Virus record (IMG/VR): IMGVR_UViG_3300028829_003504
Location: 186,001-250,000 of that record
Length of the DNA stretch: 64,000 bases
Strand: one strand, 5' to 3'
DNA from: a virus
The notes beneath the pieces were generated by a model, which was not told the DNA's origin, searched no databases, and saw only the letters and a list, made by a program, of their open reading frames with translations. A program made the position numbers and the translations under genes. The stretch's first letter is position 1. Each line of letters opens with the position of its first letter. Positions 1 through 64,000 of the stretch are shown here, piece after piece.

Positions 1-255
1 GAAGAGGCTCAGACTCTAGACTTTGAACGTGATATAACCTCAGGCAACCCCACTGTTATCTTACCTGCCCGTATAGGCGTATTAAATGTAGGAGATGTCA
101 TTATTATACCCGATAGAAACTACTCGTTGAAAATTACGGATGCTCCGCGTAAGCAATTAGCTGACCGAGTAATAATTGAATGGGCTGTTAATACTAGGAC
201 ATTGCAAACCAATGAGGCGTTACGGAATATCCATAAGGGATATAAGCTAAAGTAA
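1..255 (+). CDS. C-terminal end of an unrecognised protein (partial)
   Basis: Reading frame 1 is open from the first base to a TAA at 253-255 and encodes the last 84 residues of a protein whose start lies outside the window. The segment alternates short beta-like stretches (around VGDVIIIPD) with charged turns and ends in a basic tail. I recognise no family. A terminator follows 16 bases after the stop, so this is probably the last gene of its transcription unit. Confidence 0.6.
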   Translation, partial: EEAQTLDFERDITSGNPTVILPARIGVLNVGDVIIIPDRNYSLKITDAPRKQLADRVIIEWAVNTRTLQTNEALRNIHKGYKLK

Positions 256-270
256 ATCTAGATAATAAGA

Positions 271-299
271 AATGATCTACAATAAACTGGTCATTTTTT
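271..299 (+). terminator. Rho-independent terminator after the partial gene
   Basis: AATGATC (271-277) pairs with GGTCATT (289-295), seven pairs with one G-U, around an 11-nt loop, and a run of six T follows immediately. It separates the upstream gene from the long noncoding stretch that follows. Confidence 0.7.
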
Positions 300-950
300 G
301 GACGGTCAGGTTAAATAATTTTAGTTTGAAAAACCCCCACGCTTAGATTGAGCATATACGTACGCCTGTGTAGCATATAGGGCAGTATAGGTCGACTAAA
401 ACTAAATGGTTAATGTAATCAACCACTTACGATTTATTTTACACTAAAATTCAGGAAAAAGCCAACCCGGAATTGGCAGATATAGCATTCTACGTGGTTT
501 AGGGTATAGCAGAGTACTTCTACCGTACGCCGGGGTCTAGATCGAGGTTTCTAAAAAGTTGGTTTAGGGCATTCTGTAAAGTGAGTGCAACGAGTATGAT
601 GTTCTAAGCCATCAGAAACAAAAGACCACAAGGGTCCAAAGAGAGAAAAAAGAAAGCACGATCAGAACGTCGAGCGGGGAACCCGCTTGACGACAAACGC
701 GATTAACAAAGAAACAATGCAAAACCCCGCAGACGATTACAACGATGCAAAGACCCTTGAGAAAACGGCGAGAAGGACCATTGCGCCCTTAAAAGGACCT
801 TCGGTTTTACCTATTAAAAGGAGATCTAAGTACCTTGGTTCTCAATAGACTAATGGATCGTTTTCGGTAATAGGTTTATTGTTTATTGGGAGGTTTAGTT
901 AAGAAAGAGATCGACCAAAGGTCTCCTCTTCCAACGGAGGTACCCTCCGA
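300..950 (+). ncRNA. Candidate large structured noncoding RNA or long leader
   Basis: About 700 nt hold no convincing coding frame in either direction, which is exceptional in this tightly packed window. Hairpins visible on the + strand include GCCAA/TTGGC (461-477), GACC/GGTC (624-636), an 11-bp stem CGTCGAGCGGG/CCCGCTTGACG (668-692, one G-U), a nested structure with AAAAC/GTTTT, GAAGG/CCTTC and CCTT/AAGG (762-808), and CGGAGG/CCTCCG (935-949). From about 601 to 780 the strand is A-rich and T-poor between the stems, as in large ornate phage RNAs. It lies between a terminator and a candidate promoter, so it may be a separate transcript; a long 5' leader of the next gene or a replication origin are alternatives. 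The RNA call is inference. Confidence 0.38.
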
Positions 951-961
951 CTATTATCTTT

Positions 962-975
962 CTGTAAAGTATAAT
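962..975 (+). promoter_or_regulatory. Candidate promoter, CTGTAAA motif
   Basis: CTGTAAAGTATAAT lies 47 nt (first base to ATG) before the gene at 1009 and contains a perfect TATAAT. The same CTGTAAA core occurs at similar distance before the genes at 8647, 30339 and 59841. No clear -35 box is visible. Confidence 0.4.
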
Positions 976-1008
976 CATTAATATGATAATGATAATAGAG
1001 ATCTCCTT

Positions 1009-2115
1009 ATGGCTATTTCCCGCGAGCCCCGCGCTGCCTTCCCAAAACTCACACTGCAAGCAACACGCTCCCAGATTAAAGTACTACGCAGTATGATAAA
1101 GCGTGCCTCTGAAATATACGTATGGACTATTGAGAAACACCAGTCTAACTACTTCACTGATGATAGCCAGCTACCTATTTACATCGACAGACTCTACGCT
1201 AATGATCCACTTGAATGGTTTCCCAGAGAACTTTTCTTAAACATCTTACGTCGAGGTAGAATGCACTACTTATCCTCGCCTGATGCAAAAGCCCAAGTCC
1301 CCAGAGGCTGGAGCTTACCTTTCCAATTCAAAGACTTCAAAGTACGGTCATTAGGTATAGACTTTACCTTACTGGAAGAAGTTCCCCACCTTGAGAAAAC
1401 CTTTATACCCTCAACTAATACAAACAAACAATTAAAGTTAAGCGAAGCCATGACCACTGGTTGGTGTCTTTTAAAGTACACTAAATTTAATGACCAGCTC
1501 CGTATTACACACGAACGATTCCGTAATATGGGCATGCGCTCCGACGTAGTTGCAGAAGATACTATGTGTTACGGATCTATCTCAATAAGCACCAAGGAGC
1601 TAAAGCTACTGGAGGACACAGCTAAGATAATAGGACCTGTCCGTAAGATTATTATTAATAGTATGTTCGACCACCACGAAGCAACTGGTAAATACCCAAC
1701 ATGGAATACTATTAAGAAAGAGTTACCCTTGATTAAGCACCAACTAGACTCGTCCCAGTTAGAGTTGTACTCTGCGGCCATCAGTGCCTCTTTCTATCAT
1801 ACGGCTATGCAGGCCTTACATAAATTTCATACTGAGGGCGATGCTAAGTTCTGGTACAGCGCCTTGGATAGAGTTAGCTTGTTAGTCGAGACCCCTGCCA
1901 AATACCTAGAGCGCGGTTCTATACACATACCTAAATTTGCACGTAGACCCTACATGACCTATAAGCGCCAGCTCTACTTAAACATAGAGGAAACTGTAAA
2001 GATACCCCATGTTATCTGCTTGTATCTAAGTAGATCTAATAATGATATAGATCGCCACCGTATTAGGTTTGGTGTATATCCAACTGACCCAAATAGGTTT
2101 AATAATGTCATATAG
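1009..2115 (+). CDS. Two-repeat protein with a TnpB/OrfB-like N-terminal pattern, no nuclease domain
   Basis: This 368-residue protein has no family I can name with certainty. Residues 13-39 follow the spacing typical of the N-terminus of IS605 OrfB/TnpB proteins: K-L-x-L-x2-T-x2-Q-x3-L-x6-A-x5-W. The second half, from about residue 190 (SISIST...), appears to repeat the layout: a strand ending in T, a long helix, a helical stretch, then an 'IPKF...' basic segment near 310 and a final 'KIP...LYLSR' strand. This matches the order of the TnpB wedge/REC region, here in two copies. The RuvC catalytic motifs and the CxxC zinc finger of TnpB are absent, so nuclease activity is unlikely. A long structured noncoding region lies directly upstream. 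The ribosome-binding site is weak. Function unknown; RNA binding is a hypothesis only. Confidence 0.6.
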   Translation: MAISREPRAAFPKLTLQATRSQIKVLRSMIKRASEIYVWTIEKHQSNYFTDDSQLPIYIDRLYANDPLEWFPRELFLNILRRGRMHYLSSPDAKAQVPRGWSLPFQFKDFKVRSLGIDFTLLEEVPHLEKTFIPSTNTNKQLKLSEAMTTGWCLLKYTKFNDQLRITHERFRNMGMRSDVVAEDTMCYGSISISTKELKLLEDTAKIIGPVRKIIINSMFDHHEATGKYPTWNTIKKELPLIKHQLDSSQLELYSAAISASFYHTAMQALHKFHTEGDAKFWYSALDRVSLLVETPAKYLERGSIHIPKFARRPYMTYKRQLYLNIEETVKIPHVICLYLSRSNNDIDRHRIRFGVYPTDPNRFNNVI

Positions 2116-2260
2116 AGAATGGCTAAATGAGTTAGGAACGCTCATACGAAAAAATACTACGAATAATCGTGGTTGGAAAAAGTGGGCTGACTGGAGAGAA
2201 TACTTTGATAATGATGCCTCACCTGAAGAAGCACTTGAAGACGCAGGAGTAATATCTTAA
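2105..2260 (+). CDS. Small hypothetical protein (51 aa)
   Basis: I chose the ATG at 2105, inside the end of the previous gene, because an AGG lies at a usable distance and the upstream in-frame ATG would sit deep in that gene. The product is small and acidic at its end (DASPEEALED), with a tryptophan-rich centre. It overlaps the previous gene by 11 nt and shares its stop with the next start (TAATG), so the three are translationally coupled. No family recognised. Confidence 0.6.
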   Translation: MSYREWLNELGTLIRKNTTNNRGWKKWADWREYFDNDASPEEALEDAGVIS

Positions 2261-2655
2261 TGAATACCGCAAAACTTTTAGTCGTAATCGATATCCATGA
2301 CTTGGTCGCCGACACACCTAGACTTGTCACAAGCGCTGCTGACTTAGTTGAGACATACGGAGGCACTGCACCTAAAGACAACCGTAGTTTCTGGGGTGCT
2401 ATCGAGGTCATCAATCATATCTCACCTGCCAGTATGATGTTTGTTATCAGCAGCGATAAGTTTGTTGACTACATGAATGACTGTAACAATAAACGTGAAA
2501 TGGAATTTACTTCCATCATGGCTCAGAACTTGAGTTACGATTATGGACAGAAGCAGAATCTTATTAGCTGCGTAGCCCGACTGGATGCAACCCAGTCACT
2601 ATTAAGTGATTTCGTATTAATGATAGACCTACCTGAGGAAAACCAAAATGGCTAA
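2260..2655 (+). CDS. Hypothetical protein (131 aa)
   Basis: The start overlaps the previous stop as TAATG and the end overlaps the next gene by 8 nt, so it is part of the same operon. The sequence looks like a small alpha/beta protein with hydrophobic strands near the N-terminus (KLLVVIDIHDLV), the centre (ASMMFVIS) and the C-terminus (DFVLMIDL). No catalytic motif or family recognised. Confidence 0.65.
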   Translation: MNTAKLLVVIDIHDLVADTPRLVTSAADLVETYGGTAPKDNRSFWGAIEVINHISPASMMFVISSDKFVDYMNDCNNKREMEFTSIMAQNLSYDYGQKQNLISCVARLDATQSLLSDFVLMIDLPEENQNG

Positions 2656-3718
2656 GACACAAGAGCTTTCAACCATAAAGAAGAAAACTAAGTTAACCAA
2701 GAAAGCTAAAACCTCTTTAGCTAATCAGGGTCCTTCTATTAAATACAGCAAAGACGACTACGTTATTATCAAAGCAAATGGTAAATATAAGTTAGGTACA
2801 GCGTTTGCTAAAGGCCGTTTGTTACTTGAAGAAGGCGTAGAGGATGATGATACATCTATTACTCTCGACTTTGAAGAAAACGATGTTGTGGCATGCCTAG
2901 GTAAGAATCCTCCAGTAGGCAAAGATGCCTTTGGATGTAAGCTTGAATTCTACGATCAGACATTTACCGATAAGCATTGGGGTCCCATTCATTTCTTCCG
3001 TAAGATTGAAGACGAACGTGAGATGAAATACCTCAAACAAGTTCTGAATAAGGCCTATAGCGTTTTATCTGAACATAAAGCCAGCAGATTCTTACCTCTT
3101 ACACGTACGGATCTGCGAATGGCTAAAGGTAAATATGCAGGTATGTATAGCTTCAATTACAAACGTGGTGACAAGATGACATTACGTCCTGTCGATATGA
3201 AAGATCGTAAGTATATGCTGTACGTTATCATCCATGAAGCTGGCCATGGTGTCTGGTACCGTTGTGTTCCATCTGACGTTAAAGTTATTTGGACTGACTT
3301 GTTCCACAAACGTGTTCGTCTGCATACTTCTACCGAGAAGCAGTTGAAGGCGATGGCTAAAGCCTTGGTTAGCTACGATGATTTTAAATCGTATGCCAAA
3401 GATGAATGTGACGAAGACGATAAGAAGGTTCTTAAAGAAGCTTTCGCCTACGTTAAACGTGTCCATAAGTTAAATGAGAAGCAGCTTGAAGCCTTAGTTA
3501 AAACTAAAGGCGGTAAAGCAATTCTAGATTATTGGCCTAAGAGTGCGGATGTTGGTTTAGTAAGCCCGGACGTAACTGAGTACAGTATGGAATCTGTTGA
3601 AGAATTCTTTGCCGAATCATTCGCGTACTTCCTGACTAAGAAGTCTTTACCTAAAGACATCACTAAAGAAATGGAACACACGCTTAAGAACTTAATTAAG
3701 GATTCTGAAGGTGGATAA
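2648..3718 (+). CDS. Zinc metallopeptidase-like protein (HEAGH)
   Basis: The 356-residue product begins with a Lys-rich stretch (about 1-30). At residues 196-200 it has HEAGH, the HExxH zinc-binding and catalytic motif of zincins, preceded by a hydrophobic strand (MLYVII). A second acidic motif, EEFFAE at 318-323, about 120 residues later, is where gluzincin-type enzymes place the third zinc ligand, and similar E-E-x-F-A-E segments are common in phage-associated zincin domains. The hydrolysed substrate is unknown; it could be a virion-processing protease, a host-directed effector or an ejected protein. The motif is clear; the family assignment beyond zincin is inference. Confidence 0.7.
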   Translation: MAKTQELSTIKKKTKLTKKAKTSLANQGPSIKYSKDDYVIIKANGKYKLGTAFAKGRLLLEEGVEDDDTSITLDFEENDVVACLGKNPPVGKDAFGCKLEFYDQTFTDKHWGPIHFFRKIEDEREMKYLKQVLNKAYSVLSEHKASRFLPLTRTDLRMAKGKYAGMYSFNYKRGDKMTLRPVDMKDRKYMLYVIIHEAGHGVWYRCVPSDVKVIWTDLFHKRVRLHTSTEKQLKAMAKALVSYDDFKSYAKDECDEDDKKVLKEAFAYVKRVHKLNEKQLEALVKTKGGKAILDYWPKSADVGLVSPDVTEYSMESVEEFFAESFAYFLTKKSLPKDITKEMEHTLKNLIKDSEGG

Positions 3719-4349
3719 TTTAATCGAGCAATCAAATGAAGACTGGGTATCTACACCTGACGTCAATCTCCCTAAGGTAAGAAAACCGAACGTAACTTTT
3801 ACAGAGACCGACAAGTCCAGTGTTAGACCTTGCGGCATGGATTTTTCCACACTGGAGCAACGTGTACTTGAAAAGGGTATGGGCGACCTAGTCGCATCAG
3901 GACGACGTTGTGGTAAATCGATTACCGCTGTTATACACCAAGCGACACTACTTAATAATAAGTACCAGATGCTTTATCACTACGGTCCTCGTAAAACTCC
4001 TGAACTGACTTACGTAGCCCTGAACACTGCCTTCAATAATCTAAGTAAGAATAGATTGCCTCGGGGTGTTGCCCGTAAGATTGCTAAAATAGAACGAGCG
4101 CAGTCGGTTAAGGTTAAAGAGGACCTACGCGTTCTAGAATTCTTGACCGAACGTAGAAAACAATTCATGTTACAGAAACCTATCTGCATCTGCGGTAGTA
4201 ATCAAGTAGAACTCCTCTCGGTTTCTGAACACGGTTCGTGGAAGTGTCGCTCTTGCTTATCTAGATGGCGCACTACCATTACTGCTCGGCTTGTTGTTGA
4301 GCGTCCAGCTTACGAAATAATAGACGAGGTCCAAAAATGGTTAATATAG
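3711..4349 (+). CDS. Zinc-ribbon protein with a partial P-loop-like motif
   Basis: In this 212-residue product residues 159-182 carry CxC...CxxC, a zinc-ribbon arrangement. Residues 64-70 read GRRCGKS after a hydrophobic stretch, resembling the degenerate Walker A of terminase-type ATPases, but no Walker B or motor motifs follow and the protein is far too short to be a terminase. The middle is basic and helical. It overlaps both neighbours by a few bases. Nucleic-acid binding is plausible through the ribbon; specific function unknown. Confidence 0.6.
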   Translation: MDNLIEQSNEDWVSTPDVNLPKVRKPNVTFTETDKSSVRPCGMDFSTLEQRVLEKGMGDLVASGRRCGKSITAVIHQATLLNNKYQMLYHYGPRKTPELTYVALNTAFNNLSKNRLPRGVARKIAKIERAQSVKVKEDLRVLEFLTERRKQFMLQKPICICGSNQVELLSVSEHGSWKCRSCLSRWRTTITARLVVERPAYEIIDEVQKWLI

Positions 4350-5050
4350 ATATTCTTAATTGCAGTCCTTATGATCTATTTAGATACTATAGTGTGTTCT
4401 TTGAAACAAGTGACACTAAGATACCTTTAGTTGAAGGTAAACCTATGTTGTTGCTTTATATGGGTTCTCAATGTAAGATTGACCAAGCATTGCCTAGACC
4501 TATAACAGGAAAGCCTGGCGTGTTTACTATGGAACTACCTAGCATGAAAATCTTTGACTTACGTAAGCTTGCCGAAGAGTACTACATGTTCGGTATATTC
4601 TTTAGCAGGAACATAATGAATGCTCCCGAGGAATTGTTCGTCCGTAATCACACCGCCCAACTCGATAAATACTTAGAGGCATTCGCTGACTGCCCTCGCT
4701 GGACATACAACTCGGTACTAGGCCAAAAGAACATGACGCCTCCTATACTACCTGCAAATATGGCTTTAACTAGTACAAATAGACTTAAAGCCTTTGCTAT
4801 GTGTATGGAAGATGATAAACCTATGCACTTACAGGCTCAGGTTGGGGTTAATCAACACTGGCAGATGGGAGGACATATATTCAATTCTGACAAAGATGCT
4901 ATCTACGGCATAGCTTTAAGGCATCCACAAGCATCCACTCAACTTTCAGTACCTCTAAGTTGGTTATCCGATAAAACTAACCAAACCAACCCTGATAAAA
5001 TTATTGAGACTATTTCAATTGAAATGCAAGGAGGTATATGTGAAGATTAA
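4337..5050 (+). CDS. Hypothetical protein (237 aa)
   Basis: The start lies 13 nt inside the preceding gene and the end overlaps the DHFR start. The sequence is a mixed alpha/beta protein rich in Met and aromatic residues, with no motif I can assign. Its position between a zinc-ribbon protein and DHFR does not define a role. Confidence 0.65.
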   Translation: MVNIDILNCSPYDLFRYYSVFFETSDTKIPLVEGKPMLLLYMGSQCKIDQALPRPITGKPGVFTMELPSMKIFDLRKLAEEYYMFGIFFSRNIMNAPEELFVRNHTAQLDKYLEAFADCPRWTYNSVLGQKNMTPPILPANMALTSTNRLKAFAMCMEDDKPMHLQAQVGVNQHWQMGGHIFNSDKDAIYGIALRHPQASTQLSVPLSWLSDKTNQTNPDKIIETISIEMQGGICED

Positions 5051-5600
5051 CGTAATAGTCGCCGTAAGTGAGGACGGCTATATAGGTAAACCCGATGGAA
5101 GCTTGCCGTTTAGACAAAAAGGTGATATGCTTCGTTTTAAATCTCTTACTAGCCTTCGTCCTATTATCCTAGGCCGTACTACATTTGATACGCTTCCTTT
5201 TGTTCTGCCTAAACGTGATCACTTTGTTATTACCTCTGACCCAAGGCGCTTTGATACTTCCTGCGTGAAGAAGGACGTAGAGTGGCCACAGAACGTATTT
5301 AGATCTGGCTCTTTCTTAAAGCTAGAGCAGCAACTATCTTACTACAGCGATAAGACTGAGTGTGACTATTCAGAAGTATGGGTAATTGGCGGCGGAGAAA
5401 TATACAAGCAAGCCTTTTATTTTCTAGACATCAACCAAGTAGAGCTTACTTTAATACATACAACGTTTCCCGAAGCTGATGGCACGTGGGCACGTTTTGA
5501 ACTACCTGAAGGTTGGGTGGAGCAGAAAAAACAAACAATGCCTGCCGATGCAGACAACGAACATCCCTATTCTTTTATTACGTACAGACGCGAGGTATAG
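5040..5600 (+). CDS. Dihydrofolate reductase
   Basis: The 186-residue product matches DHFR: the N-terminal strand INVIVAVSEDGYIG, SLPF in place of the usual LPW, RPIILGRTTFDTLP (the GRxTxxxLP cofactor region), VITSD, and VWVIGGGEIYKQA (the GG nucleotide-binding loop). It would reduce dihydrofolate to tetrahydrofolate with NADPH, supporting thymidylate synthesis. I chose the GTG at 5040 because AGGAGG sits just upstream and the conserved first strand begins there; the only upstream ATG (5004) is out of step with the family. Phage DHFR fits with the dUTPase and nucleotidase encoded nearby. Confidence 0.92.
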   Translation: MKINVIVAVSEDGYIGKPDGSLPFRQKGDMLRFKSLTSLRPIILGRTTFDTLPFVLPKRDHFVITSDPRRFDTSCVKKDVEWPQNVFRSGSFLKLEQQLSYYSDKTECDYSEVWVIGGGEIYKQAFYFLDINQVELTLIHTTFPEADGTWARFELPEGWVEQKKQTMPADADNEHPYSFITYRREV

Positions 5601-5601
5601 C

Positions 5602-5994
5602 ATGTCAGATTCAATCAATTATTTAAGAAGTAACATAAACGAAGTACTGTGTTTCAAGTTAAAGAATGGACGTACCATTTTCGGTAAGCTTGAATCAATT
5701 TTAGATAAAAGTAAAATTAATAAAGAGCCAGAATCACCTGATCTTAAAGTTGTTGAAGATTTCGAGATAATAATAGCTGCTCCTATTGAGATGGTTACTG
5801 CTATTATGCCTACTCAACAAGGTCCCGCTCCTATTGAAATGCCACTACCTTATTTCTCGGTGTCTCCATCGTCATCTATTCCGTTTATGAAAGATGAATT
5901 GTCTATGATGGCCGAGGCAACTAAAGAACTTGCGGATACGTGGTTGAGAGCTAATACTCCTATTGACTTAGAATCAAAAATACAGTTGACATAA
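5602..5994 (+). CDS. LSm/Sm-like fold protein (candidate)
   Basis: The ATG at 5602 follows the DHFR stop by one base. Residues about 12-70 read like an Sm barrel: a helix, then VLCFKLKNGRTIFGKLESI (the strand-turn-strand 'LknGr..G.L' of Sm1), an acidic charged loop, and a second pair of strands (FEIIIAAPIEMV). Hfq and other Sm-like proteins bind RNA as rings, and small Sm-like proteins are known from phages. The C-terminal half is Pro- and Met-rich, then helical. RNA binding is inference, but two noncoding structured regions are nearby. Confidence 0.5.
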   Translation: MSDSINYLRSNINEVLCFKLKNGRTIFGKLESILDKSKINKEPESPDLKVVEDFEIIIAAPIEMVTAIMPTQQGPAPIEMPLPYFSVSPSSSIPFMKDELSMMAEATKELADTWLRANTPIDLESKIQLT

Positions 5995-5995
5995 T

Positions 5996-6604
5996 ATGGA
6001 ACTATATTTCACAGGTTATAATGGTGAGCTTCCTGTAGCCCTTTTTGATTTAGACGAAACGTTAGGTTCTATATTGCCTCAGCTTATTTCTGTGGTTAAC
6101 GAGAAGTATAATGCCTGTCTTGTTTATGAAGATATTACGGATTTAATATGCTTCGAGGAAATACTAAACATACCTAGACCTATCATCCTAGCTGAATTCA
6201 ATAGAGTCGGTCTATTAAGAATGTTCAATTGGTACGAAGAAGCCCGTGAGTTTGTACTAAGAGTCCGTAACGGATATGTGTTTGATGAACGTTGTCATAT
6301 TGCCATAGTGACTAGTAGAGGTAACTACTGGGAAAACTCGGTGTACCATACAATTAAGCAGATTGAACGTAATTTAATACCGAATGATTCTATAGCCATT
6401 CTTGATTTCCACATGGACAAGATTGATTGGGCGAAAGCGACATTCGGATCAAACTTAAAGTACGTGTTTGAGGATTCCCCAAAAGCACTCACGGACAGTT
6501 TTAATTCAGATATACTTACGTTCAAGAGTGTGACACCTTACAACAGGCACATTCGGACACATGGAGAATTCTGTGCGTCTAAGAACACCTTTACACTGTA
6601 CTGA
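5996..6604 (+). CDS. HAD-superfamily 5'(3')-nucleotidase-like phosphatase
   Basis: Motif I is DLDET at residues 18-22 (first Asp the nucleophile), motif II the VTSRG strand near residue 105, and motif IV is FEDSP near 160, with Lys residues between them for motif III. The helical cap after motif I and the 202-residue size fit the deoxyribonucleotidase (NT5C-like) HAD branch common in large phages. It probably dephosphorylates nucleotides and could recycle host or modified nucleotides. The gene starts one base after the LSm-like gene stop and its stop overlaps the next start. Confidence 0.75.
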   Translation: MELYFTGYNGELPVALFDLDETLGSILPQLISVVNEKYNACLVYEDITDLICFEEILNIPRPIILAEFNRVGLLRMFNWYEEAREFVLRVRNGYVFDERCHIAIVTSRGNYWENSVYHTIKQIERNLIPNDSIAILDFHMDKIDWAKATFGSNLKYVFEDSPKALTDSFNSDILTFKSVTPYNRHIRTHGEFCASKNTFTLY

Positions 6605-6990
6605 TGCAAGTACGAATACTAGTCACAGGTTCCCGGGATGTACATCCCAATTGTATTGGGAAAGTGTGGCGAACACTAGATAGTTTAGTTACAAAAGCTG
6701 CTTTAAGGGAAGGTACGACGGCTAAAGATGTGCTGATGCTCGTAGGTGACGCCAGAGGTATAGACACTTGGACAATAATGTGGTCTAGATCTCGTGGTAT
6801 AAAATACAAAAAGTACGTAGCAGATTGGGACACTCACGGTGATGCCGCAGGTTGTCTGAGAAATACAGACATGGTAAGACGGGCGCATTACTGTATAGGG
6901 TTCTGGAATGGCATATCAACAGGGACTGCCGACGCCATTATATCCTCCCGTAGTAAACGAATACCTGTTAAGGTAATTGATATTTATTAA
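6604..6990 (+). CDS. YspA/DUF2493-type SLOG protein
   Basis: The sequence shows ILVTGSRD at the N-terminus, GDARGID in the middle and AGCLRNTDM before a final strand. These are the signature positions of the DUF2493/YspA branch of the SLOG (SMF/DprA-LOG) Rossmann superfamily, whose members are thought to bind or process nucleotide-derived ligands. The 128-residue length is normal. The start overlaps the HAD gene stop (TGATG), suggesting shared nucleotide metabolism. The exact ligand is unknown. Confidence 0.75.
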   Translation: MQVRILVTGSRDVHPNCIGKVWRTLDSLVTKAALREGTTAKDVLMLVGDARGIDTWTIMWSRSRGIKYKKYVADWDTHGDAAGCLRNTDMVRRAHYCIGFWNGISTGTADAIISSRSKRIPVKVIDIY

Positions 6991-7000
6991 GAGGCAACAC

Positions 7001-7636
7001 ATGACTAAATTCACCACTCCATTGATAGTAGAGCACTTAGCTGACGGTAAAAACTTTAGAGTACATGAACCTTTTAAGTTTTGGTTCATGTGGCCTTTAG
7101 AGGCTGCACCTGAAGATCAGCAAAAAGTTGAGCTTGAAGTCCACGAGAACTTTATTACTGATTTTGCATCTATACCTAGACCTTTATGGTGGTTATACAA
7201 TCCCACCGGGCCTTACGGTAAAGCTGCTGTTATTCATGACTATATCTACAGGAACGTCTTCCTTCTACGGCCGGACGGTAAGCGTTATACAAAACACGAG
7301 GCTGACTTAATATTCAAAATAGGTATGTCTGTCCTCCCTGTTAGTAAGTTGACGAATACCCTAATGTATTACGCAGTCGACCTATGTGGATACTCTACCT
7401 TTGATAGTTACCGTAATTTTCAGTACGCTCACCTATGTCCTATGGATAAAGTAGTACGTAGAGATAATGTATATGAAGACCAGCGTGACGCTGAGCTAAC
7501 TGTAAAGTATATAGTAGGCGACCAGCTATCTTTCGAAGAGGTCCCTGGTTTCTATCTACGATCCTCCTACAAAAAGGTAAAAAGACATGAAAACATTATT
7601 AATATTAAAGAACGCAGTAAGCGGGGACAATTGTAA
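7001..7636 (+). CDS. DUF1353 family protein
   Basis: The ATG at 7001 follows an AAGAGG. The product has the DUF1353 pattern: TDFASIPRPLWWL, then GPYGKAAVIHDYIY, an acidic helix (EADLIFKIGM) and MYYAVDLCGY. DUF1353 is frequent in phages, where the conserved Asp, His and Asp may form a metal or catalytic site; its biochemical role is not established. The C-terminal 16 codons overlap the dUTPase gene. Confidence 0.8.
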   Translation: MTKFTTPLIVEHLADGKNFRVHEPFKFWFMWPLEAAPEDQQKVELEVHENFITDFASIPRPLWWLYNPTGPYGKAAVIHDYIYRNVFLLRPDGKRYTKHEADLIFKIGMSVLPVSKLTNTLMYYAVDLCGYSTFDSYRNFQYAHLCPMDKVVRRDNVYEDQRDAELTVKYIVGDQLSFEEVPGFYLRSSYKKVKRHENIINIKERSKRGQL

Positions 7637-8375
7637 CTTACAGTTCTCCGGTGCTCAATTACGTGAGATTATTAATCTTCAAGGTGAAGCCAATGATGTA
7701 ATGTCAACGGCATGGCGCACAAGTACTAACAACGAAATCCCATACTACCGCGCAGGTCATGTGGAGGTAAGTGAGTTGCTTATGCACATTGGTTTCAAAT
7801 GGTGGAAGAACGAACACCCCACCGAAGAAGCCTACAAAGCAGCGCATGACCAAGCAGTTATGGAACTTGTTGATATTATGCACTTTGCCGCTTCTGATAC
7901 CTCCCGTACGTTAGGTGATACTGAAATCCAAGACGAAGACGTAGAAGTATTCTATCCACCAATCTATAACATTGGCCGTTTTTCTAATAGACAAGTAGAT
8001 GACGCTAATCCTGTTACTTACTCTGAGATGACTATACAGGACCTTTGTGAGCAGATGATCTACTCATATTTACGTGATGGTATTTGTTATTGGGCCTACG
8101 TTAACGTTATGGGTGAAGCTCTTGGAGTTACTGCCGATTACTTATACGGCGTTTACTTAGGTAAGAATACTTTAAACAAGTTCCGTACTTCTAACGGCCA
8201 GAGAGAAGGCACGTATAAGAAGATATGGAATGGCGTTGAGGATAACGTTTACTTAACTGGATACTTACGTACGAAGGAATTAGAAGGCGTACCTGTGACG
8301 GCTGAATGTATAACTACTTATATGACTGGCACGTATAATGCTTATAAAGAACGTAACCTCGTAACTTTAGGGTAA
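7587..8375 (+). CDS. Dimeric dUTPase (all-alpha NTP pyrophosphatase)
   Basis: The N-terminal helix contains LQGEAND, followed by HVEVSELLMHIGFKWWK and ELVDIMHF, which supply the E-x2-E / E-x2-D metal-binding acids of the all-alpha (dUTPase_2) family; the C-terminal block YLGKNTLNKFR...GTYKKIW-G-EDN is also characteristic. It hydrolyses dUTP to dUMP and pyrophosphate, limiting uracil in DNA and feeding thymidylate synthesis. The start has an AAGG ribosome-binding site inside the DUF1353 gene, 50 nt before that gene ends. Confidence 0.88.
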   Translation: MKTLLILKNAVSGDNCNLQFSGAQLREIINLQGEANDVMSTAWRTSTNNEIPYYRAGHVEVSELLMHIGFKWWKNEHPTEEAYKAAHDQAVMELVDIMHFAASDTSRTLGDTEIQDEDVEVFYPPIYNIGRFSNRQVDDANPVTYSEMTIQDLCEQMIYSYLRDGICYWAYVNVMGEALGVTADYLYGVYLGKNTLNKFRTSNGQREGTYKKIWNGVEDNVYLTGYLRTKELEGVPVTAECITTYMTGTYNAYKERNLVTLG

Positions 8376-8411
8376 CTTACATTTAAGTTTTATAATTTGA
8401 TACTAATAGTC

Positions 8412-8545
8412 CAGACAACGGAGTGTCTGAATTTGAAGCTGTGGCTTATTGCTACAAAGTCTGATTATGGCAATGCTTCATATTGAACCGTTTTAGCTTT
8501 TGTGGGTTCAATTAAACAAATACGGTAGGGACCTAGGTCCCTACC
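8412..8545 (+). ncRNA. Candidate structured RNA: four consecutive hairpins
   Basis: The 271-nt gap 8376-8646 has no gene. It contains, in order, CAGACA/TGTCTG (8412-8429, loop ACGGAG), GAAGC/GCTTC enclosing ATTGC/GCAAT (8435-8479), ATTGAACC/GGTTCAAT (8482-8512), and the perfect palindrome GGTAGGGACCT/AGGTCCCTACC (8524-8545), closed by a terminator at 8550-8581. Four tight stems in a row with a terminator suggest an independent small RNA or the 3' processed end of the upstream mRNA. It does not fold as a tRNA. Confidence 0.5.
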
Positions 8546-8549
8546 CATC

Positions 8550-8581
8550 AACCACTTACTTATTAGTATAGTGGTTTTTTT
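8550..8581 (+). terminator. Rho-independent terminator
   Basis: AACCACT (8550-8556) pairs with AGTGGTT (8570-8576), and the 3' arm runs into seven T. It ends the nucleotide-metabolism operon or the candidate small RNA. Confidence 0.8.
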
Positions 8582-8602
8582 AGGTCTCCAGCTCGACTCA
8601 AA

Positions 8603-8615
8603 CTGTAAATATAAG
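8603..8615 (+). promoter_or_regulatory. Candidate promoter, CTGTAAA motif
   Basis: CTGTAAATATAAG begins 44 nt before the clamp-loader ATG and directly follows a terminator, the position expected for a new promoter. Confidence 0.45.
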
Positions 8616-8646
8616 ATACGTTAGACTATATCTGAGTGACAAATAC

Positions 8647-9855
8647 ATGACCACTAAAAAGAAAATCAGTACTTCCAAAACACCCAAGCTTAGAATTACT
8701 AAGAAAGTCCCTTCCCGTAAATCACCAAAGTCAATTAACTTTCATGAAAAATATAGACCGCCAAACATAGGTGGATTACTAGGCCAAGATGCTATTCAAA
8801 AGACCGTTAATGGTTGGCAGAAATCTGGCAACTACCCTAGCACTATTATGATTACAGGCTGTACGGGCAGCGGTAAAACTACTACAGCGCGAATGATACA
8901 CTTTGCCATCAACTGTGCGGACGACGAAGCAGGTCAAGCATTAGGTAAGTCACACCCAGATTACAAAGAACTTAACATGGGTGAGCTTGGTCGAATTGAG
9001 GACGTACGTAACATGTTAAGTACGGCAGACGTTGCTCCTCAGATAGGTAAGAAGCGGATTATCGTTCTCGATGAATCACACTTGATGACAAAAGCAGCAA
9101 GCTCCGCATTACTTAAACCCCTTGAAGAACCTGCGCCTGACACCATTTGGATATTGTGTACTACCGACCCGGAGAAGATGTTACCTACTGTTCTTAATAG
9201 ATGTACCCAACTTTCAGTCAAGCCTATAGCTTCTAGTATCATTAAGAAACGTTTGCAGCAGATTGTGATTAAAGAGAAAGTACCATTCGAGTCTAAGAAG
9301 AAAGCAGGCGAAGCTTTAGGCATGATCGCCAACTTCTCAGAAGGCCAGATGCGTAAAGCATTATCACAACTGCAATCCTTAGTAGGTGCAGTCGATAGTG
9401 GTGAAGCCTTTGACTCTAAATCGGTGTTGTCTCTTTATGCCTCGACGGGTGAAGCGAGCTTAGATGCACAGGCAGTTGATTTGCTTATAGCTATGTTATC
9501 TTACAACTTATCGGGTGCTATTACTCTATGTAACACCAACGATAACCCTAGAGGTCTTGTTGCTAAGATGCAGTGGTTGGTTGATTGGGTTATCCAAAGC
9601 AATACGGGTACTATGAAGTTTAGTCCTTATATTGGTAAGCTTTTCAATCAAGAGAAAAAGAAAGCTCTTTCTGATAAAGAAACTAAGAAAGAGTGGGACG
9701 ATAGCTTCCAGTTACCTAACTTGATTAACATCATGGACGTACTCCTTCAAATAACTATTACGTGGAACACGGCTGGTATCAGTGAGCGTATGCTACTTAC
9801 TACTTGGATTGCTAAAGTAATTGCTAATGATTATGACTACACGGTGAATCGCTAA
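8647..9855 (+). CDS. DNA polymerase clamp loader ATPase subunit (DnaX/RFC-like)
   Basis: The 402-residue AAA+ protein has a basic N-terminal tail, FHEKYRPP and LLGQDAI (RFC/DnaX start boxes), Walker A GCTGSGKT at 71-78, Walker B VLDESH, the SALLKPLEEP helix carrying the arginine-finger region of clamp loaders, and sensor 1 TTDPEKMLPTVLNRC. The DnaX zinc-binding cysteines are absent, as in phage and archaeal small subunits. It would load the sliding clamp for the polymerase encoded at 31197. The gene opens a unit behind a terminator and its stop overlaps the next start. Confidence 0.9.
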   Translation: MTTKKKISTSKTPKLRITKKVPSRKSPKSINFHEKYRPPNIGGLLGQDAIQKTVNGWQKSGNYPSTIMITGCTGSGKTTTARMIHFAINCADDEAGQALGKSHPDYKELNMGELGRIEDVRNMLSTADVAPQIGKKRIIVLDESHLMTKAASSALLKPLEEPAPDTIWILCTTDPEKMLPTVLNRCTQLSVKPIASSIIKKRLQQIVIKEKVPFESKKKAGEALGMIANFSEGQMRKALSQLQSLVGAVDSGEAFDSKSVLSLYASTGEASLDAQAVDLLIAMLSYNLSGAITLCNTNDNPRGLVAKMQWLVDWVIQSNTGTMKFSPYIGKLFNQEKKKALSDKETKKEWDDSFQLPNLINIMDVLLQITITWNTAGISERMLLTTWIAKVIANDYDYTVNR

Positions 9856-10577
9856 TGACTGTTCAATTAGGTAATATATTAGAAGCTGGTCTAACTAAAG
9901 ACCATCTCGCAACAAACGCAGAAACGTGGAGACATATTTGGTTTGTCCAACGTTTTATTCAACATGGTCTTAAGTCTATACTGGACAAACATTGTGGGGG
10001 TGAGGATATTATATCCTTGATCAATAGAGCTATAGATGATCCTATATCTTATCTTAAGCTCACTCCTAATAGTGATCTGTATGCTATATCCGTCAACACA
10101 GAACTGATGTTCCGGGGATGTAACCGTAATGCTAGAATGGGAGTTGTACTAAAGTCTCTACTTGACCGCTGCATTACTCACGACCAAAGTAAACTCGTTG
10201 ACCCTGAGGTACACACATTTGTTGAAGTAACTCCTAAGTTAAAATTAACTACCTTTAATAGTCCTGAGTACAATCAGTTACGTGAAGAAATGAAACCTGC
10301 ATTGGACAATCATTATAGACAGAACAGGCATCATCCTGAGCACTATGAGAATGGTGTCCGTAGTATGACTTTGATTGACGTACTTGAAATGCTTTGTGAT
10401 TGGTTAGCTAGTTCCTTGAGGCAGCCTGAAGGCTGTATTGAGAAATCAATCCTCTTTTGCCAAGAACGTTTCAGCTTCGATGACGGCTTAGCCGAGGCAC
10501 TTCGACTTACTGTAAACTATCACTATAGTCTTGAATATCATAGAGACCCTCGGGACTTCTACGCGCAAACCCTTTAG
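9855..10577 (+). CDS. DUF5662 family protein
   Basis: The middle contains HDQSKL, then NHYRQNRHHPEHYENG and LEMLCDWLAS. The HDxSK ... H-x5-HHPEHY ... DW pattern is that of DUF5662, an HD-like helical phage family without an assigned reaction. The conserved His and Asp suggest metal binding. The start overlaps the clamp-loader stop (TAATG). Confidence 0.7.
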   Translation: MTVQLGNILEAGLTKDHLATNAETWRHIWFVQRFIQHGLKSILDKHCGGEDIISLINRAIDDPISYLKLTPNSDLYAISVNTELMFRGCNRNARMGVVLKSLLDRCITHDQSKLVDPEVHTFVEVTPKLKLTTFNSPEYNQLREEMKPALDNHYRQNRHHPEHYENGVRSMTLIDVLEMLCDWLASSLRQPEGCIEKSILFCQERFSFDDGLAEALRLTVNYHYSLEYHRDPRDFYAQTL

Positions 10578-10585
10578 GAATAATA

Positions 10586-11146
10586 ATGAGCGATCCAATC
10601 CAAAAGATTATCAATCACATAGACCATGACAAGACTTTCTGTTGGAGCACGAATGATCTTATTAAAGGCTTCGATCCTAGCATCTTTGTCCAAGAACACG
10701 TAGGTAAGTCTTCTCCCTCGGTAATTAGCAGGATTCTACATACTGCTGGATACACTTCGGTTGAGTGCCGTGACCTAGATCGAGGTGACCCCATCATTAT
10801 AACTAATGGACGTAGTATACTACATGGTGTAATTGTACTAGTGACTCCTGAAGGAGACCAGCATATTGACCTCCATAGTGACTGGACCTACTCGAACGAT
10901 GTGGGCACCTTTGGTTTCCCTAAAGGCACTCGCATACTTAATCCTTTTCAGTACTCACCTCTCAATAAACCACCCCTCGGAGTTATGCCTCGTTGGATGG
11001 TTTTGCAGAACAGGAACAGATGTATCTTAGACGCCCTTGGTAATTACAATGATTCTAGTTGGTATAGTTCTGCTACCGAAGAAATGCTTACGGAGTTCAG
11101 CTTGAATACGAAAGAGCTCCATGGGATTAAGCACGGAGCTACTTAA
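10586..11146 (+). CDS. Hypothetical protein (186 aa)
   Basis: It starts 9 nt after the DUF5662 gene, with GGAATA as ribosome-binding site, and its stop overlaps the gp46-like start. The central part has several beta-like strands (DPIIITNGR, GVIVLVTPEGDQHIDLHSDW). No family recognised; its place in the replication/recombination operon is the only hint. Confidence 0.65.
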   Translation: MSDPIQKIINHIDHDKTFCWSTNDLIKGFDPSIFVQEHVGKSSPSVISRILHTAGYTSVECRDLDRGDPIIITNGRSILHGVIVLVTPEGDQHIDLHSDWTYSNDVGTFGFPKGTRILNPFQYSPLNKPPLGVMPRWMVLQNRNRCILDALGNYNDSSWYSSATEEMLTEFSLNTKELHGIKHGAT

Positions 11147-13485
11147 TGATTAATCTACACAACATACGTTTGACTGATGTTGTTTTGTTTGAGCAGGAAA
11201 GTATTCCTATCGACCAGAACAACGGGCTAGTTATAATTCAAGGTATGAATTATGATAGTGACGAACCGGACAACACTAACGGCGCAGGTAAGTCACTTGC
11301 ATTTAGTGCCTTAGCCAATATCAGGTTCGAAAGTACACCCATCAGTAATAAAAAGAAAAGCAAGAAGGAAGTCTTACTAGGTAAGAAGTCCAGTATCGGC
11401 ATTGAATATACTGCCAGTGACAATAACAAATATTTAGTTGAGCAGTTCCCTGGTTCATATAGCGTTTGTATTAACGATAACGACCAAAGCATAGCTAAGC
11501 AAGAAGTAGCTAAGAAGTTCTTAGAGACAACGTTCCCTATATCGGAACATGAATTCTATTCTACGTGTTACGTACAGAACTTAAAGCCGCTTTACTTTCA
11601 GGTAGAGACTGATACTAACCGATTGAAGTTTGTTACCGATGTGTTTGAATTGGAAGTATATGATAGAATCCGTAAACACATGTCTGTTAAAAAAGGCGAG
11701 ATTAAAGATAAGGAGATTGAGTATACCACGCTTGCTGGTCAGCTTGATGCTTGTCTACAGCAGTTGAAACGTCTTGACTGGAATCCTGATAGTACTAAGA
11801 GAGCTAAGACCTTATCCTCAGATATTAAAGAACTTAAATCCAAGTTATCTAGGTTATATAAGAAGCAGCAGAAGATTGAAAGTCTACTTGATGATATTGA
11901 TGACCTCAAAATACTGCAAAAGAAAATAACCAAACTCAAGAAACAATTACCTGATCGTAAGAATTTGAAGGATTACTTGGAACGTCAAGCATCGTTGCAT
12001 GTAGAGTATGCCAAGTACTCTGACCGCAAAGAAAACTATGACCAGTTAAGTTCCTCAATTACAGAACGTATCGCCTTACTTAAGGAGGAGCTCGGAGATA
12101 CCCCTCTAGTCGATATAGATGTACTGCGTAAAAAGTACGATACCGTTGATAATAAGCTAGATAGCATTGAAGGCAAACTTAAAAAGGCTCGTAAACATAA
12201 CGCCTTACTTAAGGAAACGCGTGAAGCATTAGATGACCAAAAAGAAAGTCTCAAGAAGTACGGGTATAAGAGCGCCAAGGCAGTTCCTAAAGATGCAGAT
12301 GGTTTTGACCTGTCTTTAGCCAGCCATACTATTCGTATTGCTGAAAACTTAGAGCACCATGAACATGCAGGCGGAGAGAAGTGTCCTACATGTGATAGTA
12401 CTATAGACGTCGATTCTATTCTTAGCCTGGCCGATAAAGCCCGCGAGCAGCTTAAGAAGCACGCCAACTTAATAAAAGCTATCGCACATGCCACTGAGAT
12501 TAAAGCATTGGTTAAGATGCTTAACGGGTGGGAAGGCCCTATTGATACAGTCGGACTCAAAGATACAGAGAAGAAACTACAGAAGAAACTTAAGGCCATC
12601 GAACAGCAAGGCAAGTTAGTTAAAGATTGGAATCATCAACAGGAAATGCTAGGACAGTTGACTAAACCTAAACGCCCTAAGCAGAACCCTAGTAGTAATC
12701 ACAATGCCGATGAAGTGGAGGCTTTACTGGATACTTTAGATAAACTTACTTCTACTCGTAAAGAGTTGGCTACACTTGAGAAGCGTTTTGATGGCATTGA
12801 TATAGGAGACATCGATGGAGAGTCCGCTAAACTAATTAAGAAGATTGACGGGTATAACTCGACGCTAGACGAAGCGCAAGATCAATACAGTGCTATCTCA
12901 ATTAAGAAACGGGAGTATGAAGTCCTGTTCGCCCAACAAACTCAGTTAGAGAGTAAGCTTAAAAAGATTAAGCCTATTATAAAACAGAAGAAGTTGATTG
13001 AGTACTTGTATAAAATGTATGGCGCAACTGAGTTCAAGCTTCAAGCCGCAGCGCAAATATTGAAACTTCTTGAGAGTGCCCTAAATCAATACAGCGGTTT
13101 AATATTCCCCGAAAAGGTTAAGTTCAAACTCGAACCGTCTTCTCGAGGCATCAGTGCTACGTATAGAACTTCTAAAAACGGTATATGGGCCGACATACGA
13201 CACATGAGTGGCGCGGAGCGTAATTGTTTTAGATTGCTATTCGTTGTGGCCTTACTTCCTATGATTCCTGAATCAAGACGTACCAATTTCATTGTACTAG
13301 ATGAACCTGATGCAGCATGTTCAGCCGCGGTTAGACGTAGAATGATAGAAGACTTTTTACCTAAGCTACGTCAGATTGTTCCTCACATATTCTGGATAAC
13401 ACCTAAGCCTGCCAACGTGTTTAAAGATGCCGAGGTTTGGGTAGTTGAGAAACGTGACGGTAAGAGTACTATCAATATAAATTAA
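11146..13485 (+). CDS. Recombination nuclease ATPase subunit (gp46/SbcC/Rad50-like)
   Basis: The 779-residue SMC-like protein has Walker A with NGAGKS at 45-50, long coiled coils (about 170-400 and 430-640) interrupted by the zinc hook CPTC at 413-416, the ABC signature SGAERN starting at 688, and Walker B VLDEP with D719. With the nuclease at 14399 it forms the gp46/gp47-type complex that resects DNA ends for recombination-dependent replication. An unassigned gene at 13511 lies between the two subunits. Confidence 0.92.
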   Translation: MINLHNIRLTDVVLFEQESIPIDQNNGLVIIQGMNYDSDEPDNTNGAGKSLAFSALANIRFESTPISNKKKSKKEVLLGKKSSIGIEYTASDNNKYLVEQFPGSYSVCINDNDQSIAKQEVAKKFLETTFPISEHEFYSTCYVQNLKPLYFQVETDTNRLKFVTDVFELEVYDRIRKHMSVKKGEIKDKEIEYTTLAGQLDACLQQLKRLDWNPDSTKRAKTLSSDIKELKSKLSRLYKKQQKIESLLDDIDDLKILQKKITKLKKQLPDRKNLKDYLERQASLHVEYAKYSDRKENYDQLSSSITERIALLKEELGDTPLVDIDVLRKKYDTVDNKLDSIEGKLKKARKHNALLKETREALDDQKESLKKYGYKSAKAVPKDADGFDLSLASHTIRIAENLEHHEHAGGEKCPTCDSTIDVDSILSLADKAREQLKKHANLIKAIAHATEIKALVKMLNGWEGPIDTVGLKDTEKKLQKKLKAIEQQGKLVKDWNHQQEMLGQLTKPKRPKQNPSSNHNADEVEALLDTLDKLTSTRKELATLEKRFDGIDIGDIDGESAKLIKKIDGYNSTLDEAQDQYSAISIKKREYEVLFAQQTQLESKLKKIKPIIKQKKLIEYLYKMYGATEFKLQAAAQILKLLESALNQYSGLIFPEKVKFKLEPSSRGISATYRTSKNGIWADIRHMSGAERNCFRLLFVVALLPMIPESRRTNFIVLDEPDAACSAAVRRRMIEDFLPKLRQIVPHIFWITPKPANVFKDAEVWVVEKRDGKSTININ

Positions 13486-13510
13486 ATACACTAACCACAA
13501 AGGAATCTAT

Positions 13511-14329
13511 ATGCAATTAATAGGTGTTGGCAATCATAGTCCCGAGCAGGTCATTAGCTGGCTGACCCGAAAAGGACATAAGTCTGTAACTGTAGTACCG
13601 AGCGGAAAGATATTAATCCCAGATGACTCTAGGAAGTACAAGCGCATTATGATATTTTCCACATATCGCGATTTTAGACGCAACTGGAAGTTAGTAGGTT
13701 CTTCTTCCTTTTCTTCGAAAGTATTCTTTGTACATGGTACTCCTAGTAAGCTTCATGAGTTCGACCAGATGTTCTATTCGGACTTCGACCCAATTCGCGG
13801 ACAGCGTAGTTTTGGATTTAAACTACATAGTAAGTTTAAAGAAATTAACTTGAAGAAGATAGGTAAGGACGAACCTACTAGGTCTAAAACTAGATACTTT
13901 ATGCCAAATCTAATAGAGGCCGTAAAGCAAGGAAGCCTACTAAACAAGTTAATGAGCGCCATCTATACTGTAAAAGGTTCAAGTAACCAAAAGTTGTTAA
14001 CGCTTACAATATGTCAGTGGTTGTACGGAGGGGAAAGTCCAAACCTACTGCGTAAGCGCATCCAGAATTATGGAGGTCAGCTCCGTATTACCGAACTTAT
14101 GTGTAATCGCTTTGATGATATCCTTTTAACTGAAATAGGTTTTAGCTTCCAAGAAGCATTCGAAGAAGTTATCGACTATAAGAAGAGAGGAAAGGATGTA
14201 CCTTTCAGGGAGATAGGTCAGAGCTACGGTATTCCTGATTTTGAGCTTAGATACATTAACGTTAAACTGGATAATGAAAGGACCAACAAAACCACTATAG
14301 ACCAACGCACACAGAAGTCCATTAAATAG
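13511..14329 (+). CDS. Hypothetical protein between the gp46 and gp47 genes (272 aa)
   Basis: AAAGGAATC precedes the ATG by 5-6 nt. The N-terminal 90 residues alternate strands and helices (KSVTVVPSGKILIP; KRIMIFSTY; KVFFVHG); the rest is basic and helical with a conserved-looking GESPNLLRKRI segment. No family recognised. Its site between the two nuclease subunits suggests a DNA-related role, unproven. Confidence 0.65.
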   Translation: MQLIGVGNHSPEQVISWLTRKGHKSVTVVPSGKILIPDDSRKYKRIMIFSTYRDFRRNWKLVGSSSFSSKVFFVHGTPSKLHEFDQMFYSDFDPIRGQRSFGFKLHSKFKEINLKKIGKDEPTRSKTRYFMPNLIEAVKQGSLLNKLMSAIYTVKGSSNQKLLTLTICQWLYGGESPNLLRKRIQNYGGQLRITELMCNRFDDILLTEIGFSFQEAFEEVIDYKKRGKDVPFREIGQSYGIPDFELRYINVKLDNERTNKTTIDQRTQKSIK

Positions 14330-14356
14330 GCATATAGGGGGCACTGTGACAGTACA

Positions 14357-14399
14357 TATAAATAAGGACGTATATTAAATGAAAAGAGATTTAACCTGA
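14357..14399 (+). promoter_or_regulatory. TATAAATA box and possible 6-codon leader before the gp47-like gene
   Basis: TATAAATA at 14357-14364 equals the T4 late promoter core. AAGGA then precedes an ATG (14379) opening a six-codon frame whose TGA overlaps the next ATG (TGATG at 14397-14401). The main gene has only a weak ribosome-binding site of its own, so coupling through the mini-frame is possible. A single exact match could be chance in AT-rich DNA. Confidence 0.3.
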
Positions 14400-15445
14400 T
14401 GCTACACTTCTTATCAACAAGTGACTTCCATCTTGATGGTTTAAAAAAGTTATTCCCTAATGACCATATACAAAGGCAGATTGCGGAAGTTGAAAAAATA
14501 TTCCAATACGCGATGAAGAACGGGATAAAGCATGTGTTTATACCGGGCGACATAGCAGACTCCTATAGCATGTCATGGGAAGCTTACTTCGGTTTAGTTA
14601 ATCTGCTTACCAAGTATGACGGCCTACTAAACATTTACTATCTACACGGTAACCATGACTGGGAAGCTGAGAAGAAAACAAGTTTAGACTTATTAAACTT
14701 GATGTGCCTAAACAACATGTTTAAGACTGTATTCTTATATGCTAATCCTGAGCAGATTGAAATTGACGGCATCGTTATAAACATGTTATCCTTCCCAGCA
14801 AAGAAAAGTATTAAGAACAAGAAGCCCTGCCTAAACTTTGTCCATGCCTCATTCGACGGAGCTGTCGGAGACAACGGCAGGACGTTACGGGTGAAGACTG
14901 AAATTGAATGTAACCCGCGCGACTTCACTATAAGTGGTCATATACATCAGTACCAGTACTTGAAGACTAAGCGTGTTTTATACAACGGTAACCCCTACCA
15001 GAAAAACTTCGGTGAGTCATTACCTAAAGGATTTATTGAGTGCAAAGCTAAGTACGTCAATAAGAAACTGGTAGTCAAGCACAAGTTTATTAACAACCAT
15101 CCTGACTTTACTTTGGAGTCCCGCATCATTAGCAGCCAGAAAGATTTTACGGAGTTGAGTACCAGTGACTCTGTTCGCTATCGTCTGTACGTTGACCCTA
15201 GTGTTGTAGTACCTTCCGACTTAATGGTGAAGTATCCAAACATCAGGCAGTTGTTTGATTCGCAAGGTAAGACTAAAATTAAAGAGCTTGATTGTGCGGA
15301 CGAGTTTAAGCAGCAGTCCGTTGACATACCTAAGATAGACCCTACATTCAAGTTAGCTTCTTCTATGAAGAGTGCTGGTTGGAAGAAGAGAGACTTCGAC
15401 AAAGCGAAAGCCTTAGTTAAAGAGGCAATGCAAACTAACTATTAG
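14399..15445 (+). CDS. Recombination nuclease subunit (gp47/SbcD/Mre11-like)
   Basis: Calcineurin-type metallophosphoesterase motifs are in order: SDFHLDG at about 7-13, GDIADS near 50, GNHD at 84-87, VHASFD, and GHIH at 180-183. These bind the two metals of the nuclease centre. The 348-residue length is normal for phage gp47. It pairs with the ATPase at 11146. A strong terminator follows the stop. Confidence 0.92.
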   Translation: MLHFLSTSDFHLDGLKKLFPNDHIQRQIAEVEKIFQYAMKNGIKHVFIPGDIADSYSMSWEAYFGLVNLLTKYDGLLNIYYLHGNHDWEAEKKTSLDLLNLMCLNNMFKTVFLYANPEQIEIDGIVINMLSFPAKKSIKNKKPCLNFVHASFDGAVGDNGRTLRVKTEIECNPRDFTISGHIHQYQYLKTKRVLYNGNPYQKNFGESLPKGFIECKAKYVNKKLVVKHKFINNHPDFTLESRIISSQKDFTELSTSDSVRYRLYVDPSVVVPSDLMVKYPNIRQLFDSQGKTKIKELDCADEFKQQSVDIPKIDPTFKLASSMKSAGWKKRDFDKAKALVKEAMQTNY

Positions 15446-15453
15446 TTTATTTT

Positions 15454-15490
15454 AAAAAGCCTAGCCTTCGAAAGTTGTCTAGGCTTTTTT
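15454..15490 (+). terminator. Rho-independent terminator
   Basis: AAAAAGCCTAG (15454-15464) pairs perfectly with CTAGGCTTTTT (15479-15489), 11 bp, ending in a T tract. Confidence 0.9.
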
Positions 15491-15709
15491 AGGTGAGCGG
15501 CATGATATTAGAATACTCTAGTTGGATGATTAATGTGCGCTCAATTCTTCCGAATCTTTTTTAGCAAATGCCTCTTAATTTTCGTAAATAGTAGTACACC
15601 TATGTAATTTCATACTAGACAAGACGAAGATCAATCCCGGCTTAATGAATGGGATTTCGGATTGTCGTTAACTCATTCGTTAAACTACAAATACTTAAAG
15701 GAGCCTATC
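15491..15709 (+). promoter_or_regulatory. Leader region of the histone-like gene with a hairpin
   Basis: This gene-free stretch lies between a terminator and the histone-like gene. AATCCC (15633-15638) pairs with GGGATT (15651-15656), and flanking CGA/TCG and ACAA/TTGT segments (15619-15665) could extend the stem with bulges. A 20-codon frame at 15502 preceded by AGGTGAG is visible but unsupported. No promoter consensus stands out. Confidence 0.35.
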
Positions 15710-16375
15710 ATGGCCGTTAAAAAGAAAGCAGCACCTAAGAAAGCAGCACCTAAGAAAACCGCAACTAAGCGAAAAGCAGGCGTTGGTTCAAAATTCAAAA
15801 CTACTAATGCACCTACAATGAAGAAGAAAAAACCAGCTAAGGCAGCCACTAAACCTGCTGCTCCGAAAAAACCAGGTACAAGAAAACCGAAACTTTCTGC
15901 TGCCGATCAGAAGAAAAAAGCAGCACGCGCAAAAGTAACAGGTGATCGTCTTAAAGGTAAGAAGACTAAAACTATTAAACAGAAATTAGCTGAACGTGTT
16001 GCTAAGCATGGCGAAGCAATGGCTAATGCTAAAGAAGCTTTTGCTAAGAAAAAAGCTTTAGTTGAAAAAAGCCAGAAGGTAGCTCAAGGTAACTTAGTTA
16101 AAAAGCAAAAAGCTGCATTAATTAACCTTACCCGTGCCTACAACGCTCGCATGAAAGCTAAGAAATCTAGCAAGCCTAAAATCAAAGATGGTAAGATCGT
16201 AGTTGCTAAAGCGGAAAAGGCTACTTTCAAGAAAGTAACACCTAAGTTAACTAAGCTTCCTTCTTTACGTACTACTAAAGGTGCAGTTAAGAAACGTTCT
16301 GGCGCATCAGCTGGCGCTAAGAAAGCAGGAAAGACTAGAGCTAAAAACAAGAACAAAGCTACTAGAGCGGCTTAA
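15710..16375 (+). CDS. Histone H1-like Lys/Ala-rich DNA-binding protein
   Basis: The ATG at 15710 has a good AAGGAG. The 221-residue product is dominated by Lys, Ala and Pro, with repeated AAPKK-type units at the N-terminus (residues 5-20), a basic helical centre (about 85-150) and another basic tail. This composition is that of eukaryotic H1 tails and bacterial histone-like proteins such as Chlamydia HC2. It probably binds and condenses phage or host DNA, and could be packaged. It stands alone between two terminators, so it is a single-gene transcript. Confidence 0.8.
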   Translation: MAVKKKAAPKKAAPKKTATKRKAGVGSKFKTTNAPTMKKKKPAKAATKPAAPKKPGTRKPKLSAADQKKKAARAKVTGDRLKGKKTKTIKQKLAERVAKHGEAMANAKEAFAKKKALVEKSQKVAQGNLVKKQKAALINLTRAYNARMKAKKSSKPKIKDGKIVVAKAEKATFKKVTPKLTKLPSLRTTKGAVKKRSGASAGAKKAGKTRAKNKNKATRAA

Positions 16376-16403
16376 TTCTTCAATAGCGTTTAGCAAGTAA
16401 AAT

Positions 16404-16427
16404 AAAAGCGGACTTAGGTCCGCTTTT
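16404..16427 (+). terminator. Rho-independent terminator
   Basis: AAAAGCGGAC (16404-16413) pairs perfectly with GTCCGCTTTT (16418-16427) around TTAG. The U tract is short but the stem is strong. An AT-rich stretch with TATAAT (about 16432-16447) follows and may start the next unit. Confidence 0.85.
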
Positions 16428-16468
16428 GTCGTATATAATATATAATTGAATTCGTAGGATATTCTGAT

Positions 16469-17764
16469 ATGTTTCGAGTGAATCAAAACTCCGACAATAT
16501 GAAAGCCATCCGTGACGCCAGAAGCGTTAAGGATATTCAAGCCGTAATAGGTATAATTGAGGCTGACCTGTCTGAGATATCAAAGCACACCTCTGCACTT
16601 GAGAAGAGTGTTAGCGGTTCTATAAAAATATCTATTAGCGCACAAGACATAGAGTTGGGCGATTTAAGCCGAACTAAAGGTAAAGGCCCTTCAGGTGTTA
16701 TTTCAGATTACAAAGCACCTAACACTAAAGACCTAGTAAAGAATAGTCGTGAGCTTAATCGACTAGCACAAAAGATTGCTGAACTGGAATCGGCCAAGCA
16801 AGTTATACTAAGCGATGCCTTTTCTCCGTATGCCGATCTCCAGAAGAAGACTATCAAGGCTATTAACGACTTAGTAAAAGTTGCCGCACGTGATCGTGAC
16901 CGCCAAGTCAGAGCGATGGCTAAAATTGGCCGCGAAAGTAAACCTAAAGAACACGTCAAGTTTGTTAAAGGTATTACTGCACATATTAAAAAAGTACTGT
17001 CGGAAGATAATTATTCAGGCACTACTGTTAAGTTGTTCGTACTTAATCCAGTCCCCGATAAGATTTGGTACCAGACTATTATAATTATTAACGACCTAGT
17101 CAATGACGAAGGTTATAGTTACGACTTCTATTCGGTAGTGGTGACAGCTATTGTTGACCTGGATTCAGGCGAGTTTAATCACTCACTGACTACTATAAAT
17201 CTTAATCGTATACCCGGAAGCTTTGACCCAGGTAAACAGGTAGGCTCAACAGCAGAAGCTAAGCGCCGCATTAACGGATTTTTAGCTGGCGATAACTTTG
17301 TCGCTAAGCATGGGCGTAAGACCCTTAAAGGGTTCCCTCTGAATAAGACACATGACTTCCGTAATTCCGCACTACCTGATTCATCTGATCATATCGATGG
17401 ACTTAGAGTTCAGAACGGCAAGATATACTGTAGACTCGAAAAAGGCGCTGACGCCTCTATTATAAAGACTGCCGTGGACGAAGCCCGCTCTATACTTAGT
17501 ATACTGGTTCGTCGTAGAGAGGTCGTAATTAATGACCGAAAGTATGACCGATATCTTAAAGACACTATTGCACATAAAATTGTCAACGGCAAAAAAGGTC
17601 GTAAGTGGATAGAGTTCGTTATTACTCCGTCAGAGCGTGTACAAAAAGGTGACTTGACTCCTAAGATACTTGAGCAGGCAGTTGAGCGTATGGTTCACAT
17701 GGACGGTATTTCTAAAGACGAAGCACGACGAGCTATGCAAGCGCTGAGACGGGAATTCATCTAA
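16469..17764 (+). CDS. Hypothetical protein, probable virion gene (431 aa)
   Basis: AGGAT precedes the ATG at 16469. The N-terminal 170 residues are helical and coiled-coil-like; the centre (about 190-250) has hydrophobic strands; the C-terminal part contains short basic segments. It begins a run of closely coupled genes of probable structural function and its stop overlaps the next start. No family recognised; the virion role is inferred from position. Confidence 0.6.
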   Translation: MFRVNQNSDNMKAIRDARSVKDIQAVIGIIEADLSEISKHTSALEKSVSGSIKISISAQDIELGDLSRTKGKGPSGVISDYKAPNTKDLVKNSRELNRLAQKIAELESAKQVILSDAFSPYADLQKKTIKAINDLVKVAARDRDRQVRAMAKIGRESKPKEHVKFVKGITAHIKKVLSEDNYSGTTVKLFVLNPVPDKIWYQTIIIINDLVNDEGYSYDFYSVVVTAIVDLDSGEFNHSLTTINLNRIPGSFDPGKQVGSTAEAKRRINGFLAGDNFVAKHGRKTLKGFPLNKTHDFRNSALPDSSDHIDGLRVQNGKIYCRLEKGADASIIKTAVDEARSILSILVRRREVVINDRKYDRYLKDTIAHKIVNGKKGRKWIEFVITPSERVQKGDLTPKILEQAVERMVHMDGISKDEARRAMQALRREFI

Positions 17765-18873
17765 TGACACATAGACAAATCCAATCTAACTTCCGATTAA
17801 ACTCATGGAGAGGCGTTAAGGGTTCGGCATCTGCCGTATTTAGTGCTGCTGCGGTTAGACAGGAATTGTCTCCTGTCCTAGAGTATATCTTACAAGAGTT
17901 ATATGACGCAGGACATCCAGCGGTTAAATCAGGACTATTTAGTTTAGTTAATATATACAATCCTGATACGCAACACTCTGTCGGTTATTCGGAGCGTCCT
18001 CACGAAGACCTTGTCAAACCTATGACAGGACTAACGTTGACCTTTAGTATGGTCTCAAGACCTATTATCAAAACTCCTGTCTCAGTCTATCAAAATCATT
18101 TATCTGATTATACTTTGATGTGGGGACGATCCATAACTAGTGCTACTGATAATCTTATCATATCAGTTCCAAAAGAAATATTGAAAGGCAGTAAAGTAGC
18201 GTGGGGACTAACCAACGACATACTCGCCTTGTATAATCTCATTGGTATTGTTACAAAGAACTATGTTATACATGAATATAACCCTAAAGCCACATCAGTA
18301 TTTAAAGTACCTAATACTCCTGAAGGTATCTTAAAGACTAGGTATTTAGAAACATCATTACCTAATCTAATGAAGTCTACACATCCTATGTACTGGCCCT
18401 TCAACATAGACTTCTGGAATCAAGCAAGTCAATTACTTATGGCCAGGCATTTTAGCACAAAGTTAGATTTATATTTCTGTGTACACATGCTTGACCTACT
18501 AGGGCCTAGACTTTCACCTATCGCAACTAATTACGTATATGGAGTAGGCGTAGGTACGTTGTCCTACTTTATAATGGACGGTATACGCGGGTTACTTCAA
18601 ATACTTAAATCTAAGAGTTTACCCTCAAAAGTAGAAGACTCTGTCTATGGCACATTGCACTTGCTTTATGCTTTAGTAGTACCTGGAGGTATAGGAGAGA
18701 CGGACGATTACTTAGAAGTCACCATTGTATTACAAGGAGTCTTAGATAGATTTGAACTAAGACCTGAACTTGAACAGGATTTCATACAAATGTTTTCATC
18801 TATCCAGCAAGCATCTAAACTTATTATTAAGGAAGATGATAGAATGCGAAAATTCCTCGAGGAGATATTCTAA
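17764..18873 (+). CDS. Hypothetical protein, probable virion gene (369 aa)
   Basis: TAATG overlaps join it to both neighbours. The sequence is hydrophobic and aromatic-rich without clear transmembrane segments, and mostly helical in its last third. No recognised domain. Co-translation with flanking genes supports a shared structural role. Confidence 0.6.
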   Translation: MTHRQIQSNFRLNSWRGVKGSASAVFSAAAVRQELSPVLEYILQELYDAGHPAVKSGLFSLVNIYNPDTQHSVGYSERPHEDLVKPMTGLTLTFSMVSRPIIKTPVSVYQNHLSDYTLMWGRSITSATDNLIISVPKEILKGSKVAWGLTNDILALYNLIGIVTKNYVIHEYNPKATSVFKVPNTPEGILKTRYLETSLPNLMKSTHPMYWPFNIDFWNQASQLLMARHFSTKLDLYFCVHMLDLLGPRLSPIATNYVYGVGVGTLSYFIMDGIRGLLQILKSKSLPSKVEDSVYGTLHLLYALVVPGGIGETDDYLEVTIVLQGVLDRFELRPELEQDFIQMFSSIQQASKLIIKEDDRMRKFLEEIF

Positions 18874-20033
18874 TGTCACAATTTAGAGTCGTTGAAGGCG
18901 AAACGCTTTCTATAAAAGAAGAATTCTTAGACAGTATGGATGATCCACTACAGCCTGCTGATGGCTCCGCGGGGCCAGAAGTAATTCTGTATGACATACG
19001 TGGGGAAAAACCTGCCGTAGTCGCCCAAGTCACGGCTACGCCTGATGCCATGCCTGGGCTGTGGGCTGTCGACTTAGGGGTACCTGTACTGGACTTAAAG
19101 GACTTAACTACTTTCTCTGTGGTGTGGAGATTCGTAGATGACGACCTGGATACGCACACTCTTAAGCACCCATTACTAGTAGAACCTAGCGCACAGAACC
19201 GTGTGACGGATATTGTTATACAGTCGAGGACGGGCGCTAAGATTAACTTCTTTCTACCCTTCCCTTATAACAAAGATGAACACTTGGTTACTATGACATT
19301 ATCGAAGGGTAATTCTTATCTTATTGACCAGCTCGATATAACGGACGTCTCCGTTAAGACTAGAGTTGGTGAAGAGATGACTAAGGTAACAATGCCTGCT
19401 GTCCTGGATGATAAAAATTTAGAACCTCATGTTCTTATTGTTGACTATGAGCATATAAATACTAATCGTCTTGAATCTATGACCTATAAGGTTTGGGCCG
19501 TGACTCCTCAAGTTCTTATGGCCGCCAGTATGATAGAAGACCATATTAACAAGGCTCGATTGCAGAACGTTATTCCTGAATTAGAATACACACAACAGGA
19601 TATACTGACGTATCTACATAGAGGCTTAATGTTGTTTAATCAAATTGCTCCTCGTTTGACCGCCTTTACTGGTATGAACATGCAAGGCGTTATATTGCAA
19701 GCTTGGATTACATGCTCTACATACTACGCACTATCTGCCCAGCTTCAAGCTGAGGGTGCTATGGCCTTTGATTTCTCAGGCCAGACTGTGAATCTCAATG
19801 TAGACCGTTCGCCTTCTATAGAAGCAGCTCTTGGACGAATAGAAGGACAGATAAGTGACCAAGTTAAAGAGACCAAGAAGCTATTAGCTAAAGCAGGCGT
19901 TATATCAGGTGATGGCTCACAAGGCGCCCGTTTAATTTCAGGTGCTATGACTTTCGCTAAACTTGGTATCACTAACTCACCTGTAACTAAGTACAATTTG
20001 ACAGCAAGGTCTCCTCTTGTACGTAGAGGTTAG
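18873..20033 (+). CDS. Hypothetical protein, probable virion gene (386 aa)
   Basis: The first 220 residues look beta-rich and composed of small domains (a strand-rich module up to about 105, a second from about 110), followed by a helical region (about 225-300) and a helix containing ALGRIEGQISDQVKETKK. This layout would suit a neck or connector protein but I cannot assign a family. A 98-nt gap without a recognisable element follows. Confidence 0.6.
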   Translation: MSQFRVVEGETLSIKEEFLDSMDDPLQPADGSAGPEVILYDIRGEKPAVVAQVTATPDAMPGLWAVDLGVPVLDLKDLTTFSVVWRFVDDDLDTHTLKHPLLVEPSAQNRVTDIVIQSRTGAKINFFLPFPYNKDEHLVTMTLSKGNSYLIDQLDITDVSVKTRVGEEMTKVTMPAVLDDKNLEPHVLIVDYEHINTNRLESMTYKVWAVTPQVLMAASMIEDHINKARLQNVIPELEYTQQDILTYLHRGLMLFNQIAPRLTAFTGMNMQGVILQAWITCSTYYALSAQLQAEGAMAFDFSGQTVNLNVDRSPSIEAALGRIEGQISDQVKETKKLLAKAGVISGDGSQGARLISGAMTFAKLGITNSPVTKYNLTARSPLVRRG

Positions 20034-20131
20034 TACGCTAGACGATGTACTAACTATAAAGTAACAAGACATACCCAAATACTAATTTACTACCACGTAA
20101 ACAAACAATCCTTATTAATGGAGAGATACAA

Positions 20132-20953
20132 ATGTCTATCACCGCACACGTAAAACAATCAACTGTATTGGACGGATCAACAGCAATGGTTACAGCTATT
20201 ATCACTCACGGTAGTCGTGAAGGTGTTGATGGTAAGTCTGCCGCTTTTGCTCTACAGGCCTCTGTCGATAGCAACTTAATTCCTATTGAAGGATCTATGC
20301 GTGTTATTGAAAATACACCTTACAGAACATCTGTAAGATTAGCGATGTCTGCTGCTAACGAAGTCATACCTTTCGAAGACGGTATGGCCGGCTTCTCAAG
20401 CGTTAGCTCTAATATCTATATGGATAGTAAAGAGAATATCTGGTCACTTCGACAAAACGAAGCAGGTAAAGTTCTTGTTCGATCAAATGCTATAGATGAT
20501 GCCTCAGAAATTGGCCAACTGTTAGAAAGTTGCTCCAATGTAACCGAAGCAACAGCTAATAGCCGAGACCGTCAATTCTTCCAATCTGTTGCTTCTGCCG
20601 GAGTACTTCGAGGCATCAACAAAATAGATAGCCAGGACTTCGTATCTTTTGCACACGCAGGTAAGATGCACAACGGCTTTGTAGTCACTGCATTAGTAAA
20701 TGACCAACATCAACCTACAGGCCATTTATCAGTTATCGCATTTAATGATAATCCCGATCAACAACCTGTTACTATTAGAGAAGAAGCTATTGTGCAGAAT
20801 CACGGTATTCCGGGCTACGAAGAACCTGAATCTATGGAAGTATCTACTTCATCTGCAAATGATTTGATTTCTTACTACCGCAAAATCTACGGTCATAACG
20901 CTCAGTTCTTCCGTGAGCTGGAAAAACAGATCCGTGGCTACGCCTTCTCGTAG
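20132..20953 (+). CDS. Hypothetical protein, probable virion gene (273 aa)
   Basis: GGAGAG precedes the ATG. The 273 residues combine short beta segments with polar linkers, and end in a helical tail containing HNAQFFRELEKQIRG. It begins a new group after a 98-nt gap. No family recognised. Confidence 0.6.
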   Translation: MSITAHVKQSTVLDGSTAMVTAIITHGSREGVDGKSAAFALQASVDSNLIPIEGSMRVIENTPYRTSVRLAMSAANEVIPFEDGMAGFSSVSSNIYMDSKENIWSLRQNEAGKVLVRSNAIDDASEIGQLLESCSNVTEATANSRDRQFFQSVASAGVLRGINKIDSQDFVSFAHAGKMHNGFVVTALVNDQHQPTGHLSVIAFNDNPDQQPVTIREEAIVQNHGIPGYEEPESMEVSTSSANDLISYYRKIYGHNAQFFRELEKQIRGYAFS

Positions 20954-20963
20954 AGGGTATGCT

Positions 20964-21188
20964 ATGATGGATGCAAAGATGCAACGACGCATTACAGCCG
21001 TTGCAAAAACTTTACGTGTAAACATCACAGATCCTGTCGAGTTCGAACTAGCAAAGGGCTTTATCAGCCCTTTAGTTATGGACTTCGAGAATGCGGATGT
21101 TATACGGCACGTTAGGCCTATCTGGTATTTATACGAGAAGGCCCTACAGGAAATCCGTCTATCTATTGGTCAGATTCCTAAAAAATAG
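20964..21188 (+). CDS. Small hypothetical protein (74 aa)
   Basis: I chose the tandem ATG ATG at 20964 because AGAGGG lies 6-12 nt upstream; a longer frame would start inside the preceding gene. The product is helical and charged. A 7-bp hairpin (TAGGGCG/CGCCCTA, 21187-21205) overlaps its stop. Confidence 0.6.
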   Translation: MMDAKMQRRITAVAKTLRVNITDPVEFELAKGFISPLVMDFENADVIRHVRPIWYLYEKALQEIRLSIGQIPKK

Positions 21189-21227
21189 GGCGCTTGTCGC
21201 CCTATGGTCGTTTCAAGGCGGTACTTT

Positions 21228-21962
21228 ATGGCAGAAGCAATTGAGCTTGGTGATATTCCTAAAAAGAAGAAGCCAGTTAAAAAGAAAAAGATTTTGAAGA
21301 AGGTATCAAATAAGGAAGATACTATTCGTAAACGACCTAGTGCGGAGTCGTTATCAAAGAAAAAGAAAAAGAAGAAACCATCATCTAGTATTTCCGATAT
21401 TGACGATGTAATTAAGAAAAAGAAAAAGAAGAAACGTAAGCCTGTTACTCAAGGCGAGTTAATGGTAAGAGCCGAAGCCAAGTCCGAAGCCATTAAAGGT
21501 ATGGATGGAATCATTGAGCAGATTGAGAACGAACGTCCTCAAGTAAAAGAGAATGCTCAGTTCCAAGAATACGTCACGATGTTTGAGACACTGAAATCTA
21601 TAGCACGCGTTAAAGAAGGACATTGCTTAAAAGGAGCAGACAGTAAGGATATATATGCTTTGATGCAGGTTTATAACCAGATGCGAGATATCATTGCCGA
21701 CCTACGAGCACTGAAAGATATTACAATGGCCGCTGAGGATTTAGAAGCCAATGTTATGCAGCCTTTTGGACAGCAGTCAGCCGCTGCATTAATGAAGTTC
21801 TTCCAGAGTGTGAAGAATCAAGCTCAGAAAGATCTTAGTGACGATAAGCTGATTACCTTCCTCAACCAGACTAAGAAGTTTGCCAAAGAGAGTGGTCTTG
21901 ATTTACAGGATGCTTTAGACAATGCTTCTGACTCAATATTTAGGGTGTTATCAGAACAATGA
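21228..21962 (+). CDS. Lys-rich N-terminus plus helical protein (244 aa)
   Basis: I chose the ATG at 21228 over 21204 because AAGGCGG precedes it and the earlier ATG is buried in the hairpin at 21187-21205. Residues about 10-70 contain three clusters of four to eight Lys (two of seven or more), separated by Ser/Asp linkers; residues 80-244 are helical and acidic-basic mixed. The N-terminus should bind nucleic acid or an acidic surface. Function unknown. It overlaps the HNH gene by 4 nt. Confidence 0.6.
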   Translation: MAEAIELGDIPKKKKPVKKKKILKKVSNKEDTIRKRPSAESLSKKKKKKKPSSSISDIDDVIKKKKKKKRKPVTQGELMVRAEAKSEAIKGMDGIIEQIENERPQVKENAQFQEYVTMFETLKSIARVKEGHCLKGADSKDIYALMQVYNQMRDIIADLRALKDITMAAEDLEANVMQPFGQQSAAALMKFFQSVKNQAQKDLSDDKLITFLNQTKKFAKESGLDLQDALDNASDSIFRVLSEQ

Positions 21963-22411
21963 CAAATCGAAGACGTACAGGTGCTCCTCGTGGCGGTGTG
22001 GCTTCACGCGGAGGCAATCTATCCGGCCGTACTAGGACAGGTGAGCGATTACGTAGAACTAATTCTAGCCAGTCAGATAACTCTAGGGGCCTTAGATTGA
22101 GGCAGCTAAAGGAAGATAGACTAGAAGTTAATGGATGCACCTGCGATAACTGTAAACGTAGCTTAGATAGACAGCACTATACGGGTACTATATATGGTGA
22201 TCACATAGTACCCGTAGCACAAGGAGGTACTACCTCCAGAGGTAACATACAAATCCTATGTGAACGTTGTCATGAAAACAAAATAGGCAGTATAAACAGA
22301 AAAGGCAGAAACTTACTTAAGGCTAACGCTAAACGAGCTAATGCCCAAAGGAGAAACTCACACGAAGGGACTAAAACTAAACGTGGCGAGTCTTGGAGGA
22401 ATTACGAGTAA
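21959..22411 (+). CDS. HNH endonuclease-like protein
   Basis: The first 50 residues are Arg/Gly/Ser-rich. The HNH domain follows: C60, C62 and C65, the DHIVPVAQGG motif with D81-H82, N96, and C101-x2-C104-H105, giving the beta-beta-alpha-metal core plus a zinc site. It should cut or nick DNA. ATGA and TAATG overlaps tie it into the surrounding virion operon, unlike a typical free-standing homing endonuclease, so a packaging-related or defence role is possible; homing remains an option. Confidence 0.8.
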   Translation: MTNRRRTGAPRGGVASRGGNLSGRTRTGERLRRTNSSQSDNSRGLRLRQLKEDRLEVNGCTCDNCKRSLDRQHYTGTIYGDHIVPVAQGGTTSRGNIQILCERCHENKIGSINRKGRNLLKANAKRANAQRRNSHEGTKTKRGESWRNYE

Positions 22412-23280
22412 TGAAAATAACACTAACAAGACCCAAGTCAGTTGACGTAGTTAAAGAACTCGACCGAATGGGCGTATCAAAGACGGATAGGTCAAAACCT
22501 CCTAGTATCACTATGTTTCCACAGGTAGTTGATTTAGATTATCATGATGTTTGGGAGAAGTTCCTTAGTACTCAGACGAGTAATGACCTATACACTCAGG
22601 GTGACTTCCCTGAGCACGGCCTTTATCTGGTATGTTGTGGTTTTATATCATACATGGATAATCAAGCCTCCAGTGCCTACGACAAGTCTAAGTTTAATTT
22701 ACTGGATAACTCAAGAAGGCAACTGCATCATAAGTTACTAGGATTCAAGCAAGACCTCGGTACATTTCTTAGGCAGAAAAACTTAAACCGCACGTTGTCT
22801 ATTTACAAAGACGATATATCTATACTTAATCCTGATACTAATGCTTTCATTAATGCCAATATTGATATACAGGCGCAAGTAACTTTATTTATGGTACCTA
22901 GAAAAAAGTTTATCTTAAAGAAAACAGACTTTGGTAGTACGTCAGAACGCACCTCGTTGGACCCTATATTATATTCCCTAAAGAACTATCTATATAGGAA
23001 TGAATTGCCCTCTCAGATGCAAGGCAAGAAACGTAATTTAAACTCGAACTTATCGAAGACCCGATATCTAACTGAATCCGAAGTATTAAAAAAGCCAAAC
23101 CGACAGTGGGCTAGAGTAGATACTAAAGGTATTCATGTACTTGCTTATAGGGCAGGTCGTGACTTATTGGCTCTGAGATTTATTTTAGATATACCTATCA
23201 TATTCTTTGGAGGCAACTTAGGACAGAAAGATGTCTTAGTTGAAATCAAGAAAGTAATTAAAAGAAGTCTACCTATGTGA
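22411..23280 (+). CDS. Hypothetical protein, probable virion gene (289 aa)
   Basis: The ATG at 22411 overlaps the HNH stop and has GGAGG 10 nt upstream; an in-frame ATG at 22393 is less well placed. The protein mixes alpha and beta segments with basic stretches. No family recognised. Confidence 0.6.
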   Translation: MKITLTRPKSVDVVKELDRMGVSKTDRSKPPSITMFPQVVDLDYHDVWEKFLSTQTSNDLYTQGDFPEHGLYLVCCGFISYMDNQASSAYDKSKFNLLDNSRRQLHHKLLGFKQDLGTFLRQKNLNRTLSIYKDDISILNPDTNAFINANIDIQAQVTLFMVPRKKFILKKTDFGSTSERTSLDPILYSLKNYLYRNELPSQMQGKKRNLNSNLSKTRYLTESEVLKKPNRQWARVDTKGIHVLAYRAGRDLLALRFILDIPIIFFGGNLGQKDVLVEIKKVIKRSLPM

Positions 23281-23287
23281 GGAACGT

Positions 23288-23836
23288 ATGGTTTTTTTAA
23301 AACGAACACAAGAAGCTTTATCTAAGACGCTACAAGACGATCCTAGATTAAAGCCCATTATAAATAATATCATAAGTACGTCCAGTGTAGACGACATAGA
23401 ATACAGTAACAAGTTCGAAGCTGTTATGTCAATTTTACGTAGTCGTGGCTTGTCTGTGGATTCTCTTGATCCATCAGACCTTGAGGAGACTATAGGTCTT
23501 CTTATGGGTGCAGTTCTATCTATGAACATGGAACTTACTAGTGCCAAATCCGACGAATTGGATATACCTTTGGATGTAAATCCATTTAACGAAGACGATA
23601 TTTTAGTTTCTATGTACATAGAACGTTGTGAGAATACGTTCCTTGAGAGACTAGGTAAGCTTAAAGCCTATGAACTTAAAGATCTCTTTAAATCTACCAA
23701 CTATTGGAAGTCCCTACCTCAGCTTGATAGATGGGTTCAAGCTAAACTACTAATAAATCAATCGGCCTATAGTGAGTATGAACCTCTAGCTATTTGGACA
23801 AAGCTAGCTGACTCTTACGGTTTAATAAAAGGATAA
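23288..23836 (+). CDS. Hypothetical protein (182 aa)
   Basis: AGGAACG precedes the ATG. The product is helical and acidic, with no hydrophobic segment long enough for a membrane span. It lies four bases before the giant helicase gene, so they are probably co-expressed. No family recognised. Confidence 0.6.
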   Translation: MVFLKRTQEALSKTLQDDPRLKPIINNIISTSSVDDIEYSNKFEAVMSILRSRGLSVDSLDPSDLEETIGLLMGAVLSMNMELTSAKSDELDIPLDVNPFNEDDILVSMYIERCENTFLERLGKLKAYELKDLFKSTNYWKSLPQLDRWVQAKLLINQSAYSEYEPLAIWTKLADSYGLIKG

Positions 23837-23840
23837 AAGA

Positions 23841-26800
23841 ATGTTCGAATCTAATGACGATAATCTGGAACTCTTCTCCTATGCGCAGGGTTTAATCTCG
23901 ACATCTAAAGACGCAACCTCCGATGTTGCCGACCCTATAGCGGCCTCAATGGCACCAGTGCAGTTGGCTCCTGAAAGCATGAAAGACTTTATGGGTCACT
24001 TCTTTCCTACACGTAAGAAGTCTGCTGCTGCGGGAGGCCCCACAGGTAATGACCTACAAAGGCTCGTACCTGAATTATCTAAAGTCTCCTACGGTATTAG
24101 CAAGTTTTTTGCCTTTGCCCAATACTGTTTAGCTAACGGTAGTACGTTGGAAGACATGGAACGTGGAGATATGATCTCTAACCTAACTTCTATAGCCAAT
24201 GCGTTAAATCAAGAAGTCCATAAAGATGAAATGAAACAGCACCTGAGTACTGTATTCGGTGTGCTGAGTCAAGGTCAGCACCACGTAATTAAAGACAGTG
24301 AGCGTTTTAAGAAAGGTAAGGATATTATCTTTTCTGGCATCCCGGGTTCACAGAAAGCTCTTAAAGGCGGTATTCATTTTCGTGCCCAACCTATTGCTGA
24401 GATTCAAGTTAACCGTAACCCATCGACTGAAGGTTTCTACGAAAACGAACGTCTTGGTAATTATAGCACTGAACTAAGTCTAGGTGTAATAAAAGCGTGT
24501 GAGTTTTTACACAAAGAATTGTTCGGTGAGGCTACTACCTTTTCTAAGCAAGACATGCGTAAAGTTCACCAGAAGCGCTGGACTTGGGACTTTGAAGCTT
24601 TAAATCAAAAGATGGCCGATTACATGGGCCTTCCTCTTAAATTTGAATTCTTCGTCAACCCTGATAAGGACCTTGTTAGCAAGTTTGACAAGTATATGTC
24701 TTTGGCTTGCATACGGGAAGTAAACAAAAACGTTGCAAAGGAATGGTCATACTATCTAACCCACCAAGACGGCACGGATAAGCCTGACAATAGTAAATTG
24801 ATTACTAAAGAAGGTATGTTGGCGTCGGTTAACTTTGGTATTACTTATTGCTTAAACCTGCCTACAGAATTCGTCAACTACATCTCACAGTCTGAGAGCG
24901 GTGACCTATCACTATACGCATTGCATACTTGGATAACTACGTGGGGTAAGTACTATATACGACCTGCAGGTTCTTCTACTGGTGGTATTACTCGTAAGTT
25001 CCTACCTCGATATATCGTTCCAGCTTCACGTACCTCTAATTTGGTTGAAGAACGTAAGAAAGCAGGTTACTATGTCGATGGAGGTAGAAGTGACGAAGAC
25101 AGTTTGACTGTTGGACCTATCGGTAGTTTGATGTATGTGCCTAAGCAAGACGCAGCCGACTTTGATAATGCCAAAGCGTACGAGTCTTCGATGGAAGAAT
25201 TGATTCGTTTGTCTTATGAACACGGAGTTCCTGTAACTGATAATGTGACGTTGACTGACGAACAAATTGTTGCTTCGGGTTCCGCTGATGCCCAAGGGAG
25301 CATACGTGCTCAGAAAGAGAAGTTGGAAGAATACAAGGGTACTGTACTTAGTTACTCTTGGGACTACAACACCATCTTAACTGTAGGTGCTAACAATAGT
25401 TTCAAACAAAACAACATTGACTTACAAGGATCTACTGTACCTGATGCGTTGACTGTATCTGATTACTTAGGCTTTGACTTCTCAGAAGAAGGCGAACTTC
25501 CTATAGTTAAAGATTTTGCAGACAGCCTGGCGATGATGATGATGCACATCAAACCCGACGGTACTGACATGCACGTTACTCCAGAATCAATCAAGTTTGG
25601 TTACTGGAAAGATGACGCAGAGAGTGGTTTCTTAGGATTCCCACCGTTCGCTTCATTGCTACGTACTTATACATACATGGCCATAAGAAAGAAAGTCCCA
25701 ACCTTGAGTAAGTTGATTGAGGAGGCTGCCGAAGAGCTATCCTTACCAACTCTTGATTCTAATGACTTCGAGCTCGGTTTATATAAATCTGTTATCCGTA
25801 ATGACCTAAGTCTACAAGCTTCCGATGTGATTAAAACAGGTGAGGTCATTAAACGATTAATAACCTATGCTATTAAAGATGCCGAAGCAGGCCCTGGTAG
25901 TAATTTACGTACCCAAGTAATGCGTGAGATTGGCCCTGAGTCTTTCGATGTAGAAATCAAAGATCATCCTCGATTCTTTAATAAAAGATCGAGCACACTG
26001 GCAGACTTTGGTAATGTTTACGCCTACCTTGGTGGTCGTGTATTCCAGAAGGCTTGTATGGCTCTTACTAAAGTAAGTAGCAAAGACTTGATGACACAGA
26101 ACTTCGAAGGCGTAGAAGGCCTGCTAAAAGATGTGACGTTGCCTAGTTTCCAAACTATTAGTATGGAAGTTATGCCTCTTGCAATCATGCTTGGTAAGAT
26201 GGTTCCTCAAGCTACTGAGTACTTTGAGAAAGCAGAAGTCATTATCGATTCATTCCGTAAGGATGACTCCCTAGATGCTGACGACATCGTTATGCCTGGT
26301 CTTGCCGAAGGCAGTCAGATGTTTCCACACCAAATAGATATTCATCGTACATTACGTAAACGCCCTAAGTTCGCTACTATTGATGTTGCACCTGGTGGAG
26401 GTAAGACAATAGCGTTACTAGTCGATATAGGTTGTGTGCAGAACGAAGACCCAGACGGTATACGAGCCCTTGTACTTTGCCCAGACCATTTAGTTGGTAA
26501 CTGGTGTGAAGATATGGTTAAGGTTACTAAAGGTAGTTGGAACGTAGTACCTCTTAAAACAGAAGTATGGAAACGTTGGGGTGACGAGAAGTTAGCTGCG
26601 ATGATTCAGGGCGCACCACCTAATACGATATTTGTTGCTGGTTTGAACTTCGTTAAGTCTAAGCCTTTCCTGATGTCTTATGGTACTAAGTCAATCCATG
26701 TTTCTGGTATGGTAGAGTTCTTAAAGCGTTTTGGCTTTAACTACATCGCATTGGACGAATCCCACAAGTGTAAGAACTTAACAAGTATTACACATAAAGC

Positions 26801-29675
26801 AACTAAGCAACTTACCACACTAAGTAGCGTAAAGTACGTCCGACTGGCTACAGGTACGTTGGTGCATAAAGACATTACTGATGTTGTCGGCCAAGCAGCC
26901 TTATATAGTTCACATATATTCCGTACTACTAACCTTTTTAACTATGAGTTTGATGCTTCTTCTAATGATAGTGCTGCCCGTGTTAGGTCTAAGCTGGCTA
27001 ACCATAGTGCTGTTATAACTAAAAAGAAAAAGGAATGGGCATTCATGTTGCCTAACCCTGTTGATATACTTGTTAAGACTTCTATTGCTGACCCATCTAA
27101 CCCTGGTTCAGAGATTCACTATGAAGTTTACAACGCCGTACTTAACGATGTTGTAGAGCAATTAGAGAAAGAAATCAATGACAAGAAACGAGCCAATGCT
27201 ATGGACCGACAAGAAGCAGACGATGACGGTATCGACGCTATGGGTGCTGATTCTGATCCGGATTCAATAGGACAGATCGAAGATTTTGGTTTAGAAGAGG
27301 ACGACGACGACGAATTATCCAAAGTCGATCCGAACCAGCTTAAGTACTACATGCAACGTTTAGAGCAACTAGTAACAGATCCTTGGGGCGACCCTTCCGG
27401 TCGTGAAGCTTTAGAGAAAGCAGGTATAAAAGAGTTCGTACCGACTAAAGTTAAAGATGTTATAGGCCGTATCGATAATCACTTTACTACTTACAAACCA
27501 GAAGACCTTAGTGCATTAAATACCTCACATGCTATCGTTTATTGGAACAAAGGTATGACTCATAAAGAATTGGATCTTGTAGAAGATTCCAATGGTGATA
27601 CCTATATGGCTCGTAAGTTTGGTGATACTCGTAAACGTTTAGAGTATGACACACCATCTATTAAAGAACCATCGAAAGACCCTGAACGTTGGAAGCTTGA
27701 GATTAGAGGCAAGGTACTTATCTTCTGTCGCTATACACGATCGGTTAACGCAATCTTTGAAGGGTTACCTCCTAAGTACAAATCCATGGCTAAGAGATTC
27801 CATGGATCACTAGATGGTGAAGATAAGTGGGATAACTTAGAAGCGTTTAAAACTGACCCTAACTGTAAGATATTAATTGCTAATGAGCAATCAATAACTG
27901 AAGGTCAGAACCTGCAGATGGCATCACGTATTATCCGTGTAGATAGTCCTTGGTCTCCTGGTGATTACGATCAGTCTACTGCTCGTATATTCCGACCTGA
28001 CCCTGCTGCTGCAAACATCGGCGAAGACGGTAAGCCTGGTGATATGCCACGTGAAGTAATCTTTATTGACTGGATTATGACTAGTGGTACTTCGGAAGTT
28101 GCGAAGATCGCCCGACTAATGTGGCGTACAGTAGAGAAAACAAAGTTCGATGAAAAAGGGAATAAGCGCTACGAAGAACTTAATGAATTTGACCTAACGC
28201 CTATATCAATGAGCCTTGAAACCTTACGTGAGCGTTCGACTATTGAGGACTTCATGGAATACTTTGAAGCCAAGGCAATGCTGAATGACATTGAAGGTAA
28301 CGAGTTTAGTGAGATGCGTAAGACGACCGTTGCTGCAATGATTCCTCTTACTCCTGCTCCGGCAAGAGACGACTTTGCGCTAATGGACAGCGTTCCTATT
28401 GTAGGTAGTCAACGTATTGCTGACCCTCACGGTTTTGGTTTAAATAGAATGGTTGATTATATGTCGCAACATACAATCGATGACTCACGTAAACCTGACG
28501 AAATCGCCGATATGATTAAAGGACTTCCTGTTAAAACTGAATTCGGCAACGGTACAGTTGTTGGCGTCAAATTTAGATACAGTAAAGGCCGTGACTCGGA
28601 GGGTAACCGCCGTCTTGAGAAAAGACCTATTCGTTCTGTAGTTGTACGACTTGCTGGTAGTGAGGAACTTGAGACATTCGATGTTTCTTTAGTTCACATA
28701 GCCACTAAGCTTTCTGATAAACAGTTTGATGAATTCTTCCGCGTTGAAAATACTTGGGGCACCGCCAAAGAAAAGAAAGCATTAGATCGTGCTCAGAAAG
28801 AAATCGATGATGCTAGTCGCAAGGAAGCGGACCGCCGTGAGAAAGAAGACGCACGTATTAGCTCAGCCTCTGCTAAAGAAAGTGCAAAATCTAAGAAGGC
28901 CAAGAAGCGCAAAGAAAATATCGCAGCAGGTAAGCCAATTAATGAAGGTGTTAAGATCATCAAGAAAGGTGAGAAGATGCCTAAGCCGGCTAAAGACCAG
29001 GTTAAGATCATCAAAGCTGATGACAGTAAGACTACTGCTGATAGACGTTTACGTATTATCCCAAGTGTGTATGATGGCTTCATTGCCATCCATGCTAACT
29101 TGAGAGACCCGGATGCCCATGATATGAAACAATTTAGTTTTGTACCTTTCGGCGATTACTTGTACATTGAAACTAATCGTTATGAAAGATTCTGGACCAT
29201 TGTAGAGTGGATTGAAGCACAGGCTAAGCAGATGAAGATTAAGCTGGACGCTAAATCTGAGAAACGCCTTGAGGTTATCCAAGATGCTTTTGAAGAACGT
29301 AAAGTTATAAATTTTAATGCTCGACTTGCGGCTAAAGTTCAATCTGAGCTTCCTCAGTTCCATAGACAGAGACATATAGAAGCACGCGATAGAAAGTCTA
29401 TTAAAATCTATCCAATGGTTATGCAAGACCGTGTTCGTCTAGCAATTGATTTACGTACTAATCCACTTGTACGTAAATTCATGGACCGATCTGTACCAGG
29501 TGCTGCATCTAAATGGAAACATCATGAAGGAATGAACATCTTCTTCGCGGTGAACAAAACGGAAGCTAAACGTAAACTTAAGGAGCTTGTTGAAGCTGGT
29601 TATACGATTACCAACATAGACAAAGCGCTTGATTCTATAAGTCAGCTTAAAGTAACTCGTAGCAAATCTAAATAG
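23841..29675 (+). CDS. Giant SNF2/SF2-type helicase (1944 aa)
   Basis: Residues 1-800 have no recognised domain. The helicase follows: PHQIDIHRTLRKRP (Q-like region), Walker A APGGGKT at 850-856, DESH at 972-975, then KVLIFCRYTRS (motif IV), ITEGQNLQMAS (motif V) and Q1378-STARIFRP (motif VI). An acidic stretch (about 1110-1165) separates the two lobes. After about 1600 comes a Lys-rich linker and a C-terminal domain with a repeated layout (DRKSIKIYPMV). It should be a DNA translocase or remodeller. Its size and place among probable virion genes suggest an injected, virion-associated factor, as known for some large phage helicases; no methyltransferase motif is visible. Confidence 0.85.
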   Translation: MFESNDDNLELFSYAQGLISTSKDATSDVADPIAASMAPVQLAPESMKDFMGHFFPTRKKSAAAGGPTGNDLQRLVPELSKVSYGISKFFAFAQYCLANGSTLEDMERGDMISNLTSIANALNQEVHKDEMKQHLSTVFGVLSQGQHHVIKDSERFKKGKDIIFSGIPGSQKALKGGIHFRAQPIAEIQVNRNPSTEGFYENERLGNYSTELSLGVIKACEFLHKELFGEATTFSKQDMRKVHQKRWTWDFEALNQKMADYMGLPLKFEFFVNPDKDLVSKFDKYMSLACIREVNKNVAKEWSYYLTHQDGTDKPDNSKLITKEGMLASVNFGITYCLNLPTEFVNYISQSESGDLSLYALHTWITTWGKYYIRPAGSSTGGITRKFLPRYIVPASRTSNLVEERKKAGYYVDGGRSDEDSLTVGPIGSLMYVPKQDAADFDNAKAYESSMEELIRLSYEHGVPVTDNVTLTDEQIVASGSADAQGSIRAQKEKLEEYKGTVLSYSWDYNTILTVGANNSFKQNNIDLQGSTVPDALTVSDYLGFDFSEEGELPIVKDFADSLAMMMMHIKPDGTDMHVTPESIKFGYWKDDAESGFLGFPPFASLLRTYTYMAIRKKVPTLSKLIEEAAEELSLPTLDSNDFELGLYKSVIRNDLSLQASDVIKTGEVIKRLITYAIKDAEAGPGSNLRTQVMREIGPESFDVEIKDHPRFFNKRSSTLADFGNVYAYLGGRVFQKACMALTKVSSKDLMTQNFEGVEGLLKDVTLPSFQTISMEVMPLAIMLGKMVPQATEYFEKAEVIIDSFRKDDSLDADDIVMPGLAEGSQMFPHQIDIHRTLRKRPKFATIDVAPGGGKTIALLVDIGCVQNEDPDGIRALVLCPDHLVGNWCEDMVKVTKGSWNVVPLKTEVWKRWGDEKLAAMIQGAPPNTIFVAGLNFVKSKPFLMSYGTKSIHVSGMVEFLKRFGFNYIALDESHKCKNLTSITHKATKQLTTLSSVKYVRLATGTLVHKDITDVVGQAALYSSHIFRTTNLFNYEFDASSNDSAARVRSKLANHSAVITKKKKEWAFMLPNPVDILVKTSIADPSNPGSEIHYEVYNAVLNDVVEQLEKEINDKKRANAMDRQEADDDGIDAMGADSDPDSIGQIEDFGLEEDDDDELSKVDPNQLKYYMQRLEQLVTDPWGDPSGREALEKAGIKEFVPTKVKDVIGRIDNHFTTYKPEDLSALNTSHAIVYWNKGMTHKELDLVEDSNGDTYMARKFGDTRKRLEYDTPSIKEPSKDPERWKLEIRGKVLIFCRYTRSVNAIFEGLPPKYKSMAKRFHGSLDGEDKWDNLEAFKTDPNCKILIANEQSITEGQNLQMASRIIRVDSPWSPGDYDQSTARIFRPDPAAANIGEDGKPGDMPREVIFIDWIMTSGTSEVAKIARLMWRTVEKTKFDEKGNKRYEELNEFDLTPISMSLETLRERSTIEDFMEYFEAKAMLNDIEGNEFSEMRKTTVAAMIPLTPAPARDDFALMDSVPIVGSQRIADPHGFGLNRMVDYMSQHTIDDSRKPDEIADMIKGLPVKTEFGNGTVVGVKFRYSKGRDSEGNRRLEKRPIRSVVVRLAGSEELETFDVSLVHIATKLSDKQFDEFFRVENTWGTAKEKKALDRAQKEIDDASRKEADRREKEDARISSASAKESAKSKKAKKRKENIAAGKPINEGVKIIKKGEKMPKPAKDQVKIIKADDSKTTADRRLRIIPSVYDGFIAIHANLRDPDAHDMKQFSFVPFGDYLYIETNRYERFWTIVEWIEAQAKQMKIKLDAKSEKRLEVIQDAFEERKVINFNARLAAKVQSELPQFHRQRHIEARDRKSIKIYPMVMQDRVRLAIDLRTNPLVRKFMDRSVPGAASKWKHHEGMNIFFAVNKTEAKRKLKELVEAGYTITNIDKALDSISQLKVTRSKSK

Positions 29676-29680
29676 TATGC

Positions 29681-29698
29681 CGGAGGCCTCGGCCTCCG
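29681..29698 (+). terminator. Strong hairpin after the helicase gene
   Basis: CGGAGGCC (29681-29688) pairs with GGCCTCCG (29691-29698). No T tract follows, so it may be an RNA-processing or stabilising hairpin rather than a terminator. Confidence 0.4.
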
Positions 29699-29719
29699 CT
29701 TAATTTAAGGAAATTTGTA

Positions 29720-30202
29720 ATGAAACAATTTGATACCAACCCCGACCGTCTTAGACGGCAACAGGCTGTTATGTCTCACTTAAAATTCTATCGTGGTGAG
29801 CTAGATGGTATTTGGGGACCGGCTTCTATTAGTGCTAAGAAAGCATTTGAGGTCAGTGGGTCATTCACTGGTGGGCTTCCTAACCAAGGACTTCCATTTA
29901 ATCCGAATGCCCAACTGCCCTCAATACTTTATCGTGACCCACAGACAGGACTTGTTTGTCATCCTGAACTAAGTGACGAGAAACTAACAGAGATGTTCCG
30001 CAGCCGTGGCAATGTTAGTGTAACTAAAGTGTCGGAAACTCAAGTATCTAATGATACTAAGAAAGTTGAACAACCGCATGTGCCTACGCAGCAGGAACCT
30101 CAGCGACAAGAGAACCGTAAGCAGGAACCTCAGCGACAAGAGAACCGTAAGCAGGAACCTCAGCGACAAGAGAAGCTTAAGCAGAAACATCGCCAAGGAT
30201 AG
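29720..30202 (+). CDS. Peptidoglycan-binding-like protein with a tandem-repeat tail
   Basis: Residues about 9-45 resemble a PG_binding_1 module: RRQQAVMSHLKFYRGELDGIWGPASISAKKAF, with the typical 'LD G.wG..t..A...F' ending. The 160-residue product has no catalytic domain, then a polar linker and a tail with three copies of a ten-residue QEPQRQENRK-type repeat (about 125-154). It could attach a virion or lysis component to cell wall. AAGGAAA supplies the ribosome-binding site. Confidence 0.6.
   Translation: MKQFDTNPDRLRRQQAVMSHLKFYRGELDGIWGPASISAKKAFEVSGSFTGGLPNQGLPFNPNAQLPSILYRDPQTGLVCHPELSDEKLTEMFRSRGNVSVTKVSETQVSNDTKKVEQPHVPTQQEPQRQENRKQEPQRQENRKQEPQRQEKLKQKHRQG
30091..30180 (+). repeat. 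Three tandem copies of a 30-bp in-frame repeat
   Basis: Units at 30091-30120, 30121-30150 and 30151-30180; the first two are identical and the third differs by a few bases at its end. The repeat encodes a Gln/Arg/Glu-rich decapeptide and copy number can probably vary by slippage or recombination. Confidence 0.95.
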
Positions 30203-30291
30203 TGTACCCATGTGGACTAATAATCGACCAAGGTAGCATAATACAACTTCTATTCCATGAAAAGTGGCCTAAGTAGTTGGAAACAAGCAAA

Positions 30292-30337
30292 CTGTAAAGA
30301 TACCCTATATGACTAATTGCTATATAGGGTATTTTTG
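30292..30337 (+). terminator. CTGTAAA motif overlapping a terminator hairpin
   Basis: CTGTAAAGATACCC starts at 30292. ATACCCTATAT (30300-30310) pairs perfectly with ATATAGGGTAT (30322-30332), followed by five T (30332-30336). The hairpin can end the upstream transcript; the CTGTAAA motif, 47 nt before the next ATG, may start the new one. Whether the same bases do both is uncertain. Confidence 0.7.
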
Positions 30338-30338
30338 T

Positions 30339-31157
30339 ATGCAACACCAGTACATCGATTATGTTTATTCTTACGCCGTTAAGAAACGTGAATTACTCAT
30401 TCCATATTTAAAAGGCGATAAACACCACATCCCTGAACACTTCCTCTATCCCAATCACCTGATGACTACCTCTGACACCAAAGCATACTGTGACTTTATG
30501 CTGATGTCCATCAATGACGAAATAGATTTCCACCACTACGATGTAATCAATCGCGTAGACGCAGAACTTCAAAACATATTCGGCGTTGACTTTCACCAAC
30601 ACATGATTATGTTCGCACTCGCATTGGCTACATACTTACACGGTGACCCAGAAGCCGTTGACCATGCTCGTAATACAGGCGAACCTTATATTGAACATCC
30701 TCTTGAGGTGTATTACATTATATCACAGGTCACTAACCGTTATGCCGACCTCAACGAGTTTGAAACAGTAATGGTACTATCTGCTACGTTACTTCACGAT
30801 ACAATAGAAGGTACTAAGGCAACGGTAGAGCTTTTAGAGATAATATTCGGTAGAGACACTGCCTACTTGGTATGTGGCTGCTCAAAGACTGAGTCCCTTA
30901 TCGATTATCCGTTACCTCTTAGTGTGTTAAATCCTGATCATAGTACCACTGAACACTATGTTAATGGTTCGGAACATGTACAGAATATCAAGACAGCCGA
31001 TGCCATACATAACATAAGTTGCTTCGAAAGAGATAACCCAAAGTACGCACCTGTCTACGCAGAACGAAAAAGTAAGCTGCACGTACAATTTCTTAAGGCC
31101 GATAAACACTTAATGTCCAAGCTAATGAATTTGATTCACGGTAAAGTATTGGCTTAG
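30339..31157 (+). CDS. RelA/SpoT-type HD-domain protein, possible (p)ppGpp hydrolase
   Basis: From about residue 90 the product matches the SpoT/MESH1 HD hydrolase: DHARNTGEPYIEHPLEV, ATLLHDTIEGT (H153-D154), FGRDTAYLVCGCSKTE, and IKTADAIHNIS. The synthetase domain is absent. Canonical hydrolases have HDxxED; here the last Asp is Gly158, which may lower or alter activity. The N-terminal 80 residues are unassigned. I chose ATG 30339 (AGGG 10 nt upstream) since the ATG at 30309 lies within the terminator stem. Plausible role: removing host alarmones during infection. Confidence 0.75.
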   Translation: MQHQYIDYVYSYAVKKRELLIPYLKGDKHHIPEHFLYPNHLMTTSDTKAYCDFMLMSINDEIDFHHYDVINRVDAELQNIFGVDFHQHMIMFALALATYLHGDPEAVDHARNTGEPYIEHPLEVYYIISQVTNRYADLNEFETVMVLSATLLHDTIEGTKATVELLEIIFGRDTAYLVCGCSKTESLIDYPLPLSVLNPDHSTTEHYVNGSEHVQNIKTADAIHNISCFERDNPKYAPVYAERKSKLHVQFLKADKHLMSKLMNLIHGKVLA

Positions 31158-31196
31158 TGTGAAAAGGCCTTAACATGCAATAATTAAGGATGCCGA

Positions 31197-34100
31197 ATGA
31201 GTGGAATTAAGTATGCCCCTTTCGATTTTAAAATTTCATCTAAGTTCTCCGATGGAGACGACGATGGATATAGTTATATTGAACTGCCTAGGCATAGAAA
31301 GAAAGGAGCCCCTAAAGTAATGTTTGTTCTCGATCATGTTCCTACTGAGGATTTGGTGAGAGGCAAGTTACTTCAAGGCTTTACAGGCGAGACTCTTATG
31401 GCTATGTTTGACGTAGCGAGAGACGTTTACGGATGCAAAGTATCGGAGAGAGATTTAGATTGGCTGGGTTTTAATTTTAATGCCTTCAAGACGTATAATA
31501 AGTCCCAAGAGTTTATCGAAGAGTCAGAGGAGCTTTTCAAGAAAAGATTAAACTCCGCTATTGTTCAATATAAGCCTGATGTCGTGATAACCTTTGGACC
31601 TAAGCCCTTTGCCGCGTTGAACAGTACTAAGCTACATTGGGCAAAAGGAAATGTCAGTAACTTCTTAGGCACTTCTATTAACACTAGTATTAAGTACAAG
31701 GGTAAACGACATTCGTTCAAAAATGTCCCAACGTTGAGCTTAAATTCACTGCTTGGAGGCAAAAGCCAGTTCAATTTAGGGGTGTCTTCTTATCTTCTAG
31801 GGTATGTAACACGAAACCTGATTACAGGCATTGAAGGTAAGATGCGCTACAAAATACCTTCACTTTACCGTAAAGTAGGCGGTGTTAGAAAGCCTAAGTA
31901 TAAAACGATTCTCACTGACACAGTAGGTAAGGTTAAGAAGTGTTTAGATCGAATGGCAAAAGCCAAAGTCGTTGCTATAGACACGGAGACCGAAAACTTA
32001 GCGCGAATTGTGAATAACGTCCTAACGGTTCAAATGAGTGACGATGGCAAAAGTGCCTTTATCATTCCGATTCACCATAAAGACAGCCCGTTCACGACTA
32101 AAGAAAAGAAAATCGTTATTCGGATGCTTAGGGAATACTTTGAGTATGGTAATAACAATGACGTTCAAATCTATGTTAATGGTAAGTTCGATTTAAACAT
32201 AATGCGGACTAACTTCAAAATCAAATACTACAAGTCAAACGTATGGGACTTGATTGCTGGCGAATATGTTCTTGATGAAAACATGAAGATACTCACCACT
32301 ATGACTGGCTACGGTTACTACAACTTAGGTAACATGGCAATGCAGTACGGTTGTACCGCGTTTCTTGAGAGTGATTTTGGTAAAGAGAACCGAGCTACTA
32401 TTAAAGATACGGATTTAGATAGACCTCTGTTGGAATATTGTGCGCTTGATGTTATTGTCCCTTTCCATATCTATAAGCAACAACTTAGGCGGGCTGAGGA
32501 TGAAGGATATGATTACTATTACCAAATGGTCGCTAATCAAATCAGCGATCAGATTAATGTGTTTAGTACCCTTGAGTGTACCGGAGCCTTAGCAGATATC
32601 GAATACCTGTTCAGACTTAAACTACCTGACAGTCCTATTAACGTAGAACTCAAGAAAGCCGAAGATAGATTGTATAAGTCTAAAGCTGTAGCTAAAGCGA
32701 ATGCAATTCTAGGCGCGGATAATAAAGTTCCGACTGAAGGTCTATGGGGGTCATTCAAAGCTACACTGTTTGACCTTACTAAATCCGAACATAAGCAAGT
32801 ACTGTTCTTCGATGTACTTGGATTAAAACCTTTGAAGTTAGGTAAGAACATACGACCTAACGGGGAGAAAGAAGGTGCTATAGGTAAAGACTTCCAGAAA
32901 GCATATAAGGAAGTTAAAGAAGTTTCTTGGTTTGATAAGATAACCAAAGTTAAGAAACTCCGTGACGCCTATGTAAAAAGCTTAATCAAACTTTGGGGTA
33001 GTGACGACGACCTCAAGACTGATAAACGAATCCGACCGACTTACAACTTTAGTAAGATCGTAACGGGTCGTACATCGGCTGAGAAGCCGAATCTACAGCA
33101 GATACCAAGCCGCTCAGAACTTGGTAAGCACATTAAACGATTGTTCATTGCAGGCAAAGGTAAGATACTTATCAAAGTGGATTACTCTGCACATGAAGTA
33201 CGTTGTTGGTCAATCATATCTGGAGACCAAGCTGTTGCTGACGTATTCCAAGTAGGTGCCGACTTCCGTAACCGCTATAAGTTATTCCCAGATCCATTAA
33301 TATGGAGAAAGATTGATTTAGAAGGTGATGTACATAAAATCAATGCTGCATACTTCTTTGGCGTTGACGTATCTGCCGTTACTAAGTTCTTACGTGACTC
33401 CGTTAAGACCGTAATATTCGGTTTGATATACGGACAAGGTGATAACGGTCTAGCTGCCGCTACCGATAACACGGTTGCTAAGATTGTTGAGTTAAAGAAA
33501 CGATTCCTCGAACGATTCCCTGTTGGTGTTAAATGGTTCTCTAAAGTACATGACATAGTTAATAAGTACTTCTTCTGTGAATCACCTATCGGCCGTCGCC
33601 GTCATCTTTGGGGCTTAGCTTTACCTAAGTCAGTTCCAAACTTAGATGGTATTAATGCAAGGTGCCTAAGGCAGTCTGTTAACTCATTAGTACAGGGTTT
33701 CGGTTCTGATTTAATGATGGTAGGTATCCGTAACGTTGACCGAATGAAGTATGAGCACTTCGAAGAAACTGGACATTATCCTGATATGGACCTATGTGTA
33801 TCGGTGCACGATAGTTTAACAGTCGAAGTTGCCTACGAAGATTTCTGGTTAGCGTTAGATTTCATAGATAGAGGCTTAACCTCCGTAGTTGAAGATAAGA
33901 TCAAAGAGCGTTATGGTTACAGCTTTGTATCTTCACCTGAAGTTGACTTTGATATTGGACCTACTGAGCGTGACGTTAAAGGTTGGGATTTCTCGTTTGA
34001 GCAGATGAAGAAGCATGTACGTACCTCCCTTGAATTTCAGAATGAGGAATGGGACCACGAGATAGATATTGATGATGTCATGAATAATATCTTTGAGGAA

Positions 34101-34367
34101 CAATACGATACAATGCCTGAGTTTATGAAGAAGCAACTTTGGGCCACACGTACCAAGATTGATTCTATGGGTGATACAGACCCTCGTTCTAAGAAAGAGA
34201 GAAAGCTTTCTAAGAAGTACCGTTCAGAACTTTCTGCAAACACACGCCAGTTCATTAAGGAAGAGCGTGAAGAGAAAGAACGTAAGAAAAAAGAAGAAGT
34301 TAAGAAACTTCGTAAAGCCGAGAAAGCTAAAGCCAAGAAAGATAAACGGGCTAAGGAAGCAGCGTGA
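31197..34367 (+). CDS. Family A DNA polymerase with UDG-like N-terminal domain
   Basis: The 1056 residues contain: a UDG-superfamily-like N-terminus (about 35-205: MFVLDHVPTED, GFTGETL, VVITFGPKPFAAL); a 3'-5' exonuclease (D262-T-E264, NGKFDLNIM, YCALD); and the polymerase with motif A VDYSAHEVR (D662), motif B R733-x3-K737-x3-F741-x3-YG, and motif C VHDS (H871-D872). A Lys-rich tail ends the protein. The layout recalls SPO1-type phage polymerases, which also carry a UDG-like domain. The UDG catalytic HPS-like motif is not visible, so that domain is probably structural. It is the main replicative polymerase. Confidence 0.93.
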   Translation: MSGIKYAPFDFKISSKFSDGDDDGYSYIELPRHRKKGAPKVMFVLDHVPTEDLVRGKLLQGFTGETLMAMFDVARDVYGCKVSERDLDWLGFNFNAFKTYNKSQEFIEESEELFKKRLNSAIVQYKPDVVITFGPKPFAALNSTKLHWAKGNVSNFLGTSINTSIKYKGKRHSFKNVPTLSLNSLLGGKSQFNLGVSSYLLGYVTRNLITGIEGKMRYKIPSLYRKVGGVRKPKYKTILTDTVGKVKKCLDRMAKAKVVAIDTETENLARIVNNVLTVQMSDDGKSAFIIPIHHKDSPFTTKEKKIVIRMLREYFEYGNNNDVQIYVNGKFDLNIMRTNFKIKYYKSNVWDLIAGEYVLDENMKILTTMTGYGYYNLGNMAMQYGCTAFLESDFGKENRATIKDTDLDRPLLEYCALDVIVPFHIYKQQLRRAEDEGYDYYYQMVANQISDQINVFSTLECTGALADIEYLFRLKLPDSPINVELKKAEDRLYKSKAVAKANAILGADNKVPTEGLWGSFKATLFDLTKSEHKQVLFFDVLGLKPLKLGKNIRPNGEKEGAIGKDFQKAYKEVKEVSWFDKITKVKKLRDAYVKSLIKLWGSDDDLKTDKRIRPTYNFSKIVTGRTSAEKPNLQQIPSRSELGKHIKRLFIAGKGKILIKVDYSAHEVRCWSIISGDQAVADVFQVGADFRNRYKLFPDPLIWRKIDLEGDVHKINAAYFFGVDVSAVTKFLRDSVKTVIFGLIYGQGDNGLAAATDNTVAKIVELKKRFLERFPVGVKWFSKVHDIVNKYFFCESPIGRRRHLWGLALPKSVPNLDGINARCLRQSVNSLVQGFGSDLMMVGIRNVDRMKYEHFEETGHYPDMDLCVSVHDSLTVEVAYEDFWLALDFIDRGLTSVVEDKIKERYGYSFVSSPEVDFDIGPTERDVKGWDFSFEQMKKHVRTSLEFQNEEWDHEIDIDDVMNNIFEEQYDTMPEFMKKQLWATRTKIDSMGDTDPRSKKERKLSKKYRSELSANTRQFIKEEREEKERKKKEEVKKLRKAEKAKAKKDKRAKEAA

Positions 34368-35284
34368 TGAAGATTAGATATGTAGGTATATATGCCGCGC
34401 CTTATAAGTATGGACCTCTAGCCGGGCTCCCTACTATACATCTAGAATTATTTGGATGCAATCTTACCTGCTCCGCTATGAATAATCCTAAGAACGAAGA
34501 CCTTATCTTTATTGACACTCAAGAAGGTAAAGCTGATAGGACTAGATTTACTGTTGGCTGTAGCCATAGATTTGCATGGGATACTGATTATTTCCATGCT
34601 ACTACTATGGGCGATGCGTACCACATAGCAGATGCAATACTTAAGCTTGTAGGACCTAAGGGCTTCTTCAACCGGAGTTCAGTAGTTCTAAGTATAGGTG
34701 GAGGCGAACCTTTACTACAGCAAGAAAGTATAGTCGAGATTCTTAAGGCCTTAGATAGACGATGCGCGGTAGCTAGACTAATTCCACCTTCTGTTGTTTC
34801 CATAGAAACCAACTCTACACAACATCTTAAGTCTAGTTTTAAATCCTATCTAACAAGATGGCGCGACCGTTACTCGGATATTGAGCAAGCTCAAAGGACG
34901 GTACACTTCTTGAATTCACCTAAGCTTTCCATATCGGGTGAGGATACGGACATGAGTATAATGCCTAGTATTATATTAGAGCAGTTTACGTCGAACTTCG
35001 GCGTTAGTTTGGTATTCCCTACAAGATACAAGACCCAAGATTTCGACGATATTGTTTCTTACTTTGATGTGTGTAAGGAGTACATTAAAACTATGGGGAC
35101 TACGTGGATTAATAGCGGTGACACTTCGGACTACATGACACGTCTTCTAAGTATCGTTCCTTACGTATTTCCCGTAGGTATTACACCTCCTACCGAGAAG
35201 GCACACGAGCACATGGCTATGCGATATGGCTTTATATATAACAGGAACTACCAAGTTAGCGAGGTGACAGATTGTCTGAGCTAA
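34367..35284 (+). CDS. QueE-like radical SAM enzyme (phage type)
   Basis: The ATG at 34367 overlaps the polymerase stop (TGATG). Cysteines C31-x3-C35 and C65 (in GCSHRFAW) form the phage/QueE-like arrangement for the iron-sulfur cluster, and SIGGGEPLLQ is the GGxEP SAM-binding motif. QueE makes 7-carboxy-7-deazaguanine, precursor of queuosine and of 7-deazaguanine DNA modifications that protect some phages from restriction. No queD, queC or transglycosylase gene is in the window, so the pathway must be completed elsewhere or the host product is used. Confidence 0.75.
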   Translation: MKIRYVGIYAAPYKYGPLAGLPTIHLELFGCNLTCSAMNNPKNEDLIFIDTQEGKADRTRFTVGCSHRFAWDTDYFHATTMGDAYHIADAILKLVGPKGFFNRSSVVLSIGGGEPLLQQESIVEILKALDRRCAVARLIPPSVVSIETNSTQHLKSSFKSYLTRWRDRYSDIEQAQRTVHFLNSPKLSISGEDTDMSIMPSIILEQFTSNFGVSLVFPTRYKTQDFDDIVSYFDVCKEYIKTMGTTWINSGDTSDYMTRLLSIVPYVFPVGITPPTEKAHEHMAMRYGFIYNRNYQVSEVTDCLS

Positions 35285-35640
35285 AAATAAAAGAAGGCAT
35301 GGCAGAAAGATTAAGTCAATTGCTTCTCTTAGACCCACTGAACACCGTGTCTATGGTACGTCAACTTAGTATGTTTAGCTTTGACGTGGCTATGCACCCT
35401 ATCGAAACAACACCATTGAATGCTCGGATTCTGATTTCAGATTCCCTCGGCATCATCAATGGACTTGTAGGCGATAATAAATACCAGATAGTTGCCGTAT
35501 ACAATAAACAAGGTTCTATTGCTTGCTTCGAAGTTAAGCCTACGGATCGTACTAAGATAGCAACTGTAAAACAACTAGAAGAACTACAAAAACGCAAAGA
35601 GGTTGATGATGGCATTAAAGCCCTTGAAGATACAGAATAA
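35272..35640 (+). CDS. Hypothetical protein (122 aa)
   Basis: I favour the TTG at 35272 because GAGGTGA lies four nt upstream; an ATG at 35299 is the alternative. The product combines a helical N-terminus with a beta segment (YQIVAVYNKQGSIACFEV) and a Lys-rich C-terminus. It overlaps both neighbours. No family recognised. Confidence 0.55.
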   Translation: MSELKIKEGMAERLSQLLLLDPLNTVSMVRQLSMFSFDVAMHPIETTPLNARILISDSLGIINGLVGDNKYQIVAVYNKQGSIACFEVKPTDRTKIATVKQLEELQKRKEVDDGIKALEDTE

Positions 35641-36793
35641 AGGCAGCGGTTTCTCGTTCACGGTCCACGCTAAGAAGATGGTGGAGAAGATCCAACGTAT
35701 AATGGAAGTGACAGGCTACAGTAGTAAATCCGATGTAGGTCGTTTCCATTTAATCGTTAGTGACGGCGAAAGTGCTTACGTGGTAGGATATAGCGACGAG
35801 ACTCATGGAGTTCTTGAGTTACCTGACGTTGAAGTTGAAGGTAAGGGTTCATTTATTATATCCGAGCCGGAGGTATTCGTTAAGTTAATGAAAACCCGGG
35901 AGGCTATGTCGTTCGCTTACAATGGCGGTAGCTTAAACTATAAAGCGGTTAAAGGTAAGTTTACAGGTGACGTAAATACGGTTAAGATTGCTGATGATCA
36001 GGTCATTCGTGTTAACTCCATGTTTAAAGGTGTGGACGGCGGTAGTAAGTTAAGCCCTGAACTTATGATAAAGATACGTGAAGGTGTCAAGCGTACTCGT
36101 ATCAATGACCTATATCAAAACAAAATAGTTTTAAGCTGTGTTCGTTTCTCTGATAATGTACTGACAGTTAGTACTGCGGATGAACTACACCTAGCCCACT
36201 ACGAAGCTAAGTTGAAAGTTAAAGATAGGCCATTTCAGTTGGCTCTACCTGCTCAGTTGTTTACTACCGTTGACAAGTTCACAGGCGATACGGAATCAAA
36301 CTTCTCAATGACCAGTAAAGGTTTTGCGGTATACGGAGATGATTACCTGATCGGATTCCCTCCTCTACAGGCTGATGACGAGTTGTACCGTAAAGTACCT
36401 ATGTATATTGCAGCGCTGGATAAACCTGTTTGCATGTTTGAGACAGGAGCCAAGTTAATTGAGACACAGAAGAGCATTAGCTCTCTTGCCCACAAAGGTA
36501 GCCGATACATATTCAACATCGTTAAAAAAGGTCTCGTTAAGATTAGTTTGAAGACTGATAGCGGTAGTGGTAGCGATTCATTTAAAGTATCAAACCTAAA
36601 AATGAAAGCCTCTAAGCTTGAAATTCGAATCGATCCAATTATATTTGAAGATTTAATTACTTTGGCTGATAAAGATTGTATACCCATGTCTCTTTACACA
36701 CGTAAAGGTGGACTTGATGTTAAAATGTATACCGTGAAAGCAACCCCTAGTAAAGGCTCTAAATTAACTCTTATGGGAAGTGTGAGTCAGTAA
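35609..36793 (+). CDS. Probable sliding clamp (DnaN-like fold)
   Basis: The 394-residue product is of beta-clamp size (DnaN about 366), beta-rich throughout, and shows three similar segments: about 1-125, 130-250 and 255-394, each starting with a helix and ending in paired strands (for example FQLALPAQLFTTV and FEDLITLA near the domain starts). The last strand lacks the usual DnaN C-terminal signature. It lies close behind the polymerase, while the loader is at 8647, which supports the call; homology is weak by eye. The start at 35609 is chosen from AGAGG spacing; ATG 35606 and TTG 35603 are alternatives. Confidence 0.5.
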   Translation: MALKPLKIQNKGSGFSFTVHAKKMVEKIQRIMEVTGYSSKSDVGRFHLIVSDGESAYVVGYSDETHGVLELPDVEVEGKGSFIISEPEVFVKLMKTREAMSFAYNGGSLNYKAVKGKFTGDVNTVKIADDQVIRVNSMFKGVDGGSKLSPELMIKIREGVKRTRINDLYQNKIVLSCVRFSDNVLTVSTADELHLAHYEAKLKVKDRPFQLALPAQLFTTVDKFTGDTESNFSMTSKGFAVYGDDYLIGFPPLQADDELYRKVPMYIAALDKPVCMFETGAKLIETQKSISSLAHKGSRYIFNIVKKGLVKISLKTDSGSGSDSFKVSNLKMKASKLEIRIDPIIFEDLITLADKDCIPMSLYTRKGGLDVKMYTVKATPSKGSKLTLMGSVSQ

Positions 36794-37263
36794 TGGAACT
36801 GCCTAATAGTATATCCCCAATACGAAACTTAGGTAAGAGTTTTGCCGTTAATGGTGACATGGTCGCATTAGATACATTTACTGCTCTAGGTAAGGCTACT
36901 AAAGGAAGATACCATATAGTATTATTCCATAGGGATACTCTAGACTGGAGAGACCTAAAGGTTGATGTGGAGTCAGAGATAGCCCATAGTGGATCATTGA
37001 CCCAGTACTTAATAAAATCAATTGAAGGGGTATACATAGGCAGTCTACTAGTAGTTAACCCTAGACTATGCCTATACGCGCCCTACAGAGTATCAATTAA
37101 GGACAAAGATACGGCCACCGAATTTAACTGTAAAGGTGAAGGCGGTACGGGCGGCGTATTGGTATACAACGACGACTCTAGTAATTCTGTGGCAATAGCA
37201 CTGAGTACGAAACGTAACTCATTCTTAGTAACCGTAGGTAATGAAAGTCGTGGAGATTCATAA
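36793..37263 (+). CDS. Hypothetical protein (156 aa)
   Basis: TAATG overlaps couple it to both neighbours in the replication operon. The sequence is beta-rich, with a Gly-rich turn (GEGGTGG). No family recognised. Confidence 0.6.
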   Translation: MELPNSISPIRNLGKSFAVNGDMVALDTFTALGKATKGRYHIVLFHRDTLDWRDLKVDVESEIAHSGSLTQYLIKSIEGVYIGSLLVVNPRLCLYAPYRVSIKDKDTATEFNCKGEGGTGGVLVYNDDSSNSVAIALSTKRNSFLVTVGNESRGDS

Positions 37264-37808
37264 TGGCTAGCAAAGAAGAAATATCCAGAGTTAGAAGAAA
37301 GATAAAGAAAGATAAACGGTACAAGCAGATGGATGCGGCGCTTGAGCTGAATCGGGACAAGATACAAACAAAGGCTTGGCGAAACGAGATGAAAGTAAAT
37401 CATCAGACTCGCTCCGTAGGCAAGCTTCGTGTTAAAGACCCGAACTTCTTTAAGAAGATGGCTAAGGCTTGTGCCTTCGAAGTAGCTGCACGTTCCCGTC
37501 TTGCCGAAATGGCCGTTGTGTGTTCTGAGATAGAGCGCTCGTTGAAGTCGCACTTAGACCATTTTAGCGACTACGTAATGTTAACATACAGCGCCGACTT
37601 AAAACTGTTTAGTACAATTAAAGAGCGAACCAAACTTATCGATACCATCCTTAGGGATTTTCATACGTACCTCGATGATATTACGTCATTACGTACACAG
37701 ATTTATATCTACATTGAAGATATTGATAAGACAGGTTACGCAGTTAAAAATATGGTTAGTGTCTTCGAAGTTGTTATACGCAACGAAGGCCGCATCAACA
37801 TGAAATAG
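37263..37808 (+). CDS. Hypothetical helical protein (181 aa)
   Basis: The first 75 residues are strongly basic (KIKKDKRYK and similar) and the rest is helical. It starts at the TAATG overlap with the preceding gene. The basic N-terminus suggests nucleic-acid contact, but no family is recognised. Confidence 0.6.
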   Translation: MASKEEISRVRRKIKKDKRYKQMDAALELNRDKIQTKAWRNEMKVNHQTRSVGKLRVKDPNFFKKMAKACAFEVAARSRLAEMAVVCSEIERSLKSHLDHFSDYVMLTYSADLKLFSTIKERTKLIDTILRDFHTYLDDITSLRTQIYIYIEDIDKTGYAVKNMVSVFEVVIRNEGRINMK

Positions 37809-37816
37809 GAAACGTT

Positions 37817-38500
37817 ATGCTACAATATCCGAAGAATACAAATCGTCCAGAAGTATTTGAACACCAACAGAAAGAAATTAATGGTATTACGGCAATGCGT
37901 ACAGGTATTGCAGAATGCAATCCACACTCAGGTAAAACTAGGTCAGGCAGTGTGACTGGAGCTAAAGTAGAAAATCCATTGCACAAGGCGGGCCGCAAGT
38001 TGATAGACACTCTCGTGGCGCACCACGGTAAAGAAGGCGCACAGCGAATACTTACCCAACGCATTAAAGAATCTAAAGCAAAACAGTTGATGGAATCTGT
38101 TACACTTATTGCTAAGGTAGTACGTACCTTTGCTCCGCCTACCCCTCAGCAAGTTATCGACTTTGAATTACATCAAAAGGTTGTTCGCTATTTGCAGCAC
38201 TACCAAGTACAGCAAAGAATACGTGAACGTAGAATCGAACGTGCCGATGCTGCCGTGCAAGATGTTTCAGATGCTTTTGTACCTACCAACGAGCAGCTAT
38301 CCCACTTAAAGGATATGGTTTCTAGCGGCAGACCTCGTGGTATGGCTACCTCAATGGTTCATATGGACACGGTGGGTTTTCAGAATGGCAATGCTTCCTC
38401 CGATATAGATGATGATTATGGAAGCAATGCAGGTACTAACAGCGATGACCTTGACGATGAAGAAGCTGCCTCCGATATAACGTATGCGCTAAAAGTGTAA
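37817..38500 (+). CDS. Hypothetical protein with acidic C-terminus (227 aa)
   Basis: AGGAAACG precedes the ATG. The N-terminal two thirds are helical with many Lys and Gln; the last 40 residues are Asp/Glu/Ser-rich (SDIDDDYGSNAG, DDLDDEEAA). No domain recognised. The 134-nt gap after it (38501-38634) holds a short CCTA/TAGG hairpin and a GGGAG ribosome-binding site for the next gene. Confidence 0.6.
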   Translation: MLQYPKNTNRPEVFEHQQKEINGITAMRTGIAECNPHSGKTRSGSVTGAKVENPLHKAGRKLIDTLVAHHGKEGAQRILTQRIKESKAKQLMESVTLIAKVVRTFAPPTPQQVIDFELHQKVVRYLQHYQVQQRIRERRIERADAAVQDVSDAFVPTNEQLSHLKDMVSSGRPRGMATSMVHMDTVGFQNGNASSDIDDDYGSNAGTNSDDLDDEEAASDITYALKV

Positions 38501-38634
38501 TTTAGTTCCTAAAATATTGTAGGTTCATTACGATTATTCAAATTTACTGATAGTGATACGCACTTAATCCCGTCCAATGATAGACTGTGGCCTATAGTGT
38601 AAATGCAAGTAACGTAGAATAACCCGGGAGTATA

Positions 38635-40314
38635 ATGGCTAAAATCATTCTTCGTGAAGGTATCTTCATACCCACGAAATTTATAGATGAAGAAGAGGCC
38701 GTTGAAGCCTACACTAATCACATGTATGAGGAAAGTATTTGTAAGAATTGCGAATACAGGCATCAACGCCATTCTTCCGTATGCGACGAGTGCGAGCATG
38801 GCGGATATAAAGGTAGTATATGTACGGCCAAAGAAGTTAGGAGACAAGGCAAATCATTCTACAAGTTCCCTATCGGTGATAGGCTGAATCTTGAAAAGAA
38901 AGTAGGCATTGACTTCGAAGACTTCACAATAAAAGATTTACGTTCACAGCCTAAATTCAAGCATAAGGTTAAGTTTACAGCCGAACTTCGTGATTACCAA
39001 GAACCAGTGTTCTCTAACTGGCTAAAGTTCGGCTACGGACTTACAAAGTCTGCACCCCGCACAGGCAAAACCGTTATGGGAACTGCCGGAGGTATTGCCC
39101 TAGGATGTAGAGTACTGATAGTAGCCGATCAGAAAGACTTCTTAGATGGTTTCTACGAGACTATCATGGGTGGTGATAACAATCCTCCTATGACTAACTT
39201 ACCTGAGCTTGAAGAGAAAGCAGGTAAACCTCTTTGCGGCTTTCTCAAGAAAGAATCAGACTTCAAGAACTTTGAGATAGGCCTATGTACTATTCAGAGT
39301 TTCTATGCAGGTACTTCGGGCGCTAAACGAGTTAAGTGGGCGAATGAAAACTTCGGTACGTTAATTATAGATGAAGTACACCGCGGTAATGCCAGTGAGT
39401 TCTCCCGTACTATATCAAAGTTAGCCATGCGTTATAAGTTTGGGCTTACGGCCACACCTAAACGTAAAGATCGTAAGGAGTTTTTAATTGAACAATTAGT
39501 AGGTCCTGTCACCGCTGAGACTTCGGTTAAAGCCATGAGTCCTAAGCTTTATATCTATGAGACTGAGGGTGTAAAGAGTAAGAGTGCTTACTCTGGTCCT
39601 GCGGGCTTCGTTTATTGTGAAAACTTTTTAAGTGGTCATGAGAAACGAAACGAACAAATTATGTCATGTGTTATGCGAGATGTCAAAGCAGGGCGAAGTG
39701 TTGTAGTAGCCTTGAAGCGTAAGAACCATATTCTTGATTTTGTAGCTGAGTTGAATCTTAGAGCAGGGAAAGAGATTGCGGCAGAGTTTGTCGGTGGTGC
39801 TAAGTCCAAGAACAGACGTAAAGATGTTGTAGGCCTCGCACGTTCAGGTAAGATTAAAGTTGTGGTCGGATACAGACCGCTACTTCAATTAGGTATTAAT
39901 ATACCTCGTTGGGACACACTATACTATTGTATGCCTATGGCGAATGAACCTAACTGGGAACAAGAGTCCAATCGAGTATGTACTCCAATGCCCGGCAAGA
40001 AGCAACCTATAGTTAGAATGTTTGTTGACCCAGACATAGGACTTAGTATTGGCTGCTTTAGAAAGACAGTCGGCTTTAGTAAAAATCTGGGACATAAGTT
40101 CAGTAAGCAGGCAATAAAGAAACTAAAAGGTCTAATGGCTGGTAGCCGTGACGCCTATAAGTTTAATGACATGTCACACATAGAACAAGGCGTTGATACT
40201 AAACTAACATACGGTAGAAAGAAACAAGGTGATGGTGATTTACCTTATGAAGGCTTAGGCGTCTCTACTAAGTCTATAGGTAATGTAGGCGGCAGACGCT
40301 TCGGGAGAAAATAA
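38635..40314 (+). CDS. SF2 DNA helicase with N-terminal zinc-binding motif
   Basis: C36-x2-C39 and C50-x2-C53 form a zinc-binding element. The helicase core has the ELRDYQ Q-motif, Walker A APRTGKT at 140-146, DEVH at 246-249, TATPKR (motif III), and a second lobe with GINIPRWD and QESNRVCTPMPG (motif VI region). Order and size (559 aa) fit UvsW-like phage helicases that remodel recombination intermediates. GGGAG precedes the ATG. It lies near the replication genes and its stop overlaps the following small gene. Confidence 0.88.
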   Translation: MAKIILREGIFIPTKFIDEEEAVEAYTNHMYEESICKNCEYRHQRHSSVCDECEHGGYKGSICTAKEVRRQGKSFYKFPIGDRLNLEKKVGIDFEDFTIKDLRSQPKFKHKVKFTAELRDYQEPVFSNWLKFGYGLTKSAPRTGKTVMGTAGGIALGCRVLIVADQKDFLDGFYETIMGGDNNPPMTNLPELEEKAGKPLCGFLKKESDFKNFEIGLCTIQSFYAGTSGAKRVKWANENFGTLIIDEVHRGNASEFSRTISKLAMRYKFGLTATPKRKDRKEFLIEQLVGPVTAETSVKAMSPKLYIYETEGVKSKSAYSGPAGFVYCENFLSGHEKRNEQIMSCVMRDVKAGRSVVVALKRKNHILDFVAELNLRAGKEIAAEFVGGAKSKNRRKDVVGLARSGKIKVVVGYRPLLQLGINIPRWDTLYYCMPMANEPNWEQESNRVCTPMPGKKQPIVRMFVDPDIGLSIGCFRKTVGFSKNLGHKFSKQAIKKLKGLMAGSRDAYKFNDMSHIEQGVDTKLTYGRKKQGDGDLPYEGLGVSTKSIGNVGGRRFGRK

Positions 40315-40490
40315 TGTACAGATTAATTCAAGTAGTGTGCCTAGGCCTCTCAATCGTAGCCGCAATTTTAGCTTTAGACCCGGGCATACTACCCTACCAG
40401 TTGTCTACTATTATGGGTCTAGTGACGTTCCTTCTACTAATAAATTTATTGATGGATAGATATGGCAGAAAAACAACAAAGTGGCAATGA
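40314..40490 (+). CDS. Small membrane protein (58 aa)
   Basis: An ATG overlapping the helicase stop (TAATG) opens a 58-codon frame. Two hydrophobic stretches, roughly residues 4-21 and 32-50, look like transmembrane helices joined by a short Asp/Pro loop; the C-terminus is basic and inside the start of the next gene. A two-helix product of this kind could be a holin-like or superinfection-exclusion protein, but no family is recognised. Confidence 0.5.
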   Translation: MYRLIQVVCLGLSIVAAILALDPGILPYQLSTIMGLVTFLLLINLLMDRYGRKTTKWQ

Positions 40491-41124
40491 GATTGACTTA
40501 ATTAACACTAAGTTCAATTCCGATACGTTAAAGCGTATGAAGACTCACGGTCTGGATAGATCGGTACTAGGGGGACGGAATAGTTTCCGCTTGGAGGATG
40601 CTATCATAGCTTTCAAGCCTAAGTTTGAAGCTATGAAGACTTCCCAGATTTCATCAAGTAAGCAACAAACTTCACTTGAGAAGATTTTCGACAATCCTCT
40701 TAAGGGGAGCGGCTTAACTGTCATCACTAGTTATCCTACAGACACTAGGAGTAAAATGCTTGCTGCAAATATATTCGCCGCAGCTATTGAGGAGTATGAT
40801 GGTATGTCAGCCAGGTCCAAGATAGGCAAAGCATCTCCTGTATGGCATAGACTTACAGGAAGTTACCAAGACCCCTATCGTGACGGCAAAAAAGACAAAC
40901 CTTCAATGTTGATAATGTCTAACATCGTGGAGACCTCCTCACATGTTAAGTTAGAGAAGCTTAGGGACTTGCTTGAGATTTATAGTGATATACCTAGGAT
41001 AGTGGTAATGGGTAGTACAATGGACCCTGTTACTTTTATCGGCACTAAGCTGTATTGCTCAGTGGACAATGCTATTTACTTAACTGGACAGAACGTGGTA
41101 CAAAAGACCTTACTGGATTTATAA
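40462..41124 (+). CDS. Hypothetical protein (220 aa)
   Basis: It overlaps the small membrane protein by 29 nt. The second half has alternating strands and helices (LTVITSYPTD, SMLIMSNIV, PRIVVMGSTMDP) reminiscent of a degenerate P-loop ATPase core, but no Walker A is present. A loader-type role next to a helicase is conceivable. No family recognised. Confidence 0.6.
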   Translation: MAEKQQSGNEIDLINTKFNSDTLKRMKTHGLDRSVLGGRNSFRLEDAIIAFKPKFEAMKTSQISSSKQQTSLEKIFDNPLKGSGLTVITSYPTDTRSKMLAANIFAAAIEEYDGMSARSKIGKASPVWHRLTGSYQDPYRDGKKDKPSMLIMSNIVETSSHVKLEKLRDLLEIYSDIPRIVVMGSTMDPVTFIGTKLYCSVDNAIYLTGQNVVQKTLLDL

Positions 41125-41184
41125 TGAATACTATATTCTATGTAGGCACTTTGATTTAAAATATAAAGCAAGGAAAAATCTCGG

Positions 41185-41340
41185 ATGGAAGTTGAATCTA
41201 TTCTTTACCAACCACATAGAACCTTAGAAGCGCTTGAGGAAGCTAGTTCTAGTTTTCAATTTGAGGACGTACATAGAACTCGTAAAGCTCGATTGAAAAG
41301 AAGTAAAGCCAGAGCTAAGCGTAAGCGAAGGAGTAGGTAA
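41185..41340 (+). CDS. Small basic protein (51 aa)
   Basis: An ATG after AAGGAAAAA opens a 51-codon frame ending in a TAA that overlaps the next ATG. The first half is acidic, the last 20 residues are Arg/Lys-rich (RKARLKRSKARAKRKRRSR). This acidic-then-basic layout suits a nucleic-acid-binding or scaffold-type peptide. No family recognised. Confidence 0.5.
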   Translation: MEVESILYQPHRTLEALEEASSSFQFEDVHRTRKARLKRSKARAKRKRRSR

Positions 41341-41624
41341 TGTCTAACTTTGAATACCAAGGTAAAGGGTTCTATATGGCAAGAACTCAAGCTGGTTTGA
41401 AGAAAGCTATTAAGCATGCCGTCGGTGACGATGATTTTAGGAACCTTGCTATCGAGGGTTACCCTGAGAGTTACCCTTGCTTGGTTCACATATACATTGT
41501 GTACAGAGGCTCTAGGTCAATAGTTGTTGATGCCTTACACTTCAACACTTTACGTAAGGCAATGGATGAATCAGATGCTAATCATATTGCTAATTCAGAA
41601 ATCGTAAATAACCATTTTGGCTAG
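41340..41624 (+). CDS. Hypothetical protein (94 aa)
   Basis: It starts at the TAATG overlap with the small basic protein. The product has a central beta pair (LVHIYIVYRGSRSIVVDALHF) between helices. No family recognised. Confidence 0.6.
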   Translation: MSNFEYQGKGFYMARTQAGLKKAIKHAVGDDDFRNLAIEGYPESYPCLVHIYIVYRGSRSIVVDALHFNTLRKAMDESDANHIANSEIVNNHFG

Positions 41625-41649
41625 ACTCAGTAGCCGCACGGAGAAAATA

Positions 41650-42093
41650 ATGACCGGAACTTACATAGGATTGAAACCTACCAAAGAATCAAAAGACGAT
41701 ATTAAGAAATTCGCTGAAAGCTTAGGCATCAAAAATTTACTACCCTCCGACAAGTACCACGTCACCATGTTATACGCTCCTGATGACGAAATAAAGTATA
41801 CTGCTAAACCCAATCGCAAGTTTACTGCTCAGGTTACTGGAGCGGCGGTCTTAGGAGAAGGTAAATGGCAGGGTCTTGTATTGAAGATGCGGAGCGCAGA
41901 ACTACATCGACGACACATGGCTATCAAGAAACTATACGGTGAGATTCATTCATACCCTGATTTCACTCTGCATATTACGCTTAAGTATAAGCCTGATACT
42001 AAGGACATCGAAGTACTCAAAGCACAACTGCCTGGAAGTATGAAGCTATCCTTCACAGGCGAGTACGTAGAGGAGCTTAAAGGCGATGGTTAG
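41650..42093 (+). CDS. acb1: Acb1-like 2H phosphodiesterase (anti-CBASS)
   Basis: The 147-residue product has two HxT motifs, HVT at 37-39 and HIT at 108-110, with the spacing of 2H phosphoesterases. The N-terminus (GTYIGLKP) and the LPSDKYHVTMLY and TLHITLKY contexts resemble T4 gene 57B product, Acb1, which hydrolyses cyclic di- and trinucleotides and so blocks CBASS abortive infection. The resemblance is from memory, not from alignment. ATG 41650 has GGAG upstream and fits the Acb1 start. Other 2H enzymes (LigT-like ligases) are the alternative. Confidence 0.75.
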   Translation: MTGTYIGLKPTKESKDDIKKFAESLGIKNLLPSDKYHVTMLYAPDDEIKYTAKPNRKFTAQVTGAAVLGEGKWQGLVLKMRSAELHRRHMAIKKLYGEIHSYPDFTLHITLKYKPDTKDIEVLKAQLPGSMKLSFTGEYVEELKGDG

Positions 42094-42116
42094 CCTAATT
42101 GCTACTAAATTTGAAA

Positions 42117-42158
42117 CTGTAAATAAGTAGTATACAAGCATTCTAAGGATAACCTTAG
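42117..42158 (+). promoter_or_regulatory. CTGTAAA motif followed by a hairpin
   Basis: CTGTAAATAAGTAG starts at 42117, 73 nt before the next ATG. CTAAGG/CCTTAG (42143-42158, loop ATAA) follows. A candidate promoter plus structured leader. Confidence 0.4.
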
Positions 42159-42189
42159 GTACGATTAACTAAAGTAGAGAAATACCACC

Positions 42190-42594
42190 ATGCAAAAAAT
42201 TATAAGAACTGTTACTAAAAACCGATGGTTTGTTAAACGTGTCTGGGTCCCAATGACCTTCATACAGGAAGCTGAGGTATTACAAACCTCCACCGACCTC
42301 CCCTTAGCTACGTTACAGGAACCTACTTTCGAAGAAATAAGAGTAGGTTATGGACAGCGTGTTTGCTGTATGGTTGCCTTGAATCTTAAAAATCCAACAC
42401 CTGTATTAAAGTACATGACTATAGATAGAGCGGAAAGTCTGTGGATCCGAGAAGCTACTAATTTAATTATTCAAAATAATCTTGCTTCATCGGATGATGG
42501 TGCTAGTCACGATGCTATGTTGTTACTCCGACGCTACTCCCTTGAGTACACGGCTGCTGAGGCTATTAACGATTTTTATAAAGATGCCTTATAG
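42190..42594 (+). CDS. Hypothetical protein (134 aa)
   Basis: It follows the CTGTAAA motif and hairpin; the ribosome-binding site is weak. The N-terminus is basic and tryptophan-containing, the rest helical with a beta segment (RVCCMVALNL). No family recognised. Confidence 0.55.
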   Translation: MQKIIRTVTKNRWFVKRVWVPMTFIQEAEVLQTSTDLPLATLQEPTFEEIRVGYGQRVCCMVALNLKNPTPVLKYMTIDRAESLWIREATNLIIQNNLASSDDGASHDAMLLLRRYSLEYTAAEAINDFYKDAL

Positions 42595-42606
42595 GGGAAT
42601 AATATA

Positions 42607-42795
42607 ATGTTAGACGAATTGAATACCTTGTTAGAGGATAGAGACTTAGATTTACCGTTTCATAAACGCCAAGTCAGTCGCTCTGGTAATAACTTAGCTT
42701 GGTTGAAGAAACATGCCGCAAAACGCAATCAAATAAGTGTAAGGTTAAAACAGTTACTTGATATGCCAATACAACAGCTAGTTGCGCAACAATAA
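42607..42795 (+). CDS. Small hypothetical protein (62 aa)
   Basis: GGGGAA precedes the ATG. The product is short, helical and charged, and ends in a Gln-rich stretch. No family recognised. Confidence 0.5.
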   Translation: MLDELNTLLEDRDLDLPFHKRQVSRSGNNLAWLKKHAAKRNQISVRLKQLLDMPIQQLVAQQ

Positions 42796-42843
42796 ACAGA
42801 CGGGGGCCTACGTCCCTTAGTCTTCGATAGGAACCCTAACCCT

Positions 42844-43740
42844 ATGTTCAATATTATGAAAAATCCATTATTAATCCCTTGCACGTCCCTGGTAGTTTAC
42901 GAAGACCCTGAGACTGAGCAAAACTTACAGACTCAAATCGAGAAGATAAAGACTGACATTAACTACCTTCGGGATGCTTTGGACAAGGAGCAAGAATTCC
43001 GCGACACCATGTTCGGGGAACTTAATCCATCTTTATACGAAGAGATTGCAAAACTAGATGCCTTGACTGCAAGACATGAAGCTTACTTACACGAAGCTAA
43101 ATCCCAAGTGACGGAAGGTACCTTCCGTCCTGACTTACTGGACGATGAGGATTTTATTGGCTGTGGCTCTGATAAAGACTTTATTGAAGGAACTGGTTCT
43201 CAAGAGCCTGACTTAGGTGGTAGGGAAACAAGAAAAGCCTGTGCTCGACTGTTTAAAAAGATCAGTAACTTGTGCCACCCAGATAAGAACGGTGGGAGTA
43301 CGATACTTACTGATACATTCCATACGGCGTATGGAGCGTACAAATCCAATGACCTTGAAACTCTTGAATCCTTATGGGTTACTCTACAGGACTCTAAGTC
43401 TAAAATTAAGAGCAGGTCAAGCAAGGCTAAAGAGCGCCTATTGCTTTTACTGTCTGAGTACAAAAAGGTATATGCTTCGGTTGAGCGTGACTGGAGAGAC
43501 TTCATGCAAACGGAAGATGCCTTAATCACTTCTATTTATAGGAAGTCTGGTACAGGTCCTGCTACTGATGCTTATCGTAGAATGATACTACTAAGTATAG
43601 GGGAATTTGAAAAGGCCATTGAGAATATTCGTGCCGCTTCAAGTAACCGCAGCGTCTACGATGATATAGATACTTCTTTTCAATCCGAGGGAGATGGAGA
43701 TGGAGATGACGACTGGGATTGGGATTTGAATGAATCTTAA
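42844..43740 (+). CDS. J-domain (DnaJ-like) protein
   Basis: Residues about 30-85 form a coiled coil. A J-domain-like segment follows (about 130-175): RLFKKISNLCHPDKNGGS with the HPD motif at 145-147, flanked by the helices and the later AYGAYKSNDLETLESL. J domains stimulate host DnaK/Hsp70. The C-terminus is acidic (GDGDGDDDWDWD). It sits just upstream of the tail sheath gene behind a terminator, so it may help assemble virion parts or recruit host chaperone. No other DnaJ domains are present. Confidence 0.7.
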   Translation: MFNIMKNPLLIPCTSLVVYEDPETEQNLQTQIEKIKTDINYLRDALDKEQEFRDTMFGELNPSLYEEIAKLDALTARHEAYLHEAKSQVTEGTFRPDLLDDEDFIGCGSDKDFIEGTGSQEPDLGGRETRKACARLFKKISNLCHPDKNGGSTILTDTFHTAYGAYKSNDLETLESLWVTLQDSKSKIKSRSSKAKERLLLLLSEYKKVYASVERDWRDFMQTEDALITSIYRKSGTGPATDAYRRMILLSIGEFEKAIENIRAASSNRSVYDDIDTSFQSEGDGDGDDDWDWDLNES

Positions 43741-43793
43741 GAAGACCTACAAACAGTCTACTGTTTATTGATATATAAAATACGTACTCTAAG

Positions 43794-43819
43794 AAAGCCT
43801 GCACTTTGCGGGTTTTTTT
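43794..43819 (+). terminator. Rho-independent terminator
   Basis: AAAGCCTGC (43794-43802) pairs with GCGGGTTTT (43808-43816), including two G-U pairs, and seven T (43813-43819) follow. It separates the accessory genes from the tail operon. A small palindrome AAACAG/CTGTTT lies at 43751-43766, and the remaining 95 nt carry only the ribosome-binding site of the sheath gene. Confidence 0.8.
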
Positions 43820-43914
43820 GTGTCTCCTTTCCCTCAAAACTGACCTCCCTGTGTCTTTTTGCTAATTTAACTTTATGTTTAATAGGCTAAACACATCCAA
43901 AGGAGGAAGGTATA

Positions 43915-45570
43915 ATGCCAATTGCATCACCAAACGCTTCTGCAGGCGTCTACACCCAGACTATAGATTTATCTCAGCGAGTTGCTGCGGTTTCTACTAG
44001 TATAGGTGCTATCGTCGGCGAAGCTCCAAAAGGGCCTGTACTAAAGACAACTTTAGTGACAGACCACGTAGAATATACTAGTAAGTTTGGTCACGGTACT
44101 CCAGGCAAGTTTGGATTTATGGCACAATGCGTAGACCCTTTCCTAGATGTTTCGAAACGCCTTCAAGTTGTCCGTGTAGTTAACGGTGCTTTAAGTGCAG
44201 GTGCTTATTGGACAACCGATGATCCAAATGCACATAACCCTAAGTTCGCCTTGAACAACTTCGATGACGGATCTAACAGACCTTTAGGTATTGAAGCTCC
44301 TGAAGACAACTTAGAATTTACGCCAGCTACACCGGGTGTAAGCTTAATACTGGCTGCATTTTATTCTATCGATCCAGGCAAGTGGAACAACAGTATATCT
44401 GTACGCATCCGACCTGCTAATCCTGATGGGGTTGCCTTACGTGGCAATGGGCACGATGCTAAATGGTTTTACGTCGAAGTGTTCTTAAACTACCAAGGAG
44501 GTGAATTTGAAGCTCCTTTAGAGAAGTTCCTGTGTTCTCGTGAGGAACAGGTTGACGGCGAAGGTAACCAACTATTTATCGAAGACGTTATTAATAACCC
44601 AACAAGCGGATCTAAACACATCCGTGTCCTTAATAACCCTTATTGTGAAAATCTTGATGTCGTTACAGATGCTTTCGAGCGTTTTGATGGAGGCTCTGAC
44701 GGATTAAGAGTGACACAGGACCAAATAGCTTTAGCCTGGGAGTTGTTTGAAGACATAGATTCAATTGATGTAAACATTCTTATCAATGCAGGTTATGCTA
44801 ATCCTACAGTACATCGTTCTATGGAAAGACTGGCAAGATTACGTGGTGACGCGTTTGCTGTGTTGGATATGCCATCAGATAAACAAGAGACCTCTGCCGC
44901 AAACGTATACAAGGTTAATGAACTTAACCTTGATAGCTCCTACGCAGGCTTATATACTCCTAATGTAAACGTTACGGATTCGAATAGCGGCAAGAAACTA
45001 AGTGTACCACCGTCGGGATTCATTGCGGGTGTAATGGCCTATACTGATCAACAACGGGGTGTGTGGTTTGCACCGGCAGGTATTAACCGAGGCCGCCTGA
45101 GTGTTGGAGGACTAGCCGTTCATTACGGCCAAGGTCACCGTGACTCTTTATCCGAAGTCCAAGTCAACTGCATAAGAAACATACCCGGCCAAGGTTTTGT
45201 TGTATGGGATCAGCAGACTACTCAGCGTATGGCTAGTGCTTTGCAGTGGGTTAACGTGCGCCGTTTAACAAACTACATACTTAAAGCAACAAGCTTAGCA
45301 GCACGTTACAAACTGTTTGATCCAAATGATAACCGATTGCGTACAGAATTACGTATGATGGTTGAGAAGTTCATGGATCCTATACGTACAGGACGTGGCG
45401 TATACGAGTACAAAGTTGTTTGTTCTGAGGTAAACAATACACCTGACATCATCGCCAACGGCGATTTAGTTATTGATCTATACTATACGCCTACGATTGC
45501 AGTTAAGCGTGTGCATGTCGCCTTCAACATAAACCCTACTGGTTCTCGCGTAACGGCCGACGAACTTTAA
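43915..45570 (+). CDS. Tail sheath protein
   Basis: The N-terminus (PNASAGVYTQTIDLSQRVAAVSTSIGAIVGEAPKGPV) and C-terminal region (FVVWDQQTTQRMASALQWVNVRRLTNYI, RTGRGVYEYKVVCSEVNNTP, IAVKRVHVAFNI) are characteristic of contractile tail sheaths, with the central variable domain in between. 551 residues is normal. The protein contracts around the tube to drive injection. AAGGAGG is very strong, as expected for a highly expressed structural gene. The call marks the phage as a myovirus. Confidence 0.95.
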   Translation: MPIASPNASAGVYTQTIDLSQRVAAVSTSIGAIVGEAPKGPVLKTTLVTDHVEYTSKFGHGTPGKFGFMAQCVDPFLDVSKRLQVVRVVNGALSAGAYWTTDDPNAHNPKFALNNFDDGSNRPLGIEAPEDNLEFTPATPGVSLILAAFYSIDPGKWNNSISVRIRPANPDGVALRGNGHDAKWFYVEVFLNYQGGEFEAPLEKFLCSREEQVDGEGNQLFIEDVINNPTSGSKHIRVLNNPYCENLDVVTDAFERFDGGSDGLRVTQDQIALAWELFEDIDSIDVNILINAGYANPTVHRSMERLARLRGDAFAVLDMPSDKQETSAANVYKVNELNLDSSYAGLYTPNVNVTDSNSGKKLSVPPSGFIAGVMAYTDQQRGVWFAPAGINRGRLSVGGLAVHYGQGHRDSLSEVQVNCIRNIPGQGFVVWDQQTTQRMASALQWVNVRRLTNYILKATSLAARYKLFDPNDNRLRTELRMMVEKFMDPIRTGRGVYEYKVVCSEVNNTPDIIANGDLVIDLYYTPTIAVKRVHVAFNINPTGSRVTADEL

Positions 45571-45589
45571 AACTAAAAAGCATTAGTAG

Positions 45590-45619
45590 TACCACTAGGG
45601 GAAGTACCTTCTAGTGGTA
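45590..45619 (+). other. Hairpin between sheath and next tail gene
   Basis: TACCACTAG (45590-45598) pairs with CTAGTGGTA (45611-45619). No T run follows, so it may attenuate or stabilise the sheath transcript rather than end it. Confidence 0.5.
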
Positions 45620-45656
45620 TCTTCGTTCAACATAAAGAAAAAGAGGTTTTAAAACT

Positions 45657-46304
45657 ATGGAACTTTTACTCCAGAGATATATAGCAGGACTTGAAGTAGT
45701 TTCTGATGCAGCTAACTTATCAGAAGAAACACCGCAGGTAATGCGTCGAACCAATACAAGCATAGGCAAAACTAGTACGTTCGTTTGTGCTTTAAAAGAA
45801 CCGTGGAATATGATTCTTCCACTAAACGTTATTTGGATTGACTTTAATCCAAATAGTTCTACTTACCGCCATGCACTAAAGCGTGTCAGTAAAGATGCCG
45901 ATGGACTTAACGCAGAGTATAATCATACTTGGGAAGTTCTTTATTACTTAGAGAATATATGGGACGAGCAGTTTTACGATACCGACGATTTATCTTCTAT
46001 AGGTAGTGGTGAGACTGCGGGTGCCGCATCTACGACAGAGATGGGAATTGTACTTATTTCACATGATGCTCCCGATGGGTCTACACCTGTAGCCGTAGTT
46101 CAGGGTGACCCGCGTTTAGACGATGCGCGTGAGCCTTTACCTCATGAACATGCAGAGATTCCTGCAACTGAATTGCAACATGCGACAGGTGTTGTCGCTA
46201 TTTCTAACGGTACTCCTGCCGTAGGCTCAGTACTTAAAGCTACTAGCTCTACAAGCGCAGGCTGGGGCAAGTTAATGGCAGCAGATATTACCGCTGCTCC
46301 TTAA
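45657..46304 (+). CDS. Tail/fibre-associated protein (215 aa), paralogue of the next gene's N-terminus
   Basis: Residues 40-170 share a pattern with the first 180 residues of the next gene: LP-x-NV-x-W, a TWE segment, AST followed by a hydrophobic GIVLI/GLILI strand and REP/RTP-x4-H. The C-terminal 40 residues are Gly/Ala/Thr-rich (TGVVAISNGTPAVGSVLKATSSTSAGWGKL), as in phage fibre repeats. It probably belongs to the tail tip or fibre. AGAGG precedes the ATG. Confidence 0.65.
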   Translation: MELLLQRYIAGLEVVSDAANLSEETPQVMRRTNTSIGKTSTFVCALKEPWNMILPLNVIWIDFNPNSSTYRHALKRVSKDADGLNAEYNHTWEVLYYLENIWDEQFYDTDDLSSIGSGETAGAASTTEMGIVLISHDAPDGSTPVAVVQGDPRLDDAREPLPHEHAEIPATELQHATGVVAISNGTPAVGSVLKATSSTSAGWGKLMAADITAAP

Positions 46305-46330
46305 TTTAATTAATTCTGTAGGAGATTATG

Positions 46331-49300
46331 ATGGCAGATGAACAGTTAAAGAGTTTCATTTCGAACTACTTGTATTTATCAGATCTACGTAATGTAGACA
46401 AGACTAATCCACTAACTTTCGAACTTGAACCAGATCACAGAACATTTTTGATGGTAAGTTCTTATGACGAACCTACTTTTTCGCAATTACCTTACAACGT
46501 ATTATGGCTTGTGTGTGACCCAGAAGACCCTTGGTATAATACAGTATATCGTCGTACTAATCATACTAACGCTGATGGTAGAAAGAGTACGTGGGAAGAA
46601 ATCACTACCTTTGATATGCTTTACGTAGTAGACCAATACTATCAAGCAATTAGTGATGCTGACCCATTTGAATTAGGTATTGAAGGTGAGTTCTCTTTAG
46701 GGCCTGCCTCAACTCTGAAAGCAGGTCTTATATTGATACCTGAAGTCCAAGGCGGCGACCCTGTTGTTGTTACTTTTGACTACCCTGGATTTTTAGGCGC
46801 CCGCACACCTAAAGAGCATACACATCCTGATAAGCCACGGACTATGGTACACATCGACGGAGAATACTCTATCGATGAAAACTATCCTGACTCTGTAGGC
46901 GATACAGACACCTTCGTTTCATTTGATTACTCTCAGCTTCCAGAAGAAGGTTCCGTGTTCTTCTTAACTGGGAATAACCCTGATCGTACGAACGAATGGT
47001 TCGGTGAGTGGCGTCTTCCCACAGAAGATGATGTAACGTACTTCATTCCTACTCTCATAGCTGTTGATGCGAGGCTAGCCTCAGGTGCAGTTGAGCTGGG
47101 TGATAACGCTACAGGTCAAGTAGAGGCCGACGGCGTATTCGATGATAACACTAGGGATATCAATCCTTCTGACATTGTTTGGACAATTGAAAATAACGCA
47201 GAAGGTATTACTATTGATCAGAGCGGTGTAATTACTATTCCTGACATAAGTTCTGATACTACTATAACCGTTAACGCTAAACTTGAGGATAAGTACCATC
47301 CTGGGACTTTCGTTAATGGACTCTTAGTTATCAATGTTAAAGACCTATTTACCCCAGTGGTTCCACAATCACTTGCAATCATAGGTAACGAGACGCAACC
47401 TGAGCAAACTACAGGCAGCTACGTGTTCCGTGTGACGTACTCCGATGGAGCAACTTCGGATATAACACCAGATACCGCTAGTAGCTCAGCACCTATTGCC
47501 ACATTTGGTATTAACGGTGACTTAACTGCAATGGACATTACTAATGACACCCCTACAGTTTTAAGTGCGTCATCAGCTATCGAAGGTATTATACTTAGTG
47601 CCTCATTACCTGTTACCATACTGGCGGAAGTAATTCCAGTTAGTTTGACCATCACAGGTCTTGCTACTGTACAGGAAGAAGGCACTTACACCTACGATTT
47701 CGTCGTTTCTTACTCTGATGGAACTACTCAGGATATATCTATGGTAGACGGCGCTACTTCTAGTGACGTTACATCAGGTATATTTAATACGGATGGTGAA
47801 TTAACTACTTTAGACATAGTTAATGATACGTCTATTGTCCTAGAAGCCTCATTTGCAGTTGACGGTATTCTACTTGATGCTTCACTAACTGTTAATATTG
47901 TTGCCGACTCAATTCCTTCGAGCATAGAGATTATAGGAGCCAGTAGCATTGACGAAGGTGAAACCGAATCTTATACATTCCAAGTTACTTATTCGGATAG
48001 CACAACTCGAATGTTAGATTTAGAGGACCTGGACTCATTCATTTCGGACAGTGTTGATTTGGTAGTCGCAGGTTCAGTTGCCTCAGTAGGTGATATTAAT
48101 GCAAATGGTTCAGCCATACTGACTGTTAGTTATACGGAGTTAGGCCATACTATTACAGATACTCACAACGTTACTTTGGTAGCAGACCCCGTCCCTCAGT
48201 CATTAGTTATACTAGGAGCCAGTAGTATTAGAGAAGGTGAAACCGAATCTTATACGTACCAAGTTACTATGACAGATGGAAGTACCAAAATGGTTACTGT
48301 ATCTGATTTAGCCTCTGATAATGCGGACTTGACAGTAGTAGGCGATGATGCCACAGTAGGTTCAATACTAGCTGATGGTGCCGCTGAACTATCCGCATCT
48401 TACACGGAAGATGGCATTACGGTTAACGCTACGCACCCTGTAGGTTTAATTGCTGCCTCAGCCCCTCAGTCATTAGCCATACTAGGAGCCAGTAGTATTG
48501 ACGAAGGTGAGACCGAATCTTATACATTCCAAGTTACCTATTCAGATGGAACTACGTCATTGGTTACAGTCTCGGACTTCGCCTCTGATAATGTAGACTT
48601 AGTTATTACGGATTCTGACGCCACTGTAGGTTCAATACTGGTTAACGGTTCAGCTGGCCTAACTGCTTCTTATACGGAAGACGGTGTTACAGTCAGTGCA
48701 TCCTTACCTGTGGATTTAGTAGCTGCGCCTGCACCTCAATCTCTGGAGATTCTAGGTTCTTCGACATCGATTGAGTCTGGTGTAGAGCTATATACGTTTA
48801 AGTTAACTTATTCAGATGGAACTACGTCTTTAGTTGATGTAACGGACTTCGCCTCTGATAATGTGGACGTTTCTATATCAGGTAATAATACGGCGACTGT
48901 GGGTTCTATTACTTCTGACGGATCGGCTATTCTATCTGCTTCTTACACGGAAGACGGTGTCACTGTTAGCGACACTCATGAATTGACCTACGTGGCTAAT
49001 GCGGCTCCTACGTCCCTTAAGATCATAGGTGCAGACACTATACAGGAAGGTGACCAAGAAACGTTTACGTTTGAAGTTACATACTCTGATGGTTCTACTT
49101 CATTAGTCTCAGTGGCTGACTTTTCTTCTGATGGAGCTGCAGGCGTAGTCTCAGATAACAGTGTGGTTACTGGTGGTGATATTGACGCAGATACTTCGGT
49201 GGTACTCTCTGCTTCTTATGAGGAGGATGGGGTCTCTGTTACGGACACACACAACCTTAATATTGAAGCATTACCTGTACCTACAAGTATGGAGATATTG

Positions 49301-50782
49301 GGCACAGACTCTATAAATGAGAATGACTCCAGTACGTATACTTTCCAAGTTACAATGAGTGACTCAACTACTAAAATGGTTACGGTTACTGATTTTGCTT
49401 CGGACGATGTATCTAAAGCTACGGTATTAAATAACACTACTGTTAATACAATGGACATTTCATCTGACACCACAGTATCCGTATCCGCTTCGTATGAAGA
49501 AGAAGGAACCACTGTTAGTGCTAGTAAGACAATTAACATTGTTGCTGATGTAGTACCTACCTCGATTGAAATTACAGGTCCTATTAGTGTGGATGAGGAG
49601 TCTATAACTTCTTATACGTTCCAAGTTACAATGAGTGACTCAACTACCAAAACGGTTACGGCCAGTACGGCAAGTGCCGACACAGGTGCCTTCTCAACGG
49701 CAGGTAGTTTTACTGCACCTACTGTTACCGGTCCTAGTAGTGTTGTCCTTTCCGCTTCTTACACGGAAGGCGATGTTACTGTAGATGACACACATGTAGT
49801 TAGTATAGGAAACACACTGAACCCATTAATCAGTATTTCGTTATCAGGTCTAGCTCAGTTGGATGAAGGAGGTAACACTACACCTCTGACTGTAACGGCA
49901 ACATTTGAAGACTCCACTACGTCTGTCGTAACAGGTTCTTCTGACTACGTGATTTTATCTGGAGGTACTTACGGATCTATATCAGATAACATTGTTACCT
50001 CAGGTAACGTGACAGAAAACTCGAACATGGTGTTAGAAGCAACTTATACTATAGGTGGGGTTACTAAGACGGCCGAACACACTATATCAATTAGAGCTGT
50101 AGCGCCTATTCCTGTTAGCGTTGAGATATCAGGGCCTTCTGAGGTAGATGAAGGTCAGACTGGTAGTTTAATTGCTGTGGTAACTTACGATGATAACTCT
50201 ACTGCGGCAGTAACTACTTCGGGTACCTGGTCATTTGCAGGTCCATCCGAAGGAGCTAGCGTGGATTCCAGCGGTATATTTTCTGCTCCTGCTGACGTAG
50301 GAAATGATACATCGGTTACTGTTAGTTTTACGTACACTGAGAACGGCACCACACTAGATGATAGTCACTCTATACTAGTTAAAGATATTCCAGTTAGTGG
50401 ACTTTCTGCTGCTTGGGGTTATGACGAGTCAGGTGCTGATATTTGGCCATACACGCAAGCGTTTATAGAAGCTCTACCTAATAAGTTAGCTTCGCCTGTT
50501 ATAGGTCAGACGTTGACGTTTGGTACTAGTGGACACACCTACTTGGCTATACCTGAATCGGAATTATCCCCAGGTAAAGCCTTGTGGTACTATTGGAACG
50601 GAGGAACAAATCCTAGTATTTTGGGTGGAGCTACGTGGCCTCTTGTTGGGTTCTTGGGCTCCAATAAACCTGCTATCATTAGCATTGCTGGCGAGAACTG
50701 GCATATCTATCGTTCTGACTTCGCGGGCGTACTTGGACCTGATACTTACGCCTTTTTTGAAGACAATATGCCATCATTCTAA
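46331..50782 (+). CDS. Large tail/fibre protein with about 11 Ig-like repeats
   Basis: I chose the second ATG (46331), 6 nt after GGAG; 46328 is the alternative. The first 180 residues are paralogous to the preceding gene. An Ig-like module (about 240-340) is followed by about 11 consecutive modules of roughly 90 residues, each beginning P-x-S-L/I-x-I-x-G and containing YTF/YTY-x-V-T-x-SDGTT and an SASYTEDG-type strand (about 345-1355). This resembles Big_2-like domains of phage adhesins. The unique C-terminus, about 125 residues with WPYTQAFIEALPNKL, may contact the receptor. Likely a long tail fibre or surface adhesin. Confidence 0.85.
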   Translation: MADEQLKSFISNYLYLSDLRNVDKTNPLTFELEPDHRTFLMVSSYDEPTFSQLPYNVLWLVCDPEDPWYNTVYRRTNHTNADGRKSTWEEITTFDMLYVVDQYYQAISDADPFELGIEGEFSLGPASTLKAGLILIPEVQGGDPVVVTFDYPGFLGARTPKEHTHPDKPRTMVHIDGEYSIDENYPDSVGDTDTFVSFDYSQLPEEGSVFFLTGNNPDRTNEWFGEWRLPTEDDVTYFIPTLIAVDARLASGAVELGDNATGQVEADGVFDDNTRDINPSDIVWTIENNAEGITIDQSGVITIPDISSDTTITVNAKLEDKYHPGTFVNGLLVINVKDLFTPVVPQSLAIIGNETQPEQTTGSYVFRVTYSDGATSDITPDTASSSAPIATFGINGDLTAMDITNDTPTVLSASSAIEGIILSASLPVTILAEVIPVSLTITGLATVQEEGTYTYDFVVSYSDGTTQDISMVDGATSSDVTSGIFNTDGELTTLDIVNDTSIVLEASFAVDGILLDASLTVNIVADSIPSSIEIIGASSIDEGETESYTFQVTYSDSTTRMLDLEDLDSFISDSVDLVVAGSVASVGDINANGSAILTVSYTELGHTITDTHNVTLVADPVPQSLVILGASSIREGETESYTYQVTMTDGSTKMVTVSDLASDNADLTVVGDDATVGSILADGAAELSASYTEDGITVNATHPVGLIAASAPQSLAILGASSIDEGETESYTFQVTYSDGTTSLVTVSDFASDNVDLVITDSDATVGSILVNGSAGLTASYTEDGVTVSASLPVDLVAAPAPQSLEILGSSTSIESGVELYTFKLTYSDGTTSLVDVTDFASDNVDVSISGNNTATVGSITSDGSAILSASYTEDGVTVSDTHELTYVANAAPTSLKIIGADTIQEGDQETFTFEVTYSDGSTSLVSVADFSSDGAAGVVSDNSVVTGGDIDADTSVVLSASYEEDGVSVTDTHNLNIEALPVPTSMEILGTDSINENDSSTYTFQVTMSDSTTKMVTVTDFASDDVSKATVLNNTTVNTMDISSDTTVSVSASYEEEGTTVSASKTINIVADVVPTSIEITGPISVDEESITSYTFQVTMSDSTTKTVTASTASADTGAFSTAGSFTAPTVTGPSSVVLSASYTEGDVTVDDTHVVSIGNTLNPLISISLSGLAQLDEGGNTTPLTVTATFEDSTTSVVTGSSDYVILSGGTYGSISDNIVTSGNVTENSNMVLEATYTIGGVTKTAEHTISIRAVAPIPVSVEISGPSEVDEGQTGSLIAVVTYDDNSTAAVTTSGTWSFAGPSEGASVDSSGIFSAPADVGNDTSVTVSFTYTENGTTLDDSHSILVKDIPVSGLSAAWGYDESGADIWPYTQAFIEALPNKLASPVIGQTLTFGTSGHTYLAIPESELSPGKALWYYWNGGTNPSILGGATWPLVGFLGSNKPAIISIAGENWHIYRSDFAGVLGPDTYAFFEDNMPSF
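47360..50394 (+). repeat. About 11 tandem Ig-like coding repeats (about 270-285 bp each)
   Basis: Three consecutive units share near-identical DNA, for example GGAGCCAGTAG then GAAGGTGA..CCGAATCTTATAC at 47936, 48215 and 48485 (spacing 279 and 270 bp); others differ more. This indicates recent duplications within an older array. Confidence 0.85.
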
Positions 50783-50792
50783 GGAGGTTGCT

Positions 50793-51554
50793 GTGCCTGT
50801 ATTTTTACAATCGTTCCTGTTGCCCTCGTTTCCTCAGCTCCCCTTCTTACTTGAAGATAAATATTTACGTGGTGGCTTTCAATCTCTGACTACGTTAGTC
50901 GAACGTGATGATATGCACATAGTTAAGAAGAAGCCCGGTATGTTAGTCTACGTAAAAGAGACTAGCGCCTACTACCAAATGTCTGATGACCTCTCAGAGT
51001 GGCTTGACGCTTCTCTGGGAGGGGGCATCGGAGAAGTTGTTGCTCCGATGCTAATTAACGAAGACGGCGCCCTTGCCATCGACATCAATCGTATTTTACC
51101 CTCTGGAGGTTCGCCAGGGCAACTGGCTCAGAAACAGCTTGATGGTTCTATACAATGGGTTGACGCTGCGACTAATGCCGGAGCCCGGGGGACTTCCGAG
51201 TTGGAGTGTCCCTTACAGTTATCAACGGGTGAGGTATATGACTTTGAGCTACCTTTAGCTAAAACGTTAATGTTACTTAAAGTCATACTGAATGCCCCTG
51301 ATATACAACTAACGGGATACACCACGTCCATGCGTGATGATAAGAACCCTTTCACCTTCATTAGTCACATAGACTTTATGCAGGATGAGGGTGTTCTTCT
51401 AGTCGATGCAAGCACTAAAGAGTACAAGCGTAGATTCTCGTTTATGGCTAACTTAGAAACACCTGTTAGTGATAAGCTTTATTTTACGTTTAAGAACTTG
51501 GGCGTGGCTCCTGTCACTCCCAAAGTAATTATAGACTATCTGGCCATGCAATAG
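50793..51554 (+). CDS. Tail/fibre-associated protein (253 aa), GTG start
   Basis: The GTG at 50793 follows AAGGAGG by 5 nt; no ATG is suitably placed. The N-terminus (about 1-75) has beta-strand features and LVYVKETSAYYQM; Gly-rich linkers follow (SLGGGIGEV, PSGGSPGQLAQK), then a beta-rich C-terminal part. Gly-rich beta-linkers with LAQKQLDGSIQWVDA are typical of phage fibre-associated proteins. No named family. Confidence 0.65.
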   Translation: MPVFLQSFLLPSFPQLPFLLEDKYLRGGFQSLTTLVERDDMHIVKKKPGMLVYVKETSAYYQMSDDLSEWLDASLGGGIGEVVAPMLINEDGALAIDINRILPSGGSPGQLAQKQLDGSIQWVDAATNAGARGTSELECPLQLSTGEVYDFELPLAKTLMLLKVILNAPDIQLTGYTTSMRDDKNPFTFISHIDFMQDEGVLLVDASTKEYKRRFSFMANLETPVSDKLYFTFKNLGVAPVTPKVIIDYLAMQ

Positions 51555-51571
51555 GTCGAGGAGAACCCATA

Positions 51572-52633
51572 ATGGGTATTAGTATTGAACGTAATAACTT
51601 TGTAAGCTTACAGCTTATGTGGAAATCCATAGTAGACGCTATGGTATCAGGAGGCTTCGAAGTGGAACTAGCAGCCGATGCAACAGGAGGTGTACTTAAT
51701 ATAAGTAGTGCAGGGACGTCCTACTCCGATAGTACTGTGTTGTACGTCCTTAAACCTACTACTGATGTTGATGCTCTTGCTGATACCCAACCTTGGCGTA
51801 TAGTGATTCGCATCGAGAATATATCTGACGAGGTGGCTAACTCTTATTCAGTTAACGTAGTAACGCCAACTCAGATAATGTATGTACCGGGGTCGTCATT
51901 TGCTATAGCAGCACCTGATGAAGACAAGGAGCAAGGCTTACTTAACGTGGACGGGGATTCTACGGATTATAATCGTAGTTTCTTCCACAGAGAGCCTGGT
52001 TCTTCTACTTGGAGTTGTTTTCCCTCAGAAACAAATGTAGAAGCAGTACCTCTATCGTATCGTATATCCGTATCCGATCATGGTATTGTATTGTTTACTT
52101 GGGCGGAAGCGCAAGATAGAGCAGGCGATTGTTTTAACTGGTTCTGTATACAGAGAGCCGTAGATTCAGATGGTGTAGTTCTTGTAGACGGCCATGCCCC
52201 TTTATGGTGCGTGTTCTCTCAGGATGGGGGAGGCGGCTCTAACCTTGATACAGTTGACGCTGAGGGTATACGTAAGTTTGTAGTACGTGAAGACGATGTA
52301 AACGCACCTACAGAATCGGTTAGCGCTGTTGTACCTACAGCCGATTCCAGCCCTATAATAAATCCTATCCAGCAGGTCGCTATTAGCGAGAGTAATAAGT
52401 ATATGTTGAACTTTCCACAAGGAATAAATACTCAACGTTACGCATACCCGCACCAACTGGATATGATATGCTATACGTCCGCAGATGTAATATCGCAGTA
52501 CAGTGAGCCTTCGCTCCTTATCTACGGTGAAACACAGCCGCGGACGTATAAGGCTATGAATGCCAACTTCAAGGATAACAAAGGCATGCGAATGCTTATG
52601 TTGATCGTGGGTTCAGGTATTTCTGCCACTTAG
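51572..52633 (+). CDS. Tail structural protein, paralogue of the next gene (353 aa)
   Basis: GAGGAGA precedes the ATG. The sequence aligns throughout with the next gene: near-identical start and end, QPWR, YRISVSDHGIV, FNWFCIQRAVD, LWCVFSQDGGGG, LNFPQGINTQRYAYPHQLDM, YTSADVISQ, YKAMNANFKDNKGMRMLML. Tandem duplicates next to the sheath genes imply a virion protein present in several forms. Function not established. Confidence 0.75.
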   Translation: MGISIERNNFVSLQLMWKSIVDAMVSGGFEVELAADATGGVLNISSAGTSYSDSTVLYVLKPTTDVDALADTQPWRIVIRIENISDEVANSYSVNVVTPTQIMYVPGSSFAIAAPDEDKEQGLLNVDGDSTDYNRSFFHREPGSSTWSCFPSETNVEAVPLSYRISVSDHGIVLFTWAEAQDRAGDCFNWFCIQRAVDSDGVVLVDGHAPLWCVFSQDGGGGSNLDTVDAEGIRKFVVREDDVNAPTESVSAVVPTADSSPIINPIQQVAISESNKYMLNFPQGINTQRYAYPHQLDMICYTSADVISQYSEPSLLIYGETQPRTYKAMNANFKDNKGMRMLMLIVGSGISAT

Positions 52634-52723
52634 TATTTGCATGCCTCAAACATGTAATTTTTAGTATGATATCTTGAAGTGGGATATCTAAATTTAATTC
52701 TAAATAAATTAGGAGTACCCGTA

Positions 52724-53884
52724 ATGGCTACTATTGAAAAACGTAATCTGGTAGGAATGGAAGCAGTTGTCCAATCACTAGTGACAGACTTGGCCGCTAA
52801 TGGCTTTGAGATAATGAACGTGAACGACAATGATAGCAATTTAACTATTGACGGTGAGTCGAAGCGAATTTTAATGCGACCTACAACGGCAGTAGATCCT
52901 CTTGCTATTGAAGAGTCTGATTCGGGGAATGCGTCTTATGACTCTAGACAACCTTGGCGTTTAATGTTTGAAGTAGATAACGATGAAGGTGGCTTTCGTA
53001 TTTGGGCTAATACACCTACAAACGTTATGGTTGATAGTGCTACTAAAGAAGTAACTATGTCTAAGAGCGTAAGCGTAGGTGATACAGACTTCGCTACATC
53101 AGGTTTACTTACATATAAATCGTTAGACAAATCCGCGCAGAACACCAGAAAGGTTTTAGCGCCTGAAGGTGATTTAGCCTCAGCAGCTCAGAGTAAGTGC
53201 TACACAATGAACGTTGCTTATTGGGGAATCGATCTAACTAAAATAGATTACGAATCATTTCCTATGTCGTACCGTCTAACTGTTACGCCTCGAGGTATAA
53301 TGGTAATGGTATGGGTAGAATCACGCGATAATCATGGTGCATCTTACGGTTGGTTCTGTATTCAACGTATGGTTGACGTTACAGGCGGAGCGGTATTGGA
53401 CGGTAAAGCTCCTCTATTTTGTGTATTCTCTGAGAATGGTGGTGGTGGTGCTAGAGCTGATGGTACAGGAACTATAGCGTTAGACGGTACTACCTATGAC
53501 GCGTTAAACGCTCCTGAGCCTGATGGTATTAACCAGTTTGTTATACGTGAAGGCGATATAAATGCACCAGATATTCCGCACAGTGCGGTAATTGACACAG
53601 CAGATGCAACCCGTATTATTAACAGTACTCAGCAAGTAAGTACGTCGGAAGATAACCAGTTTATCCTTAATTTCGCAAAAGGTTTAAATACTCAACGTTA
53701 CTCTTACCCTCATGAGCTTGACCTATTCGCTTATACTTCTGCGGATGTTATTTCTCAATGGTCAGAAACTGAGGTAACCGTATACGGCGAATCTACACCA
53801 CGTAAGTACAAAGCAATGAATGCCAACCACATTAACAACAAAGGTATGCGTATCTTAATGTTAGTAGAAGGCGGCGGCGTTTAA
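52724..53884 (+). CDS. Tail structural protein, paralogue of the previous gene (386 aa)
   Basis: ATG 52724 has AGGAG upstream and aligns with the N-terminus of the paralogue at 51572; an earlier in-frame ATG at 52679 has no ribosome-binding site. Shared blocks include QPWR, YRLTVTPRGI, YGWFCIQRMVD, CVFSENGGGG, LNTQRYSYPHELDLFAYTSADVISQ and YKAMNANHINNKGMRILML. This copy has insertions before the GGGG segment and in the middle. A hairpin terminator follows. Confidence 0.75.
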   Translation: MATIEKRNLVGMEAVVQSLVTDLAANGFEIMNVNDNDSNLTIDGESKRILMRPTTAVDPLAIEESDSGNASYDSRQPWRLMFEVDNDEGGFRIWANTPTNVMVDSATKEVTMSKSVSVGDTDFATSGLLTYKSLDKSAQNTRKVLAPEGDLASAAQSKCYTMNVAYWGIDLTKIDYESFPMSYRLTVTPRGIMVMVWVESRDNHGASYGWFCIQRMVDVTGGAVLDGKAPLFCVFSENGGGGARADGTGTIALDGTTYDALNAPEPDGINQFVIREGDINAPDIPHSAVIDTADATRIINSTQQVSTSEDNQFILNFAKGLNTQRYSYPHELDLFAYTSADVISQWSETEVTVYGESTPRKYKAMNANHINNKGMRILMLVEGGGV

Positions 53885-53905
53885 TTAGGTAGTACTTTGA
53901 ATAGG

Positions 53906-53943
53906 GGGTGTGTCTTTTAGTGAGGCACGCCCATTTCTTGTTT
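53906..53943 (+). terminator. Rho-independent terminator
   Basis: GGGTGTGTCT (53906-53915) pairs with AGGCACGCCC (53923-53932), 10 pairs with two G-U, followed by a T-rich stretch. Confidence 0.65.
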
Positions 53944-53959
53944 CCATAGGAATTTAGCT

Positions 53960-56900
53960 ATGCTATACGAATTAGGTTATAGGTCAGGTGTGTCTCTCGG
54001 AGAAGAGGTAATTGGTCTTGAGTTCAAGGTAACTACTCAGTCACTTTCATCAGAAACTATGAGCGTAGACCTTGGTGGCCTGTCTGTCAATGGATCCAGA
54101 AAAGGGCCTAGCGCAGAAGTATATGCAGGTGATACGGTAAGCGTATACGTAAGCGCTTCTACTACTAAAGGGACCCCAGTCTTCGTTAACGTACTGCAAG
54201 ACGGAATATTAGCAGGGACTTTTGTTGTAATATCCGAAGCAGTTTCAGGGTCTATCTTCGATGAAGAATATTTAGATCTAGAGCCTTATGAAGTTTTACC
54301 TGATAGTAACTGGACGGCATCACCTTTAAGGGGGATTTCTGTCTACGATAAAGTAGACTTAACCTTAAAGACTACGGTACCTCTCTCAGACTCACCTATA
54401 TTAGATTTACCTGAATATAGAACACATATCCATGACTACCATAGAGATATGACGTATGTCTTGGACAGTACTGCCTATTTTAGGGATGAACCAATATTTA
54501 AGGGTATTATACCTACTGATTTATTAGGCCCAGTATCAGACTTTACCTTATTTGACACGGCTGGTGTACGCTATGGATTCGCAGTAGCCTACCGTAAAAG
54601 TAATAAGATAGTCATATTTGATGAATCTTATAATGTGAAATTGGAAATTGAATCTCAGGATCCTTTGAAAGTTTCAGGTACCGATGGTACTATTTTCATT
54701 TTAGAGAAAGGCGCTACCAGTTTAAGAAAGATTGAATTCGATGATGTTTTTGCCTATACAGAAACACCATTGGAGTACGGAATTGTCATTAAAGATTTCG
54801 TAGTGAACACCGAGACTATTAGTGCGGCCATTGTATCAGGTACTACAGTTGTCGATTTCGACGGTACTGTTTACTCAGGTATGTCACGTAACGCCTTCAA
54901 AGTTTACTATGAGCCTGTGTCGGACGTAATACTAGTTAACCATGGTCTTGAAGGTGGTCAGACTTATTTCAGAGGTGAGACAGGTCTTAGGACTAGAACT
55001 CTGAAAGAGACTAATATTAAATACCATACTTATACTGAGATTCGACGCGATGGAGGTACGGAGGTTATATACGTAGATGACGTAGGTCATAATCTGTATA
55101 CCCAGGACATAGTCGACCCCCCAGGATTGGTTAAACAGGCCGCTACTACGGAAGGACCTTCCTACGGTATAGCGATACTAGGCAATTTAGTATTCATACC
55201 TAACCTTTACGCAGACATTGATTTAAAGATTCTTGATTATGATACCGAGCCTGACTTATACAATTTAGGTGAAAGCCAGTTAGGTTATGTAGGTACTGTA
55301 GTAGACTCCATCCCTGTCACGTTAGAGGGCATTAATGTAGATACCCAAGTATTTTTACCTGAAATAACCACGCAAGAGACTGAACTACTTGTAAACGGAG
55401 TCCCCTCAGGTAAGAGCGCCACAGTTGTGGCAGGTGATACGCTGGCTATACGTACAACATCTATACGAGAAACAGGTCAGGATGATTTAATTCCTGTTGT
55501 GATAGGTCAAACGATATATAGCTACACACTACTACCTAACACACCTAACATACTGCCCAGATATACAGTGTTCTTACCTAAGGTAGTAGCAGCAAATACT
55601 GAGATTTGTTTGGATTCAAATACAGTATTCGGACTAGGTTTAGGTGTAACCCAGACGGTAACTACGGATAATGGTTTACTCATGGTGAACGGAGATGCGG
55701 ACTCTAAGGCCGCATCTGTGGATATCGAAGACGGAGATAGTCTGTCCTTATGTTTGACCTCAGGGCCGGATGCTTATGATGTAGTATCAGCCAACATTAC
55801 ATACGCGGATATATTCACGTCCCCTGTCTATATAACTACAGTTGATACTACAGTAGAGCCAAATCCTGTAGTAGCTGACTTGGACTTCCAAGACCCTGAC
55901 TCTTTAGATATAATGAATAGAGTCCTCAATGTTAAATTAGGGCAATCTGTTATAAGCTCACCTGCTATAGTGGAGCTTACTGACTTTGATGCAGAAGTCG
56001 ATGTAAAGATACCTGACATATATGATTCGTTCTTGGTAATTAACGGTATTCAGTTACCTGGCCATACAGCAAAAGTTAAACATGGTGATACTATATCCAT
56101 AGGATTAACCTCTACGTTTAACTACCTGACTGACCATTCCATTCCAATGGTTCTAGGTAATAGTACATTTTATTTTATCGCCCAGACAATACCAGATTAC
56201 GTACCTAATGGTTTTTACTTTGGTTTCAAGGAAAACCTGCACATAGCAGATAGAGTTTTATCTGATATAGTTACGGTAAGTGGTTTAATGGAGGGTACTT
56301 ATGTCCCTCTTGTAATACCTTACGGAACTGTACCTATTATAGACGGCGTTAGACTTGATATAGCTAACCACCTTCTAGACTATAGAGGTGTCCTTACAGA
56401 CGATTTCCATCATATAATTTCTAATGGATCTACCTTACAGCTTGAAGGATTCGCTAGACCTACTTACGGTGACCGTAATGTACTGGAAGTAACTATCGGC
56501 TATAGGACAGGCCTATGGGAATTATCTACTTTTGAAGTCGAAGAGTATGAAAGTAATATTCTGCCTGATGTAGTCTCAATAGACCGTCCTGATTATGCTA
56601 CTACTTTCATGAGAAAGCCTGTTTTAGTAGAAAGAACTCTAAATACGTCTATTGTAAGTGTTAGTACACGACCAGTTTTGACACCCCTAAGAGTGGCGTC
56701 TATACCCTCCAAGGGCGCCACTATTAAAGCCTCAAAAGCTATCTCAGTCGTCAACCCATCAGTAAGTACGTATGCTGATACTTCACCTATATCAGCCTTA
56801 GTAGGCTCAAGTTCCGTACTAGTAGACAGACAGGGATCTATACTAGGATCTCTTTCATCGAGCAAGGCATTATCTTCAATTGCTTACGGCAAGAATAAGT

Positions 56901-57928
56901 CAACTTCTCTAGTTTCAAATAACTTGAGAAGAGAGACTCATGGCAGTAACGATGTGATGTCTCTTTTTAGAGGCGCACATAGGGAGCTAGTGAATGGGTA
57001 CGAGGCATTTAAGTCAGAAGGGTCCGCGCCTAAGATAGGAACTAGGCACGACGGTGTGACTGTGTTTATCCATAACCCTGTAAGCTTTAGTGCGTCTGAT
57101 ATACGTGACCTACAGGCAGTTATATTTCCGGATAGTCCTGCGGCATTAATGCCGGCCATACCTTGGGCTAAAGACGAGCTTAGACAGCCTGTACTTGTCA
57201 GCTATAACTCGGATTCAACTATATATCCTAGAGCGGAAACTATTAAGTTTGAACGTTCTTTTGTTGTATATCAGGAGACACCTAATAACATTAAGGCTTA
57301 CAGACCTGAAGCCATAGCCTACGATAACAGCGGATATAAGCGTGCAGCTAGGCAGGATACTATAGTAAACGTACATCCTGAAATCAAGTGGGCTACTCCA
57401 TATAAATTTAATGCACCTGTTCCTCCTGCACTGGCAGAAAGAATTTTTAAAGTAATAGCCCCTAAAAAACCTGTCGCAGGACCTAGGTTATTTAAAGTAT
57501 TAAAAAATAGTACAGTAGTAGTTGGAGCTAGACCTTCGATCCAATCTTACAACGTACATCCTGTAGTAGTAACCAGGTCTCCTATAGTAGTACCTATACC
57601 AGTACCTGTTAAATGGACTAGGCCTGATACCATTGTGCCTGATTACTCAAGACTTACAATATCGCGCCCTGACACAGTAGTCATTACTAACCCTACGGTT
57701 TATATGTCTTCTAAGTCAGAGGTCTTCTTTGATAAATTTACTGACAGCTATTTGGACGGAACATTTGAGACTGCCGAAATTGCAGAACAGGCAGCGGAAG
57801 CGAAAGGCCTTGTCGATAACGACTATTCAATAGTTCCGTATGGCGGTAGATTTATTTGGATTAGAGTTTTGCCCTGTGAAAATATGTGTTATGATTGTCC
57901 TCCAGCAGGATATATACAAGGCGGTTAA
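53960..57928 (+). CDS. Large virion/tail protein with four beta repeats (1322 aa)
   Basis: The N-terminus and three later segments share the pattern L-x-V-N-G ... A-x-V-x-x-GD-x-x-S/A near residues 41-64, 477-500, 572-597 and 690-715, indicating four related small beta domains. Between the first and second, about 190-440, short repeating strands (SNKIVIFDESY, DGTIFILEKG, GGTEVIYVDDVGHNLY) suggest a beta-propeller. The C-terminus contains a Cys cluster, CENMCYDCPP (residues about 1306-1316), possibly metal-binding or disulphide-forming. Its location after the tail paralogues suggests a baseplate or fibre component; the family is unknown. Confidence 0.65.
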   Translation: MLYELGYRSGVSLGEEVIGLEFKVTTQSLSSETMSVDLGGLSVNGSRKGPSAEVYAGDTVSVYVSASTTKGTPVFVNVLQDGILAGTFVVISEAVSGSIFDEEYLDLEPYEVLPDSNWTASPLRGISVYDKVDLTLKTTVPLSDSPILDLPEYRTHIHDYHRDMTYVLDSTAYFRDEPIFKGIIPTDLLGPVSDFTLFDTAGVRYGFAVAYRKSNKIVIFDESYNVKLEIESQDPLKVSGTDGTIFILEKGATSLRKIEFDDVFAYTETPLEYGIVIKDFVVNTETISAAIVSGTTVVDFDGTVYSGMSRNAFKVYYEPVSDVILVNHGLEGGQTYFRGETGLRTRTLKETNIKYHTYTEIRRDGGTEVIYVDDVGHNLYTQDIVDPPGLVKQAATTEGPSYGIAILGNLVFIPNLYADIDLKILDYDTEPDLYNLGESQLGYVGTVVDSIPVTLEGINVDTQVFLPEITTQETELLVNGVPSGKSATVVAGDTLAIRTTSIRETGQDDLIPVVIGQTIYSYTLLPNTPNILPRYTVFLPKVVAANTEICLDSNTVFGLGLGVTQTVTTDNGLLMVNGDADSKAASVDIEDGDSLSLCLTSGPDAYDVVSANITYADIFTSPVYITTVDTTVEPNPVVADLDFQDPDSLDIMNRVLNVKLGQSVISSPAIVELTDFDAEVDVKIPDIYDSFLVINGIQLPGHTAKVKHGDTISIGLTSTFNYLTDHSIPMVLGNSTFYFIAQTIPDYVPNGFYFGFKENLHIADRVLSDIVTVSGLMEGTYVPLVIPYGTVPIIDGVRLDIANHLLDYRGVLTDDFHHIISNGSTLQLEGFARPTYGDRNVLEVTIGYRTGLWELSTFEVEEYESNILPDVVSIDRPDYATTFMRKPVLVERTLNTSIVSVSTRPVLTPLRVASIPSKGATIKASKAISVVNPSVSTYADTSPISALVGSSSVLVDRQGSILGSLSSSKALSSIAYGKNKSTSLVSNNLRRETHGSNDVMSLFRGAHRELVNGYEAFKSEGSAPKIGTRHDGVTVFIHNPVSFSASDIRDLQAVIFPDSPAALMPAIPWAKDELRQPVLVSYNSDSTIYPRAETIKFERSFVVYQETPNNIKAYRPEAIAYDNSGYKRAARQDTIVNVHPEIKWATPYKFNAPVPPALAERIFKVIAPKKPVAGPRLFKVLKNSTVVVGARPSIQSYNVHPVVVTRSPIVVPIPVPVKWTRPDTIVPDYSRLTISRPDTVVITNPTVYMSSKSEVFFDKFTDSYLDGTFETAEIAEQAAEAKGLVDNDYSIVPYGGRFIWIRVLPCENMCYDCPPAGYIQGG

Positions 57929-57965
57929 TCTAATTTATAGTTATATATAAAAAAGGAATATTTCT

Positions 57966-59783
57966 ATGTTAAGCGAATCCGCTAAGTTTGAAAACTTAGA
58001 CCAATTCAAATGGTACACCTATACAGGTCGTAATAAGAATCTGGTAGCAAGAAAGCATGAGAGACTATTAGTGAAAGGTGCCGTATACGGCATGAAAGCC
58101 ATTAGGGGTGATAAATTCTATATAGTCTTTCCTGAAGACTACCACATTGACTTTACGGTTACTAAGCGTGTAGGCCTTAATATATCTAAAAACTCTAAAC
58201 TTAAGCGTAAGCCACCTCCACTGACTAATAACAAGGGAGAGGGAGGTCGTGCTTCTCGCACACTAGGGCCTAAAGGCCTTGGTAGAGTCCAAAAGGCCCA
58301 AGAGAAGTCTAAGTGGGATGCTACTTACTTCAAGCCGCAAGCTCGGGTAGGGGATGAATTGAAGAACGGTATAAGTTTCGAGAATTACCAATGGCGTAAT
58401 TTTACGGACATAACTCCCATTAGGAAGCGTAATGGTACCAAGGTTGTTCACTCATTCCCAAAGAAGTCTATTGTAGGTGTCCGCTTCTTACGTGATAGTA
58501 AAGGAGCTAAACTAGTTACTACTGATGGTAAAGTACTTACTATAAGTAAAGAGCAGTTTGATATGGTACTTAACGCATCGAAAGTAATGCCTAAGAATAA
58601 ATGGCCTGAAGGGACCATCTCTGTTGAAGAAATGGCTGAGAACCTTCAGTACGAAAAAGAATCGGACAAGGCCCGACGCATTTCTGATAGAAACCTAGCC
58701 AGAGCCGATAACGAAGCAGCTAGGCGTGAAAAGAAGAATCAGGAGCGTAAGAAGAGACGGGAGGATCAAGAAGCCATTAGGTCCGAACGCGAGAGATTGA
58801 AGCGAAGACTTGAGGGCCGTAAGAAAGAAGTCAATCTTACTATGAAACCTAAGACCAGTAAAGAGCTTGCGGATATATTAGTGCAGGGTAAAAAGCCTAA
58901 AGAGGACGAGGGCGTATTATCTGATATGGATCTGCAAGAGAATCTAGACGCCCTTAAGCAGATGGACTTGGATTCAGATGATACTCAGGACTACGATGAC
59001 GAAGAGTCTGGAGGGGAAGGTGGTACTTCTAATGACTTCGATGATAGTGACCTGTCGGACGCAGATATGCCTGACCCTGAAAACCGTGACTTCGATGATA
59101 ACGAATCCGATAAACTTATGGACGACCTTGACGAATTAATCGAGCAGCGACACGAGCAGGCATTTAGTTTAGGTGACCTTGACGGCGAAGACGAAGAGGA
59201 AGACCTTGACGAAGAGGAAGACCTTGACGAAGAGGAAGACCCGGACGAAGAGGAAGACCCGGACGACCTTGACGAAGAGGAAGACCCGGACGACCTTGAC
59301 GAAGAGGAAGACCCGGACGACCTTGACGAAGAGGAAGACCTTGACGAAGAGGAAGACCCGGACGACCTTGACGAAGAGGAAGACCCGGACGAAGAGGAAG
59401 ACCCGGACGTCGCTATTGCTGAGGAGGAGCTAGGAGAAGAAGGAGAAGAGGAAGACCTGGACGAAGAAGGTGACTCTAATCCTAAAGACTATGTATCAGA
59501 AGAAGGTGACGTGGTTTTATTCCTAAGTGATGATAGCGATAAACGTGAGTACGTACTACTTGACATATTCCCACTACCTGCAAACAATAACATCACTGTG
59601 TATAAGGTGTACGATGTAACCAACAAGCCTGACGTGTTCAATACTGTCCGTGTAGCAAAAGGCTCTCGTAATAAGTTTGAGAATATGGTTAAGTTCCTGC
59701 GCAAAATGAATCCAAAAGAATATAGTGGCTACTATACCTCAGCCGAACTTATGGATAGGTCTAAGAGTCCTATTAACAGCTAA
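57966..59783 (+). CDS. Protein with coiled-coil and Asp/Glu repeat region (605 aa)
   Basis: AAGGAATA precedes the ATG. The first 100 residues have a small beta module (ERLLVKGAVYGMKAIRGDKFYIVF), 220-300 are a basic charged helix, and about 310-510 is acidic, ending in a DEEED(L/P)D-type tandem repeat. The last 100 residues return to beta-rich sequence (VVLFLSDDSDKREYVLLDI). Highly acidic phage proteins can mimic DNA; scaffolding or tail assembly is also possible. No family recognised. Confidence 0.65.
   Translation: MLSESAKFENLDQFKWYTYTGRNKNLVARKHERLLVKGAVYGMKAIRGDKFYIVFPEDYHIDFTVTKRVGLNISKNSKLKRKPPPLTNNKGEGGRASRTLGPKGLGRVQKAQEKSKWDATYFKPQARVGDELKNGISFENYQWRNFTDITPIRKRNGTKVVHSFPKKSIVGVRFLRDSKGAKLVTTDGKVLTISKEQFDMVLNASKVMPKNKWPEGTISVEEMAENLQYEKESDKARRISDRNLARADNEAARREKKNQERKKRREDQEAIRSERERLKRRLEGRKKEVNLTMKPKTSKELADILVQGKKPKEDEGVLSDMDLQENLDALKQMDLDSDDTQDYDDEESGGEGGTSNDFDDSDLSDADMPDPENRDFDDNESDKLMDDLDELIEQRHEQAFSLGDLDGEDEEEDLDEEEDLDEEEDPDEEEDPDDLDEEEDPDDLDEEEDPDDLDEEEDLDEEEDPDDLDEEEDPDEEEDPDVAIAEEELGEEGEEEDLDEEGDSNPKDYVSEEGDVVLFLSDDSDKREYVLLDIFPLPANNNITVYKVYDVTNKPDVFNTVRVAKGSRNKFENMVKFLRKMNPKEYSGYYTSAELMDRSKSPINS
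59190..59409 (+). repeat. Acidic low-complexity tandem repeat
   Basis: About 220 bp of repeated gacgaagaggaagac units, with ccttgac and ccggac variants in between, encode runs of DEEEDLD/DEEEDPDD. The array is nearly identical from copy to copy and would readily slip. Confidence 0.95.
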
Positions 59784-59784
59784 A

Positions 59785-59820
59785 CTGTAAGGATTCCTTA
59801 TACTGTAAATCACGTATTAT
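59785..59820 (+). promoter_or_regulatory. Candidate regulatory site before the ligase: CTGTAA twice and a palindrome
   Basis: CTGTAAGG starts at 59785 and CTGTAAATCACGTATTAT at 59803 (38 nt before the ligase ATG). Between them, TAAGGATTCCTTA (59788-59800) is a perfect inverted repeat around one base. The second copy is the candidate promoter; the palindrome could be an operator or hairpin. Confidence 0.4.
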
Positions 59821-59840
59821 GCGAATTACGGAAGTATACT

Positions 59841-61802
59841 ATGACACAAAGGTTAAGTAAAAGACAATTGATTGCAGACCCAGTAGGGTACGCACAATCA
59901 CTAGAAAAGCCATTACTAGAAAGTCTGTTGGATAGATTGGACAAAGCTTTCCACAATGATATGGACCCCTTAATTTCCGACTATAGCTACGAAGAGATTA
60001 TGGACTGGTATAGAGATAAGTGGCCTAAAGCTAAAAGGTTAAAGCAGACAGGTATTAGGCTTGGTAATAAGCAAGAGGAGGTAAAGCTTCCTAACTTCAT
60101 GCCTAGTTTATTGAAGGTTAAACCTGATACAAAAGAGTTTTCGTCCTACGTAGATAACTATATAGGTCCGTACGTACTAACTGACAAACTCGACGGCATT
60201 AGTCTTCAAATTATATACGAAGGCGGACGCCCTACTAAAGTTTATACGCGCGGTAACGGACTTATGGGTAAAGACGTTTCTCGTCACATACCGAACTTTA
60301 AGATACCTAAACGTATTAGCACTAAATCACGTATTGCCGTTAGAGCCGAAGCTATTCTTAATGAAAGTACGTTCCAGCGTAAGTTCAGTAAAGACAGTGG
60401 CGGTAAGTATACCGCAGCACGTAATACAGCGGGTGGGTTTATTAATAACACCAAAGGCGATAGCACTGGTCTAAAGTCAGTTGATGTTATTGTCTATGAA
60501 ATGCTCGAAGGGCCGAACGCCAATAAGAAGCTTAGCACGCAGTTGAAGTATATGGAGAAACTTGGATTCAAAGTAGTCCATCATCGGACAGTTAAATCAA
60601 TTGATAGCGCCAAGCTCAGTAAGTACTACGCAGATCGCGTTAAGAACAGCAAGTACGAAATTGACGGTATAGTTGTAGCCAATAATGCGCCCTATGTGAG
60701 ACGTTCCTCGTTACCTAAACACGCTAAAGCCTTTAAAGAAAACTCACGTTCTGATATGAAAGACGTTAAGGTACTTAAAGTATCTTGGGAGTTATCTAAA
60801 GGCGGTAAGATTATCCCACGTATATGGTATGCTAAGACCACATTAGGAGGTGTCAGTAATGATAAAGCTACAGGACATAATGCGTTCTTCGTTATTAATG
60901 GCTTTAGGCAAAAAGAGATTAAAGATAACAAGCCAGTTATGCCGCTCGGACCTGGCGCTGTTGTCCGAATCGTCCGTAGTGGTAAAGTTATACCACATAT
61001 TGTTGAAGTCGTTAAAGCTGCTCGTGGCCGCAAGCCTCAAATGCCTGATGTACCTTATGTTCTTCGTGGTGCTGATGCTTATTACTCTGGTGAGCGTCAC
61101 GGTGATACTTATGCAAAGCAGATTACACACTTTTTCGTTACGATAGGTGTTGACGGATTGAAGCTTACTTCGGTTAAGAAGCTAATAGACGCAGGTCTAG
61201 ATTCAGTTAAGAAAATAATTGAAGCCACCGAAGAAGATTATGCCTCTATTGATGGTATCGGTGAAGTTAAAGCTAAACAGTGGTCCCGTCAGATTAAGAT
61301 TAAACTTAAACAGACGGATGCAGCCACATTGGCGGATGCCTCTGCAATTTTCATAGGCTTTAGTAAAAGTAGGCTAGATACTCTGTTTAGTATATTCCCT
61401 AGTACTTTAGCTATGAGCAAGTGGACTAAATCTAAGGTTCTAGCTAGGATACACGGTTCAACTACAGGCTTTAAGAAACTTGCCGATAACTTCGTTGATA
61501 TGCTACCTAAGTTTATAGACTTTGTAGAAGATAACGAGTTGATTTTACGTAAACCTAAGAAAGCACCTAAGCCTAAAGGTAATAAGTTCAGTACTTATAA
61601 GATTACGTTCACTGGTGTTAGAGATAAAGACCTGCAGCATTATATTGAGGAGCAGGGAGGTATTGTTCAGAACATGAAGTCCGATACTAACATGCTGCTT
61701 ATTAAAGATGATTCATATACTTCAAGTAAGATAGATAAAGCCAATGCTAAAGGTATACCTGTTCTTACCTTGATTCAGTTCAAAAAGAAATTTAAAATGT
61801 AA
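59841..61802 (+). CDS. ligA: NAD-dependent DNA ligase (LigA-like)
   Basis: The 653 residues show an N-terminal Ia-like segment (DPLISDYSYEEIMDWYR), nucleotidyltransferase motif I K116-L-D-G, RGNGLMGKDVSRHI, RAEAIL, the OB domain (about 315-400), a helix-hairpin-helix (DGIGEVKAKQW near 473) and a C-terminal BRCT domain (about 580-653). NAD-dependent ligases join nicks during replication. The zinc-finger region lacks its four cysteines (VLRGADAYYSGERHGD), a difference from bacterial LigA. The CTGTAAA element upstream probably drives it. Confidence 0.93.
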   Translation: MTQRLSKRQLIADPVGYAQSLEKPLLESLLDRLDKAFHNDMDPLISDYSYEEIMDWYRDKWPKAKRLKQTGIRLGNKQEEVKLPNFMPSLLKVKPDTKEFSSYVDNYIGPYVLTDKLDGISLQIIYEGGRPTKVYTRGNGLMGKDVSRHIPNFKIPKRISTKSRIAVRAEAILNESTFQRKFSKDSGGKYTAARNTAGGFINNTKGDSTGLKSVDVIVYEMLEGPNANKKLSTQLKYMEKLGFKVVHHRTVKSIDSAKLSKYYADRVKNSKYEIDGIVVANNAPYVRRSSLPKHAKAFKENSRSDMKDVKVLKVSWELSKGGKIIPRIWYAKTTLGGVSNDKATGHNAFFVINGFRQKEIKDNKPVMPLGPGAVVRIVRSGKVIPHIVEVVKAARGRKPQMPDVPYVLRGADAYYSGERHGDTYAKQITHFFVTIGVDGLKLTSVKKLIDAGLDSVKKIIEATEEDYASIDGIGEVKAKQWSRQIKIKLKQTDAATLADASAIFIGFSKSRLDTLFSIFPSTLAMSKWTKSKVLARIHGSTTGFKKLADNFVDMLPKFIDFVEDNELILRKPKKAPKPKGNKFSTYKITFTGVRDKDLQHYIEEQGGIVQNMKSDTNMLLIKDDSYTSSKIDKANAKGIPVLTLIQFKKKFKM

Positions 61803-61811
61803 GGTACACTA

Positions 61812-62258
61812 ATGGACATATTTGTTTCAAATAACCAAACACTAGACAGCGCCTTCGAGTCCCATTTAATAAAGGATGCGGAGCGTATGAGCAGGAACAA
61901 AAGGAGTCGTGAGACTTTAATTTATCTTAATCCAAAGGACTTTCTAAAACTAGCGGAAGGAGTAAGGCACTATGACGAAGCTAAGCACGATACGGTAAAA
62001 GGGGTCTTATCTAGAGGTGAGAGCTTCGACGCACTTCCCTACCTAAAGACTAAATTAATCAATGGCCGTGAGTTTAAGGTGACAGGTCATGAGGGTCGTC
62101 ATCGTAGTATTTACTTACATCAAAAGTTCCCTAATAAACTAATACCGATTAGACTTATAGATTCATCAATGCGTTGGGGTGAAGACGGTCTAAGTAATTC
62201 TGAGATTACTCTAGAAGCCGAATCTTCTAGACTCAGAATTAACGTAATAGTTCCTTAA
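61812..62258 (+). CDS. ParB/sulfiredoxin-like domain protein
   Basis: The 148-residue product carries GHEGRHRSIYL near residue 96, the motif of the ParB/Srx fold, preceded by LPYLKTKLINGREFKV and followed by LIPIRLID. The ParB fold in small phage proteins has DNA-binding, nuclease or ADP-ribosylation-type roles. It begins 10 nt after the ligase. No helix-turn-helix is present, so partitioning is unlikely. Confidence 0.6.
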   Translation: MDIFVSNNQTLDSAFESHLIKDAERMSRNKRSRETLIYLNPKDFLKLAEGVRHYDEAKHDTVKGVLSRGESFDALPYLKTKLINGREFKVTGHEGRHRSIYLHQKFPNKLIPIRLIDSSMRWGEDGLSNSEITLEAESSRLRINVIVP

Positions 62259-62273
62259 GGCAGAGGATTTAAC

Positions 62274-63434
62274 TTGATACTTATGAATGGGATACTCCTA
62301 GGGACTTTAATCGCACTGCATGGAATTCTAGCAGTAGGACTAGGTGTATTGTTAAATGGCGATTTAATAAAAGCAAAATCATTAAGGCAGTTTCAGTTAT
62401 ACTTCGTATCTGTAGCCTTAACTTGGACAGTTCTTTATTTAAAAGGTCCAATCGTACAAGAAGGATGGATAGGTACACTAGGGTATTTACCTTTCTTTCT
62501 GAGTTATATACTTCTATTAGCGGCAGTATGTTTACATGCAGGACATAAAGCACCTGTTAGACGGAGTCTTATAGCATCTGCGTTAATTGCCTTCTATCTA
62601 GCCTTACTATACTGCTCACGAAGTTCAGTAATACATATTACGGATATGTATCAAGTATTAGCTTTAGGTTATTGTTGGAATCTATGTAGATTGAGGTATG
62701 AAAGGACGCATAACATCGGAGACCATTACCTATCTAACTTTATGTTACTTGGCATCATTACTTTAAGTGCCCGAACTCTGTATGTTTATGTTAACGGGAA
62801 CCTCGGATCGGGTTTTGTATACACAGCCGTAGCATTTACATTAGTTAACGTAGGTATATGCTTATCTATAATGGCTAGTTACTTCCTAGAAGTAAAAGTG
62901 GCTCTTGAGAAACAGGCAAATACGGATAGTCTCACAGGAGTGTATAATCGACGGTACTTTACGTCTAGCTTGGAGCAAACACACGCGTCCTGTAAGAGAC
63001 GCAATTCCACATACTCTATTATTATTTGTGATATTGATTTATTTAAGAATGTTAATGATACTTATGGTCATATTTGTGGAGACTTAGCTTTAATTAAAGT
63101 CGCTCGATGCTTAGACAAAATTAAAAGATGCGAGGATACCCTATCTAGGTATGGAGGAGAGGAGTTTGTATTTCTGCTTCCTGATACAAAGCTTGAAGAG
63201 GCTACTAAGTTGGCTGAACGCTTCCGTCGCAAAGTAGCGGATCTGACAATCGACCTGGGTCAGAAGTCCCTATCATTGACCATGAGCTTTGGAGTAGCCG
63301 GAGTGTACGGTATGTCGGATCCCTCTGATGTAGTCGGAGACGCGGACATAGCCCTTCTGTATGCTAAAGGTGACGGAAGGAATGGAGTCTATTACTCGGA
63401 TCGTGGAGTGCTTCATTCAGGAAAGACCCTATAA
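62274..63434 (+). CDS. Membrane diguanylate cyclase (GGDEF)
   Basis: About seven hydrophobic helices span residues 1-205. A full GGDEF domain follows: TDSLTGVYNRR, CDIDLFKNVNDTYGH, the active-site motif GGEEF at 294-298, and ADIALLYAKGDGRNGV. The RxxD product-inhibition site (R285-x2-D288) sits five residues before GGEEF, its canonical spacing. No EAL or HD-GYP domain is present. It should make c-di-GMP from GTP at the host membrane, steering motility, biofilm or phage resistance. I use the TTG at 62274 (AGAGGA 6 nt upstream); ATG 62283 is the alternative. Confidence 0.9.
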   Translation: MILMNGILLGTLIALHGILAVGLGVLLNGDLIKAKSLRQFQLYFVSVALTWTVLYLKGPIVQEGWIGTLGYLPFFLSYILLLAAVCLHAGHKAPVRRSLIASALIAFYLALLYCSRSSVIHITDMYQVLALGYCWNLCRLRYERTHNIGDHYLSNFMLLGIITLSARTLYVYVNGNLGSGFVYTAVAFTLVNVGICLSIMASYFLEVKVALEKQANTDSLTGVYNRRYFTSSLEQTHASCKRRNSTYSIIICDIDLFKNVNDTYGHICGDLALIKVARCLDKIKRCEDTLSRYGGEEFVFLLPDTKLEEATKLAERFRRKVADLTIDLGQKSLSLTMSFGVAGVYGMSDPSDVVGDADIALLYAKGDGRNGVYYSDRGVLHSGKTL

Positions 63435-63459
63435 GCACCTTGTTCTAGGAACATAATAA

Positions 63460-63485
63460 ACCTTGCTGTGTTCACATGGCGAGGT
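63460..63485 (+). terminator. Strong hairpin after the diguanylate cyclase gene
   Basis: ACCTTGCTGTG (63460-63470) pairs with CACATGGCGAGGT minus its first two bases (63475-63485), 11 pairs with three G-U, around a TTCA loop. Only a short T-rich stretch follows (CTTTGG), so termination is plausible but not certain. The rest of the gap to 63543 shows no further element. Confidence 0.5.
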
Positions 63486-63543
63486 CTTTGGTATCTAATG
63501 TCAATAATTGGTACCAAATTTAACCTTTTTAGTAGGACATAAT

Positions 63544-64000
63544 ATGTATAAGAAACATATGGTAGGCACTGAGAGCTGGAGGGACTTCATAGCGGAAGCA
63601 CCTAACTTTAGACTTGAAATATACTCAGGCATACCTTTCTATTTGGACCTGCAGCAACTGCTGATACAAGGGGCTGTAAGTTTTGAAGGTGAGAGCCCTA
63701 TACCAGATTTAAGTACCCATATTGGGGATGACGGCCAACCGTTAGGAGACCCTCTTCTATATACCGTAGAAGAGCTCCCCTTACGTGGATGGAACTATAT
63801 ACCTATAACGATTATGGACCCAGTTAATGCCATAGTCAGAAACACTAGAGACCGACGCGGCTGGGTGATAACGGCCGCTCCAGGATATGAAGGTGAAGAC
63901 TGCTTTAACTACTTTCTAACAAACGGCTTTCAGGCATCCGGGTATGGTAAAGTAGAACTTATAATACTTCCTTGGTATGAGTTACTTGTCGAGATACAAT
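63544..64000 (+). CDS. Start of a probable structural protein with a cadherin-like module (partial)
   Basis: The frame opens with ATG at 63544 and stays open to the window end (152 residues). GGACATA upstream may serve as ribosome-binding site. Residues about 116-148 (PGYEGEDCFNYFLTNGFQASGYGKVELII) resemble the 'D-x-F-x-Y ... N/DG ... V-x-V' pattern of cadherin-like/VCBS domains seen in phage adhesins. A virion surface role is inferred; the protein continues beyond the window. Confidence 0.55.
   Translation, partial: MYKKHMVGTESWRDFIAEAPNFRLEIYSGIPFYLDLQQLLIQGAVSFEGESPIPDLSTHIGDDGQPLGDPLLYTVEELPLRGWNYIPITIMDPVNAIVRNTRDRRGWVITAAPGYEGEDCFNYFLTNGFQASGYGKVELIILPWYELLVEIQ

Follow-up and report, generated by a model that had tools for sequence, protein, structure and literature searches.

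The best account of one gene in a 261,788-base virus record, and quite a likely one, is that it is a horizontally acquired accessory gene that encodes a bacterial-type membrane diguanylate cyclase (DGC) in a probably virulent jumbo phage. The gene lies at 62274..63434 (+ strand) of the window, the 64-kb stretch that was analyzed, which corresponds to bases 186001-250000 of the record. The match of its open reading frame (ORF) to the architecture of membrane GGDEF proteins is far beyond chance, and the sequence-only reading that had pointed to a GGDEF ORF with its motifs and helices proves right in each part, that is, in the domain, the residues, and the predicted topology.

A GGDEF domain behind seven predicted helices

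The ORF has 386 codons and no internal stops. It begins with a TTG, and a likely ribosome-binding site, AGAGGA, can be read directly 6 nt 5' of this codon (62262..62267, +). An in-frame ATG at 62283 (Met4), three codons past the TTG, is an alternative start. The only Pfam domain of the protein is GGDEF, which the profile search places at residues 215-370 (62916..63383, +). PF00990 aligns there with E = 6e-44, covering positions 1-160 of the 161 in its profile, and the score of 150.1 bits against a curated cut-off of 23.8 indicates that the whole domain is present. In NCBIfam, the generic GGDEF domain model is above its cut-off, and none of the equivalogs reaches its own. Foldseek likewise returns GGDEF cyclases as the top matches, including SiaD, DgcZ, WspR, and PleD; the best fold match is SiaD (7e6g, E = 4e-19), and a c-di-GMP-bound GGDEF structure (3ign) superposes at 1.3 A rmsd.

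Alignment to PleD (chain 2wb4), whose numbering is used here, shows how complete the active site is. The GGEEF signature (63153..63167, +; residues 294-298) occupies PleD 368-372 and supplies the equivalent of E370, and the remaining metal and GTP residues are all present: D253 (D327), K258 (K332), N261 (N335), D270 (D344), and, near the C-terminus, K365 (K442) and R369 (R446). This rules out a degenerate GGDEF domain. The RxxD motif of the inhibitory site (I-site) is RCED (63126..63137, +), in which R285 and D288 correspond to PleD R359 and D362; it ends five residues before GGEEF, the same spacing as in PleD, and the secondary I-site arginine is also there (R316, PleD R390). These are the features of feedback-controlled members, and the I-site predicts product inhibition of the phage cyclase. 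The earlier claim that GGEEF, the metal-binding and substrate motifs, and a canonically spaced RxxD are all present is thus confirmed residue by residue. The equivalents of N335 and D344, which contact guanine in PleD, bear on the product as well. The Hypr GGDEF enzymes, which synthesize cGAMP, have a substitution at the D344 guanine-contact position. Since D270 is still an aspartate, a Hypr cGAMP synthase is ruled out, and the predicted product is c-di-GMP rather than cGAMP.

The N-terminal membrane module (residues 1-205; 62274..62888, +) matches no family. Seven helices are predicted, at residues 2-28, 35-57, 66-88, 93-116, 122-146, 150-174, and 177-216. A simple hydropathy cut retains six of them and leaves out the one at about 122-146, which is weaker; the positive charges in alternate loops fit the positive-inside rule for seven helices, with the N-terminus out and the C-terminus in. 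An AlphaFold2 model built from 20 aligned sequences also has seven long helices, the last of which (177-216) continues into the GGDEF domain. The GGDEF domain is modeled with a pLDDT mostly above 95, but most of the membrane part reaches only about 50-70, so the model of the N-terminal part is one of low confidence. Hydropathy, charge pattern, and AlphaFold2 therefore bear out, as a prediction, the about seven transmembrane (TM) helices first proposed, and they place a cytoplasmic GGDEF domain after several TM helices, as in membrane-anchored DGCs.

What this module may sense is a separate matter. With E values up to 1 allowed, residues 1-208 do not match any Pfam family, MASE or other named sensors included, and a known MASE sensor identity for the seven-TM part was dropped for this reason. 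A search of 399 Pseudomonadota genomes with the N-terminal part gives chance-level matches only (E 0.003-0.008); the query had no positive control, so this absence of homologues is weak evidence. The protein had been called membrane-sensing. The membrane half of that description stands, as a predicted anchor, and the sensing half follows from the architecture only, because the seven-TM part matches no known sensor family.

The place of the gene in the phage genome

The neighbors of the gene are phage genes on both sides. To the left is an NAD-dependent DNA ligase (59841..61802, +), conserved in related phages and followed after 9 nt by a 148-aa ORF (61812..62258, +), which has no assigned function and has a homologue (32%) elsewhere in phage NCTB. 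This ORF lies 15 nt upstream of the GGDEF gene. Past the GGDEF stop codon come two successive terminator-like hairpins (63460..63485 and 63487..63518, +), which as a pair are strong (z = -2.9 against shuffles), and then the next conserved gene, o364 (63544..64000, +), whose ATG was set by comparison with relatives and which extends beyond the window. Farther on there are two large ORFs (one is related to the phrog_12249 tail proteins), a glycosyltransferase of family 2 (GT2), and a head maturation protease. The 9-nt and 15-nt gaps, together with the hairpins after the GGDEF gene as found in a pattern scan for promoters and terminators, suggest that the ligase, the 148-aa ORF, and the GGDEF gene form one transcription unit. 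No c-di-GMP riboswitch or other Rfam RNA is present in the 64-kb window, and a search for flanking repeats of a mobile element turned up only short, weak pairs. The phage genes on the two sides are arranged as in relatives, which makes it unlikely that the record is misassembled or contaminated with bacterial DNA.

Other features of the region can be mentioned in their own right. An acidic tandem repeat (EEEDPDDLDEEEDP units) occurs at 59170-59440 within a KMPT-N protein (57966-59783). There are three phrog_12249 paralogues, labeled "tail sheath," around the region (51572-52633, 52679-53884, and 4283-5812 of locus L002), and the ORF at 43915-45570 matches phrog_23, the common sheath family. 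The phrog_12249 label is probably wrong, and these are more likely another virion or tail protein.

The record is related to phages NCTB, PaBG, and Lu11 and to Erwinia and Dickeya jumbo phages; one tail protein and the ligase are closest to NCTB (46% and 39%), and then to the others. A search with a three-sequence alignment of the ligase recovers 39 loci, and a single-sequence scan recovers none. The order ligase, (o364), glycosyltransferase, protease recurs in some two dozen related loci, all of which lack a GGDEF gene at the ligase/o364 place. A PF00990 search of the whole related records finds a GGDEF domain in 0 of 24, several of which are partial and some near-copies of one another. The o364 homologue begins directly after the ligase in two loci (L168 and L169), one small ORF intervenes in NCTB and L185, and other relatives have different, unrelated ORFs between the ligase and the GT2 gene, which makes this interval a place of variable content. 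For example, in L171, L176, L180, L186, and L193, the place of the GGDEF gene is occupied by tandem families of lysine-rich proteins that start with "MGKIIIRADDSFE" or similar. A gene flanked by phage genes and missing at this place in relatives is what one expects of an accessory (moron- or AMG-like) gene. The simplest history is that the 148-aa ORF and the GGDEF gene were inserted between ligase and o364; loss of the GGDEF gene in all relatives is less economical.

Where the gene came from is harder to say. Its GC content equals that of the phage. In codon use, with the window plus 13.8 kb as the baseline, only two of 45 phage genes deviate more (z = -2.6), which is a modest deviation and hints only weakly at a foreign origin. 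Domains from many bacterial phyla share 34-48% identity with the GGDEF domain. In a 116-row GGDEF tree, the phage sequence sits on a long branch (0.95 changes per column) with no supported neighbor; the rows closest to it come from several phyla and do not point to any one donor. The viral label has to change about 22 times across the tree, of which supported branches force only three; hence a single origin of phage DGCs is not favored. There is no close homologue that would let purifying selection along the phage branch be tested.

The gene content of the record, which is possibly incomplete, speaks to the lifestyle of the phage. It holds no integrase, resolvase, or serine recombinase, which fits a virulent phage, and the phage is probably virulent on this account. 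It also holds one GGDEF gene and, in its 261.8 kb, no EAL, HD-GYP, or PilZ genes, so the phage would bring synthesis only and rely on receptors of the host.

Other phage-borne and bacterial diguanylate cyclases

The sequence-only reading had called phage-encoded GGDEF proteins uncommon. This holds within the phage group and among isolates, since about 50,700 phage records contain few credible isolated virulent carriers, mainly Bacillus phages SP-15 and G. It stands less well against the DGCs already described in viruses and against IMG/VR, in which at least 186 stretches encode a DGC (a pattern-limited count), many of them looking like prophages by record size and type only. DGCs have been found in a Mu-like virus from the Cariaco Basin (PMC7785012), in Methylobacterium viruses (PMC8290583), and in sargassum viruses (PMC11295528), where, as in this record, the gene is proposed to be auxiliary. 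However, those carriers are Mu-like, prophage-related, or metagenomic viruses, and the available portions of the three papers describe no seven-TM DGC of a jumbo phage. The literature searched holds no functional study of a phage-borne DGC.

The nearest parallels among isolates are SP15_150 of phage SP-15 and gp350 of phage G, which are also GGDEF proteins of jumbo phages with GG(E/D)EF and RxxD intact. They are only 183 and 254 aa long, with about one or two hydrophobic helices against the seven TM helices predicted here, are 34% and 31% identical to the present protein, and belong to unrelated phages. Closer in length is "Diguanylate cyclase AdrA" of an uncultured Caudovirales phage (A0A6J5LEQ5, 358 aa), the best fold match in BFVD; it aligns over nearly the whole length, but at 22% identity and with a full-length rmsd of 15 A. 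Among bacterial enzymes, the GGDEF domains of PleD, SiaD, and WspR (PF00990, TIGR00254) share the fold and the catalytic, guanine-binding, and I-site residues. Those proteins are receiver-domain or soluble, partner-controlled forms, whereas in the phage protein seven TM helices precede the domain. Bacterial multi-TM DGCs of the MASE families and the AdrA/DgcQ type have the same layout of several TM helices, a signaling helix, and one GGDEF domain, but the phage N-terminal part has neither a Pfam match nor more than the chance-level matches in Pseudomonadota. Phage-borne DGCs are thus already known, and what is distinctive here is the orphan seven-TM module and the isolated occurrence in the phage group.

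Some records were set aside or noted in passing. "Microcystis phage MaAM05" (L088, MW495066.1) was rejected as a jumbo precedent, as its DGC has pgi, ferredoxin, sufS, and hemW around it, and the record may contain bacterial chromosome. Several unannotated Listeria and Staphylococcus records, as well as the Acinetobacter MD-2021a records, have DGC matches that seem to stem from host DNA and were not counted. A 329-kb IMG/VR contig (L148, 5473-11960) has a two-TM DGC near ORFs that resemble, by eye, the flagellar switch proteins FliG and FliM; this would make it a remarkable virus, unless the contig is bacterial and misclassified. A short soluble DGC that has both GGEEF and RxxD is encoded on a 7.9-kb viral contig (L003, 2408-2959), along with an ORF that resembles, by eye, a T4-type single-strand DNA-binding protein.

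What the enzyme may do during infection

Judged by its residues, the phage protein is probably a c-di-GMP synthase, and the mechanism proposed for it follows the established one of GGDEF cyclases. The seven helices would anchor a dimer in the inner membrane of the host, and the last would extend as a signaling helix into the cytoplasmic GGDEF domains. Membrane module and signaling helix would hold the two subunits so that two GTP are brought together and joined into c-di-GMP. Binding of c-di-GMP at R285 and D288 of the I-site and at R316 would then stop the enzyme, which would limit its output. The gene, which would have been gained horizontally, now shares the ligase/o364 interval with the 148-aa ORF, in the midst of genes for virion parts. 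In an infected cell, the enzyme would raise c-di-GMP and most likely favor a state in which the host is non-motile, attached to surfaces, or producing matrix. The receptor of phage N4 is a glycan dependent on c-di-GMP (PMC8669472), and DGCs on other mobile elements alter biofilm and motility in recipients (PMC10672970), which makes an effect on the host plausible; reprogramming of host c-di-GMP, as the sequence-only reading had it, is plausible by this analogy. Of course, the benefit of a cyclase to a lytic phage is not obvious.

A real, if minority, possibility is that the gene is passive or recently captured cargo, carried transiently, whose enzyme may work and yet bring the phage no benefit. 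Its single occurrence in the phage group, its somewhat atypical codon use, the lack of partner c-di-GMP genes in the record, and the unrelated ORFs that other relatives have between ligase and GT2 all agree with this. Yet the ORF is intact and every checked residue has been kept on the long branch, whose divergence may predate capture, and the tight spacing, ribosome-binding site, and terminator-like hairpins suggest that the gene has been fitted into the expression program of the phage. One could also consider, tentatively and as an unlikely case, that the orphan seven-TM module responds to a cue from the envelope or from infection and thereby adjusts host c-di-GMP within the lytic cycle of the virulent jumbo phage, for example, by holding infected cells sessile or by changing the surface to exclude competitors.

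It is distinctly unlikely that the role is control of superinfection, in which raised c-di-GMP would alter receptor pili, flagella, or exopolysaccharide and so affect later phages. The N4 glycan is one precedent for such receptors, and another is cellulose, which serves Erwinia phage S6 as its first receptor (PMC9544554). If the gene is co-expressed with the neighboring structural genes, however, it would act late in the lytic cycle. Interference with nucleotide-based defense, by a flood of cyclic dinucleotide or a drain on GTP rather than a change of lifestyle, is improbable. Defenses that use nucleotide signals and phage countermeasures to them do exist (e.g., Panoptes, PMC12657218), and the GGDEF gene is accessory. 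However, the guanine-contact residues predict ordinary c-di-GMP, the I-site would cap the output, no neighbor is a recognized defense or anti-defense gene, and there is no match in PADLOC, whose library covers defense rather than anti-defense proteins. Finally, a dead enzyme serving as a c-di-GMP receptor through its intact I-site is scarcely credible here, where GGEEF and the metal and substrate residues are all present, even if degenerate GGDEF receptors occur in bacteria.

As it stands, the gene for this putative membrane cyclase is a well-preserved instance of an accessory gene that phages carry now and then. If the enzyme works in infection, a lytic jumbo phage would add to the c-di-GMP pool of its host from a membrane-anchored, feedback-limited source, and the gene would offer a concrete means of probing whether phages drive shifts between motile and attached states of their hosts.
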